Origin: Candidatus Dadabacteria bacterium
Lineage (GTDB): Bacteria; Desulfobacterota_D; UBA1144; Nemesobacterales; Nemesobacteraceae
Direction: 5' to 3'
Length of the DNA stretch: 44,090 bases
Assembly: GCA_026706695.1 (NCBI GenBank)
Contig: JAPOYE010000085.1
Span: 1 to 44,090 of the forward strand
This document shows, piece by piece, positions 1 to 44,090 of this stretch. The stretch's first letter is position 1; the number at the start of each line of letters is the position of its first letter. The notes below the pieces were generated by a model that saw only the letters and a list, made by a program, of their open reading frames with translations, was not told the DNA's origin and did no database searches. Made by a program: the position numbers and the translations under genes.

Positions 1-359
1 CAAAATCCCGACCCCCTTTGTTTTAAGGGGTTTTGGTAGATAGTGGGAATCGCTGCATAGACAGGAGTCCTCGTCTGCTCCACCGATTCTAGGAAGTAAG
101 GGTTCTTGATGGCTGACTCCACCACCAGGTCGACGGGCTGTCCAAAGAGCTGCTCGAGAGCCTCCAGCAAGCCGAAGTAGGCGTCCGCATAAGCGTCAAA
201 GGCCGACGGCTGAAATTCGACCAGAAAGTCCAAGTCGCTCTTTCCCGAGTCGTACCGGCCGGTTGCGGCCGAACCGAACAGGTCGAGCCGCCGAACCCCA
301 TAATGAAGACACAGACGTCTCAGTTCCTCGGCCTGCTCCTCTATAGTGGTGGGAATCAT
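1..359 (-). CDS. MNT-type nucleotidyltransferase, 3' end cut by window edge
   Basis: Reading the minus strand from an ATG at 359 gives an open frame of 119 codons that runs off the window. It contains the nucleotidyltransferase signature GSAATGRYDSGKSDLDFLV (G-S, then S-D-x-D, the metal-binding pair), followed by PVDLVVE. This is the minimal MNT fold found in MntA-type antitoxins of HEPN/MNT pairs and in related small nucleotidyltransferases. A GAGGAGG Shine-Dalgarno lies directly upstream of the ATG. The ATG overlaps by 4 bases the stop of the TnpB remnant upstream. Family members usually end shortly after a motif like SVEQTRTPVYAA. Here the frame continues into PTIYQNPLKQRGSG without a stop, so the 3' end may be altered or the true stop lies outside. 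No HEPN partner is visible within the window. Confidence 0.75.
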   Translation of the reverse strand, partial: MIPTTIEEQAEELRRLCLHYGVRRLDLFGSAATGRYDSGKSDLDFLVEFQPSAFDAYADAYFGLLEALEQLFGQPVDLVVESAIKNPYFLESVEQTRTPVYAAIPTIYQNPLKQRGSGF

Positions 360-636
360 CTCGCCTCCTCTCGGTTCTCACGAAACTCCGACCGAATCAA
401 GTTTTGCTCTATGGCACACCAGCTCGCGTCCATGCTGAACCGGGAAAATCCCACCTTTTCTTTCTCCTTCACTCGCCTGAAAAAGGAGCGAAACGCCCTG
501 TCCACGTGACCGGCCACGCCACGGAACACCTGTGAAGACTTATGTTCTCTCGCTCGGGGTTGCCGACACGGATTTCGGTCAGGGACAGGCATCGGTCGTA
601 CGCGAGCATCTTATGCCCCGCCTCAAACACTTTCGT
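356..636 (-). pseudogene. tnpB: Decayed TnpB (IS200/IS605 OrfB) N-terminal fragment
   Basis: Two minus-strand frames together resemble the N-terminal part of TnpB, the RNA-guided nuclease of IS200/IS605 elements. The upstream frame reads FEAGHKMLAYDRCLSLTEIR and then GNPERE. After a frameshift near 545 the other frame reads HKSSQVFRGVAGHVDRAFRS and FFRRVKEKEKVGFSRF, which matches the family pattern HSQVLQ...LDKAFKAFFRRVKxGxKPGFPRF. After GFSRF the similarity ends and the frame stops at 356-358. The extreme N-terminus and the RuvC catalytic part are absent, so this is a dead remnant. It supports past insertion-sequence activity in the 1-1000 region. No flanking left/right-end hairpins could be assigned with confidence. 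Confidence 0.6.
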
Positions 637-704
637 CCGGCATCTGTAAGTCCCTATCATTACTGCATGTTACCCGATTCTGCGACTAATAACCATCCGG
701 CTTT

Positions 705-732
705 TTGCAAATCAGCAAGCTTAATGTATTTT
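705..732 (+). promoter_or_regulatory. Putative sigma70-type promoter of orphan antitoxin gene
   Basis: TTGCAA at 705-710 and TATTTT at 727-732 are separated by 16 bp. The start codon at 740 lies about where transcription would begin, and no Shine-Dalgarno is visible, so the transcript may be leaderless. Confidence 0.4.
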
Positions 733-739
733 AACTGCC

Positions 740-949
740 ATGGATTCCAGCCTGAAAAACCTGCCGGTCGATGAGCGGATTCGTCTTGTAGAAGACCTAT
801 GGGACAGCATCGCCTCCGATCAGAACTCTATCTCTCTTTCACCCCCGCAGAAAGCCAAACTGGACAAGAGGCTCGAGGCTTACTGTGCGATCAAAGACCC
901 GGGACACCCCGCTGACGAAGTTATTTCGGGAATCCGCAAAAAACTGTGA
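740..949 (+). CDS. Addiction-module antitoxin of the PF09720-like (unstable antitoxin) family
   Basis: This 69-residue acidic protein has the family pattern L(K)NLPVDERIRLVEDLWDSI near its N-terminus and a helical C-terminal half rich in charged residues. Proteins of this type are antitoxins of RelE/ParE-like ribonuclease or gyrase toxins: an N-terminal part aids dimerisation or DNA binding and the C-terminal helix wraps the toxin. The ATG at 740 is the first in frame and sits directly below a promoter-like element. A toxin gene would normally follow with a few bases of overlap. Here only a 14-codon stub is found at 946-990, so the antitoxin appears orphaned. It may be a relic, or it may still act in trans on a related toxin elsewhere. 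Family assignment is from sequence pattern only. Confidence 0.72.
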   Translation: MDSSLKNLPVDERIRLVEDLWDSIASDQNSISLSPPQKAKLDKRLEAYCAIKDPGHPADEVISGIRKKL

Positions 950-990
950 GTTGCAAGATCCGGTTTCGTAAAGAATGCGGATCCGACTGA
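946..990 (+). pseudogene. Truncated RelE/ParE-type toxin stub
   Basis: A GTG at 946 overlaps the antitoxin stop codon (GTGA), as is typical for such pairs. It opens a frame reading VSCKIRFRKECGSD that then meets a TGA at 988. RelE/ParE toxins of this class often begin with a beta strand of the form M-x-Y-K-I-R-F-x-x-E-A. The match is short, so the call rests mainly on position and overlap. No continuation of the toxin was seen in other frames before the next gene at 1069. Confidence 0.4.
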
Positions 991-1034
991 TACCGCTTCC
1001 TTGCATCAATACAACTACAGAATGCTTGACGTCA

Positions 1035-1062
1035 TTGACAAAGAAATTTTCTTTGATAAAGT
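1035..1062 (+). promoter_or_regulatory. vapB promoter with 17-bp palindromic operator
   Basis: TTGACA (1035-1040) and TAAAGT (1057-1062) are separated by 16 bp. The spacer region carries the perfect palindrome CAAAGAAA-T-TTTCTTTG at 1039-1055, overlapping the end of the -35 box. The start codon at 1069 is at the expected transcription start and lacks a Shine-Dalgarno, suggesting a leaderless mRNA. AbrB-type antitoxins autoregulate by binding such sites, so this is the likely operator (inference). Confidence 0.55.
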
Positions 1063-1068
1063 AAAGGT

Positions 1069-1365
1069 ATGGCTAAAGTAAGCAGCAAATTGCAGGTAAC
1101 GGTACCAAAAGCGATTGCCAAGCGTTACGGAATCCGGCCAGGAGATGATATACGTTTTGAGGAGGCCGGAGAAACCATCCGCGTGGTGCCCCCCAGTGCC
1201 CAAGCGCAGAAAAAGGGCCTCGACACCGAAACGCGTCTGCGTATGTTTGATGAGGCGATGGCCCGACAGGATGCCCGTGAAGCACTAAGGACACGGGCTC
1301 CAGCGACGGAACGAGGCTGGACCCGGGAAGAACTCTACACTCGGGGCAGCCCGAATGCTGATTGA
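1069..1365 (+). CDS. AbrB/SpoVT-fold antitoxin of a VapBC-type pair
   Basis: The first 45 residues fit the swapped-hairpin AbrB (MazE-like) DNA-binding fold: KVSSKLQVTVPKAIAKRYGI followed by RPGDDIRFEE. These dimers bind palindromic operators, and a 17-bp palindrome lies immediately upstream. The remaining 50 residues, rich in Arg, Glu and Ala and containing ERGWTREELY, would be the toxin-neutralising arm. At 98 residues it is somewhat longer than a minimal AbrB antitoxin. The gene overlaps the PIN-domain toxin by 11 bases, which indicates translational coupling. Function as antitoxin is inferred from fold and neighbour. Confidence 0.85.
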   Translation: MAKVSSKLQVTVPKAIAKRYGIRPGDDIRFEEAGETIRVVPPSAQAQKKGLDTETRLRMFDEAMARQDAREALRTRAPATERGWTREELYTRGSPNAD

Positions 1366-1780
1366 CACTAACATATTGGTCTATTGTTACGACGGTAGGT
1401 TCCCGGACAAGAAACGGATTGCGAGGCGTGTTGTTCGCGAGGGGGCCGGAAGCGGACATTTGCGTATCGCGCACCAGTCGATAGTTGAATTCGTTGCGTC
1501 AACAACCCGGGGAAGTCCGGAAAACCGCATACTTGATCTTCCAGACGCGATACGCGAAGCGGAAGGACTGATGGCAAGTTCCCCGATTATCTACCCCGAT
1601 GAATCTGTACTACGAATGGCCCTGCGCGGAGCGGCGGCATACGGCCTGTCATGGTTTGACGCGCATATCTGGGCTTACGCCGAAGTTCACGGCATAAGGG
1701 AACTGTTCTCGGAAGACTTCCAGCACGGCCGCATGTACGGCACGGTAACTGTGCGGAATCCGTTTCTACTTTATTCCTGA
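1355..1780 (+). CDS. PIN-domain ribonuclease toxin (VapC family)
   Basis: The 141-residue protein starts MLIDTNILVYCYD, the classic PIN N-terminus with the first metal-binding Asp. It continues with an acidic residue in QSIVEFVAS and the LSWFDAHIWAYAEVHG segment with a further catalytic Asp, and ends with the SEDFQHGR motif that resembles the usual SEDFQHG of one VapC subgroup. These residues would coordinate Mg2+/Mn2+ for RNA cleavage, typically of tRNA or rRNA in studied VapCs. The start codon lies inside the antitoxin gene (11-base overlap), so expression is coupled. All expected acidic motifs seem present, so the toxin is probably active. Confidence 0.88.
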   Translation: MLIDTNILVYCYDGRFPDKKRIARRVVREGAGSGHLRIAHQSIVEFVASTTRGSPENRILDLPDAIREAEGLMASSPIIYPDESVLRMALRGAAAYGLSWFDAHIWAYAEVHGIRELFSEDFQHGRMYGTVTVRNPFLLYS

Positions 1781-1809
1781 ATCCGGCAAAGACGGGGAAA
1801 ACGGCATCA

Positions 1810-2262
1810 TCAATAGAGCCGGACAAGCACATGCAGGCATAAATTAGCGTACACCCCGGCCAGAACGTCATCCATAACGATACCGTATCCCCCAGGAAGA
1901 CTCTCAGCCCTTCTTACCGGAAACGGCTTCGCTATATCAAAAAACCTGAAAAGGAAAAAGCCGACTGCAAGGTTAAGCGGGTCCGGCGTTATGAAAAGCA
2001 TGCACACCAGAAATCCGCATACCTCGTCAATCACGACCTCGGGCGGATCTTCCCTTTTAAAAATCCCCACGCAGCGGCCGGCGGCTATAAAAGAGACAAG
2101 GATCAGTCCCAACGTGAATGCTGAATAAAAAACCGCACCGCCCGCAAGGCTAAGCAGGTACACGACCCCGACCGCTCCAAGAGTCCCGACCGTTCCTGGG
2201 GCTCCCGGGGCAAATCCCAGCCCGAAAAAAGTCGAGAAAACAACGCATATCCTGTTTATCAA
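1810..2262 (-). CDS. pgpA: Phosphatidylglycerophosphatase A
   Basis: This enzyme dephosphorylates phosphatidylglycerophosphate to phosphatidylglycerol in the inner membrane. The 150-residue protein carries the family signatures: an N-terminal GFAPGAPGTVGTLGAV, then DPPEVVIDEVCG, then FRFFDIAKPFPVRRAES and GGYGIVMDDVLAG, with the acidic residues expected for Mg2+ binding. Several hydrophobic segments (about residues 30-60, 85-110 and 125-145) fit a membrane enzyme. The start is a TTG at 2262, chosen because GGAGG lies 7 bases upstream and the motif-containing N-terminus follows directly. It is transcribed divergently from parA across about 95 bp. Confidence 0.9.
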   Translation of the reverse strand: MINRICVVFSTFFGLGFAPGAPGTVGTLGAVGVVYLLSLAGGAVFYSAFTLGLILVSFIAAGRCVGIFKREDPPEVVIDEVCGFLVCMLFITPDPLNLAVGFFLFRFFDIAKPFPVRRAESLPGGYGIVMDDVLAGVYANLCLHVLVRLY

Positions 2263-2315
2263 CGTTAAACCTCCGGAAACCCCGCCCGCGGGGGCGTATC
2301 TTAAGCAAGACTCAT

Positions 2316-2344
2316 TTGACTGATAACACCGGCAAGTTTATCAT
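2316..2344 (+). promoter_or_regulatory. parA promoter
   Basis: TTGACT (2316-2321) and TATCAT (2339-2344) are separated by exactly 17 bp. The predicted transcription start is only about 7 bases before the parA ATG at 2359 and no Shine-Dalgarno is present, so parA mRNA may have a very short leader. Confidence 0.5.
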
Positions 2345-2358
2345 TTTTTCACAACCAA

Positions 2359-3144
2359 ATGTCAAAAGTAATATGCGTGGTAAATCAGAAAGGGGGAGTC
2401 GGTAAGACCACAACCGCAGTCAACCTTTCGGCCTCTCTGGCAGTGACAAACCGCCGAACGCTTCTCATAGATCTTGATTCCCAGGGAAACGCCACCGGGG
2501 GGCTCGGCATTGATAAGGAATCGGTTAATTCGAAAAACATCTGCAGCGTCATACTGGGAGAAGTAAAGCTCATGGACACCGTAATTGACGTCTATCCTGA
2601 GCTTCTAAACGGTTACCTGCACCTATGTCCGGCGAATCACGAACTCACCGGGGCGGAGATACACCTCATAGAGACAGAAAGCAGAGAATACCGTCTTAAA
2701 AAGGTTATCGACGAGATAAAGGCTGAGTACGATTACATATTCATAGACGCCCCTCCGTCTCTCAGCCTGCTCACCATAAACGCGCTCGCCGCGGCCGACC
2801 GGGTGCTAATACCCGTTCAGTGCGAATACTACGCTCTTGAAGGAATAGGACAGCTGCAGACAACCATATCGCTCGCCAAGCAGAGACTCAATCCCTCGCT
2901 CGAGGTGGAAGGCTATCTTCTGACCATGTTCGATTCCCGCAATAACATATGTCACTCCGTGGCCGAGGACGTAAGGAATCACTTCGGCGAAAAGACCTTC
3001 GACACCGTAATAAGCAGAAACGTTAAGCTCGCCGAAGCGCCAAGCCACGGCAAGCCGCTTCTGCTTTATGAAATCAAGTCGAGCGGAGCTCAGAATTACA
3101 TGAAACTCGCAAATGAGATAATAAGCAGAGCGGAGGTTAACTGA
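2359..3144 (+). CDS. parA: Chromosome-partitioning ATPase ParA (Soj)
   Basis: A 261-residue deviant Walker A ATPase. The P-loop KGGVGKTTTAVNL is at residues 11-23 with the signature first Lys, the Walker A' motif LLIDLDSQGNAT is near 35-48, and the Walker B region YIFIDAPPSL is near 128. ParA binds DNA nonspecifically as an ATP dimer and is displaced by ParB-parS, moving the origin region. Length and the absence of an N-terminal HTH place it in the chromosomal Soj type rather than the plasmid P1 type. parB begins one base after the stop. The nearby gidA/gidB genes often found with parAB are not in this window. Confidence 0.95.
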   Translation: MSKVICVVNQKGGVGKTTTAVNLSASLAVTNRRTLLIDLDSQGNATGGLGIDKESVNSKNICSVILGEVKLMDTVIDVYPELLNGYLHLCPANHELTGAEIHLIETESREYRLKKVIDEIKAEYDYIFIDAPPSLSLLTINALAAADRVLIPVQCEYYALEGIGQLQTTISLAKQRLNPSLEVEGYLLTMFDSRNNICHSVAEDVRNHFGEKTFDTVISRNVKLAEAPSHGKPLLLYEIKSSGAQNYMKLANEIISRAEVN

Positions 3145-3145
3145 C

Positions 3146-4003
3146 GTGAAAAGACAAAGCCTAGGAAGAGGACTTGACTCACTTATTCCGAAGAGCCTGG
3201 AAACGGAATCCACCGGGTACCAGATGGTAAGCACGGACCTGCTTAAGCCGAATCCCTCGCAGCCGAGAAAGCAGTTTGAGCAGGGTGCGCTTGAGGAGCT
3301 CGCAGAGTCTATAAAGGAAAACGGGGTCATACAGCCTCTTATCGTCAGGAAGATAAACGGCGGCTTTGAAATAGTGGCCGGGGAGCGCAGATGGAGAGCG
3401 GCAAAAATTGCCAAACTCGAAAAGCTCCCCGTAGTGATAAGAACCGCTACCGACCAGGACGTAGCGGAGCTGACGTTAATAGAAAACATACAAAGAGAGG
3501 ACTTAAATCCCATTGAGGAGGCTGAGGCTTATGAAAAGCTCTCGGAGCGCTTCGGGCTTACCCATGACGATATTGCCAGAAAAACGGGGAAAAACCGCTC
3601 GGTCGTCACGAACCAGTTGAGGCTTCTCAAGCTTTCCGGTAAAGCCAAGGAAGCGCTTGTTTCGGGCTCTATAACGGCAGGGCACGCAAGAGCGCTTCTA
3701 GCCGCATCCTCCCCCGAGGAAATGAATTCCCTTCTCGGAGAAGTGCTGAAAAAGGATCTTACGGTAAGGCGAACCGAAGCGCTTGTAAAAAAGAGAAGCA
3801 GAGATACAGAACAGCCCGCTGAACCAGCTTTGAATGAGGTGGCAGAAGATATCTTCACCAGGGAACTTACAGAAGAGCTTTCCGGGAAATTCTCGACCAA
3901 AGTAAGAATCAGCCGCAGCAAGACAAAAGGGAAAATAGAAATAGAGTACTATTCTCCCGAGGAGCTTGAGAGAATTATTGGCATACTGCTCTCGCGCGGG
4001 TAA
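3146..4003 (+). CDS. parB: Chromosome-partitioning protein ParB (Spo0J)
   Basis: ParB is a CTP-dependent DNA clamp that loads at parS and stimulates ParA. The N-terminal ParB/sulfiredoxin domain (residues about 28-115) contains ELAESIKENGVIQPLIVR and the CTP-binding GERRWRA box. The ENIQREDLNPIEEA segment follows, and the HTH (about 135-160) reads LTHDDIARKTGKNRSVVTNQ. The C-terminus (about 225-285) would be the dimer zipper. The start is GTG at 3146, with GGAGG about 10 bases upstream. No 16-bp parS-like site was seen in the window. Confidence 0.95.
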   Translation: MKRQSLGRGLDSLIPKSLETESTGYQMVSTDLLKPNPSQPRKQFEQGALEELAESIKENGVIQPLIVRKINGGFEIVAGERRWRAAKIAKLEKLPVVIRTATDQDVAELTLIENIQREDLNPIEEAEAYEKLSERFGLTHDDIARKTGKNRSVVTNQLRLLKLSGKAKEALVSGSITAGHARALLAASSPEEMNSLLGEVLKKDLTVRRTEALVKKRSRDTEQPAEPALNEVAEDIFTRELTEELSGKFSTKVRISRSKTKGKIEIEYYSPEELERIIGILLSRG

Positions 4004-4041
4004 TATCCCGCAGAATTCACACCGGAGCAAGGAAACAGGAG

Positions 4042-4296
4042 ATGAAACAGTTTTCTGTGAAAATAGAGGTTAAGCTCAAGCCCGTGGTGCTCGATCCTCA
4101 GGGCAAGGCGGTGCTTAACGCTCTTTCCGGCCTCGGATTCAGCGGGGTCTCAGACGCAAGGGTAGGCAAAGTCGTGGAGCTCACCATGGAGGGCGAATCC
4201 GCCGAGGAAGTAAGCCGCAAAGCGGACGAGATGTGCCGGAAACTCCTTTCCAACCCGGTAATCGAAGATTCCTCGGTAGAGGTAGCGGAAAAATAA
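4042..4296 (+). CDS. purS: Phosphoribosylformylglycinamidine synthase, PurS subunit
   Basis: The 84-residue PurS is the small bridging subunit of the three-part FGAM synthase (PurS-PurQ-PurL) of purine synthesis. It delivers ammonia from PurQ to PurL. It shows the family pattern VxLKPVVLDPQGKAVLNAL near the N-terminus, then SGVSDARVGKVVEL, and ends with NPVIEDSSVEVAE. It follows parB by 38 bp with a purine-rich AGGAG just before the ATG, and overlaps purQ by one base, so the pair is probably co-translated. purL is not in the window. Confidence 0.93.
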   Translation: MKQFSVKIEVKLKPVVLDPQGKAVLNALSGLGFSGVSDARVGKVVELTMEGESAEEVSRKADEMCRKLLSNPVIEDSSVEVAEK

Positions 4297-5036
4297 TGCC
4301 AAGTTTCGGAGTTCTGTTCTTTCCGGGGTCCAACTGCGACCACGACTGCTATCACGCCATAAAGAAAATCCTGGGCCGGCCCTGCGAACTTATATGGCAC
4401 GAGGAAACTTCCCTCGAGGGAATCGACTGCATCGTGATACCGGGGGGATTTTCCTACGGAGATTATCTTCGCGCGGGAGCCATATCGCAGTTCTCTCCGG
4501 TGGTAAGCCCTCTCAGGGAACTTGCCGCAAGCGGAGTCCCCGTAATAGGGATATGCAACGGGTTTCAGATTCTTGTCGAATCCGGGCTTCTTCCCGGGGC
4601 ATTTATACACAACTCCTCCCTCAAATTCGTCTGCAGGTGGACAAACGTGAGGGTCGAGGATACCGATACGCCCTTTACCTGCCTTCTCCGCAGGGGAGAG
4701 GTGCTCAAGCTGCCCGTCGCAAACGCCCAGGGCAATTTCGTGCTGCCCCCGAACGGGGACGATACCCGGGAACGGAGAATAGTTCTGCGCTACTGCGGGG
4801 AAAGGGGAGAACTCAGTGCCGAGGCGAATCCAAGCGGCGCCGAGGACAACATAGCGGGAATCGCCAACAGCCGGGGCAACGTACTCGGGATGATGCCTCA
4901 TCCCGAGCGCAGTTTCGAGAACCTGCTGGGCTCAGAGGACGGCAGAAGAATGTTTGAGAACGTAGTGGCCTGGATAGAGTCGGGCGGGCGGAAATCCTCA
5001 GGCGTTACGAGCCTTGACCCCTTGGCTTCTTCGTAA
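4296..5036 (+). CDS. purQ: Phosphoribosylformylglycinamidine synthase, PurQ glutaminase subunit
   Basis: PurQ hydrolyses glutamine to supply ammonia to the FGAM synthase. The 246-residue class I amidotransferase has the N-terminal GVLFFPGSNCDHDC, the oxyanion region IPGGFSYGDYLRAGAI, the nucleophile elbow GICNGFQILVESGLLPGA (Cys nucleophile) and the His-Glu pair in MMPHPERSFE. An upstream in-frame extension to 4233 exists, but the ATG at 4296 overlaps the purS stop (TAATG) and is immediately followed by the conserved N-terminus, so it is preferred. The last 15 residues are a nonconserved Ser/Gly-rich tail. Confidence 0.95.
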   Translation: MPSFGVLFFPGSNCDHDCYHAIKKILGRPCELIWHEETSLEGIDCIVIPGGFSYGDYLRAGAISQFSPVVSPLRELAASGVPVIGICNGFQILVESGLLPGAFIHNSSLKFVCRWTNVRVEDTDTPFTCLLRRGEVLKLPVANAQGNFVLPPNGDDTRERRIVLRYCGERGELSAEANPSGAEDNIAGIANSRGNVLGMMPHPERSFENLLGSEDGRRMFENVVAWIESGGRKSSGVTSLDPLASS

Positions 5037-5055
5037 AAATAAATTTCTGAAAAAC

Positions 5056-5084
5056 TTGTTTTCTGACATCAGTTGATGTATATT
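5056..5084 (+). promoter_or_regulatory. Promoter and inverted-repeat operator of second VapBC pair
   Basis: TTGTTT (5056-5061) and TATATT (5079-5084) are separated by 17 bp. The inverted repeat ACATCA-GT-TGATGT (5066-5079) fills the end of the spacer and abuts the -10 box, a position suited to autorepression by the antitoxin downstream. Confidence 0.5.
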
Positions 5085-5131
5085 TGGTATGACTTTCTTG
5101 TGCATTCAGCAAACGTAATGGAGCGTTGAAA

Positions 5132-5335
5132 ATGAGAACAACTGTAAACTTGGACGATGAACTGCTGTCCCAGGCGCGGGAGATGACAAGCATCACGTCA
5201 AACACCAAGCTCCTTCGGGAAGCCCTGAAGGCGCTTGTGCAGAGGGAGAGCGCACGGCGGCTCGCCAAGCTGAAAGGCAGCGAACCCGGACTCCGCCCTA
5301 TTCCGCGGCGCCGTTTTGATTATGGTTCTGATTGA
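5132..5335 (+). CDS. vapB: VapB-type ribbon-helix-helix-like antitoxin
   Basis: A 67-residue protein of the PF09957-like antitoxin type. The N-terminal strand MRTTVNLDDELL and the following helices (SITSNTKLLREALKALVQRE) fit a ribbon-helix-helix DNA-binding dimer. The basic C-terminal segment RLAKLKGSEPGLRPIPRRRF is typical of the toxin-binding tail in this family. The ATG at 5132 has GGAGCG upstream and begins the conserved strand. A TTG six bases earlier is less likely. It overlaps the toxin gene by 14 bases. Confidence 0.88.
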   Translation: MRTTVNLDDELLSQAREMTSITSNTKLLREALKALVQRESARRLAKLKGSEPGLRPIPRRRFDYGSD

Positions 5336-5696
5336 CACTTCGGTATGGGTTGAGCACTTGAGAGGGAAGACTGAGGTGGTTGAAGATCTGCTCACCACCG
5401 AGGAAGTAATTATGCATCCATTTATCATAGGCGAAATCGCCTGCGGCAATTTTGCGAACCGCGGAGAAGTTCTCTCGATGCTCCATGGACTGCCCGCTCT
5501 TTCCGTGACGGATGACTCTCTAGTACTGTACTTTATCGATCAGAACAAGCTGGCCGGGTCGGGCATGGGCTACATCGACGCTCATCTGCTCGCCTCCGCG
5601 ATCCTCGAGCCTCCGACCCGAGTACTTACGCTCGACAAGCGCTTCAGAGCGGCCGCCGAAGCGATGGAACTTGAGTATGATCCCGCCCGGGGCTGA
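5322..5696 (+). CDS. vapC: PIN-domain ribonuclease toxin VapC
   Basis: A 124-residue PIN protein with the N-terminal MVLIDTSVWVEHLRG (first catalytic Asp), the acidic residue in FIIGEIACGNF, and the GMGYIDAHLLASAIL motif with the third Asp. The LTLDKRF segment supplies the fourth. It belongs to the tRNA- or rRNA-cleaving VapC group. The start is ATG at 5322; an upstream TTG at 5316 is in frame but less likely. It is expressed with vapB. All catalytic acids are present. The pair sits alone between purQ and the sulfur operon. Confidence 0.9.
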   Translation: MVLIDTSVWVEHLRGKTEVVEDLLTTEEVIMHPFIIGEIACGNFANRGEVLSMLHGLPALSVTDDSLVLYFIDQNKLAGSGMGYIDAHLLASAILEPPTRVLTLDKRFRAAAEAMELEYDPARG

Positions 5697-5761
5697 TGGA
5701 ATCCCGAAATTTCTTCAGCACCTGCAGCTGGCGGGCCCAAGTCAGGCCGGAGCGGGGCGGT

Positions 5762-5789
5762 TTGAGTAAAACACAGACTGTGTTAATCT
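5762..5789 (+). promoter_or_regulatory. Promoter with palindromic operator upstream of sulfur operon
   Basis: TTGAGT (5762-5767) and TAATCT (5784-5789) are separated by 16 bp. The perfect palindrome AACACAG-A-CTGTGTT (5770-5784) occupies the spacer, where a bound repressor would exclude RNA polymerase. The tusA-like start is 32 bp downstream of the -10 box. Confidence 0.45.
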
Positions 5790-5820
5790 TAACGGGAAAT
5801 CGCGCGGACGAGAGTTTAAA

Positions 5821-6060
5821 ATGGACAACACGCAGAGCAAGGAAAAAATAGACATAACTGACTACATCTGCCCGATGACGTTTGTTAAAACCAAGCTCAA
5901 GCTTGAGCAGATGAAGCGCGGGGAAGTCCTTGAAGTAAGGCTCTGCGAAGGAGAACCTCTTTCCAATCTCCCGAGAAGCGTGGAACAGGAAGGTCACAGG
6001 GTTCTCTCCATAGAGAAAGAAGAAGGCCGCTACCACAAGGTAATCATCGAGCGCTGCTAA
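5821..6060 (+). CDS. TusA/SirA-family sulfur-carrier-like protein
   Basis: A 79-residue protein with the TusA fold pattern: an N-terminal strand then YICPMTFVKTKLKLEQMKRG, where the Cys of the CP motif is the persulfide-bearing residue. VLEVRLCEGEPLSNLPRSVE and a final strand KVIIERC follow. TusA proteins pass sulfane sulfur between desulfurases and acceptors. Here CP is followed by MT rather than the usual E/P-containing form, and a second Cys ends the protein. The gene overlaps cysM by one base. Its place in front of cysM and a Mec-like peptidase is where a CysO/ThiS-type carrier is found in other bacteria, but no C-terminal Gly-Gly is present. A role in sulfur delivery for cysteine synthesis is inferred from context. 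Confidence 0.82.
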   Translation: MDNTQSKEKIDITDYICPMTFVKTKLKLEQMKRGEVLEVRLCEGEPLSNLPRSVEQEGHRVLSIEKEEGRYHKVIIERC

Positions 6061-7001
6061 TGTATAGATCCGAAGCCGGAACCTCCACTGCCGGAGGTTC
6101 AAGAGTCGAATCGGTGGTTGACCTTATAGGCAACACCCCTCTCCTGAAACTTTCCGAGACGGCAAAGGAATGCTCTCCCGGAGTCAGTATTTACGCAAAG
6201 GCCGAGTGGTTTAACCCGGGAGGTTCAATAAAAGACCGCCCCGCCCGCAGAATGATCCTGGAAGCCATCCGCTCCGGCGAGCTCACAAAAGACAAGGTCA
6301 TTATGGACTCCTCTTCCGGGAATACAGCGATCGCGTACGCGATGCTCGGGGCCGCGCTCGGGTACGAGGTTGAAATCGTAACGCCTGAGAACGTAAACAC
6401 CGAGAGAAAAAAAGCAATCGAGGCCTACGGGGCGAAAATAACCTTCTCAAGTCCCCTTGAAGGTTCCGACGGAGCGATAAGAATTGCTCACAAGCTGAAA
6501 GCGGATAACCCTGAGAAATATTTCATGCCGGATCAGTACAACAATATTAACAACCTCCTGGCTCACTACGAGACGACTGCGCCCGAGATCTGGGAGCAGA
6601 CAAAGGGCGCCGTGACCCACTTTCTTGCGGGACTCGGCACATCGGGGACTTTCATGGGGACCGGGAAAAGGCTTAAAGAATACAACCCCGATATAAAGAT
6701 AATCGCGATTCAGCCAGAAGAAAGTCTTCACGGACTTGAAGGCATGAAACATATGCCCACTTCAATAGTTCCCGGCATATACGACGAGGAAGCGGCCGAC
6801 GAAACTGTCTTTATCTCGACTGAGAAAGCGTATGAAATGATGGAGCGGCTGATGGATACCGAGGGAATATTCGTAGGTCACTCGGGAGGAGCCGCGGTCT
6901 GCGTAACGCTTGAGTACGCGAAAAAACTGAAAGAAGGAGTGCTCGTGACGATTCTTCCCGACTCGGGCAGAAGGTACCTGAGCGAAGGACTCTGGTGGTA
7001 A
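6060..7001 (+). CDS. cysM: PLP-dependent cysteine synthase (CysM-like)
   Basis: A 313-residue beta-family PLP enzyme that forms cysteine from an activated serine and a sulfide or carrier-bound sulfur donor. Visible motifs are VVDLIGNTPLLKL, the PLP Lys in WFNPGGSIKDRPA, the substrate loop DSSSGNTAIAYA, and the phosphate-binding GLGTSGTFMGTG. The C-terminal part has GIFVGHSGGAAV and a terminal LPDSGRRYLS. The neighbouring JAMM peptidase is homologous in type to Mec of the mycobacterial CysM-CysO-Mec route, which favours a protein-carrier-dependent CysM over free-sulfide CysK. The sulfur donor is not shown by sequence. It overlaps both neighbours, indicating one transcript. Confidence 0.92.
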   Translation: MYRSEAGTSTAGGSRVESVVDLIGNTPLLKLSETAKECSPGVSIYAKAEWFNPGGSIKDRPARRMILEAIRSGELTKDKVIMDSSSGNTAIAYAMLGAALGYEVEIVTPENVNTERKKAIEAYGAKITFSSPLEGSDGAIRIAHKLKADNPEKYFMPDQYNNINNLLAHYETTAPEIWEQTKGAVTHFLAGLGTSGTFMGTGKRLKEYNPDIKIIAIQPEESLHGLEGMKHMPTSIVPGIYDEEAADETVFISTEKAYEMMERLMDTEGIFVGHSGGAAVCVTLEYAKKLKEGVLVTILPDSGRRYLSEGLWW

Positions 7002-7462
7002 AGATATACAGATCGGCCTATCTGGGCATGACACGGGATGCGGAATCCGGTTACCCTTACGAGGTGTGCGGAGTAATGATCGGGAAAGAAGATACCGTCA
7101 TCCACTTTCGCAAATGCGCCAATCTGGTCGCTGACGACAAATCCGAAACAGCGTTTAAGGAAACAGCAGACATTGACAGCAAGCGGTTAAAGGACCGTTA
7201 CGAGCTTGATCCGCGTTCCTACATAGAGGCAGACTCGTGGGCGAGGGAGAACGGTCTTGAGATTCTCGGCATATACCACTCGCACCCGGACCACCCTTCG
7301 GTACCTTCAGAGACGGACAGACAGGTGGCATCGCCCGGATGGGCGTATATAATTTTCTCGGTAAACCGCGGAAAATTCGCCGACGCGAGAGTATGGTACA
7401 TTGACGAGCAAGATTTCCAGTTTGAAGAAAGAAAGTTCGAAGTGCTTAAAGACCCCGACTGA
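6995..7462 (+). CDS. Mec-like JAMM/MPN+ metallopeptidase
   Basis: A 155-residue M67-family protein. The Zn2+ JAMM motif is complete: Glu in YPYEVCGVMIG, then HSHPDHPSVPSETD (His, His, Ser, Asp). In mycobacteria Mec frees cysteine from the CysO-cysteine adduct; related enzymes release homocysteine or other amino acids from ubiquitin-like carriers. It starts at a GTG overlapping the cysM stop by 7 bases, so coupling to cysM is strong. The puzzle is that no ubiquitin-like carrier with a terminal Gly-Gly lies in the operon. Either the carrier gene is elsewhere or the TusA-like protein takes part. Nothing but 60 bp separates it from nuoN. Confidence 0.85.
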   Translation: MVKIYRSAYLGMTRDAESGYPYEVCGVMIGKEDTVIHFRKCANLVADDKSETAFKETADIDSKRLKDRYELDPRSYIEADSWARENGLEILGIYHSHPDHPSVPSETDRQVASPGWAYIIFSVNRGKFADARVWYIDEQDFQFEERKFEVLKDPD

Positions 7463-7522
7463 TGTAATGAAAAAGACAACCGAGACCCGGAGAAGGCTGC
7501 ATATGCCGGGAGAGACGCGACT

Positions 7523-8980
7523 ATGAATATGCAGGTTCTGTTTGAAAGTACGCTGGCTATCCTTCCCGAGTGCGTACTCATACTCGCCGGCCTGCTCATA
7601 CTCATCTGCGCCCCGATTCTGAAAAAAAGATGGACGGGGTCGCTTTTTCTCCTCGCGATCTCAGGAACCGTGCTCTCCCTCATCCTTAACTTCTCCAGGT
7701 TCTCCGGCGAAAGTTCCGCGTTCTCCGGCGCGCTGGTAATCGATTCCTTCTCCGCCTATTTCAACTCCCTTTTTCTCCTGGCGGCGCTTGCGACTATCCT
7801 GTTTTCAAAAGATCACCTCGAGGGACGCACGCAATGGCTTGAGGAGTTCTACGCGCTTGTGCTTTTCTGCACGAGCGGGATGATGGTTCTCGCCTCCTCG
7901 GTCGAACTCATGACGCTTTTCGTGGGGTTCGAAATCATGTCAATCGCCGTCTACATACTCTCGGGGTTCAGAAGCAAATCCCTCGACTCTACAGAATCAG
8001 GCGTAAAATACCTTGTTCTTGGAGGCTTCTCTTCCGCGGTGCTGCTTTTTGGAATCGCCCTTCTCTACGGGGCTACCGGTTCCACTTTTCTGGAGGAAAT
8101 TCTAAAAAGTCCGGGGAATCTTCCGATGTATGTATGCGGAGCCGCCTTTGTGGCAGTGGGAGTCATTTTCAAGATAGGAGCCGTGCCGCTTCACCAGTGG
8201 GTGCCCGATATCTACGACGGAGCTCCCCTCACGGTTACGGGATACATGTCCGTTGCGGTAAAAGCGGCGGCTTTTGTGCTGCTGCTGAGAATATTTCTCG
8301 GCTCCGCTCCGGGATTTGAAAACTACATGACGGCCGCGGTGCAGATTGCGGCAGTGCTGACCATGGTAGTGGGGAATATAGCCGCCATATATCAAAAAAG
8401 CGTGAAGAGAATGCTTGCCTACTCAAGTGTGGCACACGCTGGATACGCCCTCGTCGGGGTAGCGGCAGTTTTCTCAGACTCTTCGGTCGGAAGCGGGAGC
8501 GTTCTTTATTATCTGTTTGCCTATACTTTTATGAACCTCGGAGCTTTCGGAATCCTCGCCTACGCGAGCAGGGAGGGGAACGATTGTGACACTTTCGAGA
8601 GGATATCGGGACTCTGGAGCAGAAAACCGGCGGCATCGCTCGCACTTGGAGTATTTATGTTCTCGCTTGCGGGAATTCCGCCGACTATAGGATTTTTCGG
8701 GAAATACAGGGTGTTTTTAGCTGCAGTCGACGCCAATCTGACGCCGCTTGCAGTAATAGGAATAATAGCAAGCGTAATCTCCGCGTACTACTATCTCAAG
8801 GTGCTCGTCTACGCGTTTATGAGGGAAGACAGTTACGGGGCAAGCGCAAACAAACCGCTTTCGGGGGCTACAATTGCGGTGCTTACCGCAGTCACGGTTT
8901 TTTTCGGTATATTTCCTTTCTTGTCATGGGATCTAGCAGCTCAGGCCTCAAACACTCTTCTCGCCGCAATCGCGTTTTAG
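7523..8980 (+). CDS. nuoN: NADH-quinone oxidoreductase subunit N
   Basis: A 485-residue, proton-pumping antiporter-like subunit of respiratory complex I with about 13-14 hydrophobic helices. Characteristic segments are GFEIMSIAVYILSGF (the conserved Glu of TM5), the helix pair with GVIFKIGAVPLHQWVPDIYD (conserved Lys), and VKRMLAYSSVAHAGYALVG, then FMFSLAGIPPTIGFFGKY. The start ATG at 7523 precedes the first helix. Length matches NuoN rather than NuoL or NuoM. It stands apart from the other nuo genes: nuoA-D lie on the opposite strand at 27190-29829 and nuoE-M are not in the window. Confidence 0.93.
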   Translation: MNMQVLFESTLAILPECVLILAGLLILICAPILKKRWTGSLFLLAISGTVLSLILNFSRFSGESSAFSGALVIDSFSAYFNSLFLLAALATILFSKDHLEGRTQWLEEFYALVLFCTSGMMVLASSVELMTLFVGFEIMSIAVYILSGFRSKSLDSTESGVKYLVLGGFSSAVLLFGIALLYGATGSTFLEEILKSPGNLPMYVCGAAFVAVGVIFKIGAVPLHQWVPDIYDGAPLTVTGYMSVAVKAAAFVLLLRIFLGSAPGFENYMTAAVQIAAVLTMVVGNIAAIYQKSVKRMLAYSSVAHAGYALVGVAAVFSDSSVGSGSVLYYLFAYTFMNLGAFGILAYASREGNDCDTFERISGLWSRKPAASLALGVFMFSLAGIPPTIGFFGKYRVFLAAVDANLTPLAVIGIIASVISAYYYLKVLVYAFMREDSYGASANKPLSGATIAVLTAVTVFFGIFPFLSWDLAAQASNTLLAAIAF

Positions 8981-9039
8981 ACTGCAAGGGGGTTTTATTT
9001 CGCCCGAGCGGGGAGGATTTTTATTTCAGAATTTAGGAA

Positions 9040-11238
9040 ATGGAAAAAGGCAAGGACACTCAAGGCGTATTTGTAGATGTGATGGCGGTTTTTTTCTTCG
9101 CCCTCGGCGTATTTACCTTCGTAAGTCTTCTGGCTTTCAGCAACCTTCTTGAAATCGACGTAAAAGGCGCAATGGGAGGCACTGGCCTTTACGTGTCGCA
9201 CTCCCTTGGAAGTTCCTTCGGGACGCTTTCCTTCGTATTTCCCGTGTTGATGTTCTACGCGTCTTACGTGATCCTGAGAAAGCGGCCCGCCCAGAAAATA
9301 TACTGGAAGCTTTTCTCCACGATTATTTTCCTTCTCTCCTCGACCACCCTGCTAGGGCTTGTTTACGGAAAAAGCTCCCTTCTGGGATACTCGCCGGCCG
9401 GGGGATGGTTGGGTCTTGCGATCTCCAGGGAATTCGCGCAAAACATCCTGGGGACCTTTGGAACATACATTATCGCCATAATCGTCATATTCGTCTCCGT
9501 GATAATAGCAACGGAAACCAAGATCGCCACCGTAGTGAAAATCATCCGCCTTCTCTTCTCAGGTGTGTTAAAAGGAATTTCTGCACCGATCGGTGCGCTG
9601 AGACGCGCTGCCGCACGAAGGGGCACCCGAGGAAAAAAGAAGCAAGACGCACCAAAGGCGACCCCCAGGGCGGCAAAAACCACGGCCACAGAACACAAGC
9701 AACAAGCCGACACGGAACCACAGATAGTCTTCACTCCTCCCGCACCCGACAAGAAAGACGAGCCGTCCCCTGCCGCGCCCGAGAGCAAATGGCTTGACTT
9801 CTCCCTCCCCTCAATTGATCTGCTTGACCCGAAAATCGACACGTCGGTAGAGATAGACAAGGAGGCCATGTACCGGAAGGCCACATTGATCGAGGAAAAG
9901 CTTGCGGACTTCGGAGTAACCGGAAAGATCATGGAAATACGTCCCGGCCCGGTTATCACGATGTTTGAATACAAGCCCGCCCCGGGAATAAAAATAAACA
10001 AAATATCGTCCCTTGAAGGTGATCTGGCAATGGGTCTTAAGGCGCTGAGCATAAGAATCATAGCCCCCATACCGGGAAAGGACGTGGTCGGAATAGAGGT
10101 GCCGAACGAAAGCAGGGAGATAGTGGTGCTGCGGGAACTTTTCGAGAGCAGTTCGTTCATGGAGAAAAAATCGATGCTCACCATCGCCCTCGGAAAAGAC
10201 ATATCCGGAAAACCGCGCTACATGGACCTTCAGACCGCCCCGCACCTTATGATCGCCGGAACTACGGGTTCGGGCAAAAGCGTGCTCCTAAACGCCGCAA
10301 TCACAAGCCTGCTCTACAGGGCGACCCCTTATGAGCTCAAGATGATAATGATAGATCCGAAGATGCTCGAGCTTTCCATATACGAAGACATTCCCCACCT
10401 GCTCCACCCGGTGGTAACCGAATCGAAAAAAGCCGTGGCCGCCCTTAAGTGGCTGGTCGGGGAAATGGATTCCAGATACAGGATGCTCTCCGAGGAAGGG
10501 GTAAGGGACATAGACAGCTATAACAGGAAGCTTGAAGCGCTTGAAATCGAAGAAAAACAGCTCAGGTGGCTTCCCTACATAGTCGTTATCATAGACGAGC
10601 TCGCCGACCTGATGATGGTCTCCCCGAGCGATGTCAAGGACTCGATAATAAGGCTCGCGCAGAAAGCCAGGGCGGCGGGAATTCATATAATAGTCTCCAC
10701 ACAGCGCCCCTCGGCGGACGTGGTGGCGGGACTCATAAAGGCTAACTTCCCGGCGCGCATATCCTTTCTCGTATCTTCAAAAGTGGATTCAAGAATCATA
10801 CTTGACACAGGGGGAGCTGAGACCCTGCTCGGAAAGGGGGACATGCTTTTTCTCGCATCCGGCGGGAGCAACCTCTTAAGACTGCAGGGCGCGCTTATAT
10901 CCGACGATGAAAGAAAACGGGTAACGGATTTTCTAAGGTCCCAGGCAGACCCGGTCTACATAGAAGAGATAACAAAAGACGACCCGGACGATGAGAGCGC
11001 GGGAGTCAGCGAAGACGAAAAAGACGAGCTCTACGAAACCGCGCTCGGCATAATAGCCGAAACGGGACAGGCATCCATCTCCATGATACAGAGAAGGCTC
11101 AAGATAGGATATAACCGCGCGGCCAGGATCGTTGAGACAATGGAAAAAGAAGGTCTTATAGGTCCTCAGGGAGCCGCCGGCAAACCGAGAGAAGTCTACG
11201 TGAACATGATTAAAGCGGACAGGGGAAACTCGGATTGA
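9040..11238 (+). CDS. ftsK: DNA translocase FtsK/SpoIIIE
   Basis: A 732-residue septal DNA pump coordinating chromosome dimer resolution and division. Four N-terminal membrane helices (about residues 10-35, 65-90, 95-115 and 145-165) anchor it. A Lys/Ala/Pro-rich linker (about 180-260) is shorter than in E. coli FtsK. The alpha/beta motor has Walker A GTTGSGKS near 407 and Walker B VVIIDELADLMM near 517, then RAAGIHIIVSTQRPSADV. The C-terminal gamma domain (about 660-725), with ETGQASISMIQRRLKIGYNR, would read KOPS-like sequences. The ATG lies behind AGGAAA. It overlaps lolA by 4 bases (TTGA). Confidence 0.95.
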   Translation: MEKGKDTQGVFVDVMAVFFFALGVFTFVSLLAFSNLLEIDVKGAMGGTGLYVSHSLGSSFGTLSFVFPVLMFYASYVILRKRPAQKIYWKLFSTIIFLLSSTTLLGLVYGKSSLLGYSPAGGWLGLAISREFAQNILGTFGTYIIAIIVIFVSVIIATETKIATVVKIIRLLFSGVLKGISAPIGALRRAAARRGTRGKKKQDAPKATPRAAKTTATEHKQQADTEPQIVFTPPAPDKKDEPSPAAPESKWLDFSLPSIDLLDPKIDTSVEIDKEAMYRKATLIEEKLADFGVTGKIMEIRPGPVITMFEYKPAPGIKINKISSLEGDLAMGLKALSIRIIAPIPGKDVVGIEVPNESREIVVLRELFESSSFMEKKSMLTIALGKDISGKPRYMDLQTAPHLMIAGTTGSGKSVLLNAAITSLLYRATPYELKMIMIDPKMLELSIYEDIPHLLHPVVTESKKAVAALKWLVGEMDSRYRMLSEEGVRDIDSYNRKLEALEIEEKQLRWLPYIVVIIDELADLMMVSPSDVKDSIIRLAQKARAAGIHIIVSTQRPSADVVAGLIKANFPARISFLVSSKVDSRIILDTGGAETLLGKGDMLFLASGGSNLLRLQGALISDDERKRVTDFLRSQADPVYIEEITKDDPDDESAGVSEDEKDELYETALGIIAETGQASISMIQRRLKIGYNRAARIVETMEKEGLIGPQGAAGKPREVYVNMIKADRGNSD

Positions 11239-11894
11239 GAAAAATCGCGCTTGCGGCAGCGCTTTTCGCCACCTCCCTTCTTTTTACCGCGCAGCCCGCG
11301 AGGACCCAGGACCCAAGCACTGTTGTAAGCGGCATCCAGAAAAAATACGCTTCGATAAACGACCTCAGCTCTCCATTCACCCAGGTGACCCGGATAAAGG
11401 ACCTCGATGAGAAAATCGCTTCCTCGGGCAAGGTGTGGTTCAAAAAACCCGGGATGATGAAGTGGCAGTACGAAGAGCCATGGAAAGATACGATTGTTTC
11501 TGACGGAAAGAAGGTCTGGTATTTCGACAGCCGGGAGAACCAGGCAACCGAGATGGAAATTGAAAGCGTCTGGGCAGACTCTCTCGGTTCCTATACCATC
11601 ATTTCCATACTGGAGGATCTTGACCGCCTTTTCGATGTCCGACCGGCTGCCGGAAGCGCGGACGAGCGGGGGAATGTCCTCCTTGACCTGAAACAGAAAA
11701 ACCGGGAGCAGTCAAAGCAGGTAACGATAGCAGTCGACCCCAAGACCTACATGCTAAGAGAAATCATAATCGGCGATATCTTCGGAAACATTACGGTCAT
11801 AAAACTGGGCACCCCGGAAGTTAACCTCGGCATTGCCGATTCGTTTTTCAGTTTCAAAAAACCGAAGGGGGCAAAAATGGAGACTTTTCCCTGA
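11235..11894 (+). CDS. lolA: Outer-membrane lipoprotein carrier protein LolA
   Basis: LolA carries lipoproteins from the LolCDE complex through the periplasm. The 219-residue precursor starts with a signal peptide (LRKIALAAALFATSLLFTAQ...) probably cleaved near residue 25. The mature part shows the fold pattern IQKKYASINDLSSPFTQVTR, then GKVWFKKPGMMKWQYEEPWK and DGKKVWYFDSRENQATEM, and later DPKTYMLREIIIGDIFGN. The start is a TTG overlapping the ftsK stop, with AGGGGA 8 bases upstream. ftsK-lolA adjacency is common in Gram-negatives. This is the last gene with core-type codon use before the PKS block. Confidence 0.92.
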   Translation: MRKIALAAALFATSLLFTAQPARTQDPSTVVSGIQKKYASINDLSSPFTQVTRIKDLDEKIASSGKVWFKKPGMMKWQYEEPWKDTIVSDGKKVWYFDSRENQATEMEIESVWADSLGSYTIISILEDLDRLFDVRPAAGSADERGNVLLDLKQKNREQSKQVTIAVDPKTYMLREIIIGDIFGNITVIKLGTPEVNLGIADSFFSFKKPKGAKMETFP

Positions 11895-12188
11895 GACCCT
11901 CTAGTTGACCTTGCGTTCGTCCATGCAGCAGGCAGGGACGTCAAGCGTGCCGTGCACCCCTCATCCCGCCCGCAAATCTTAAATAAAACTGCCGCCTGTA
12001 TTTAGCGTGAGATAGTCGTGGCATGAGCGAAGAAGAGCTTTGTTCCCTGTCCATCCCTATGCTAAACTTTTCCGAAAGAGAACTATCAAAGCCAGTGGTG
12101 AGCTGAAAACCGTTTTACAAGACGGAAACAGTTCAGGCTGAGGTAACGGATAGAGCCATCAGTTCATAATCTTGGGAGGAAGATTTCG
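11895..12188 (+). promoter_or_regulatory. Intergenic leader of the PKS gene with promoter-like element and hairpin
   Basis: This 294-bp gap has no convincing gene. TTGTTC (12040-12045) and TAAACT (12063-12068) are separated by 17 bp and could drive the PKS with a leader of about 115 bases. Inside that leader an imperfect hairpin spans 12103-12136: CTGAA pairs with TTCAG and CCGT with ACGG around the loop TTTACAAG. GGGAGGAAG sits about 8 bases before the PKS ATG. The promoter call is by pattern only. Confidence 0.35.
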
Positions 12189-15100
12189 ATGACGAAGTCA
12201 AACAACTCTTGCGATTCTTCCGGGGAATCACAGCCCCACTCTGAAACTCAGAAACAGGAAAAATCTGGATTCGGTCCACCGATAGCAATCGTGGGCATGG
12301 GGTGCCGGTTCCCCGGCGCACCGAGCATACCGGCCTTTTGGCGCCTGCTCGAAGCCGGCCAGAATACAGTGATGGAGGGCGTCCCGGGTTCCGGCATCGG
12401 ACGTATGGACGAGCTTTTCCCCGATGGACAGATTCCGAGCAAGGCCTGTCGTTTCTGTGCCTATGTCGACGGAATCGAGGAGTTCGACGCGGGGTTCTTT
12501 CGCATTTCTCCGGTCGAGGCCCAGTTGCTGGATCCACAGCAGCGGATGATGCTGGAAACCACTTGGGAGGCTCTCGAGGATGCGGGCATGGACCCGGATC
12601 GGCTGAGGGGCACCCGCACCGGGGTATACACCGGGATCAGCAACGACGAATACAGGATGCTGGTAGTGGAGTCAAGGAAACCTGCCGATGCCGCCTCATG
12701 TCTTTATGCTCTGAGCGGCACGAACCTGAACGGTACCAGCGGACGGGTCTCTTTCGTGCTGGGCCTCATGGGACCGGCAAAGGCAGTGGACGCCGCGTGC
12801 GCGTCGTCCATGGTGTCGGTCCACGACGCGGTGGCGGACCTGCAGCAGGGCAAGGCGGATCTGGCCATTGCGGGCGGTGTGCAGGCTATCCTGAACAGTC
12901 GTATATTCGAACTCCGTGCGGATGCGATGATGCTGTCTCCGGACGGGCAGTGCAAGACGTTCGATGCATCTGCGAACGGTTACGTGCGCGGCGAAGGTTG
13001 CGGCGTCGTTATCCTGAAGCGCCTCAGCGAGGCCGAGGAGGACGGCGATCGGATCTGGGGGGTGATCCGAGGCTCGGCGGTGAATAACGGCGGGGCCAGC
13101 ACCGGACTGACCGTACCGCACATCCCCGCACTGGAACAGGTGATGGAAGCGGCCCTGTCCGACGCCGGAGTTCCTGCTTCGGATGTGGATTACCTGGAGG
13201 CACACGGGACTGGAACAGCTGTAGGCGACCCGATTGAGATCGACGCCGTCTCCGCCGTCTACGGCAAAGGACGCAAAGCCGATCGTCCTCTTTTGATCGG
13301 TTCCGTAAAGACCAATATCGGCCACCTCGAGTCGGCTGCCGGAATCGCCGGTCTGATCAAGGCGGTGCTGGTGATGCAGCGCGGAGTGATTCCGAAGCAT
13401 CTGCACTTCCAGGCCCCCAACCCTAGTCTCGATTGGGACCGACTGCCTTTGAAAATTACTTCGTCCATGATGGACTTGCCCGAGCGTGGCGGACGGCCGC
13501 GACTGGCGGGAGTAAACTCCTTCGGGATATCCGGAACAAACGCCCACATAGTGGTGGAAGAATACATCGCCCCAGGGGGATTGCCCTACGGAAAGAATGA
13601 GCTTGCGGGCTCAGCCCAGGCGGTGACAGTCTCTCTGCCGGAGACCGTGGAGAGTTTGCCGTTGCCGGAGCAAGAATTAAAGAGGCGCGAGACCCGTTTG
13701 CTGCCGCTGTCCGGAAAATCGGTGAACGCGCTCCGGGAACTTGCGGAGCGTTACCTCTCATGGCTGGATGAGCATCCAGAGGATCTTGCTTCCCAAAACG
13801 CCTCGGTAGAACCCTTGCTCTCGGACATGGCGTGGACTGCAGGCGTAGGAAGGAGCCATTTTGATCACCGTGCGGGCGTGGTGTTTCGGGATACCGGGTC
13901 GCTGCGGGAGGGGCTGAAAGCGCTGGGGGATGTGAGCGAGAGTCCGGGGCCGCAAACACCGACGAAGATAGCGTTCGCTTATACCGGGCAAGGAAGCCAA
14001 TGGACCGGCATGGGAAAGGCGCTCTACGAACGTGAGCCGGTGGCGCGGGCGGTTCTTGACCGCTGTGAAGAGGTGTTTAGGGACGAAAGGGGCGCCTCGC
14101 TGCTTGACGTGATGTTCGGGGGCGGCGAGGGCGATCTGGGCGATACGGCGTGGGAACAGCCAGCCCTCTATGCCCTCGAGTGCGCGCTCACGGCGCTCTG
14201 GTCGAGCGTAGGAGTTCGTCCCAGCATAGTGTTGGGGCACAGCGTCGGGGAACTGGCGGCGGCGCAGGCAGCAGGAGTGTTCAGCCTGGAGGATGGAATG
14301 CGGTTTGCCGCGGCACGGGGCACCCTGCTGTCGGAAACCGAACCGGGCACAATGGCAGCGGTTTTTGCCACTCCGGCACGAGTGGCGTCGACGGTCGAAG
14401 AGCTGAACGAATCATCTGACAGTGTTGGGCTGAGCATCTCGGCGGACAACGGCACCCACCAAGTGGTGAGCGGCCCGATTGCAGAAATTGAAGCCATCTC
14501 GAAGCGTTTCGAATCGGAAGGAGTCCGGGTAAGACGATTGAACACGGCCCGCGCGTTCCACAGCGCCTTGGTGGAGCCAGCTCTGGACATGCTGGAAGCT
14601 TCCTTGGATAATGTGGCGGTCGAGCCACCCTCCCTCACCGTGGTCAGCAACCTGACTGGCCAAGTGGTGGAGCCTGGCCAGGCGCTGGACGGAGCCTACT
14701 GGAGGCAGCATGCCCGCGAGAAAGTGGCATTCGCCCGCGGTGTCCGGACGTTGGCGGAACTCGGGGTGGACTTGGTGTTGGAAATAGGGCCGAGACCGAT
14801 CCTGGCCACGATGACTCGCTCGGCCTGGCCGGACTCGGTACAGACACCGGCGCCCATGGTGCTGTCGAGTCTGCGCCCACCGTCTGGTGAATCCTCAGCG
14901 TCCGCGGATGGCGCCGATTTCACGCAGGCCGTCACGGAAGCGTATCAGGCGGGGCTCCCGATTCGTTTTGAAGGGCTCTTTGCGGGAGAGGCGCGCCATC
15001 GCATCTCGCTGCCAAGCTATCCATTCCAACGCGAACGCCATTGGCTCGATTCGAAGAGAAAACAGCGCTCGGGCGTCGGCCACCCCTTACTGGGGGTCCG

Positions 15101-18100
15101 GCACGAATCCGCCACAGGCGAGGTCACATTCGAGACAGAAGTATTCCAGTCGGATCCGGAGTGGCTGAGCGACCACCGGGTGTTTGGCCGGGTTATAGCT
15201 CCGGGCGCGCTCTACGGAGCCATGGCGGCATCGGTATCCCTTACGGAAGAAAGCGGCGCGGTGGTTGTGGAGGACATGCAACTGCTCAACGCGCTGGTTT
15301 TCCCGAAGGAGGATTCCGAGGACGGTACCGGTGACGAGGGCCGGAAGGTGCAGGTTGTGCTTGATTCTTCCGAGCGGCCGAATTCGCGTCGTGTCCAGAT
15401 ATTCAGCAAGGGAAGTGGAGAGGACTGGACGGCACATGTGGAAGGCCACATATCGCAGGGCGCCCCCATGCCGGAAGCCGGTAGCCGCATTGATCTTGAA
15501 AGCCTCAAGACCCCCCTGTCACCAATAGACGTGGCAGACTACTACCGCGCCCGGGCGGGTACGGGGATCAATCTCGGCCCGTTTTTCCGTACGCTCGGGA
15601 AGGTCTGGTCCCGGCCAGGCGAGGCGTTAGGCGAAATTTCTTTCCCTGAAGCTCTCGGCCGCAATGAGCTGGACGTTCATCCGCTCCTGCTCGACGGTTG
15701 CTTTCAGGTTGTGGCCGCAGCGCGCAATCCAGGCGGGATAGAAGAGGAAACCACCTATCTGCCATTTGGCTGGGAGCGACTGTGGCTGGCGGACCGGCTG
15801 CCGGATCGCCTGTTCTGTCACGTGCGCATGAGTGAGGTTTCCCAAGGTACGGAAACGGAACAGGACGAGCCGCCTGAGGTCTGGAACGGAGAATTGCGCA
15901 TCTACGATCCCAACGGGGTTCTGCTTGGCGGGCTGAGCGGATACATGGTGAAACGCGCGACGCGGGCGGCGCTGCTCTCCGCGGGCGAAGGGGTGAATGA
16001 ACTGCTGTATGAGGTTGTGTGGCGCGAAAGGACTCTCCCGCCCGGAATGCTGTCCGCAGATTTTCTCGCATCTCAGGCAACGGTTGCAGCGCGCTCGGGG
16101 CTGCTCTCAGATTATTTGGCCGACGAAGGAGTCACGCCCAAAGACAGAAGCGCCCTCCTGACCGACCTGGAGCGGTGGTCTCGGTCCTGCGCGCTCGAGA
16201 CCTTGGAGAAGCTGGGGTGGGAACGCGAGGTGGGCGTGACCGTGGATTCAGAGGAATTGCGGCAGCGCTTAAATGTCGTGGAGGAGCATAAGAAGTTGTT
16301 CCGCCGGACGCTCGAGATGCTGGCCAAGTCCGGGGTGTTGGAGGAGGTGGACGGCGACTTCGTCGTGAGGATCGGACCCGGGGATCCCTTGCCGGATGAA
16401 ATGCCGCCTGACACCGAGGAATTCGCTACCCGAATGGCTGAGCTATATCCCCACGGCTTGACCGAGATCGGACTTTTTCGACGGTCTGGCAACGCCCTGG
16501 CAGACATCCTGCTGGGCCGAGCGGACCCGTTGACGGTCCTGTTCAGCAGCGGAGACCCGACCCCGGGCGATCTGTATCTAAAAGCCCCGGTGGCGCGTGC
16601 GGCGAACCGTCTACTGCGAGAAACGGTTCAGACTCTTGTGGAGGGGTTGCCCGACGGCCGACACCTCAGGGTGATCGAGGTCGGGGCGGGTACAGGATCG
16701 GCAACCGCGGCCATCCTGCCGGAACTCCCGGAAGGACGGTTCGACTACATGTACACGGATATCTCGGCGGGCTTCTTTGCGGAAGCAGAGGCGCGTTTCG
16801 GAGGCGAGGAAGCGTCGATAGATTACCGCATGCTGGATATCGAGAAAGATCCGGTGGAGCAGGGATTTGACTCCCACGGTTATGACCTGGTGATTGCGTC
16901 CAATGTGTTGCACGCCACGCGATACCTGGATGAGACGCTTGCGCACTGCCGGCGGCTTCTCGCGCCATCAGGACAGATGGTCGCGCTCGAGAACCTGAGG
17001 GGTATGGGTTGGATGGACCTGACTTTCGGGCCGTTGGACGGCTGGTGGCGGTTCGCCGATGCCTACCGACCGCAACACGCCTTGGTGGAGCCAGCTGTGT
17101 GGCGCCGCGTACTTGCTGACGTGGGTTTCGAGGAAATAGAAGTGCTGGGGCTAGAAGAGTCCGACTCGACCGGGATGCCGGATAAGGGTGTGATCGTGGC
17201 GCGGGGTCCGGCTGAGGTGACCGAAAAACCGGGCGTCTGGGTTCTGGCGGCGGATAGCGCCGGCGTGGCCGAGGAACTGGCAACGGAGTTGGCCGCGCGC
17301 AACCAGACAGTCGTGCTGGCGGACCATCAACTCCCGGAGAACGGGCATTCAGAAGCGGACGGATCCGGCATTGTCCGGTCAACGGTGGACATGGAGCGGC
17401 GCGAGTCGTGGCAATCGCTGTTGGAGTGCCTGCCCGGGGATGCGCCTCTTAGCGGCGTCGTGCACCTCGTGGCGCTGGGCGGCCACGGCCTGAATGCGAC
17501 AACCGAAGAGATGGCGAAGGACACGAGGCAAGCGATGGCGAGCGCACTGGCGTTGACGCAGGGGCTGCTTGACTCCGATGTGGTGCCCGAAAACGGAGTG
17601 TGGTTTCTTACGCGGGGCGCCCAGGTGCTGGAGAGGGAGCTTGGCGGGGAACTTGCCGGCGCGACGTTATGGGGTTTCGGGAAGGCGCTGGCCCGCGAAG
17701 CGGCGCATCTAAAACCGAGGATGATTGACCTGGACCCCACAAAAACGCAGTCGCCTGAACTACTGGACGAACTGCTGTATCCCGATCAGGAGAATCACAT
17801 CGCACATCGCTACGGACGACGTATGGTGGCCCGCCTGGTCCGGGCCGGGACCGACACGGAGCGGTTGACGTTGCCGGAGCAGCCGGGCTGGGTGCTGGCT
17901 CCGGATCCGGAAGGCATATTCGATAAGCCTTACGTCAAGCCGCTGCCGGAGCATTCCCTGGAGCCGAAAGAAGTCCGCGTCGCGGTCGAAGCTGCCGGGC
18001 TGAACTTCTGGGATGTATTTCGTTCGCTTGGCTTCATTGAAGAGGAGAACTTAGGCAAGGAGATGTGTGGCCACGTGCTCGATGTGGGTTCCGAGGTGTC

Positions 18101-21100
18101 AACCGTCTCGGTCGGCGACCATGTGGTTGGATTGGGGTTCGGTGGTGCGTTTGCAGACGAAATGGTTATACGGGAGGAGTTGGTGGCGCCCGCGCCATCG
18201 GGAATCTCGGTGACGGATCTCGCCACGGTGCCGAATGTGTTTGCCTCAGCCGCATTCTCGTACGAACTCTCAGGGCTAAACGCCGGCGAACGGGTGCTGA
18301 TTCACGCGGGTGCTGGCGGTGTGGGACTCGCGGCCATCCAGTTGGCGCGTGCCGCAGGCGCCGAGGTGTATGCCACGGCGAGCGAGCTGAAGCGGCCATA
18401 TCTTCGCTCCATCGGCGTGGAGCATGTGTTTGACAGCCGCACGACAAAGTTCGGGGAAGAGATCCTCGAGGCCACGGACGGAGCAGGAGTCGACGTGGTC
18501 CTGAACAGCCTGACGGGAGAGGGATTCATCGAGTCGAGTCTGTCATGCCTGGCACAGGGTGGCCGGTTTGTGGAATTGTCCAGGCGGGACATTCTGAGCG
18601 AGGAGGAGATGGCCGAAGTTCGTCCCGATGTTGCCTACTCCATTCTAGAGCTGGATGTTTTGAAGAAGACTGACCCGGCTTGCGTCGGAAAGGTTCTCCG
18701 GGAAGTGATGGAGCGCCTTAAGGCGGGAGAACTGAAACCGCTTATCCACAGCAGGTGGCCCCTGGCCGAAACGGGGGCCGCATTGAGATTCATGCGATCG
18801 GCCCGGCATATCGGGAAGATCGTCGTGACGACACCACCGCTTGTGAGAGGTGGGTTGCGGCAGGATCGCACCTACCTAGTGACCGGCGGCTTGGGCGGTA
18901 TCGGGTGCGCCGTGGCCAGCTGGCTGGCGGATCACGGCGCAGGGGCAATCGTGCTCAATGGACGACGGTCACCGGACCCCGAGGTTGAAAAAGAGATTGA
19001 CTCGTTGCGTGAACGCGGGTCCACGGTGAGGGTGGAGCTGGCGGATGTGACGGATGCCGCTGCTGTGGACGACATGCTGGCGCGGATGGACCGGGAACTG
19101 CCGCCGCTCGGCGGAGTGATTCACAGCGTGGGAGTGTTGTCGGATGCTTCACTGTCGAACCAGAGTTGGGAGAGATTCGAGCAGGTGCTATGGCCGAAGG
19201 TGCTGGGCGCCTGGCACCTGCACCGTGCGACGGCGGACCGCGATCTGGAACTCTTCACCCTCTTTTCGAGCCGAGTTGGCGTCATGGGCAATCCGGGACA
19301 GGCGAACCACGCCGCAGCCAATGCGTTTTTGGACCAGCTCGCCGCCCACCGGCGGGCGGTAGGGCTTCCGGGACAGGCCATTGCCTGGGGAGCGTGGTCA
19401 GAGATCGGCGAAGCGGCGGAACAACGAGATCGGATTGAACGGCAACGAGCGGCGCTCGGCGGCCGCTGGTTTACACCCCAGCAAGGTCTCAGGGCGTTCG
19501 ACAGGCTGGTGCGCCAGGACGTAACGAATTCCGTGGTGATGTCTATGGACTGGGCAGTTTTTGAGGAGGCTGTCGAAGACCGTCCCTCCCTGCTAGAGGA
19601 CCTGCTGTCCACCAGTTCCAAGGCCGACGCCGACTCGCCTGCTCAGGCGGACGACCTGATGTCCAGAGTGCGGAAAACGACTGTGGCGGAACGCGAAGGC
19701 ATGCTGGTGTCATTCCTCCAAGGGGAAGTGCAGGCAGTTCTGCGGCTGCCGTCGACGCCGACGCCAACAGTGGGGTTCTTCGATCTGGGGATGGACTCAT
19801 TGATGGCAGTAGAACTGAGAAACCGGCTCAACCGAGCATTCGCGGGCGAGTATGTCGTCTCCAACACAGCTGTCTTCGACTACCCCGACATCACGACCTT
19901 AGCCCACTATCTGGCGGGTGAACTCGGTCAACTGGGCGGAGACAGTGGAACGGCTCCAACGCCCGAGACAGCCGCACCCCCACCGCGCCCGTCCGTCGCT
20001 ACTGAGGATGACGACATAGCGATAGTCGGCATGGCGTGCCGCTTCCCGGGCGCGAAAAACCTTTTGGAATACTGGAATCTTCTGGAATCGGGCACTGACG
20101 CAGTGACCGACGGACGTCAGGCCGGCGATTCGCCGAGGGACACCTTTGGAGACTCAAATTCCGAGAGCGCCACCCACCTGCACGGCGCGTTTGTTGAGGG
20201 TATCGAGTGGTTTGACTCACGCTTCTTCCGCATTGCGCCGATAGAAGCGCGGATGATGGACCCACGACAGAGAATGATGTTGGAGACAAGTTGGGAGGCT
20301 ATCGAAGACGCCGGAATCGCTCCCGACAGCCTACGAGGCAGCCGCACTGGAGTGTATGCCGGAGTCAGCCACAGCGAATACCAACATGTGATTGAAGCCA
20401 GCGGTAAGGCTGGCACTTTCCTCGGCCTAATGGCCAGCGTCACCGCCGGGCGGGTCGCGTCCGCACTGGGTCTTGAGGGTCCGGCAATGGCCATCGATAT
20501 GGCCTGCGCCTCGGCATTGGTTGCGGTGCATCAAGCCGTCGTTGGGCTACAGCGGGGCGAGGTGGACCTAGCCCTCGCCGGAGGCGTGCATGCGGCGCTG
20601 TCGCGCGACATTTCCAAACTTATGCTGGATGTGGGGATGCTGTCGCCGAGTGGGCAGTGCCACCCCTTTGATGCGTCTGCGGACGGCTATGTACGCGGCG
20701 AAGGCTGCGGAATGCTCATTTTGAAACGACTGAATGAGGCAGAGGTTGACGGCGACCGGATATGGGGCGTCATCAAGGGTTCTGCCATTAACCAGAACGG
20801 GGCAAGCGCGGGATTGACCGTTCCGAACGGCCCGGCACAGGAGCGTGTTATAGAGGAGACGCTTGTTAAGGCGGGCCTCACCGGAAGGGATGTTGACTAT
20901 CTCGAAGCACACGCGACAGCCTCCCAGTTGGGCGACGCAATTGAAGTACACGCGGCAGGCTCGGTGTACGGCAGAGGGCGCGACGCCGACCGCCCGCTAC
21001 TGATGGGCACCGTAAAGTCAAACATCGGATATCTGGAGACGGCGGCGGGCGTTGCCGGCCTGATAAAGGCTGTGCTGGCGATGAAGCAGGGTATCATTCC

Positions 21101-22559
21101 GAAACATCTGCACTTCAAGGAACCGAACCCACAAATCGACTGGGACCGGCTGCCCGTGCGGGTGACTTCTGAAAAGACCGACTGGCCACCCCATCCTGAC
21201 AGGCCGCCACGCGCGGCAGTAAGCGCGTTCGGCATATCGGGCACAAACGCGCATATGGTGGTGGAAGGCTACGGAATCGCGACAGAGAATGGCAGCGGAA
21301 GTGCTGGAGTCCAGTCGCTTAGGGGCGCCGCGCGGCAGGTGCCCGTTTCTCTGCCAGAGCCGGTTGCGAATCTGCCGCTAGCTGCGGGAGAACTAACGGA
21401 GCGCACAGTGCGTTTCCTGCCGCTATCTGGCAAGTCGGACGGCGCCCTGCGGGACATGGCAGGACAGTACCTGTCGTGGTTCGACAACCATATTGCTGAG
21501 TCGTCACCCCAAGCACCTGCACTTGCTGACATAGCGTGGACGGCGAGTGTCGGACGCAGCCATTTTGACCATCGTGCCGCTTTAGTGTTCGGGGATATGC
21601 AGTCTCTGCGTGCAGGGCTAACGAAACTCGCGGAGACCGACGCTACGCCTGATAAGCCAGATCCACAACCCGTAACAAGGGTGGCATTCGTGTACACAGG
21701 CGAGGGAAGCCAGTGGGTTGGTATGGGCGAGGCGCTGTACAACAGCGAGCCAGTCGTACGCGCTGTTTTGGACCACTGTGACGCCGTGGTGCGCGCAGAG
21801 AGAGGAGCATCGCTGCTCGATGTGATGTTCGGGCGCACCGAAGCAGCGGGCGATTTGAATGATGCCGATTGGGCGCAGCCAGCTCTCTACACATTGGAGT
21901 GCGCGCTGACGGCGCTGTGGGCAAGCGTTGGGATCCGCCCGAACGTCGCTCTGGGGCACGGCACGGGTGAGATTGCCGCGGCGCAGGCTGCGGGAGTCTT
22001 CACCTTAGAGGACGGACTGCGCTTTGCCTTGACTCGTGGCACGCTGATGGCGGCGCTGCCGGGAGTGGATCCGAACCAATCTCTGAACGGTCTGGAAGTG
22101 GCATTTGCAGAGAGTGAGATCTCACCTCCATCCCTGACTCTGGTGAGCGGCGTTACGGGGCAAGTTGTGGATGCGGACAGCCCGCTAGACGGGGCGTACT
22201 GGCGTATGCAGGCGTGCGAGACTGCGGCGTTCAGCGCAGGTGTCTCCACGCTTGCCGAGTTGGGAGTGGATGCAGTGGTAGAGATTGGCCCCGGCGCGGT
22301 ACTGGGGCCGCAGGTGAATCTCGAATGGCCGGACTTGTCAAACGTAAAGGAAGCCCCCACTTCACCACTCGTGCTTGCAAGCCTGATGCGACCATCCGAC
22401 GGGGATTCACAGGAGCGCAGTACCGGTTTTGCGGAGGCGGTTGCAGGGGCATACGATGCGGGACTGGCACTTTCCTTTGAGGGCATGTTCGCCGGGGAAT
22501 CGCGCCGCCGCATCTCGCTGCCGAGCTATCCGTTCCAGCGCAGGCGTCACTGGGTGTAA
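12189..22559 (+). CDS. Type I polyketide synthase: KS-AT-DH-cMT-ER-KR-ACP plus inactive KS-AT
   Basis: A 3456-residue megasynthase. KS1 (about 29-455) has the full Cys-His-His set: C204 in DAACASS, H339 in EAHGTGT and H379 in KTNIGHLE. AT1 (about 593-880) has GHSVGE with S685 and RAFHS with H791; Phe in that motif suggests malonyl-CoA. DH (about 965-1270) has H996 in HRVFGRVIAP and D1169/Q1173 in LDGCFQ. The C-methyltransferase (about 1440-1700) has VIEVGAGTGSATAAI. ER (about 1905-2215) has HAGAGGVGLAAIQLA. KR (about 2225-2405) has TGGLGGIG, but the usual catalytic Tyr is H2374 (GQANHAAAN). ACP1 (about 2495-2570) carries S2537 in GMDSL. A second, degenerate KS-AT ends the protein with no ACP or thioesterase. 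The first module could build a fully reduced, alpha-methylated chain, perhaps iteratively; the product is unknown. Codon use (CGN Arg, ATC/ATT Ile) differs from core neighbours, suggesting transfer. Start: ATG after GGGAGGAAG. Confidence 0.93.
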   Translation: MTKSNNSCDSSGESQPHSETQKQEKSGFGPPIAIVGMGCRFPGAPSIPAFWRLLEAGQNTVMEGVPGSGIGRMDELFPDGQIPSKACRFCAYVDGIEEFDAGFFRISPVEAQLLDPQQRMMLETTWEALEDAGMDPDRLRGTRTGVYTGISNDEYRMLVVESRKPADAASCLYALSGTNLNGTSGRVSFVLGLMGPAKAVDAACASSMVSVHDAVADLQQGKADLAIAGGVQAILNSRIFELRADAMMLSPDGQCKTFDASANGYVRGEGCGVVILKRLSEAEEDGDRIWGVIRGSAVNNGGASTGLTVPHIPALEQVMEAALSDAGVPASDVDYLEAHGTGTAVGDPIEIDAVSAVYGKGRKADRPLLIGSVKTNIGHLESAAGIAGLIKAVLVMQRGVIPKHLHFQAPNPSLDWDRLPLKITSSMMDLPERGGRPRLAGVNSFGISGTNAHIVVEEYIAPGGLPYGKNELAGSAQAVTVSLPETVESLPLPEQELKRRETRLLPLSGKSVNALRELAERYLSWLDEHPEDLASQNASVEPLLSDMAWTAGVGRSHFDHRAGVVFRDTGSLREGLKALGDVSESPGPQTPTKIAFAYTGQGSQWTGMGKALYEREPVARAVLDRCEEVFRDERGASLLDVMFGGGEGDLGDTAWEQPALYALECALTALWSSVGVRPSIVLGHSVGELAAAQAAGVFSLEDGMRFAAARGTLLSETEPGTMAAVFATPARVASTVEELNESSDSVGLSISADNGTHQVVSGPIAEIEAISKRFESEGVRVRRLNTARAFHSALVEPALDMLEASLDNVAVEPPSLTVVSNLTGQVVEPGQALDGAYWRQHAREKVAFARGVRTLAELGVDLVLEIGPRPILATMTRSAWPDSVQTPAPMVLSSLRPPSGESSASADGADFTQAVTEAYQAGLPIRFEGLFAGEARHRISLPSYPFQRERHWLDSKRKQRSGVGHPLLGVRHESATGEVTFETEVFQSDPEWLSDHRVFGRVIAPGALYGAMAASVSLTEESGAVVVEDMQLLNALVFPKEDSEDGTGDEGRKVQVVLDSSERPNSRRVQIFSKGSGEDWTAHVEGHISQGAPMPEAGSRIDLESLKTPLSPIDVADYYRARAGTGINLGPFFRTLGKVWSRPGEALGEISFPEALGRNELDVHPLLLDGCFQVVAAARNPGGIEEETTYLPFGWERLWLADRLPDRLFCHVRMSEVSQGTETEQDEPPEVWNGELRIYDPNGVLLGGLSGYMVKRATRAALLSAGEGVNELLYEVVWRERTLPPGMLSADFLASQATVAARSGLLSDYLADEGVTPKDRSALLTDLERWSRSCALETLEKLGWEREVGVTVDSEELRQRLNVVEEHKKLFRRTLEMLAKSGVLEEVDGDFVVRIGPGDPLPDEMPPDTEEFATRMAELYPHGLTEIGLFRRSGNALADILLGRADPLTVLFSSGDPTPGDLYLKAPVARAANRLLRETVQTLVEGLPDGRHLRVIEVGAGTGSATAAILPELPEGRFDYMYTDISAGFFAEAEARFGGEEASIDYRMLDIEKDPVEQGFDSHGYDLVIASNVLHATRYLDETLAHCRRLLAPSGQMVALENLRGMGWMDLTFGPLDGWWRFADAYRPQHALVEPAVWRRVLADVGFEEIEVLGLEESDSTGMPDKGVIVARGPAEVTEKPGVWVLAADSAGVAEELATELAARNQTVVLADHQLPENGHSEADGSGIVRSTVDMERRESWQSLLECLPGDAPLSGVVHLVALGGHGLNATTEEMAKDTRQAMASALALTQGLLDSDVVPENGVWFLTRGAQVLERELGGELAGATLWGFGKALAREAAHLKPRMIDLDPTKTQSPELLDELLYPDQENHIAHRYGRRMVARLVRAGTDTERLTLPEQPGWVLAPDPEGIFDKPYVKPLPEHSLEPKEVRVAVEAAGLNFWDVFRSLGFIEEENLGKEMCGHVLDVGSEVSTVSVGDHVVGLGFGGAFADEMVIREELVAPAPSGISVTDLATVPNVFASAAFSYELSGLNAGERVLIHAGAGGVGLAAIQLARAAGAEVYATASELKRPYLRSIGVEHVFDSRTTKFGEEILEATDGAGVDVVLNSLTGEGFIESSLSCLAQGGRFVELSRRDILSEEEMAEVRPDVAYSILELDVLKKTDPACVGKVLREVMERLKAGELKPLIHSRWPLAETGAALRFMRSARHIGKIVVTTPPLVRGGLRQDRTYLVTGGLGGIGCAVASWLADHGAGAIVLNGRRSPDPEVEKEIDSLRERGSTVRVELADVTDAAAVDDMLARMDRELPPLGGVIHSVGVLSDASLSNQSWERFEQVLWPKVLGAWHLHRATADRDLELFTLFSSRVGVMGNPGQANHAAANAFLDQLAAHRRAVGLPGQAIAWGAWSEIGEAAEQRDRIERQRAALGGRWFTPQQGLRAFDRLVRQDVTNSVVMSMDWAVFEEAVEDRPSLLEDLLSTSSKADADSPAQADDLMSRVRKTTVAEREGMLVSFLQGEVQAVLRLPSTPTPTVGFFDLGMDSLMAVELRNRLNRAFAGEYVVSNTAVFDYPDITTLAHYLAGELGQLGGDSGTAPTPETAAPPPRPSVATEDDDIAIVGMACRFPGAKNLLEYWNLLESGTDAVTDGRQAGDSPRDTFGDSNSESATHLHGAFVEGIEWFDSRFFRIAPIEARMMDPRQRMMLETSWEAIEDAGIAPDSLRGSRTGVYAGVSHSEYQHVIEASGKAGTFLGLMASVTAGRVASALGLEGPAMAIDMACASALVAVHQAVVGLQRGEVDLALAGGVHAALSRDISKLMLDVGMLSPSGQCHPFDASADGYVRGEGCGMLILKRLNEAEVDGDRIWGVIKGSAINQNGASAGLTVPNGPAQERVIEETLVKAGLTGRDVDYLEAHATASQLGDAIEVHAAGSVYGRGRDADRPLLMGTVKSNIGYLETAAGVAGLIKAVLAMKQGIIPKHLHFKEPNPQIDWDRLPVRVTSEKTDWPPHPDRPPRAAVSAFGISGTNAHMVVEGYGIATENGSGSAGVQSLRGAARQVPVSLPEPVANLPLAAGELTERTVRFLPLSGKSDGALRDMAGQYLSWFDNHIAESSPQAPALADIAWTASVGRSHFDHRAALVFGDMQSLRAGLTKLAETDATPDKPDPQPVTRVAFVYTGEGSQWVGMGEALYNSEPVVRAVLDHCDAVVRAERGASLLDVMFGRTEAAGDLNDADWAQPALYTLECALTALWASVGIRPNVALGHGTGEIAAAQAAGVFTLEDGLRFALTRGTLMAALPGVDPNQSLNGLEVAFAESEISPPSLTLVSGVTGQVVDADSPLDGAYWRMQACETAAFSAGVSTLAELGVDAVVEIGPGAVLGPQVNLEWPDLSNVKEAPTSPLVLASLMRPSDGDSQERSTGFAEAVAGAYDAGLALSFEGMFAGESRRRISLPSYPFQRRRHWV
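20007..22556 (+). other. Degenerate C-terminal KS-AT didomain within the PKS
   Basis: Residues about 2607-3456 of the PKS duplicate the N-terminal KS-AT, including the same linkers (VSLPEPVANLPL against VSLPETVESLPL). KS2 keeps Cys (C2773, MACASA) and the first His (H2908), though HGTGT has become HATAS. The second His is Tyr (Y2948, KSNIGYLE). AT2 has GEGSQ for GQGSQ and GHGTGE with G3258 where the Ser nucleophile belongs. It lacks about 73 residues after RGTL, including the AFH motif with the catalytic His. Condensation and acyl transfer should both be lost. The frame is nonetheless intact through the post-AT linker LPSYPFQRRRHWV. Confidence 0.88.
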
Positions 22560-22599
22560 CTGAGGTGCCGTGTCACGGAGAAAACTAGAGAAAAATCGA

Positions 22600-22628
22600 T
22601 TGACCCAAGCGCCTATGTACTGTACCAT
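22600..22628 (+). promoter_or_regulatory. Promoter of discrete ACP gene
   Basis: TTGACC (22600-22605) and TACCAT (22623-22628) are separated by exactly 17 bp in the AT-richer gap after the PKS stop. AAGGAGG at 22655-22661 is a near-ideal Shine-Dalgarno for the ACP ATG at 22671. Together they suggest the ACP is made at higher level than the PKS. Confidence 0.55.
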
Positions 22629-22670
22629 TGTGTTCTAACATCTTAAATTTTTAAAAGGAGGACTGTAATT

Positions 22671-22916
22671 ATGGCTTCAGTTGAAGAGCGACTAAGACAA
22701 CTTGCGGACGAAAACCTGGAGGTAGACGGACAGCCGGTAGGCAAATTGCTGGACCCGGACAAGGGACTTGCTGATGTAGGTGTTTCCTCTATGGACGCAG
22801 TGTCATTCGCCAAAGTGCTCGAATCGGAGTTCAACGTCTCTCTCCTTCCCGGAAAGGCCGGGGAGATCAAGACTATTGGAGAGTTGATAGCGTACTTGGA
22901 GGCTAACGCTTCTTAA
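22671..22916 (+). CDS. Discrete acyl carrier protein
   Basis: An 81-residue acidic four-helix ACP. The phosphopantetheine site is S40 in DVGVSSMDAVSFAKVLE; the residue before it is Ser where Asp is usual (DSL/DSM), so this is a mild variant. It should be activated by the PPTase encoded 32 bp downstream. Its own promoter and a strong ribosome site indicate independent, high expression. In PKS clusters such ACPs act as loading, acceptor or off-loading carriers. Here the dead KS-AT directly upstream suggests that the PKS tail may dock or pass acyl chains to it (inference). It lacks a domain partner of its own and is not placed among fatty-acid genes. Confidence 0.9.
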   Translation: MASVEERLRQLADENLEVDGQPVGKLLDPDKGLADVGVSSMDAVSFAKVLESEFNVSLLPGKAGEIKTIGELIAYLEANAS

Positions 22917-22948
22917 CACCTCTCTGCTGTAGAGGTAACCGGCATCTG

Positions 22949-23722
22949 ATGTCCGTTTCTGCTGCAAGACGCTGGTGGAGTTCCTTCCGTAAAACTGGTC
23001 CCGTTACCGTCATGTATGTAGACCTGACTCCTAACGCCAGCCGTGAGGCATCATCTTTACTATGGCTGAATGAGGAAGAACAGATGCGCTGTCGCCAATA
23101 TCCGCTCCCAGGTCCTCGTCGCAGGTTTGCTCTGTGTCGTGCCGCGCTTCGGGCTATCCTCTGTCGCCAGCTCGGTTGCGACAATGAGCGCCTCAGTTTC
23201 GGTTCATCTGATCATGGAAAGCCGTTCGCACTAGTAGACGAGGAACCGGCAGCCATCAGCTTTAACCTCAGCCACAGCGGAAAGCACGGCTTGATAGCTT
23301 TTGTTCCCCATGGACGTCTGGGCGTGGATGTGGAGGAGCGCGTCCCCCGAAGGGATTTTGACGAACTGAGCGAAGCCGTGTTCGGTCCTCACGAACAGTC
23401 CGCCCTTGCATGCGTACATGGCCGCGACAGGGTTCAGCTATTCTTCAGACTCTGGACCATCAAGGAAGCCCTGATCAAGGCTCTTGGCCTAGGTTTTACC
23501 CTTGATGTGTCTCAGTTTGAAGTGCCACAAGCCTTGCATCGGGGAAAAATGAGCATGTTCCGCTTCCCACAGCTGCCGGAAATACACTGGCGCGTCGAAT
23601 ACATCGGCAACGAGGATTTCTCAGCAGCCATCGCGCACGAACTTGTCCCGTCCCAATTGGGCGAGCGGTCATTACAGCGGCTGAGCGGTGACGTGTCAGA
23701 AAAACGAGGAATTTGCCAGTGA
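22949..23722 (+). CDS. Sfp-type 4'-phosphopantetheinyl transferase
   Basis: Transfers phosphopantetheine from CoA to the Ser of carrier proteins. The 257-residue pseudo-dimeric Sfp-type enzyme has a GKPF motif, FNLSHSGKHGLIAFV, the Mg2+-binding GVDVEERV and the signature FFRLWTIKEALIKALGLGF. The broad-specificity Sfp type fits a role on PKS ACP1 and the discrete ACP. The ATG at 22949 was taken as start; an ATG at 23012 would remove an uncharacterised N-terminus and remains possible. The stop overlaps the GTG of the hydrolase gene by 4 bases. Confidence 0.93.
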   Translation: MSVSAARRWWSSFRKTGPVTVMYVDLTPNASREASSLLWLNEEEQMRCRQYPLPGPRRRFALCRAALRAILCRQLGCDNERLSFGSSDHGKPFALVDEEPAAISFNLSHSGKHGLIAFVPHGRLGVDVEERVPRRDFDELSEAVFGPHEQSALACVHGRDRVQLFFRLWTIKEALIKALGLGFTLDVSQFEVPQALHRGKMSMFRFPQLPEIHWRVEYIGNEDFSAAIAHELVPSQLGERSLQRLSGDVSEKRGICQ

Positions 23723-24624
23723 CTTCAGAAATCGTATGGGAGGTACCTGAACCGCTTTCCACTCACGATGTCCGCATGGACGACGAAACCGTCATTACGC
23801 TGCGGCAACATGGAAACCCGTCGGGACCGCGACTCGTTCTGAGCCACGGCAACGGTCTCGCAACCGACCTTTATTATCCGTTCTGGTCACTCTTGGTCGA
23901 CGATTTCGACCTTATAATCTACGATCTCAGAAACCATGGCTGGAACCCGGTAAGCGATCTTGAAAACCATAGTCTTCCAACATTGGCTCAGGACAACGAC
24001 ACCATTCTTGAGGCTGTTGACCTTCACTATGGAGCAAAGCCCAGAATAGGTGTGTTCCACTCAGTTGCGGCTCTGGCGACTCTGCTATCACCCAAAAAGG
24101 GCGGCGACTTTGCAGCCCGGGTTCTGTTCGACCCGCCTGTCTGCAAACCTGGCCGGAGCTTTAAGGATTATGAAGATATCGCAAAACGTATGGCCAAAAC
24201 GATCCGTCAAAGCACAAGTCAGTTTAAAACCACGCAGGAACTTGTGGACATTCTTCCTTACATTCCAGCCTGGCAGCACGTGGTGCCAGGGGTATTCGAC
24301 CTTTACGCAAGAACAACCCTGCGTGAGTGTGCGAATGGAGAGGGGTATGAACCTCGCTGCCCTCCTGAGTACCAGGCGCAATTAATAGAGTACGCCAGCG
24401 CCTTCGCCGTACTCGTGGACTTTCAGTCGCTACTCTGCCCGACAAAGGTCATCGGGGCTGACCCGACCTTGCCATACTCATACCTGCCGACGCTCGACCT
24501 GAGCGATATGTCTACCGTGGATTACGACTTTCTGCCTGACACTACGCACCTTCTTCTTTTGGAAAAGCCGCAGGAATGCGTCAGGTCCATGCTTGAGTTC
24601 ATCGAGCCGATTATCACTACGTAA
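23719..24624 (+). CDS. Alpha/beta hydrolase, probable acyl-release or tailoring enzyme
   Basis: A protein of about 301 residues with the alpha/beta-hydrolase core: oxyanion loop VLSHGNGLATDLYYPFW, strand LIIYDLRNHGWNP, nucleophile region RIGVFHSVAALATL (Ser about 115), and a late His in TTHLLLLEKPQE. The elbow is G-x-F-H-S-V-A-A, lacking the last Gly of GxSxG. The start is taken as GTG at 23719, which overlaps the PPTase stop (GTGA); a TTG six bases earlier is also open. Since the PKS has no thioesterase, this enzyme may hydrolyse the finished chain from ACP; other substrates are possible. Convergent with the permease gene. Confidence 0.78.
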   Translation: MTSEIVWEVPEPLSTHDVRMDDETVITLRQHGNPSGPRLVLSHGNGLATDLYYPFWSLLVDDFDLIIYDLRNHGWNPVSDLENHSLPTLAQDNDTILEAVDLHYGAKPRIGVFHSVAALATLLSPKKGGDFAARVLFDPPVCKPGRSFKDYEDIAKRMAKTIRQSTSQFKTTQELVDILPYIPAWQHVVPGVFDLYARTTLRECANGEGYEPRCPPEYQAQLIEYASAFAVLVDFQSLLCPTKVIGADPTLPYSYLPTLDLSDMSTVDYDFLPDTTHLLLLEKPQECVRSMLEFIEPIITT

Positions 24625-24668
24625 ACTCGGCCCCTTCCCTTGCGTTGGCTCGCCAATTCAGGCAGCCG

Positions 24669-26417
24669 TTACGCTTCGACCCGCACCGTAACGATATCCA
24701 TCCCCTGATATTTCCGGTGGCGCACCGATGAGGCATAATGACGCAACAGGCGGAACGATATTTCCCTCTCATCCACGCTTTCGTCCTCCTCGTTAAGATA
24801 CGCGAGACGGTCCTCCAGGTTCTCCTCGTCCTCAAGCGTCGAGATGAATTCCATCTCCACCGCCCTACCGTCGGGACGCACGGCTATGATCAGGCGCGAC
24901 GTTTTGTCCGTCCCGCTATCCTCGGGATATTCACTGTCTGGCTGCAGCAGGCTCGAGAGCGTCTCCTCGCCCGCCGAACGCAGCCGCTGGGTCGCCGCCT
25001 CGCTCCAGTCCATATCGGCGGCAACTTCCCGCATGAAGGCATCAATTTGCGGCAGGTCGGAAAAGTCCAGTCGGACCTCCAGCTTCCTGGAACGCGGACT
25101 GGTCACATTCAGGAAGATGTTGAGCGCAATCGCCGTTGCCGCGCCCACCGTGATGCCGTTGCCAAGCAGCGTGCCCCACGGGTGCGCCAGCAAGTTCTCA
25201 AGAATGTTTTGCTGCTCGAACCCGACACCAAGCGCGAACGACACGCCTACAACAACGGTCTTTTGAAAATCCAGTCCGTCGCGCACAATAGTCTGCACTC
25301 CCTCGACAAAAAATATTCCCACGGCAAGTAAGAGAAATGCCCCCATCACCGGATTGGGTATGGTGAGCAGCGCGCCCGTGAACTTTGGCAGCAATGCCAG
25401 TACCAGAAGCATGATCGCTATAACGTATCCCACATTGCGGGCGGCGACTCCCGTCATGTTCACGACCGACGCCGTGAATGACGAATATGGCGACGCAGGA
25501 GGCGTTCCGGCAAGACCCGATAGCAAAACACCCAGCCCATTTGAGTAGAGCGAGCCTTGGAGCAGCCGAAAATCGGTCGTCCTCGGTCTGCGCCGCGACA
25601 CCCGTTGAATTACCACATTGTCTCCAATGCCTTTGATCGCCTGCACCAGAGTGACAATCAGGAACATCGGCAGCAACGCCCAGAATCCGGCAGCCAATGT
25701 AAGATCCAACCCTTGGAAACCGACTTGGGGAATGCCGACCCACGGCGCCGCGTACAGCGGCTCCAGGTCATACACTCCCAGCAGGGCCGCAGCAATGCAT
25801 CCGGATGCGAATCCGATCAGTATGGACCACGGACGCCAGCGCCGCGGGGCGCGCAGTATCAGCGCCGTGGATACCACCAGCGTTACCGCAGCTACGAACA
25901 GCCCAGCGAATGCCGGCGCACCCTCCGGGACTTCCCCGAATCGATCCAAACAGATGGGCAGCACCATCACGGCTATCAGCATAAGCACTGTGCCTGACAC
26001 GGTCGGCGTTATCACGCGCCGCAGTTGGGGAAGCCTTGTCGCTATAGCAAAGAAAAAAAGCGCAGACACTACCATCAGGCTGGCCAGCATCGCCGGTCCT
26101 CCCTCATGCAGGGCAAATACCGACAGCGGGATGTAGTTGGGCGTCACTCCCATGACGACCAGATGCCCCGCACCAAATCGGCTTATCTTGGAGGCTTGCA
26201 GCGCGGTGACTATCCCTACGATTATCAGCGCCGAGAATACGGACCAGGTCAGATATGCTTCGTTCTGGCCGGTCGCTAGAACATTGATAACCACTATCGA
26301 AACTGCGAGCGGCAGCACAAGCACGATGCCCTGTATGGCGACGATGAAAGAGGAGAGCGGCGTGCATTTTTCGTCCGGCTCGTAGCGGATGTGGTCGTTT
26401 ACAGGGGTTGAAGCCAA
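24669..26417 (-). CDS. NCS2-type (xanthine/uracil) permease with C-terminal GHKL-like domain
   Basis: A 582-residue protein. Residues about 20-440 form an NCS2 nucleobase permease with about 12-14 membrane helices and family segments such as ISRFGAGHLVVMGVTPNYIP, LVQAIKGIGDNVVIQRVSRR and GLAGTPPASPYSSFTASVV. The transported compound cannot be fixed from sequence. Residues about 449-582 are soluble, acidic, and resemble RsbW-type GHKL ATPase domains in layout (MREVAADMDWSEAATQRL then RSAGEETLSSLL, a central strand pair, and a final FRLLRHYASSVRHRKYQGMD). The usual N-box Asn appears replaced by Ser. It starts with TTG at 26417 behind GGGAGG. It is antisense-facing to the PKS operon and shares its CGN-rich codon use. 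Confidence 0.85.
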   Translation of the reverse strand: MASTPVNDHIRYEPDEKCTPLSSFIVAIQGIVLVLPLAVSIVVINVLATGQNEAYLTWSVFSALIIVGIVTALQASKISRFGAGHLVVMGVTPNYIPLSVFALHEGGPAMLASLMVVSALFFFAIATRLPQLRRVITPTVSGTVLMLIAVMVLPICLDRFGEVPEGAPAFAGLFVAAVTLVVSTALILRAPRRWRPWSILIGFASGCIAAALLGVYDLEPLYAAPWVGIPQVGFQGLDLTLAAGFWALLPMFLIVTLVQAIKGIGDNVVIQRVSRRRPRTTDFRLLQGSLYSNGLGVLLSGLAGTPPASPYSSFTASVVNMTGVAARNVGYVIAIMLLVLALLPKFTGALLTIPNPVMGAFLLLAVGIFFVEGVQTIVRDGLDFQKTVVVGVSFALGVGFEQQNILENLLAHPWGTLLGNGITVGAATAIALNIFLNVTSPRSRKLEVRLDFSDLPQIDAFMREVAADMDWSEAATQRLRSAGEETLSSLLQPDSEYPEDSGTDKTSRLIIAVRPDGRAVEMEFISTLEDEENLEDRLAYLNEEDESVDEREISFRLLRHYASSVRHRKYQGMDIVTVRVEA

Positions 26418-26465
26418 TCCGAACCTCCCAATCAGGTTTCATCGCTGGCGTAAAGAGTATCGGTA

Positions 26466-26867
26466 TCAGCTCAGCGTGTTAACCAGTTTAGCTTCGACGA
26501 TTCTGTGATCCTGAGTCAAAAGCGTCGCGCCGAGCACACGAGCGGTCGCCACGAGGATGCGGTCCGCCGGATCGCGGTGAAAGGAATCCGGCAACGACAC
26601 TAACTCGGCCGCTACCGCCGGAGAGATGCCATGTCGCCGCACCAGCGGAGGTGCAACCACCTTCTCCAACCACTCCCGGAGGGGAATCTTCAGGCGAATA
26701 CGACCCAGACTGTGCAGCATCGCCACTTCCCAAAGCGAAATATCAGATACCTGCAACGGCGAGTCGGCGTCGGCGGACGCAATAACGTCCTGTTGATCCC
26801 GAGACAGCCGACTGCGGTCCCCGTGCCACCACAGCAGGATATGTGTGTCGAGCAACACATTCTTCAC
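26466..26867 (-). CDS. PIN-domain toxin of a Phd/VapC-type pair
   Basis: A 133-residue PIN protein: VKNVLLDTHILLWWHGD with the first Asp, SDISLWEVAMLHSLGRI with the acidic second site, and PDSFHRDPADRILVATARVL with the third, then LTQDHRI. This is the common PIN type paired with Phd/YefM antitoxins. The start is the GTG at 26867, overlapping the antitoxin stop by 4 bases (GTGA); an upstream GTG at 26882 is in frame but lies deeper in the antitoxin gene. Probably an active ribonuclease. Confidence 0.88.
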   Translation of the reverse strand: MKNVLLDTHILLWWHGDRSRLSRDQQDVIASADADSPLQVSDISLWEVAMLHSLGRIRLKIPLREWLEKVVAPPLVRRHGISPAVAAELVSLPDSFHRDPADRILVATARVLGATLLTQDHRIVEAKLVNTLS

Positions 26868-27100
26868 TTCAGGCTGTCCCACTGCTCTTCTGGGAACACT
26901 GGTTCCACTACATCGCCATCTATGATGACCGTCTCCTCCAGTTCACTCTGGGGATACCGGTTTCCCTCGCTGAGCACACGTGACAGCTCCGCAACTGGCT
27001 TACCACGCTTCAGGATAACCACCCGTTCGCCGGTCTCGTGAACGCGGTCGAGGATGGCTAGGCACCGTGCCTTGAAATCGGATGCATTAATCGTCGTCAT
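26864..27100 (-). CDS. Phd/YefM-type antitoxin
   Basis: A 78-residue protein beginning MTTINASDFKARCLAILDRV, with ERVVILKRGKPVAELSRV in the middle: the Phd fold that dimerises to bind operator DNA. The C-terminal half (EETVIIDGDVVEPVFPEEQW) is acidic and should occupy the toxin's active-site groove. The ATG at 27100 is chosen because it begins the conserved fold; one at 27115 would add five nonconserved residues. No Shine-Dalgarno is evident. Operator repeats lie over the start region. Confidence 0.85.
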   Translation of the reverse strand: MTTINASDFKARCLAILDRVHETGERVVILKRGKPVAELSRVLSEGNRYPQSELEETVIIDGDVVEPVFPEEQWDSLK

Positions 27101-27127
27101 ATGACCAGTATTCATGACCGGTCATAT
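27098..27127 (-). promoter_or_regulatory. Operator repeats over Phd antitoxin start
   Basis: ATATGACC (27099-27106) and GGTCATAT (27120-27127) form an 8-bp inverted repeat, and within it lies the perfect 12-bp palindrome ATGACCGGTCAT (27114-27125). Clustered half-sites at an antitoxin start are typical of Phd autoregulation (inference). Confidence 0.55.
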
Positions 27128-27189
27128 TATGTCAAGGCACTTCGGAAGAATGCAAGAAAACCGAAGAAGTAGGTTTTTTCTCCCCGCTC

Positions 27190-28419
27190 CTACCTGTCGA
27201 CTTCCCCGAGCACTATGTCAATGCTGCCTATCGCGGCAACGACATCGGAGACGAATCCCCCTTTTACCATACCCGGAAGGGCCTGCAGGTTCACAAATGA
27301 CGGCCCGCGAACCCGCATTCTGTAGGGTTTTCCCGTACCGTCGCTTACTATGTAGTAACCAAGCTCTCCCTTGGGGTTCTCCACGGCGTGGTATATCTCC
27401 CCGGGAGGAGTCTCAAAACCGCTGTAAACCAGCACGAAATGCCTGATCAGGGATTCCATTTTAGTGTAGACAAGCTCTTTTTCGGGCAAGACGATATCGG
27501 GAAGATCGGCTATGTAGGGGCCGTCGGGAAGATTACGAAGAGCCTGCTCGATTATGCGAAGGCTCTGTCTCATCTCCTCCATCCTGCAGAGATACCTGGC
27601 GTACGCGTCTCCTTCATTGGCGACCGGTATGTCGAACTCGTAGTTTTCGTAATCAAGGTAGGGAGCGGCCTTTCTTACGTCATACGGAACGCCGCTTCCT
27701 CTCAGTATGGGGCCGGTAATTCCAAGATCGATAGCCTGCTCCTTGCTTATAACCGCCACTTCCTTGGTGCGGTCGATCCATATCCTGTTTCTCGTAAGAA
27801 GCCTGTCTATCTCGCTTAAGGTCTCAGGGAATATCTTAAGAAAATTCCTTATCGTGTCCGGGAAATCTTCGGGAAGATCCATGGGGAGGCCCCCCACCCT
27901 GGGGTATGAAGTCGTGAGTCTCGCTCCGCACACCATCTCGAGAATCTCGTAGATACGCTCTCTCTCCTTGAAGCAGAAAAGAAAAGCGGTCATCGCGCCG
28001 AGATCCATGGCGTTTGCGCCTATACCTATGAGGTGGGACTCGATCCTGCCGAGCTCAAACATTATCACCTCGGCCACCTTGGCCCTCGGGGGAATCTCAT
28101 CCTCAATCCCGAGGAGCTTCTCAACGGCCAGTATGAAGCCTATGTTGTTGCAAATCGAGGCCAGGTAGTCCATTCTGTCGGTGTAGGGAAGACATTTCTG
28201 GTAGGAGATATCCTCGCAGAGCTTCTCTATTCCCCTGTGCAGGTAGCCGATGTGAGGAACGGCTTCTTGGACTATCTCTCCGTCAAGGTAAAGAACCACC
28301 CGCAGAACCCCGTGGGTTGACGGATGCTGCGGCCCCATGTTAAGCATCATGGTCTGTTTTCTCGTACCGTCGGCCTCAGTGCCTAGCTCTTCTGTAACAA
28401 TCTCGACTCTTTCCATCAC
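27190..28419 (-). CDS. nuoD: NADH-quinone oxidoreductase subunit D
   Basis: The 49-kDa-type peripheral-arm subunit that helps form the quinone site. The 409-residue protein begins its conserved part with MMLNMGPQHPSTHGVLR and continues with GYLHRGIEKLCEDISYQKCL, then YPRVGGLPMDLPEDF, RGSGVPYDVRKAAPYLDYE, and ends with the standard ALPGMVKGGFVSDVVAAIGS then IDIVLGEVDR. It overlaps nuoC by 4 bases (ATGA). nuoE and later genes do not follow; the next gene downstream is the TA pair of the accessory block, so the operon ends unusually early here. Confidence 0.96.
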   Translation of the reverse strand: MMERVEIVTEELGTEADGTRKQTMMLNMGPQHPSTHGVLRVVLYLDGEIVQEAVPHIGYLHRGIEKLCEDISYQKCLPYTDRMDYLASICNNIGFILAVEKLLGIEDEIPPRAKVAEVIMFELGRIESHLIGIGANAMDLGAMTAFLFCFKERERIYEILEMVCGARLTTSYPRVGGLPMDLPEDFPDTIRNFLKIFPETLSEIDRLLTRNRIWIDRTKEVAVISKEQAIDLGITGPILRGSGVPYDVRKAAPYLDYENYEFDIPVANEGDAYARYLCRMEEMRQSLRIIEQALRNLPDGPYIADLPDIVLPEKELVYTKMESLIRHFVLVYSGFETPPGEIYHAVENPKGELGYYIVSDGTGKPYRMRVRGPSFVNLQALPGMVKGGFVSDVVAAIGSIDIVLGEVDR

Positions 28420-28934
28420 TCAAGCCCCTCATCAAGAGCCCGCTCGAAAGATCTCTTTGAAGATTCCCTGTCTCTCACGTCGAAATCCTTTCTGAGCGGA
28501 AACTGGTCGTAATCCTCGGGCATCAGTATTCTTCTCGGGTCGGGATGTCCTCTGAAAGTTATCCCGAACATATCGTAAGCCTCTCTCTCAAGCCAGTTCG
28601 CCCCGGACCACACCGACGTTACGGAATCAATCGCGGGGTTATCCTGCTCAAGAGCAGCCTTGAGCCTTATTTTCAGGTTCTCTTCGTAGTTCTCACCGAA
28701 GCGGTGAATGAGGTAAACAACCTCGTACCTTGGGAATTTAACGGTCAGGTAGTCAACAACCGTAACGTCCACAAGGTAAGTAAAACCGAGGGTGTTTTTC
28801 AGAAGCGAACAGCACTCGACTATCGATTCTGCCTTTACAGTAAAGGTGGTCTCCCCGCGGAATGTGCTCTCCGAGAGGATGTACCCGCTTATTTTTTCCC
28901 TTATTTGATCGACAGGGTCAGGTGGGGAGGTCAT
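28416..28934 (-). CDS. nuoC: NADH-quinone oxidoreductase subunit C
   Basis: The 30-kDa-type subunit of the complex I peripheral arm, 172 residues. The signature [20 protein letters not shown] then [20 protein letters not shown] is complete. It is separate from NuoD rather than fused as in E. coli. It overlaps nuoD and nuoB by 4 bases each, indicating tight coupling. Confidence 0.95.
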
Positions 28935-29416
28935 ACGATCGGGGGTCCCTCGTTATCTATTTTCTTCTGGATTTTCATGACGGCGTCAATAAGGGCTTCG
29001 GGTCTCGGGGGACAGCCGCCAACGTAAACATCCACCGGAAGGAATTCGTCTATTCCCTGAACAACAGCGTAACTGTCAAAAGGTCCGCCGCCGCATGTAC
29101 ACGACCCCATCGCTATTACCCACTTGGGTTCGGGCATCTGTTCGTAGATCCTTCTGCAGACCGACGCCATCTTGTAGGTTATGGTACCGGAAACTATCAT
29201 CAGATCCGCCTGTCTCGGCGAGAATCTCACGGTTTCGGCCCCGAACCTCGCGATATCAAACCTCGAGGAGAAAGTCCCCATCATCTCAATCGCGCAACAA
29301 GCGGTTCCAAAAGCCATTGGCCACAGGCTGTGTTTCCTTCCCCAGTTGGCAACCGCGGAGACCTTGGTCGTTAGAAAACCGTCTCCGCCGAGAAGTGGTC
29401 CGCTGCTTACTCCCAT
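28931..29416 (-). CDS. nuoB: NADH-quinone oxidoreductase subunit B
   Basis: Holds iron-sulfur cluster N2, the last electron carrier before quinone. The 161-residue protein shows the cluster Cys residues in [11 protein letters not shown], in [14 protein letters not shown] and in [13 protein letters not shown]. It overlaps nuoA by 10 bases and nuoC by 4. Length and motifs are typical. Confidence 0.96.
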
Positions 29417-29829
29417 TCCAAAGCTCCTTTTTTGAGAACGTAAAAGTACCCGCCGATTACAACAAAAAGGAATGCCAGCACCTCAATAAGTGCCACCATC
29501 CCAAGCTCCCTGAACACGACCGCCCAGGCGACAAGGAACACGATTTCTATGTCAAACAGTATGAAGAGGGCTCCTATGAGGTAATACTTGAGTGAAACCT
29601 TCTCCCTTGCGTCTCCCTTGGGAACCATCCCCGATTCATACGGAATCAGCTTGCGCCAGCTTCCGTATCTTTTCGGACCGAGCAGATAGGAAACGGACAG
29701 AAGCGCCGCGGCAAGAACGATCGCTATTACTATTATCAGGAGGACGGGAACATACTGGTCTAACACAACACAAACAAGGTTAGTATCAGGGGATAAATTG
29801 TCAAGAAAATCCCACGCTCCCGCAACCAT
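29407..29829 (-). CDS. nuoA: NADH-quinone oxidoreductase subunit A
   Basis: A small membrane subunit of complex I at the junction of the arms. The 140-residue protein has three hydrophobic helices and the family motif [20 protein letters not shown], then [18 protein letters not shown]. The N-terminus before [10 protein letters not shown] is longer than usual and has no clear Shine-Dalgarno, so the true start may be a GTG about 20 codons inside. First gene of the nuoABCD run; divergent from the sirtuin gene across 64 bp. Confidence 0.93.
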
Positions 29830-29893
29830 GTTTTTACGGTCAACAATGGGAAAAGACCTGTAAAACGGTTAACATATCCCGGGTTACGCAAAC

Positions 29894-30643
29894 ATGGAAA
29901 AAGAGATCGCAAAAGCGTACGAATTCGTAACCAATTCCAACGAAATCGTCGTCCTTACAGGGGCGGGAATCTCGGCTGAAAGCGGTATTCCCACATACAG
30001 GGGAGAAGAAGGGCTCTGGAGGAATTACGACCCCCACGAACTTGCAACGCCAGAGGCCTTTTTCAGAAATCCCAAGTTGGTGTGGGAGTGGTATGACTCA
30101 AGAAGGGCTATAATGAAAAACGCCAAGCCCAATCCCGGCCACTTCGCGATAACCGCGCTTGAGAAGGAAAAAAAGGACTTCACACTCATAACGCAAAACG
30201 TAGACGGCCTTCACTTCGCGGCCGGGACACGAAACGTAATAGAACTTCACGGAAGTCTCTGGGAAATCAAATGCACCGAATGCGAAAAAGTGGAGAAGAA
30301 CTATCAGGTACCTATTCCGGAACTTCCCCCTAAGTGCGACGCCTGCGACGCGCCAATGAGGCCGAACACCGTGCTGTTCGGAGAAATCATCCCGATGGAG
30401 ACAATAGACAGGTGCCTGTTCGCAATAGAGCAGTGCGATCTTCTTCTGATAGTGGGAACCTCGGGAGTGGTCGAACCTGCGGCTTCAATGGGGCTTATAG
30501 CGAAAAAAAGCGAGAAACCGGTAGTGGAAATCAATATTGATGTGACCCCCGGTACGGGTCTTTACGACGCAAGCGTAATGGGTAAATCGGGAGAAGTCCT
30601 GCCCCTCCTCGTGGAATCCGAAACTTCCAGAAACCGAATGTGA
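29894..30643 (+). CDS. cobB: NAD-dependent sirtuin deacylase (CobB-like)
   Basis: A 249-residue class III-type sirtuin that removes acyl groups from protein lysines using NAD+. Seen are VVLTGAGISAESGIPTYRG, the catalytic His region TQNVDGLH plus VIELHGSLWEIKC, two Zn2+ pairs (KCTEC and KCDACDAP), FGEIIP, and VGTSGVVEPAA. WEWYDSRR has the Tyr-x-x-Arg that marks sirtuins accepting succinyl or malonyl lysine as well as acetyl. The C-terminus has VEINIDVTPGTGLYD. Stands alone on its strand. Confidence 0.94.
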   Translation: MEKEIAKAYEFVTNSNEIVVLTGAGISAESGIPTYRGEEGLWRNYDPHELATPEAFFRNPKLVWEWYDSRRAIMKNAKPNPGHFAITALEKEKKDFTLITQNVDGLHFAAGTRNVIELHGSLWEIKCTECEKVEKNYQVPIPELPPKCDACDAPMRPNTVLFGEIIPMETIDRCLFAIEQCDLLLIVGTSGVVEPAASMGLIAKKSEKPVVEINIDVTPGTGLYDASVMGKSGEVLPLLVESETSRNRM

Positions 30644-30841
30644 CGAAAAATCAGGCCGGGTCCCGAGATTCTGGACCAGAGAATCCACTCAAAGGGAATT
30701 CACAAGAGCGTAAAAAATTAAGTCCTACGGCACATCTCACCATCCAGCCCCAACTGCCATTACTAGGTAGTTGTTGAGTTTGATAGGACCACTCGTATTG
30801 AATAATTTTTATAATCTAGGCTAACACGGAGAAGGCGTATC

Positions 30842-32494
30842 TTGAACAAAGGAAAAAGCGGCTGCTTTACAGGTGAATTAACGTCGCGATGCCTTTGGGT
30901 ATTCCTAGCACTAATTGCGGTACTCGGTTCTACGGGCTGCGGTGGCGAGAGTTCATCTTCAGCGGGTTCAGGAGAAACCTCGTTGCCAGAATCGGTCGAA
31001 ACAGCACCCCCGGAACCAACTGAACCGTCTCCACCGCCGTCGCTTCCACCATCATCACCGCCACCGCTGACCTGCGGTACAAGCGATGAACCATGGCAAG
31101 AAGGTATGTTCTGTCCCAGCGACAATTTTCATCAATACTGCGCGGATCCGAGCAAAGCTGTTAGTCAAGACGCCATGCAGGGAACATACGTGGATGAAAA
31201 CAACTGGCTTCGGTCCTGGAGTCATGAAACCTATCTCTGGTACGACGAAATCGAGGATGTGGATCCGGCCTGCTGCACTACGGAGGAGTACTTTGAGCTA
31301 ATGAAAACAAAAGAGACGACATCTTCCGGAAAGCCAAAGGACAGGTTCCATTTCTCACAGCCCACCAGAGAATACCGGCAACTTTCCAATGAGGGCATTA
31401 CGGCTGGATATGGCGTCAGACTCAAAATTCTGCAACGCTCGCCTCCGCGAAATGTGGTGGTAGCCTACACCGAACCCGGCTCGCCCGCGACCGCGGCCAG
31501 CGTCAATCTTGTGCGCGGCACACAGATCCTCGGCGTTGACGGCATTGATATCGTAAATTCCACCGACGAAGACGAGGTAGACAAGATAAACGCCGCTTTG
31601 AATCCATCTGTTGGTGATACGCACACATTCACTGTTAAAGATCCCGGTTCATTCTCCCATGAGCGCTCCGTGACAATGACCGCAAGAGAGATCACAGTGC
31701 ATCCGGTGCAGAAAGTAAAAGTGATAACCACCCCCGAAGGAGACCGCGTAGGTTACATACTGTTTAACGCTCACAATGACCCGGCGGCGCAACCGCTAAT
31801 AAACGCCGGCAACACATTTAGGAGAGGAAGAGGCATCGATGACCTAGTGCTTGATCTTCGCTATAATCCTGGCGGGTTCATCTACATCGCGCAGATTATA
31901 ACATCGATAATAGCCGGGTCCGCAGGCAATGGGAAAAACTTCGCAACAATTGAATATAACGACAAAACAGACAATGTATCCGCTCCCTTTGCCGGCGCGT
32001 TCAAAGATGAGAACGGCACTGTGTATCGACTGCCGTATCTTGATCTTCCGCGCCTGTTCGTTCTGACCAGTCCCAGCACCTGCTCGGCAAGCGAACTGAT
32101 CATCAACAGCCTGCGCGGCATCGACATAGAGGTAATATTGGTTGGTTCGACCACATGCGGCAAGTACTACGGTTCTGTTTCGACAGACAATTGCGGCACG
32201 ACTTATTCCACTATTCAGCTAAGGATAGTTAATAACAAGGGAGTTGCCGATTATGATGACGGTTTCTCGCCTACCTGCTCCGTTGCGGACAATGATTATG
32301 ACCACCAGCTCGGCGACCCGGAGGAAAGCCTTCTTAAAACAGCCCTCGCTTATCAGGCTGACGACGCGTGTCCTTCATCAAGTGCAGCTCAAGTCCCAGA
32401 TGTCGCGACGAAAAACTCCCAGGAAGAATCGTTATCAATCGATCCCATTCCCTCGCCATATTCCAGCTTGCCCGGTTTGATTCTCGATCGGTAA
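30842..32494 (+). CDS. S41-family lipoprotein protease, copy 1
   Basis: A 550-residue precursor starting at TTG 30842 with GGAGAAGG 8 bases upstream. A lipoprotein signal peptide ends in VLGSTGC (lipobox). A Ser/Pro-rich tether follows (about residues 38-78), then a Cys-containing domain with NNWLRSWSHETYLWYDEI, a PDZ-like region (about 185-290), and the S41 tail-specific protease core. The Ser of TCSASELIINSL and the Lys of TTCGKYYGS form the expected Ser-Lys dyad. It should act on the periplasmic face of a membrane. Substrate unknown. A second copy follows immediately, so the two arose by duplication. Several Cys pairs (CC, TTCGK, DNCG) hint at disulfides. Confidence 0.85.
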   Translation: MNKGKSGCFTGELTSRCLWVFLALIAVLGSTGCGGESSSSAGSGETSLPESVETAPPEPTEPSPPPSLPPSSPPPLTCGTSDEPWQEGMFCPSDNFHQYCADPSKAVSQDAMQGTYVDENNWLRSWSHETYLWYDEIEDVDPACCTTEEYFELMKTKETTSSGKPKDRFHFSQPTREYRQLSNEGITAGYGVRLKILQRSPPRNVVVAYTEPGSPATAASVNLVRGTQILGVDGIDIVNSTDEDEVDKINAALNPSVGDTHTFTVKDPGSFSHERSVTMTAREITVHPVQKVKVITTPEGDRVGYILFNAHNDPAAQPLINAGNTFRRGRGIDDLVLDLRYNPGGFIYIAQIITSIIAGSAGNGKNFATIEYNDKTDNVSAPFAGAFKDENGTVYRLPYLDLPRLFVLTSPSTCSASELIINSLRGIDIEVILVGSTTCGKYYGSVSTDNCGTTYSTIQLRIVNNKGVADYDDGFSPTCSVADNDYDHQLGDPEESLLKTALAYQADDACPSSSAAQVPDVATKNSQEESLSIDPIPSPYSSLPGLILDR

Positions 32495-32581
32495 GCTTTT
32501 GAGCAAACCCGATCTTATATTTTTTCCGTACCGCAACCTGCATCACTGAACGCCGTAACTTTTTAACGTTGCACGCGTACC

Positions 32582-32610
32582 TTGATAAATTAAGGTCATC
32601 CTGCGATAAT
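32582..32610 (+). promoter_or_regulatory. Promoter of second S41 protease gene
   Basis: TTGATA (32582-32587) and GATAAT (32605-32610) are separated by exactly 17 bp in the gap between the two protease genes, about 48 bp before the GTG start. The second copy can thus be expressed on its own. Confidence 0.55.
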
Positions 32611-32658
32611 GTACGTCTAGCCAAATCCACCTTGGCATTTAATCAGAGGAGAACTGCA

Positions 32659-34179
32659 GTGCACAAAGGAAAAAACCGCCTTTCCCCATACAGATCCACT
32701 TCGAGACACTTGCTCGCGATATGCCTAACGTTGCTCGGAGTATCGGTTTTTCTCGGTTGCGGCGATACTTATGAAACAGCTCCGGCAGAAGAACCGGCGT
32801 TTTTTCCCAGTGATATCTTCGTAGATACCTGCGCCGACCTCAGCAAAGCTTATTATAAGAGCATCTCCTCTCAAGGCATCTACGCAGATGAAAACAACTG
32901 GCTTCGGTCCTGGAGTCACGAAACCTATCTCTGGTACGACGAAATCAAAGATCAGGATCCTTCCTGCTGCAGTACTCCCGTCTACTTTGACTTGATGAAG
33001 ACCTTTGAAACAAACGCTTCCGGAGCTCCCAAGGATAGATTTCATTTCACCGTACCTACTGCAGAATTCTTGGCAGAAAGGGAAAGCATTGATATAGGAT
33101 ACGGTGCCGAGTTCGCGCTTCTGCGAGCCGCCCCGCCACGAGACGTAAGGGTCGCTTACACAGAACCCGGTTCGCCGGCTACCGAGGTTAATCTTTCCCG
33201 CGGCGCCCAGATTCTCGAGATCGACGGTGAAAGGATGTTAGATTCGGATAACTTAGACGTATTAAACAACGGCCTGTTTCCACGCACAGTGGGGGAAAGC
33301 CACATGTTCACCGTTCTGGATCTCGGATCGTCAACTCCCCGCACGGTAACCATGACTTCCGTGGCAATAACTACTGATCCGGTTCCGAACGTGAAAGTCC
33401 TGACCACTGGCAATGGAGACCGTGTAGGTTACATGCTGTTTAACGCTCACAACGCACCTGCTGCGACAGCCATCGTAGAAGCAGGCAGACATCTGAAAAA
33501 CGCAGGCATCGATGACCTGATCGTTGATCTTCGCTATAATCCTGGCGGACTTCTCTATGTAGCACAGATATTCTCGTCGATGATCGCCGGGACTGAAAAA
33601 GAAGGATTTATTTTCGAAGAGCTTCAGACAAACGGTAAAATCCCATCGCAAAGCTGGGAGTTCGCTCTTGAATTCTCAGCGGATGACATAATTGGCGACA
33701 CGGACTTGACGGTTCCCAGTCTCGGTTTGCCGCGCCTGTTCGTTCTTACGAGCCCCCGAACCTGCTCAGCAAGCGAATCAGTCATAAACAGTTTGCTCGG
33801 GGTCGACATAGACGTCATCCAAATAGGGTCAGTTACCTGCGGCAAGCCCTACGGCTTCGCTCCAACCGAGAACTGCGGAACTGTTTACCATTCGATTAAC
33901 TTCAGGGGGGCAAATGCCAAGGGCGAGGCAGATTTCGAAGATGGATTTGCTCCGCACTGCCAAGTTGCAGAAGACTTCAACCACCAGCTCGGTGACCCCG
34001 AGGAGGTTCTTCTCAAAACAGCTCTTGCCTATCGAGCCATCGGCGCTTGTCCTTCCTCAGAGGAAGAAGGCGGCAGAACAAGAGTTTCATTGGCGGAGTC
34101 ATCGCCCGGTGAAGCCATCTCCAGACCTTCTGGGTTTTCGGGCAAAATAGTTGGGTCCGGGATACCGTCATCGAACTGA
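32659..34179 (+). CDS. S41-family lipoprotein protease, copy 2
   Basis: A 506-residue paralogue of the preceding gene. The start is taken as GTG at 32659 with AGAGGAGA upstream, giving a signal peptide LLAICLTLLGVSVFLGC with a lipobox; an upstream in-frame TTG at 32569 would spoil it. The Pro-rich tether of copy 1 is missing. NNWLRSWSHETYLWYDEI is identical in both. The PDZ-like region follows, then the S41 core with Ser in RTCSASESVINSL and Lys in VTCGKPYGFAP. Both copies keep the dyad, so both are probably active. Convergent with pdxA. Confidence 0.85.
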   Translation: MHKGKNRLSPYRSTSRHLLAICLTLLGVSVFLGCGDTYETAPAEEPAFFPSDIFVDTCADLSKAYYKSISSQGIYADENNWLRSWSHETYLWYDEIKDQDPSCCSTPVYFDLMKTFETNASGAPKDRFHFTVPTAEFLAERESIDIGYGAEFALLRAAPPRDVRVAYTEPGSPATEVNLSRGAQILEIDGERMLDSDNLDVLNNGLFPRTVGESHMFTVLDLGSSTPRTVTMTSVAITTDPVPNVKVLTTGNGDRVGYMLFNAHNAPAATAIVEAGRHLKNAGIDDLIVDLRYNPGGLLYVAQIFSSMIAGTEKEGFIFEELQTNGKIPSQSWEFALEFSADDIIGDTDLTVPSLGLPRLFVLTSPRTCSASESVINSLLGVDIDVIQIGSVTCGKPYGFAPTENCGTVYHSINFRGANAKGEADFEDGFAPHCQVAEDFNHQLGDPEEVLLKTALAYRAIGACPSSEEEGGRTRVSLAESSPGEAISRPSGFSGKIVGSGIPSSN

Positions 34180-34249
34180 TCCCCGACGAAAACAGAAGCC
34201 TATATTCTCTGTCCTCTGAAACCCGCTACTGTGTCGCCGATGCGCTTTA

Positions 34250-35200
34250 CTACCTTACGTCGCATATCTCCATGGCTACTTTTATCGCCTGAATCATGCT
34301 CTCGGGGCGCGCAGCGCCCTTCCACGCTATGTCAAAAGCGGTTCCGTGGTCAGGAGAGGTCCGCAGTATAGGCAGTCCCAGAGTTACATTAACCCCGGTA
34401 TCGAAAGAAAGCATCTTGAAGGGCACGAAGCCTTGGTCGTGGTACATGGCGACCACAAGGTCCCACTTGCCGCGAAGGGCGTCGTAGAAAAGAGTGTCCG
34501 CGGGCAGTGGTCCCTCGACCGATATTCCTTCGGCTCTCGCTCTCTCAAGAGCCGGAATTATATGTTCCTGCTCCTCGTTTCCGAAAGATCCCGATTCTCC
34601 GGCGTGCGGGTTTAACCCGCAGACAACTATCTTGGGATCTTCGACTCCGAATCTTTTTTTGAGTTCCCGGGCGGATATGGAGACGGTCACATAAACGCTT
34701 TCTTCCGTAATCATGTCCGGAACCTCGCTAAGAGGGACGTGTATCGTCACGGGCGCGACGCGGAACCTCGTTCCTTCAAAAAGCATTACCACGTTTTCAG
34801 AACCTGTAAGGTCCATAAGCATTTCCGTGTGTCCGGGGTAGGTAGAACCGGCCATGTGTATGGATCTCTTGCTTATGGGAGCCGTAACTATGGCGTCAAC
34901 TTCTCCTGCAAGGGCCATGGCCACAGCCTTTTCTATGCACACAACAGACGCCCTCCCCGCTTTTTCAGACCTCACGCCCGCCTCAACATCCCCCAAGGAA
35001 AAATCCGTAGGATCTATAATCGACAGGGGACCGCCCTTTCCGAACTTATAGTTAGCCTTCTGGAGCACCGGCTCGCTTCCGACAAACACGATATCGTATA
35101 TATCCTCGAAGAAACCGTCGTAAAAAGCCCTTATGCAAACCTCCGGGCCTATCCCGTTCGGGTCTCCCATCGTTACAGCTATTTTTGATTTTCCGCTCAC
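34250..35200 (-). CDS. pdxA: 4-hydroxythreonine-4-phosphate dehydrogenase
   Basis: PdxA oxidises 4-phosphohydroxy-L-threonine on the DXP-dependent route to pyridoxal phosphate. The 316-residue protein has VTMGDPNGIGPEVCIRAF at the N-terminus, ITAPISKRSIHMAGSTYPGH with metal-binding His and TEMLMDL, CGLNPHAGESGSFG, AMYHDQGFVPFKML and LRTSPDHGTAFDIAWKG. Metal-binding His residues and Asp are present. Last gene of glyA-nrdR-tatD-pdxA. It supplies PLP, the cofactor of GlyA in the same operon and of CysM. Confidence 0.95.
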   Translation of the reverse strand: MSGKSKIAVTMGDPNGIGPEVCIRAFYDGFFEDIYDIVFVGSEPVLQKANYKFGKGGPLSIIDPTDFSLGDVEAGVRSEKAGRASVVCIEKAVAMALAGEVDAIVTAPISKRSIHMAGSTYPGHTEMLMDLTGSENVVMLFEGTRFRVAPVTIHVPLSEVPDMITEESVYVTVSISARELKKRFGVEDPKIVVCGLNPHAGESGSFGNEEQEHIIPALERARAEGISVEGPLPADTLFYDALRGKWDLVVAMYHDQGFVPFKMLSFDTGVNVTLGLPILRTSPDHGTAFDIAWKGAARPESMIQAIKVAMEICDVR

Positions 35201-35226
35201 GAAAACACCTCTTGATTTCTCTTCAG

Positions 35227-36009
35227 CTAGATAAGACCGTCTTTGTCCTTCGATACTTTTGGGAAAAGCTCCGTCACGTTCTCAAAAACAATTTGAGTAA
35301 ATTCCTCAAGAGACAGTCCCCGGAGCTTCGAAATAAGTTTGGCCACGTAAACTACATTGCACGGCTCATTCGGTTTCCCCCTCTGGGGCACCGGCGCCAA
35401 GTAAGGAGAATCCGTCTCGTAAAGAAGCCTCTCAATGGGAATTCTGGCCGCCGCGTCCCTTACCTCCTCGGCCCTCTTGAAAGTCACTATGCCGGAGAAG
35501 GAAATAAAAAAACCGAGATCAAGATACTTTTTCGCCGTTTCGTAATCCCCTGAAAAACAGTGGATAACTCCGGGCATCGGACCGAGATCAGCCTCCCGGA
35601 GCATTGAAAGCAGTTCTTCCTCAGCGTCTCTTACGTGAACCACGAATGGTAGATTGCGTCTCCTCGCGAGCTCCATATGCGCCTCAAACGACCTTATCTG
35701 ATCTTCCCTGGGGGAATTCATGTAGTGATAATCAAGCCCGGTTTCTCCAATCGCCACTACCTTGGGGTCTTCGGCCATCCCCTCAAACTCCCGCATCACC
35801 TCTTCATTGAAACTGGAAGCGGAGTGCGGGTGGATTCCAACCGACACGTAAACTCCCCTGTATTTCCTCGAAAGCTCTATGGTGGCAAGCGAGGACTCAA
35901 TCCCCGTCCCGATGGATATGATCTTCCCGACTCCCTCGGCCGCGGCTTTTGACACGGCGCCCACAGGGTCTTCAATACTGAGCAGATGGGCGTGGGAATC
36001 AACCAGCAT
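35227..36009 (-). CDS. tatD: TatD-family metal-dependent deoxyribonuclease
   Basis: A 260-residue TIM-barrel hydrolase of the YcfH/TatD family. Visible are VDSHAHL (metal His pair), GIHPHSA, AIGETGLDYHY with the bridging Glu, PFVVHVRDAEEE, VIHCFSGDYETA and LYETDSPYLAPVPQRGKPNEP. Members act as 3'-5' DNA or RNA exonucleases in vitro. It lies 5 bp after nrdR. Confidence 0.92.
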   Translation of the reverse strand: MLVDSHAHLLSIEDPVGAVSKAAAEGVGKIISIGTGIESSLATIELSRKYRGVYVSVGIHPHSASSFNEEVMREFEGMAEDPKVVAIGETGLDYHYMNSPREDQIRSFEAHMELARRRNLPFVVHVRDAEEELLSMLREADLGPMPGVIHCFSGDYETAKKYLDLGFFISFSGIVTFKRAEEVRDAAARIPIERLLYETDSPYLAPVPQRGKPNEPCNVVYVAKLISKLRGLSLEEFTQIVFENVTELFPKVSKDKDGLI

Positions 36010-36014
36010 GCGGT

Positions 36015-36473
36015 CTATTTCTTCTCCTTAAGGAGACCCGTTACCTCGTCGAGAAACTCGTTTACATCCTTAAACGACCTGTAGACCGAAGCGAACCTTA
36101 CGTACGCGACCTGATCGATATCATAAAGCTTGTCTATCAGCTTTTTCCCTATCTCTTCGCTTGATATCTCCCGCTCTCCCCTCTCGAGAAGCTCCTTTTC
36201 GAAACCGGAGACAAAATCCTCTATGACCTCAGTGCTTACCGGCCTTTTCTCGCACGCCTTGCGCATTCCGGCTATTATCTTGTTGCGGTCAAACTCTTGC
36301 CTGCGACCGTCCTTTTTCACCACCATCACCTCGGCATGGTGGATTCTTTCGTATGTGGTGAATCTCTCCTGGCAGTCGTTGCACTCCCTGCGTCTTCTGA
36401 CGGAAAAACCGTCTTTTCCTTCTCTTGAATCAACTACTCTGGTGTCATCAGATTTGCAGAAAGGGCACTTCAT
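36015..36473 (-). CDS. nrdR: Ribonucleotide reductase transcriptional repressor NrdR
   Basis: A 152-residue repressor of nrd operons that senses dATP/ATP. The N-terminal Zn ribbon has MKCPFCKSDDTRVVDSR and RRRECNDCQERFTTYER (four Cys). The ATP-cone follows, with VVKKDGRRQEFDRNKIIAGM and RKACEKRPVS. It follows glyA by 4 bp. The nrd genes themselves are not in the window. Confidence 0.96.
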   Translation of the reverse strand: MKCPFCKSDDTRVVDSREGKDGFSVRRRRECNDCQERFTTYERIHHAEVMVVKKDGRRQEFDRNKIIAGMRKACEKRPVSTEVIEDFVSGFEKELLERGEREISSEEIGKKLIDKLYDIDQVAYVRFASVYRSFKDVNEFLDEVTGLLKEKK

Positions 36474-36477
36474 TCTT

Positions 36478-37728
36478 TTATCCGCCGAGTCTGTGACCGT
36501 AAACGGGAAAACGCAGGCACAGTTCCTTCACGTCTTCCTTTATTCTGCCGAGAACCTTTTCATTCTCATGATTGTTAAAAGCTTCCATTATAAAACCTGA
36601 TATCGCGTCGATTTCCGGTTCCTTCATCCCTCTTGTGGTAATCGCGGGAGTTCCGATCCTTACGCCACTTGTGACCATGGGAGGACGGGGGTCGAAGGGA
36701 ATAGTGTTTTTATTGACCGTTATGCCCGCCTTCTCAAGCGTCTGTTCAACAACCTGCCCGGTAAACTCCGTCTCCGTGAGATCAACCAGCACCAGGTGGT
36801 TATCGGTTCCGCCCGAGACGAGCTTAAGACCCGCGTTTAGGAGATTTTCCCCGAGACGTTGTGCGTTTTTCACTATCTGGCGCTGGTACTCTAAGAACTC
36901 GGGCGTAAGAGCCTCCTTGAACGCAACGGCCTTGGCCGCTATGACGTGCATAAGCGGACCGCCCTGGGTTCCGGGAAAAACCCTGCTGTTCACGGTCTTT
37001 GCATGCTCTTCCTTCATCATTACCATGCCGCCTCGCGGTCCCCGAAGGGTTTTATGGGTGGTAGTCGTCACGAAATCGCAGTGGGGCACGGGATCCGAGT
37101 GAAGTCCGGCGACCACAAGCCCCGCCGGATGCGCTATGTCCGCCAGCAAAAGCGCCCCGCACTCATCCGCTATGCTTCTGAATTTCGCGTAGTCCACATC
37201 CCTCGGGTAAGCGCTCCAGCCGGCGATTATGAGTCCCGGGGAGTGTTCCAGGGCAAGCTTCCTCACCTCGTCGTAATCGATTGTTCCCGTTTCCTTTGAA
37301 ACCCCGTAGGCAACGACGTTGTAGAGCCGTCCCGAAAAATTAACGGGGTGTCCGTGGGTAAGATGTCCTCCGTGGTCAAGCCTCATGCCCAAGACAGTCT
37401 CTCCAGGCTTAAGCGCGGCAAAGAACACGGCCATGTTTGCCTGGGCTCCCGAGTGCGGTTGCACATTAACGGCGTCAGCACCGAAAAGCTCAAGGGCCCT
37501 CTCTCGCGCCAGATCCTCGGCCACGTCAACGAATTCACAACCTCCGTAATAACGCCTTCCGGGGAGACCTTCGGCATATTTGTTAGTAAGCACAGACCCC
37601 ATGGCCTCCATGACGGCGTCGCTAACGTAGTTCTCAGACGCTATCATCTCGAGTTTCCATTCCTGGCGCTGTGTTTCCATGCGGATAACTTCCGCTATCT
37701 GCTCATCAACCGTCCTTAGATGACTCAT
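36478..37728 (-). CDS. glyA: Serine hydroxymethyltransferase
   Basis: Interconverts serine and glycine with tetrahydrofolate. The 416-residue PLP enzyme shows [53 protein letters not shown], the PLP Lys in [15 protein letters not shown] and [20 protein letters not shown]. Length is normal. First gene of the four-gene minus-strand operon; divergent from uvrA over 264 bp. Confidence 0.97.
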
Positions 37729-37992
37729 CTACTCACCTCGAAACGAAAAAGTATTGTGAAAACGGCTCTCCAGCACCAAGCGCTGTCCTGCGCAACGCCC
37801 ACGCAATAATGCCGCATCTCGGAAAAAAGCTGCACGATAATTGTGTAAAGTTAAAGTGAGAAACCACGGGATATTCATCTTTCCCAGGGAAAAGAATACC
37901 GAATGCCCCGGCAAACCTCAATTTCGTTACAAATGCCGCTCGGGGGAAGGGGAAATCCCCTGGGGGCGGATAAGCCGGGGCGGGGAAATCGC

Positions 37993-40740
37993 ATGTCGAA
38001 GACCGCTAAACGGAACGGATACATAGAGATAAAAGGCGCCAGGGAAAACAACCTGAAAAACATAGATGTCCTGATCCCTCAAAACAGGTTCACGGTGGTG
38101 ACCGGTCTCAGCGGTTCGGGCAAGTCATCCCTCGTGCTTGACACCGTTTACAAAGAAGGGCTCAGGAGGTATATCGACTGCCTTTCAACCTATGCAAGAC
38201 AGTTTATAGAGAAAGTCGAGCGCCCCGCGATGGACGACATAGAAGGTCTTCCAACCCCGATAGCTATCGAAAGCCGAAACAACGTCATAAATTCCCGTTC
38301 CACAGTAGGCACCACAACCGAAATATACGACTATACGAGACTTCTGTTCGCGAAAATCGGAAAAACCCGCTGCCCAGAATGCGGAGAGGAAGTGATGGAA
38401 CACTCTCCACAGTCCCTCACTCGGCTGCTGCTCGAAAAATTCCCAGGGGAAAGAGCCGTCATCTGCTTTGAGACCGAAGAGGGAGCGGATCTTTCACAAT
38501 ATATGAAAAAAGGCTACTCACGCACCTACCGGAGCGGAAAGACCCGGGATATGGAAAAAAGCTTGGAGGATCCGGACGCAAAGACCCAGGTAGTCACCGC
38601 GAGAACCGTTATAGGAGAACGGTCGAAATCGAGGATTACAGAAGCGCTTGAGGCCGCTTTTTCCGAGAGCAGCCGGGCGCTTGTACACATCGTTTTAGGA
38701 CAGAGCCTGCGTTTCTCAAGAGAACTTCGCTGTGATCTCTGCGACATTGGGTTTGAAAAACCTACCCCGAACACGTTTTCCTTCAACAGTCCCTACGGGG
38801 CTTGCGAACGATGCAGCGGATTCGGAAGAAACCTTGAAATCGATCCCGAACTCCTTGTTCCGGACCCCGCTCTCAGTCTCGCCGAAGGGGCAATAGATCC
38901 CTTCACGAAAACTTCCTACAGAAAACAGATGAGAAAGCTGCTCGCCTTCGCCGAGGACGCGGGAATAGATACGGAAAAGCCCTTCTCGGAACTTTCGACA
39001 AGGGAAAAAGATCTCGTGTTAAACGGAGACGAGTACTACTACGGCGTGAAAGGGTATTTCAAAAGGCTTGAGCGGAAAAATTACAAAACCCACATAAGGG
39101 TTTTTCTCTCGAGATACCGCTCCGCGTTTACCTGCGAGGACTGCGGGGGAAGCAGGCTCAAGGAAAAAGCCCTCAACGTGCGGATAGAGGGGGAAAACAT
39201 ATTCCATCTCTCCGAGATGTCCGTAAAGGATCTGAAGTCCTGGTTTGACCGCTTGACCCTGTCCGCTTATGAACTGGAGATCGCCGCCGACATAATAAAG
39301 GAAATAAATTCACGGCTGGATTTTCTTATCCACGTGGGGCTTGATTACCTGACCCTCTCAAGGCTCACCCGCACCCTCTCGGGCGGAGAAGCGCAGAGGA
39401 TAAATTTTGCCTGCCAGATGAGTTCGCGGCTTACCGAGACCCTGTATATTCTGGACGAGCCCTCGATCGGTCTGCACGCAAGAGACATGAGCCGGCTCAA
39501 TTCGCTGATAAGAGAACTCCGGGGGAGAAACAACACCATCATACTCATAGAGCACGATCTTGACACCGTAAAGTCCGCAGACTACATAGTGGAACTCGGT
39601 CCCCGGGCGGGAGACGGCGGGGGAGAGGTCGTGTATCAGGGGACCCTGAAGAGTTTCCTGCGTTCGGCGAAGAACTCGACCACGAAAAAATACCTCGCAA
39701 ACGAAAAGAAAATAGAAGTTCCCGGCTCCCGCAGAGAGACCACCGGCAACTCAATAAACGTAATCGGCGCAAGCGAAAATAACCTCAAGAACATAAACGT
39801 CCGTTTTCCCCTTGGAACCCTCTCGTGCGTAACCGGGGTCTCGGGTTCGGGGAAAAGCTCGCTTGTAAACGACATCCTGCATAACGCTCTTCTAAGAAAA
39901 TTCAGGAGGAAGGCCGAAAGGGTCGGAAAACACGAACGTATAGAAGGCGCAGAGTATATAGACGACGTGATAATTCTTGATCAGGCGAGCATAGGAAGAA
40001 CCTCGAGGTCAAATCCCGTCACTTACATAAAGGTTTACGACGACATACGCAAAATCCTCGCCGGGCACTACCAGGCGAAACTTCGCAAGCTTACCCCGTC
40101 GCATTTTTCCTTCAACGTCAGGGGAGGCCGCTGCGAGAAATGTATGGGCGAGGGAAGTCACAGGGTCGAGATGCACTTTCTCGCCGACGTCATGGTGACG
40201 TGCGAGGAATGCGGAGGAAAAAGGTTTGGAAAAGAGGTTCTGGCCTACAGGTACAAGGGGAAAAACATAGACGACATCCTTAACCTCACTGTCGATCAGG
40301 CCATGGGGTTTTTCTCGGGAAACCCGGCCGTTACCAGAAAGCTCAAGGTTCTAAAGGATGTCGGATGCGGTTATCTGAGGCTCGGACAGCCCGCAACAAC
40401 ACTGTCGGGAGGAGAAGCCCAGAGGATAAAGATAGCCCGGGAACTCTCGAAAAAAGAAAAAAACAACATTCTCTACATCCTTGACGAACCCACGGTCGGA
40501 CTTCACATCGACGACATAGGAAAACTCCTCGACGTTCTTAACAGGCTTGTCGACGCCGGCAACAGCGTAATAGTCATAGAGCACAACCTTGAGATGATAA
40601 AATGCGCGGATTATGTAGTTGACCTCGGACCTGAGGGAGGAGATAACGGGGGACGCATAGTGGCCTCCGGTACTCCGGAACAGGTTGCTTCGGTAGAAAA
40701 CTCTTATACCGGAGAGCACCTGAGACCGCTTCTCGGTTAG
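37993..40740 (+). CDS. uvrA: Excinuclease ABC subunit A
   Basis: The damage-recognition ATPase of nucleotide excision repair. The start is set at ATG 37993 (915 residues), just before NGYIEIKGARENNLKNIDV and about 7 bases after GGGGA; the frame is open back to 37903 but that stretch is Gly/Pro-rich and unconserved. Two ABC modules: Walker A GLSGSGKSSLVLDT (about residue 38) and GVSGSGKSSLVNDI; two signatures TLSGGEAQRI; Walker B YILDEPSIGLH and YILDEPTVGLH. Zn Cys pairs are seen in RCPECG, RCDLCD/CERCSG and CEKCMG/CEECGG. It is slightly shorter than E. coli UvrA and the IESRNNVINSRSTVGTTTE stretch is divergent, so a UvrA paralogue cannot be excluded. A 5-bp GC hairpin (37948-37961) lies in the leader. 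Confidence 0.92.
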   Translation: MSKTAKRNGYIEIKGARENNLKNIDVLIPQNRFTVVTGLSGSGKSSLVLDTVYKEGLRRYIDCLSTYARQFIEKVERPAMDDIEGLPTPIAIESRNNVINSRSTVGTTTEIYDYTRLLFAKIGKTRCPECGEEVMEHSPQSLTRLLLEKFPGERAVICFETEEGADLSQYMKKGYSRTYRSGKTRDMEKSLEDPDAKTQVVTARTVIGERSKSRITEALEAAFSESSRALVHIVLGQSLRFSRELRCDLCDIGFEKPTPNTFSFNSPYGACERCSGFGRNLEIDPELLVPDPALSLAEGAIDPFTKTSYRKQMRKLLAFAEDAGIDTEKPFSELSTREKDLVLNGDEYYYGVKGYFKRLERKNYKTHIRVFLSRYRSAFTCEDCGGSRLKEKALNVRIEGENIFHLSEMSVKDLKSWFDRLTLSAYELEIAADIIKEINSRLDFLIHVGLDYLTLSRLTRTLSGGEAQRINFACQMSSRLTETLYILDEPSIGLHARDMSRLNSLIRELRGRNNTIILIEHDLDTVKSADYIVELGPRAGDGGGEVVYQGTLKSFLRSAKNSTTKKYLANEKKIEVPGSRRETTGNSINVIGASENNLKNINVRFPLGTLSCVTGVSGSGKSSLVNDILHNALLRKFRRKAERVGKHERIEGAEYIDDVIILDQASIGRTSRSNPVTYIKVYDDIRKILAGHYQAKLRKLTPSHFSFNVRGGRCEKCMGEGSHRVEMHFLADVMVTCEECGGKRFGKEVLAYRYKGKNIDDILNLTVDQAMGFFSGNPAVTRKLKVLKDVGCGYLRLGQPATTLSGGEAQRIKIARELSKKEKNNILYILDEPTVGLHIDDIGKLLDVLNRLVDAGNSVIVIEHNLEMIKCADYVVDLGPEGGDNGGRIVASGTPEQVASVENSYTGEHLRPLLG

Positions 40741-40808
40741 CCGGATTATATATTTTTTCGACATGGGGTAGAATAGAACCTTAAAAATAATCTTGTCGGA
40801 GAGAAAAA

Positions 40809-41156
40809 ATGCTTGCAGACAGAAAAATACCTTTCAGCGAATCCAAGGAAGAAGAGTGGGAAATTCTTAAACAGAAGACCGAAGGCGGCATAGAGCTCAT
40901 GCTCGAGGACTCCCAGCGATGGTTCTTGGCCACGACGGAAGGTGACGGAATCAGGATAACTTCCGCCGAGAAGAACGTGCGACCGCTCATGGTTCGCGAA
41001 CCGCCGCTTATTAAGTTTGATGAGTTCCAAAGAGTGGCGGGAGTCTATAACGAAGCCTTTTTCGGCGGAATCGGTGATCTTTCGGGAAGACTCGAGGCCC
41101 ACAACTCAAGCCCGAACATGCGGTACCTCTTCATGTTGATTTACTATCTGATCTAG
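40809..41156 (+). CDS. Small protein of unknown function
   Basis: A 115-residue soluble, acidic protein following uvrA by 68 bp, with GGAGAG 8 bases before the ATG. It contains EEEWEILKQKTEGGIELMLE, then SQRWFLATTEGDGIRITSAE, and ends MRYLFMLIYYLI. No signal peptide or known motif was recognised. The coding frame uses AGA/ATA codons like the core genes and appears genuine. Function unknown; the position suggests only possible cotranscription with uvrA. Confidence 0.6.
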   Translation: MLADRKIPFSESKEEEWEILKQKTEGGIELMLEDSQRWFLATTEGDGIRITSAEKNVRPLMVREPPLIKFDEFQRVAGVYNEAFFGGIGDLSGRLEAHNSSPNMRYLFMLIYYLI

Positions 41157-41253
41157 ATAGCCTGGAGTATTAAGTAAATAAAAATCGCCCGCATTCGAGA
41201 AAATTACCTAGATCAGGCGCTTTGCTGAGCGGGGAACGGCTTAAGAATTTCTT

Positions 41254-41288
41254 CAGGCTAACTCAAAAAAGCAACTTGAGTTAGCCTG
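41254..41288. terminator. Perfect 13-bp hairpin between convergent transcripts
   Basis: CAGGCTAACTCAA (41254-41266) and TTGAGTTAGCCTG (41276-41288) are perfectly complementary around a 9-base loop. It lies about 100 bases past the end of the small gene at 41156 and about 100 bases past the 3' end of the minus-strand tRNA, so a bidirectional stop is likely. No T tract follows either arm, so it is not a textbook intrinsic terminator. The rest of 41157-41388 shows no gene. Confidence 0.45.
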
Positions 41289-41388
41289 GATTGTCCCTCG
41301 CTTCTCACATAGCGATTAATAGTAATTTCTCCATGGAACTTATAAAAAAACGCTAAAACGGCTCTCTCAGGTCCGGTAGGCAGGAATT

Positions 41389-41464
41389 TGGCTCCGGCGG
41401 CAGGGCTCGAACCTGCGACCCGATGATTAACAGTCATCTGCTCTGCCAACTGAGCTACGCCGGA
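41389..41464 (-). tRNA. tRNA-Asn (anticodon GTT)
   Basis: The minus strand folds as a full cloverleaf: acceptor TCCGGCG with CGCCGGA, D-loop AGCTCAGTTGGCAGAGC, anticodon stem GATGA/TCATC with loop CTGTTAA (GTT at 41429-41431), T-loop GGTTCGAGCC. Discriminator G and an encoded CCA end the gene at 41389. Confidence 0.97.
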
Positions 41465-41548
41465 ACTGTAGAAAATAGAAAAAAGCCAAAGAATAGTTAA
41501 TTTTATATAGATAAGAAAAACAGTCAACAAATCTAATACCGAGCAAAA

Positions 41549-42442
41549 ATGGCCGGAAAAAAAGAAAAAGAAAAGAAGCCGGAAGAAGTGAGTTCATCTC
41601 TTCCCGCACTTTCAAACTCTCTGCAAAGCTATCTGGCACAGATCAGGGACTACCCTGTTTTGAGCAGGGAAGAAGAATACGAACTCGCGATGAGGCACAG
41701 GGAAACGGGCGATCTTGAGGCCGCCAGAAAACTGATTGTATCAAACCTGAAGTTCGTCGTGCGTATTGCAAACGAATACAAAAACTACAACGTAAACACC
41801 TTGGATCTTATCCAGGAAGGCAACATAGGACTCATGAAGGCCGTAAGAGGCTTTGACCCTACAAAGGGATACAGACTCATCTCATACGCGGTCTGGTGGA
41901 TAAGAGCATACATACAGAACCACATAATGAAGAGTTGGAGCCTAGTAAAAGTCGGGACGAACCAGTCGCAAAGAAAGCTCTTCTACAAACTCAGGTCAAC
42001 GAAAAACAAAATCGAATCCACAGGAGCCGAGATGGGGGAGGATATTTACTCCGAGATAGCCAAGGAACTTGACGTGCCGGACAGCCAGGTAATCGAGATG
42101 GACCGGATAATGTCTGGAAAAGACCTGTCTCTTGACGCAAACATAGAAGGCAGCACGGAACGCACCTACGTTGACATGCTGGGGGACACGTTTGATCAGG
42201 AGCAGTTCCTCGAAGACTCCCAGACCCGCCCGCTTGTGGCCAAGAAGATAAAAGAAGCCCTGGCGAACCTAAAAGACAGGGAAAGATACATTATCGAAAG
42301 ACGGGTTCTCACCGATTCTCCCGAAACTCTCGAGAAGCTTTCCCGCAAATTCGGCATCTCAAGAGAACGTGTAAGACAGATAGAAAAAAACGCTCTTAAC
42401 AAGATCAGGAAGGAATTCCAGAAAGAGCATTTTCACGTATAG
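41549..42442 (+). CDS. rpoH: RNA polymerase sigma-32 type factor RpoH
   Basis: A 297-residue sigma70-family factor. Region 1.2/2 has SLQSYLAQIRDYPVLSREEE and NLKFVVRIANEYKNYNVNTL, region 2.4 has FDPTKGYRLISYAVWWIRAY. QSQRKLFYKLRSTKN is the RpoH box that marks heat-shock sigma factors. Region 4 HTH is LSRKFGISRERVRQIEKNAL. A Lys/Glu-rich N-terminus (KKEKEKKPEE) precedes the conserved part. It would direct heat-shock genes. The start ATG lacks a strong Shine-Dalgarno. Short gap to the tRNA on the other strand. Confidence 0.93.
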   Translation: MAGKKEKEKKPEEVSSSLPALSNSLQSYLAQIRDYPVLSREEEYELAMRHRETGDLEAARKLIVSNLKFVVRIANEYKNYNVNTLDLIQEGNIGLMKAVRGFDPTKGYRLISYAVWWIRAYIQNHIMKSWSLVKVGTNQSQRKLFYKLRSTKNKIESTGAEMGEDIYSEIAKELDVPDSQVIEMDRIMSGKDLSLDANIEGSTERTYVDMLGDTFDQEQFLEDSQTRPLVAKKIKEALANLKDRERYIIERRVLTDSPETLEKLSRKFGISRERVRQIEKNALNKIRKEFQKEHFHV

Positions 42443-42633
42443 AATTCCCGGGACAAGCGGAAGACCGAAAGGATTCTTACCCGTAACATACTAAAACCTC
42501 TAACTATTTACGAACTTTTTGTTTTTTAATTACAATTGCAAGTTTTAATTGAATTAGGACCCGAATTATAATATGTTCTTAATAGGGTGTGTGGTTCTTT
42601 ATTCCTACATAGCAAATCTAACAGGAGGTTGAA

Positions 42634-43569
42634 ATGAGCAGATTTATAACCCTTGCCTCTTCTTTACTTCTCCTCATACTGATTTCTTTTTCATCAAACG
42701 CCCAGCAGCTGTATATAAGTACTGAATTGGGACTCGGTATCGGGAATTCTTTGGATACCGACGCCAGTGATACTGATTTCGGCACGCTGTGCGACCAACA
42801 CTTAAACAATCCGGCAGACGATAACCATTTTGACTCTGGCGTATGTTCTTCCGACACATCAGTCTGGAACAACAGCTTTGACGGTTCAACGGGAGTGACC
42901 GCCGGTGTCGCTTTAGGCGTCAGCACAGGTTTTGGCGCGAGAGTTGAAGCCGAGTATTTTAACTTCGGCGCGCAATACGATACGACGTCCTCGGTTGTTG
43001 GAGGAGGTCAGGACATTGCGGATAAAGCAGATCAGGAGCTGGTCCGTTCCGATGAGCGTATAGGAGCGGTAAATATAAACAGCCTGTTTGTAAACGTTTA
43101 CTATGACCTTCCGGTCTCCGGGCAACTCCGTCCTTACATCGGAGGCGGGGTTGGTTTCGGAATGGCCGAAGTCGAATTTGACGCTGTCTGGGCCCGCAAT
43201 ATAAACCCGGATGTAATTACGACCGCGGACGATGCGGAGTATCTGGGTTCCGGCAACGAAGAAGAGGACCGTCAGGCTCTGCATCAAAGAATCGCCGGCG
43301 TCACGACCACGGCAAGCCATACTCTCGAAGATACGGTGTTCGGTTACCAGGCGGTGGTCGGGGTGGATTACATGCTGACCGATAATGCCTCAATCGGGGT
43401 CAAGGGACGCTGGGTCCAGTACGCCGAATTCAGCGGCGGAGATGAATGGGACCAGTTGCGCGGTCACGCCCCCAATAATGGGCCGGGAACGGACACAGTT
43501 GATTATACAATTGAAACTGACGACTTAAGCGCATTCGGAGTCAGTCTGGTAATGAAATATGCGTTCTGA
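42634..43569 (+). CDS. Outer-membrane beta-barrel protein (OmpA/OmpW-like fold)
   Basis: A 311-residue precursor with a clear signal peptide (SLLLLILISFSSNA-QQ). The mature part shows alternating amphipathic strands such as QLYISTELGLGIGNS, FGARVEAEYFNFGAQ, LFVNVYYDLP, LRPYIGGGVGFGMAEV, FGYQAVVGVDYMLTDNASIG, and ends in FGVSLVMKYAF with the C-terminal Phe used by the BAM machinery. Long acidic loops (for example DDAEYLGSGNEEED) would face outward. AGGAGGTTG 6 bases before the ATG is a strong ribosome site. The AT-rich leader has TATAAT at 42567-42572. Function unknown; probably an abundant surface protein. Confidence 0.82.
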   Translation: MSRFITLASSLLLLILISFSSNAQQLYISTELGLGIGNSLDTDASDTDFGTLCDQHLNNPADDNHFDSGVCSSDTSVWNNSFDGSTGVTAGVALGVSTGFGARVEAEYFNFGAQYDTTSSVVGGGQDIADKADQELVRSDERIGAVNINSLFVNVYYDLPVSGQLRPYIGGGVGFGMAEVEFDAVWARNINPDVITTADDAEYLGSGNEEEDRQALHQRIAGVTTTASHTLEDTVFGYQAVVGVDYMLTDNASIGVKGRWVQYAEFSGGDEWDQLRGHAPNNGPGTDTVDYTIETDDLSAFGVSLVMKYAF

Positions 43570-43597
43570 TTTCCGTTTTCTCAAAGCGAAGCGGAAA
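43570..43597. terminator. Imperfect hairpin after outer-membrane protein gene
   Basis: TTTCCGTTTT (43570-43579) and GAAGCGGAAA (43588-43597) pair with two G-T wobbles around an 8-base loop, starting at the last base of the stop codon region of the barrel gene. It lies between convergent genes. Weak support. Confidence 0.3.
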
Positions 43598-43619
43598 AAA
43601 TCTAGCGGATCGAGGTCCC

Positions 43620-43919
43620 TTATGGTTTGTGGGACATGGCGGTGACTTCATGTAAAAGTGAAGACATAGGGTCAGTCGCCGTGAATTCATAGGGGCCCCT
43701 CGATTCCGCTTCAGAGAAAATTCGAGTTCCACTTTTACAATCGTCTTCTCCGGCACCGATAAAGGCCCCAGCGTATTTGTCGAAGCGTATAGGCGCTTCG
43801 TTCTGCGGGGGATTATCCGGCATGCCACCTGCAAAACCTGCATTCGGAATGATCAAAGAAACCGACAGAAAAACTGCTAAGCTGGCGGCCAAAAACTTTG
43901 CTCTACAAGTTTCCGTCAA
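43620..43919 (-). CDS. Possible small secreted protein of unknown function
   Basis: From a TTG at 43919 the minus strand encodes 99 residues with a plausible signal peptide (RAKFLAASLAVFLSVSLIIP ending NAGFA) followed by a polar mature part: GGMPDNPPQNEAPIRFDKYA, FIGAGEDDCKSGTRIFSEAE. An ATG at 43985 gives a longer frame, but its first 22 residues are unlike a signal peptide and cover a palindrome that looks regulatory. No Shine-Dalgarno supports either start. No family recognised. It may be a real exported protein or a chance frame. Confidence 0.45.
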   Translation of the reverse strand: MTETCRAKFLAASLAVFLSVSLIIPNAGFAGGMPDNPPQNEAPIRFDKYAGAFIGAGEDDCKSGTRIFSEAESRGPYEFTATDPMSSLLHEVTAMSHKP

Positions 43920-43958
43920 AACGAGATTTACAAATAAATCGAGGTAATTGTACCCTCT

Positions 43959-43973
43959 GTTACAAATTGTAAC
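43959..43973. promoter_or_regulatory. 15-bp perfect palindrome in a divergent intergenic region
   Basis: GTTACAA-A-TTGTAAC is perfectly symmetric. It is 40 bp upstream of the possible small secreted gene (-) and 30 bp upstream of the -35 box for the last gene (+). A nearby direct repeat TTCATGCATA occurs at 43977-43986 and 43988-43997. Both could be binding sites; the factor is unknown. Confidence 0.4.
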
Positions 43974-44002
43974 CTTTTCATGCATATTTCATGCATATTG
44001 TG

Positions 44003-44031
44003 TTGACAGGACAGGCATAAACGGATATTTC
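44003..44031 (+). promoter_or_regulatory. Promoter of gene at right window edge
   Basis: A perfect TTGACA (44003-44008) is followed after 17 bp by TATTTC (44026-44031). AGAGGGAAG lies before the ATG at 44056. Confidence 0.5.
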
Positions 44032-44055
44032 CTTTGTCTAAGAGGGAAGTTAACC

Positions 44056-44090
44056 ATGCAGGCTAGAGATATAATTGCACTAGGTGTTTT
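44056..44090 (+). CDS. Start of an unidentified gene cut by the window edge
   Basis: An ATG behind a GAGGGAAG ribosome site and a good promoter opens a frame reading MQARDIIALGV to the end of the window. Eleven codons are too few to name a family. The hydrophobic turn after residue 5 could begin a membrane or secreted protein. Confidence 0.5.
   Translation, partial: MQARDIIALGV

Follow-up and report, generated by a model that had tools for sequence, protein, structure and literature searches.

A free acyl carrier protein as the possible dedicated carrier of a split terminal module in Sup-type polyketide synthases

Here, we analysed a stretch of 44,090 nucleotides (the window), drawn from a genome of 1.87 Mb, and propose, with about even confidence, that the discrete acyl carrier protein (ACP) encoded behind its type I polyketide synthase (PKS) is a dedicated, separately transcribed carrier of the split terminal module of a Sup-type PKS, which would receive the chain from the terminal ketosynthase (KS2) and yield it to a hydrolase. 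Sequence and comparison among relatives show the promoter-like site, the separate class of the ACP, the loss of AT2, low dN/dS, and that KS2, ACP and hydrolase have been inherited together. The features concerned are as follows.

12189-22559, + strand: SupA-type type I PKS of 3456 aa, KS1-AT1-DH-MT-ER-KR-ACPi-KS2-AT2 (Pfam; same domain order in relatives)
20004-21278, + strand: KS2, PKS aa 2606-3030; DMACASA Cys present, HATAS in place of HGTGT, NIGY in place of NIGH
21669-22400, + strand: AT2, PKS aa 3161-3404; Ser replaced by Gly (GHGTGE), about 80 aa including the HAFH motif absent; AT fold in the modelled part
22568-22578, + strand: short inverted repeat between the PKS and ACP genes, CCGTGTCACGG
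22600-22628, + strand: promoter-like site TTGACC-17-TACCAT upstream of acp-ppt-hydrolase
22655-22661, + strand: Shine-Dalgarno sequence AAGGAGG
22671-22916, + strand: discrete ACP of 81 aa; GVSSMD holds the attachment Ser
22949-23722, + strand: 4'-phosphopantetheinyl transferase (PPTase) of the Sfp/HetI kind, scoring under the NCBIfam HetI cut-off
23713-24624, + strand: alpha/beta-hydrolase, probable release enzyme; GxFHSx(S/A) motif in most relatives
24669-26417, - strand: permease of the Xan_ur_permease family

The ACP frame and its coordinates, both hexamers, their 17-bp spacing and the AAGGAGG agree with the preliminary description, as does the PKS upstream, which stops at 22559; the ACP start codon (ATG, 22671) lies 111 nt downstream of that stop, the acp-ppt gap is 32 nt, and ppt and hydrolase overlap by 10 nt. 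A scan with the ACP yielded 36 loci (L numbers below; genomes carry G numbers), the record titles of which span about nine phyla and name Dadabacteria, Binatota/Binatia, Chloroflexota, Latescibacterota, Gemmatimonadota, Acidimicrobiia, Bryobacterales, Opitutales and Gammaproteobacteria. Three records titled Candidatus Dadabacteria have ACPs with 88, 86 and 84% identity to that of the window, and the ACP of L003, titled Binatota, matches it at 100%. The order PKS tail-ACP-PPTase-hydrolase recurs in 23 of the 36 loci, with several of the remainder ending at contig edges, and a permease lies nearby in most relatives. Rearranged loci include L036, where ACP and PKS are on opposite strands, L023, where the ACP precedes hydrolase and PKS, and L110-L112 and L114, where the hydrolase is upstream of the PKS. 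The PKS match is spread over at least two frames in L012, L019, L026, L032 and L034, possibly owing to frameshifts, stops or assembly errors. In L062 (genome G008), an otherwise near-identical cluster has the methyltransferase fused, at about 9362, directly into the middle of the permease, of which only the first 196 residues are retained in this genome, and everything from ER through hydrolase is gone; the fusion is either a deletion or a misassembly. With that whole stretch missing, this PKS without KS2 is uninformative about the ACP alone, and we dropped it as a natural test.

The discrete ACP is classed here as neither the AcpP of fatty-acid synthesis nor a PKS-internal ACP. The AcpP model TIGR00517 gave the window ACP 32.7 bits, well short of its cut-off of 70.45, and in a 57-row tree three groups formed: discrete ACPs (23 rows; support 77/75, unstarred), AcpP (19 rows; 75/77) and internal ACPs (15 rows, taken from 33; 100/99), with 6 other ACPs of the larger tree left out. 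In the larger, 81-row tree, the discrete ACPs fell short of a single group by two changes and AcpP by four, with no discrete ACP falling inside the AcpP set; the internal ACPs of SupA separated from the discrete ones in both trees, at 100/100 (81 rows) and 100/99 (57 rows). On the score below the cut-off and the tree group of its own, the reading of the window ACP as AcpP was rejected; grouping with fatty-acid AcpP, named beforehand as an outcome that would speak against a special role, was looked for in the trees and not seen.

The attachment site itself sets this class apart. The pantetheine Ser lies in VSSMD rather than DSL/DSM, as had been pointed out for the window, and the preceding residue is S or P in all 23 discrete ACPs, as opposed to D in 19/19 AcpP and 33/33 internal ACPs; S also precedes the Ser in all five clusters found through the hydrolase (L109, L132-L135). 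Throughout the 23, the residue at Ser+5 is A or S and that at Ser+2 is acidic. At AcpP positions 35 and 41, where acidic residues serve the partners of AcpP, every one of the 23 lacks an acid, which argues for an ACP with a partner of its own; retention of the acid at position 38 in 23/23, and of Glu at 49, argues the other way. Asp35 of AcpP contacts AcpS, and its loss would fit a dedicated PPTase. The loop motif ENLEVDGQ was set aside as an invariant feature because it had been among the ACP search patterns, making its invariance partly an artefact; in the hydrolase-found clusters the loop reads ENLEIDGS (L109), ENLEVDGK (L135) or ENLEVDGQ (L132-L134).

These observations bear on the idea that the free ACP feeds its chain into type II fatty-acid synthesis or into the acylation of phospholipids, leaving the methyl branches in mid-chain. 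The solved structures nearest to the discrete ACP, both by sequence (E 5e-9) and by predicted fold, are indeed ACPs of the FAS type, the acid at AcpP position 38 is retained throughout, and fatty acids branched in mid-chain are the proposed products of Sup enzymes (PMC4245539). Against this stand the replacement of both partner positions in the whole set and the failure of the discrete ACPs to group with AcpP, and we regard such a hand-over as improbable.

The PKS ends in a module that has lost one of its enzymes. The AT2 His segment is absent from all 34 copies and the AT2 Ser from 33 of them, compared with 30/30 copies of AT1, the control, that have both; the window AT2 has neither the GHSxG Ser nor the downstream active-site His, and AT2 is thus predicted to be catalytically dead. 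In L003, an AT2 97% identical to that of the window has the catalytic Ser (GHSTGE) and lacks the His segment. The verdict of a dead KS-AT tail in the preliminary description accordingly stands for AT2, and for KS2, which keeps the catalytic triad in most relatives, it would have to be restricted to the window lineage. The KS2 Cys is present in 34/34 (one further copy stops short of it), the first His in 35/35 and the second in 33/35, a count that includes L012, labelled KS1 by the script, and excludes L021_1, the fragment tail of a second PKS. The family-wide notion of a dead KS was rejected on these counts. The two exceptions are the near-identical copies of the window and L003: the window KS2 has the Cys and first His and, with NIGY instead of NIGH, lacks the full Cys-His-His triad. 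NIGY occurs in four genomes (G000, G006, G011 and G012) and in the record of L003; among close relatives, the second-His position holds Tyr in L040-L042 and His in L043 and L044. The HGTGT motif is altered in nearly all KS2.

Both domains appear to be constrained. By the Nei-Gojobori method and with no significance test, omega is 0.035-0.32 for KS2; for AT2 it is 0.13-0.25 in eight comparisons with dS of at least 0.2, two of which are repeats of one sequence, and 0.48-0.58 in the two closest pairs, where dS is 0.03-0.05 and changes are few. Two tandem PKS tails in L021 (1-1291 and 1451-10240) have the AT excised and the KS, the KS-AT linker and the post-AT linker kept, each followed by an ACP. 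The AF2 model of the window KS2-AT2 has a mean pLDDT of 54 and a KS part that is unusable, and only residues ~450-830 were read; this part resembles AT domains from KS-AT didomains, with 4mz0 giving the best fit (Z 34.4, rmsd 2.4, 343 aligned). By sequence, the nearest solved chains are 7zma, titled 'putative polyketide synthase' and matched in its KS part, and 4mz0, which is the KS-AT of CurL.

Evolutionary distances tie this tail to the free ACP. KS2 and ACP distances correlate at rho 0.72 (n=26) and those of hydrolase and ACP at 0.64 (n=23), in an analysis from which 11 of 39 rows had been removed as near-copies; KS2, ACP and hydrolase intercorrelate at 0.64-0.73, and the module-1 domains correlate mostly with each other. 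The internal ACP is intermediate (0.54 with the free ACP, n=26; 0.61 with KS2). Correlations of the ACP with KR (0.23, p 0.014, n=26) and AT1 (0.28, p 0.002) are weak, if above chance, and those with the PPTase (0.22, p 0.056) and AT2 (0.28) are no better than those with module-1 domains. The bootstrap difference between KS2-ACP and KR-ACP is 0.68 (0.33-0.97, n=21), and, given the hydrolase, the partial correlations are 0.51 and -0.11, respectively. In this sample, ACP distances track KS2 and the hydrolase rather than module 1. Because the three are mostly neighbours, linkage alone could produce joint inheritance, although it is only a partial alternative, given that the PPTase and AT2, also nearby, correlate so weakly with the ACP. 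Among 60 related genomes, that of the window included, the six that have the tail at full length are also the six with strong ACP matches (E 3.7e-22 or better, 'strong' being our choice); the two search cuts were passed by 10 and 11 of the 60, and the surplus matches are other KS or ACP genes (that of G008 is KS1) or weak (E 1.2e-7 or worse).

Module 1 has a different history. Around PKS residue 2593, amino acid identity between the window and L005 goes up, from 49-76% before it to 83-88% after it, and identity to L010 and L034 drops; dS between the window and L005/L006 is 1.2-2.3 for AT1, DH, ER and KR and 0.22-0.37 for KS2, AT2, ACP, PPTase and hydrolase; the jump and the split in dS together indicate that module 1 was exchanged. 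In the window and in L004, module 1 is closer to copies from Chloroflexota and Gemmatimonadota than to those of L005-L008, which the tail and acp-ppt-hydrolase follow. The recombination junction, at PKS aa ~2593 (window ~19965), is seen in comparisons with L005, L006, L010 and L034.

The tail could be regarded as decaying baggage, with the ACP serving some other step, such as the supply of a starter to KS1. The near-universal loss of the AT2 residues, the excision of AT in L021 and the loss of the KS2 His in the window lineage all agree with this, but decay is hard to square with an AT2 omega of 0.13-0.25 wherever dS reaches 0.2, or with the retention of KS2 and its correlation with the ACP across phyla, so that we give the idea little credence.

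The evidence for separate transcription is comparative. In the window, TTGACC (22600-22605) and TACCAT (22623-22628) make up the site, the latter matching the -10 consensus at 4 of 6 positions, and a promoter scan of 21500-24000 found 2 sites, as against 0.9 +/- 1.0 in shuffled sequence, so that a match in a single sequence proves nothing. The same rule finds a site within 200 nt upstream of 6 of the 26 window genes and none within that distance of the PKS gene. Across relatives, sites occur in 19 of 35 PKS-ACP spacers, the shuffle mean being 2.5 (max 7, 200 rounds). Since the 35 contain repeats (L005 = L044, L006 = L043), a second count omitted copies more than 85% alike and gave 11/23 (shuffle mean 1.57, max 5). 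As controls, the coding DNA just upstream gave 0/35 and the reverse complements 6/35 (1/23 after removal of near-copies). The scan omitted seven of the 36 loci, for which no upstream frame was found within the limit (L019, L023, L027, L032, L034, L036 and L037); all of these except L037 were inspected separately. Among further ACP genes, counted without shuffle controls, 9 of 11 have the site, L019 and L023 being the exceptions, and the nine include L109 and L132-L135, which were recovered without the ACP as bait. Conversely, of the 13 Chloroflexota loci, L020 alone satisfies the rule, indicating that the site is not universal or that promoters of other types operate there, and it also fails in L007, L008, L021, L030 and L035.

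The alternative, namely, that a single long PKS transcript supplies the ACP and the promoter-like site goes unused, draws on the lack of any terminator-like site in 21500-24000, the near-chance match in a lone sequence, the 12 Chloroflexota loci in which the rule fails, and the reverse-complement count, which exceeds the shuffle mean. It does not explain the excess of spacer sites across phyla, nor why the site is present where some distance separates the ACP and the last frame or AT2 match of the PKS (L027, about 0.65 kb; L032, about 1.8 kb; L135, about 2 kb) or is antiparallel to the PKS (L036), and we consider it very unlikely. A separate transcription start for the ACP is well supported by these comparisons; of the 'own strong promoter' once ascribed to it, 'own' holds in this sense and 'strong' is generous for such a -10 hexamer. 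The suggested need for excess free ACP does not follow, as the site heads acp-ppt-hydrolase and may serve all three genes. The AAGGAGG, a 7-nt match, is the longest Shine-Dalgarno match seen, common to 3 of the 26 window genes, the starts of which were called mechanically. Just 3' of the PKS stop, an inverted repeat reads CCGTGTCACGG in the window, TCGTGTCACGA in L042 and CTCCGTCACGGAG in L005/L044, with changes in both arms such that the symmetry is kept; other spacers carry it as well, but it was not found in those of L004, L006, L008 and L043. It is a possible operator.

The genome contains two ACPS-family matches with E up to 1: one is the PPTase of the cluster, and the other, a frame of 141 aa on a different contig, is probably AcpS. 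A PPTase beside the ACP was not found in L023, L026-L029, L031, L032 and L036, and remnants lie between ACP and hydrolase in L008 (10268-10363, 32 aa matched) and L033 (10461-10631, 57 aa); such absences and remnants count against a dedicated link between PPTase and ACP. Homologues of the cluster hydrolase, 41-53% identical to that of the window, occur in 12 further stretches from 11 cluster-bearing genomes (L097-L108), with no PKS match inside any of these stretches; one such homologue, in G066, has an ACP-family match next to it.

In the mechanism that we propose, module 1 would assemble a reduced, C-methylated acyl chain on the internal ACP, and the chain would move to the KS2 Cys and then to the free ACP, activated by the PPTase of the cluster, from which the alpha/beta-hydrolase would release it; AT2, devoid of catalytic residues, would persist in a scaffolding role. 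If AT1 or FabD malonylated the free ACP in trans, the KS2 of most relatives could add a final unit as well; in the window lineage, where NIGY replaces NIGH, transfer alone is the more likely course. The preliminary description cast the ACP as the acceptor for chain hand-off, and this idea fits the evolutionary link of the ACP with the tail (KS2-ACP 0.72 versus KR-ACP 0.23); the transfer itself, its direction and chemistry, the use of the promoter, the specificity of the PPTase and the released product are what we infer. More tentatively, the tail can be read as a KS-based off-loading relay: a cis-AT module turning AT-less, the non- or weakly condensing KS of which loads a dedicated free ACP of its own class, with relay, ACP and hydrolase forming one evolutionary cassette and the chain-building module exchanged between lineages.

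Alternatively, KS2 might truly extend the chain, with malonylation of the free ACP in trans by AT1 or FabD, and the hydrolase would then free a beta-keto acid or, after decarboxylation, a methyl ketone. The retained triad favours extension in most relatives, and the second His makes extension, not hand-off alone, possible outside the window lineage; moreover, the AT-less KS2 and ACP of L021 resemble a trans-AT arrangement, and FabD-, FabG- and FabF-like frames, read by eye, adjoin AcpP in the genome. However, very few KS2 have HGTGT unaltered, no ketoreductase lies downstream, and NIGY coexists with a KS2 omega that is still low, which favours transfer in the window lineage. We hold this reading to be doubtful.

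Sup-type PKS genes predominate in PKS surveys of sponges (PMC4245539), and the available parts of the Sup accounts cited here name neither a proven product nor a release step. Sup-type clusters are thought to make branched fatty acids, and our comparison suggests that the free ACP would collect the finished chain at the half-dismantled last unit. An ACP, a PPTase and a hydrolase tied to a terminal KS make up a small set of soluble proteins for testing the release step. The exchange of module 1 on a constant tail, in turn, marks a natural PKS junction, apparently a working one, near PKS residue 2590.

Among known systems, the AcpP of type II FAS is similar to the discrete ACP in size, fold and nearest PDB sequences; unlike the discrete ACP, it has Asp before the Ser, and the discrete ACP also lacks an acid at +5 and forms a separate group. 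Modules of trans-AT PKS and non-elongating KS0 domains contain a KS without a working AT that passes the chain on, as the window tail is read here to do. KS0 domains typically lack the HGTGT His, whereas the first His is present in 35/35 KS2, which thus do not qualify as KS0 on this count. Sup PKS are small type I PKS with one reducing module that includes a C-methyltransferase, KS-AT-DH-MT-ER-KR-ACP, and the same module is found in the window PKS and its relatives. The cluster is very probably of this sponge type, an assignment made from architecture and context rather than from comparison with the SupA sequence. Sup stands for 'sponge symbiont ubiquitous'. Sup clusters are distributed independently of bacterial taxonomy (PMC9426513); the loci compared here bear titles from about nine phyla. 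SupE is called a permease in another account (PMC3908369), and the permease at 24669-26417 is a candidate counterpart by name and place. By contrast, the Swf clusters (swfA-C) of sponge symbionts, as presented in that same account (PMC3908369), encode a monomodular PKS/FAS with the organization KS-AT-DH-ER-KR-ACP, which, unlike the window PKS, has no MT or second KS-AT, and they differ from the window in carrying reductase-sulphotransferase genes and radical SAM genes, the latter in two of the three clusters.
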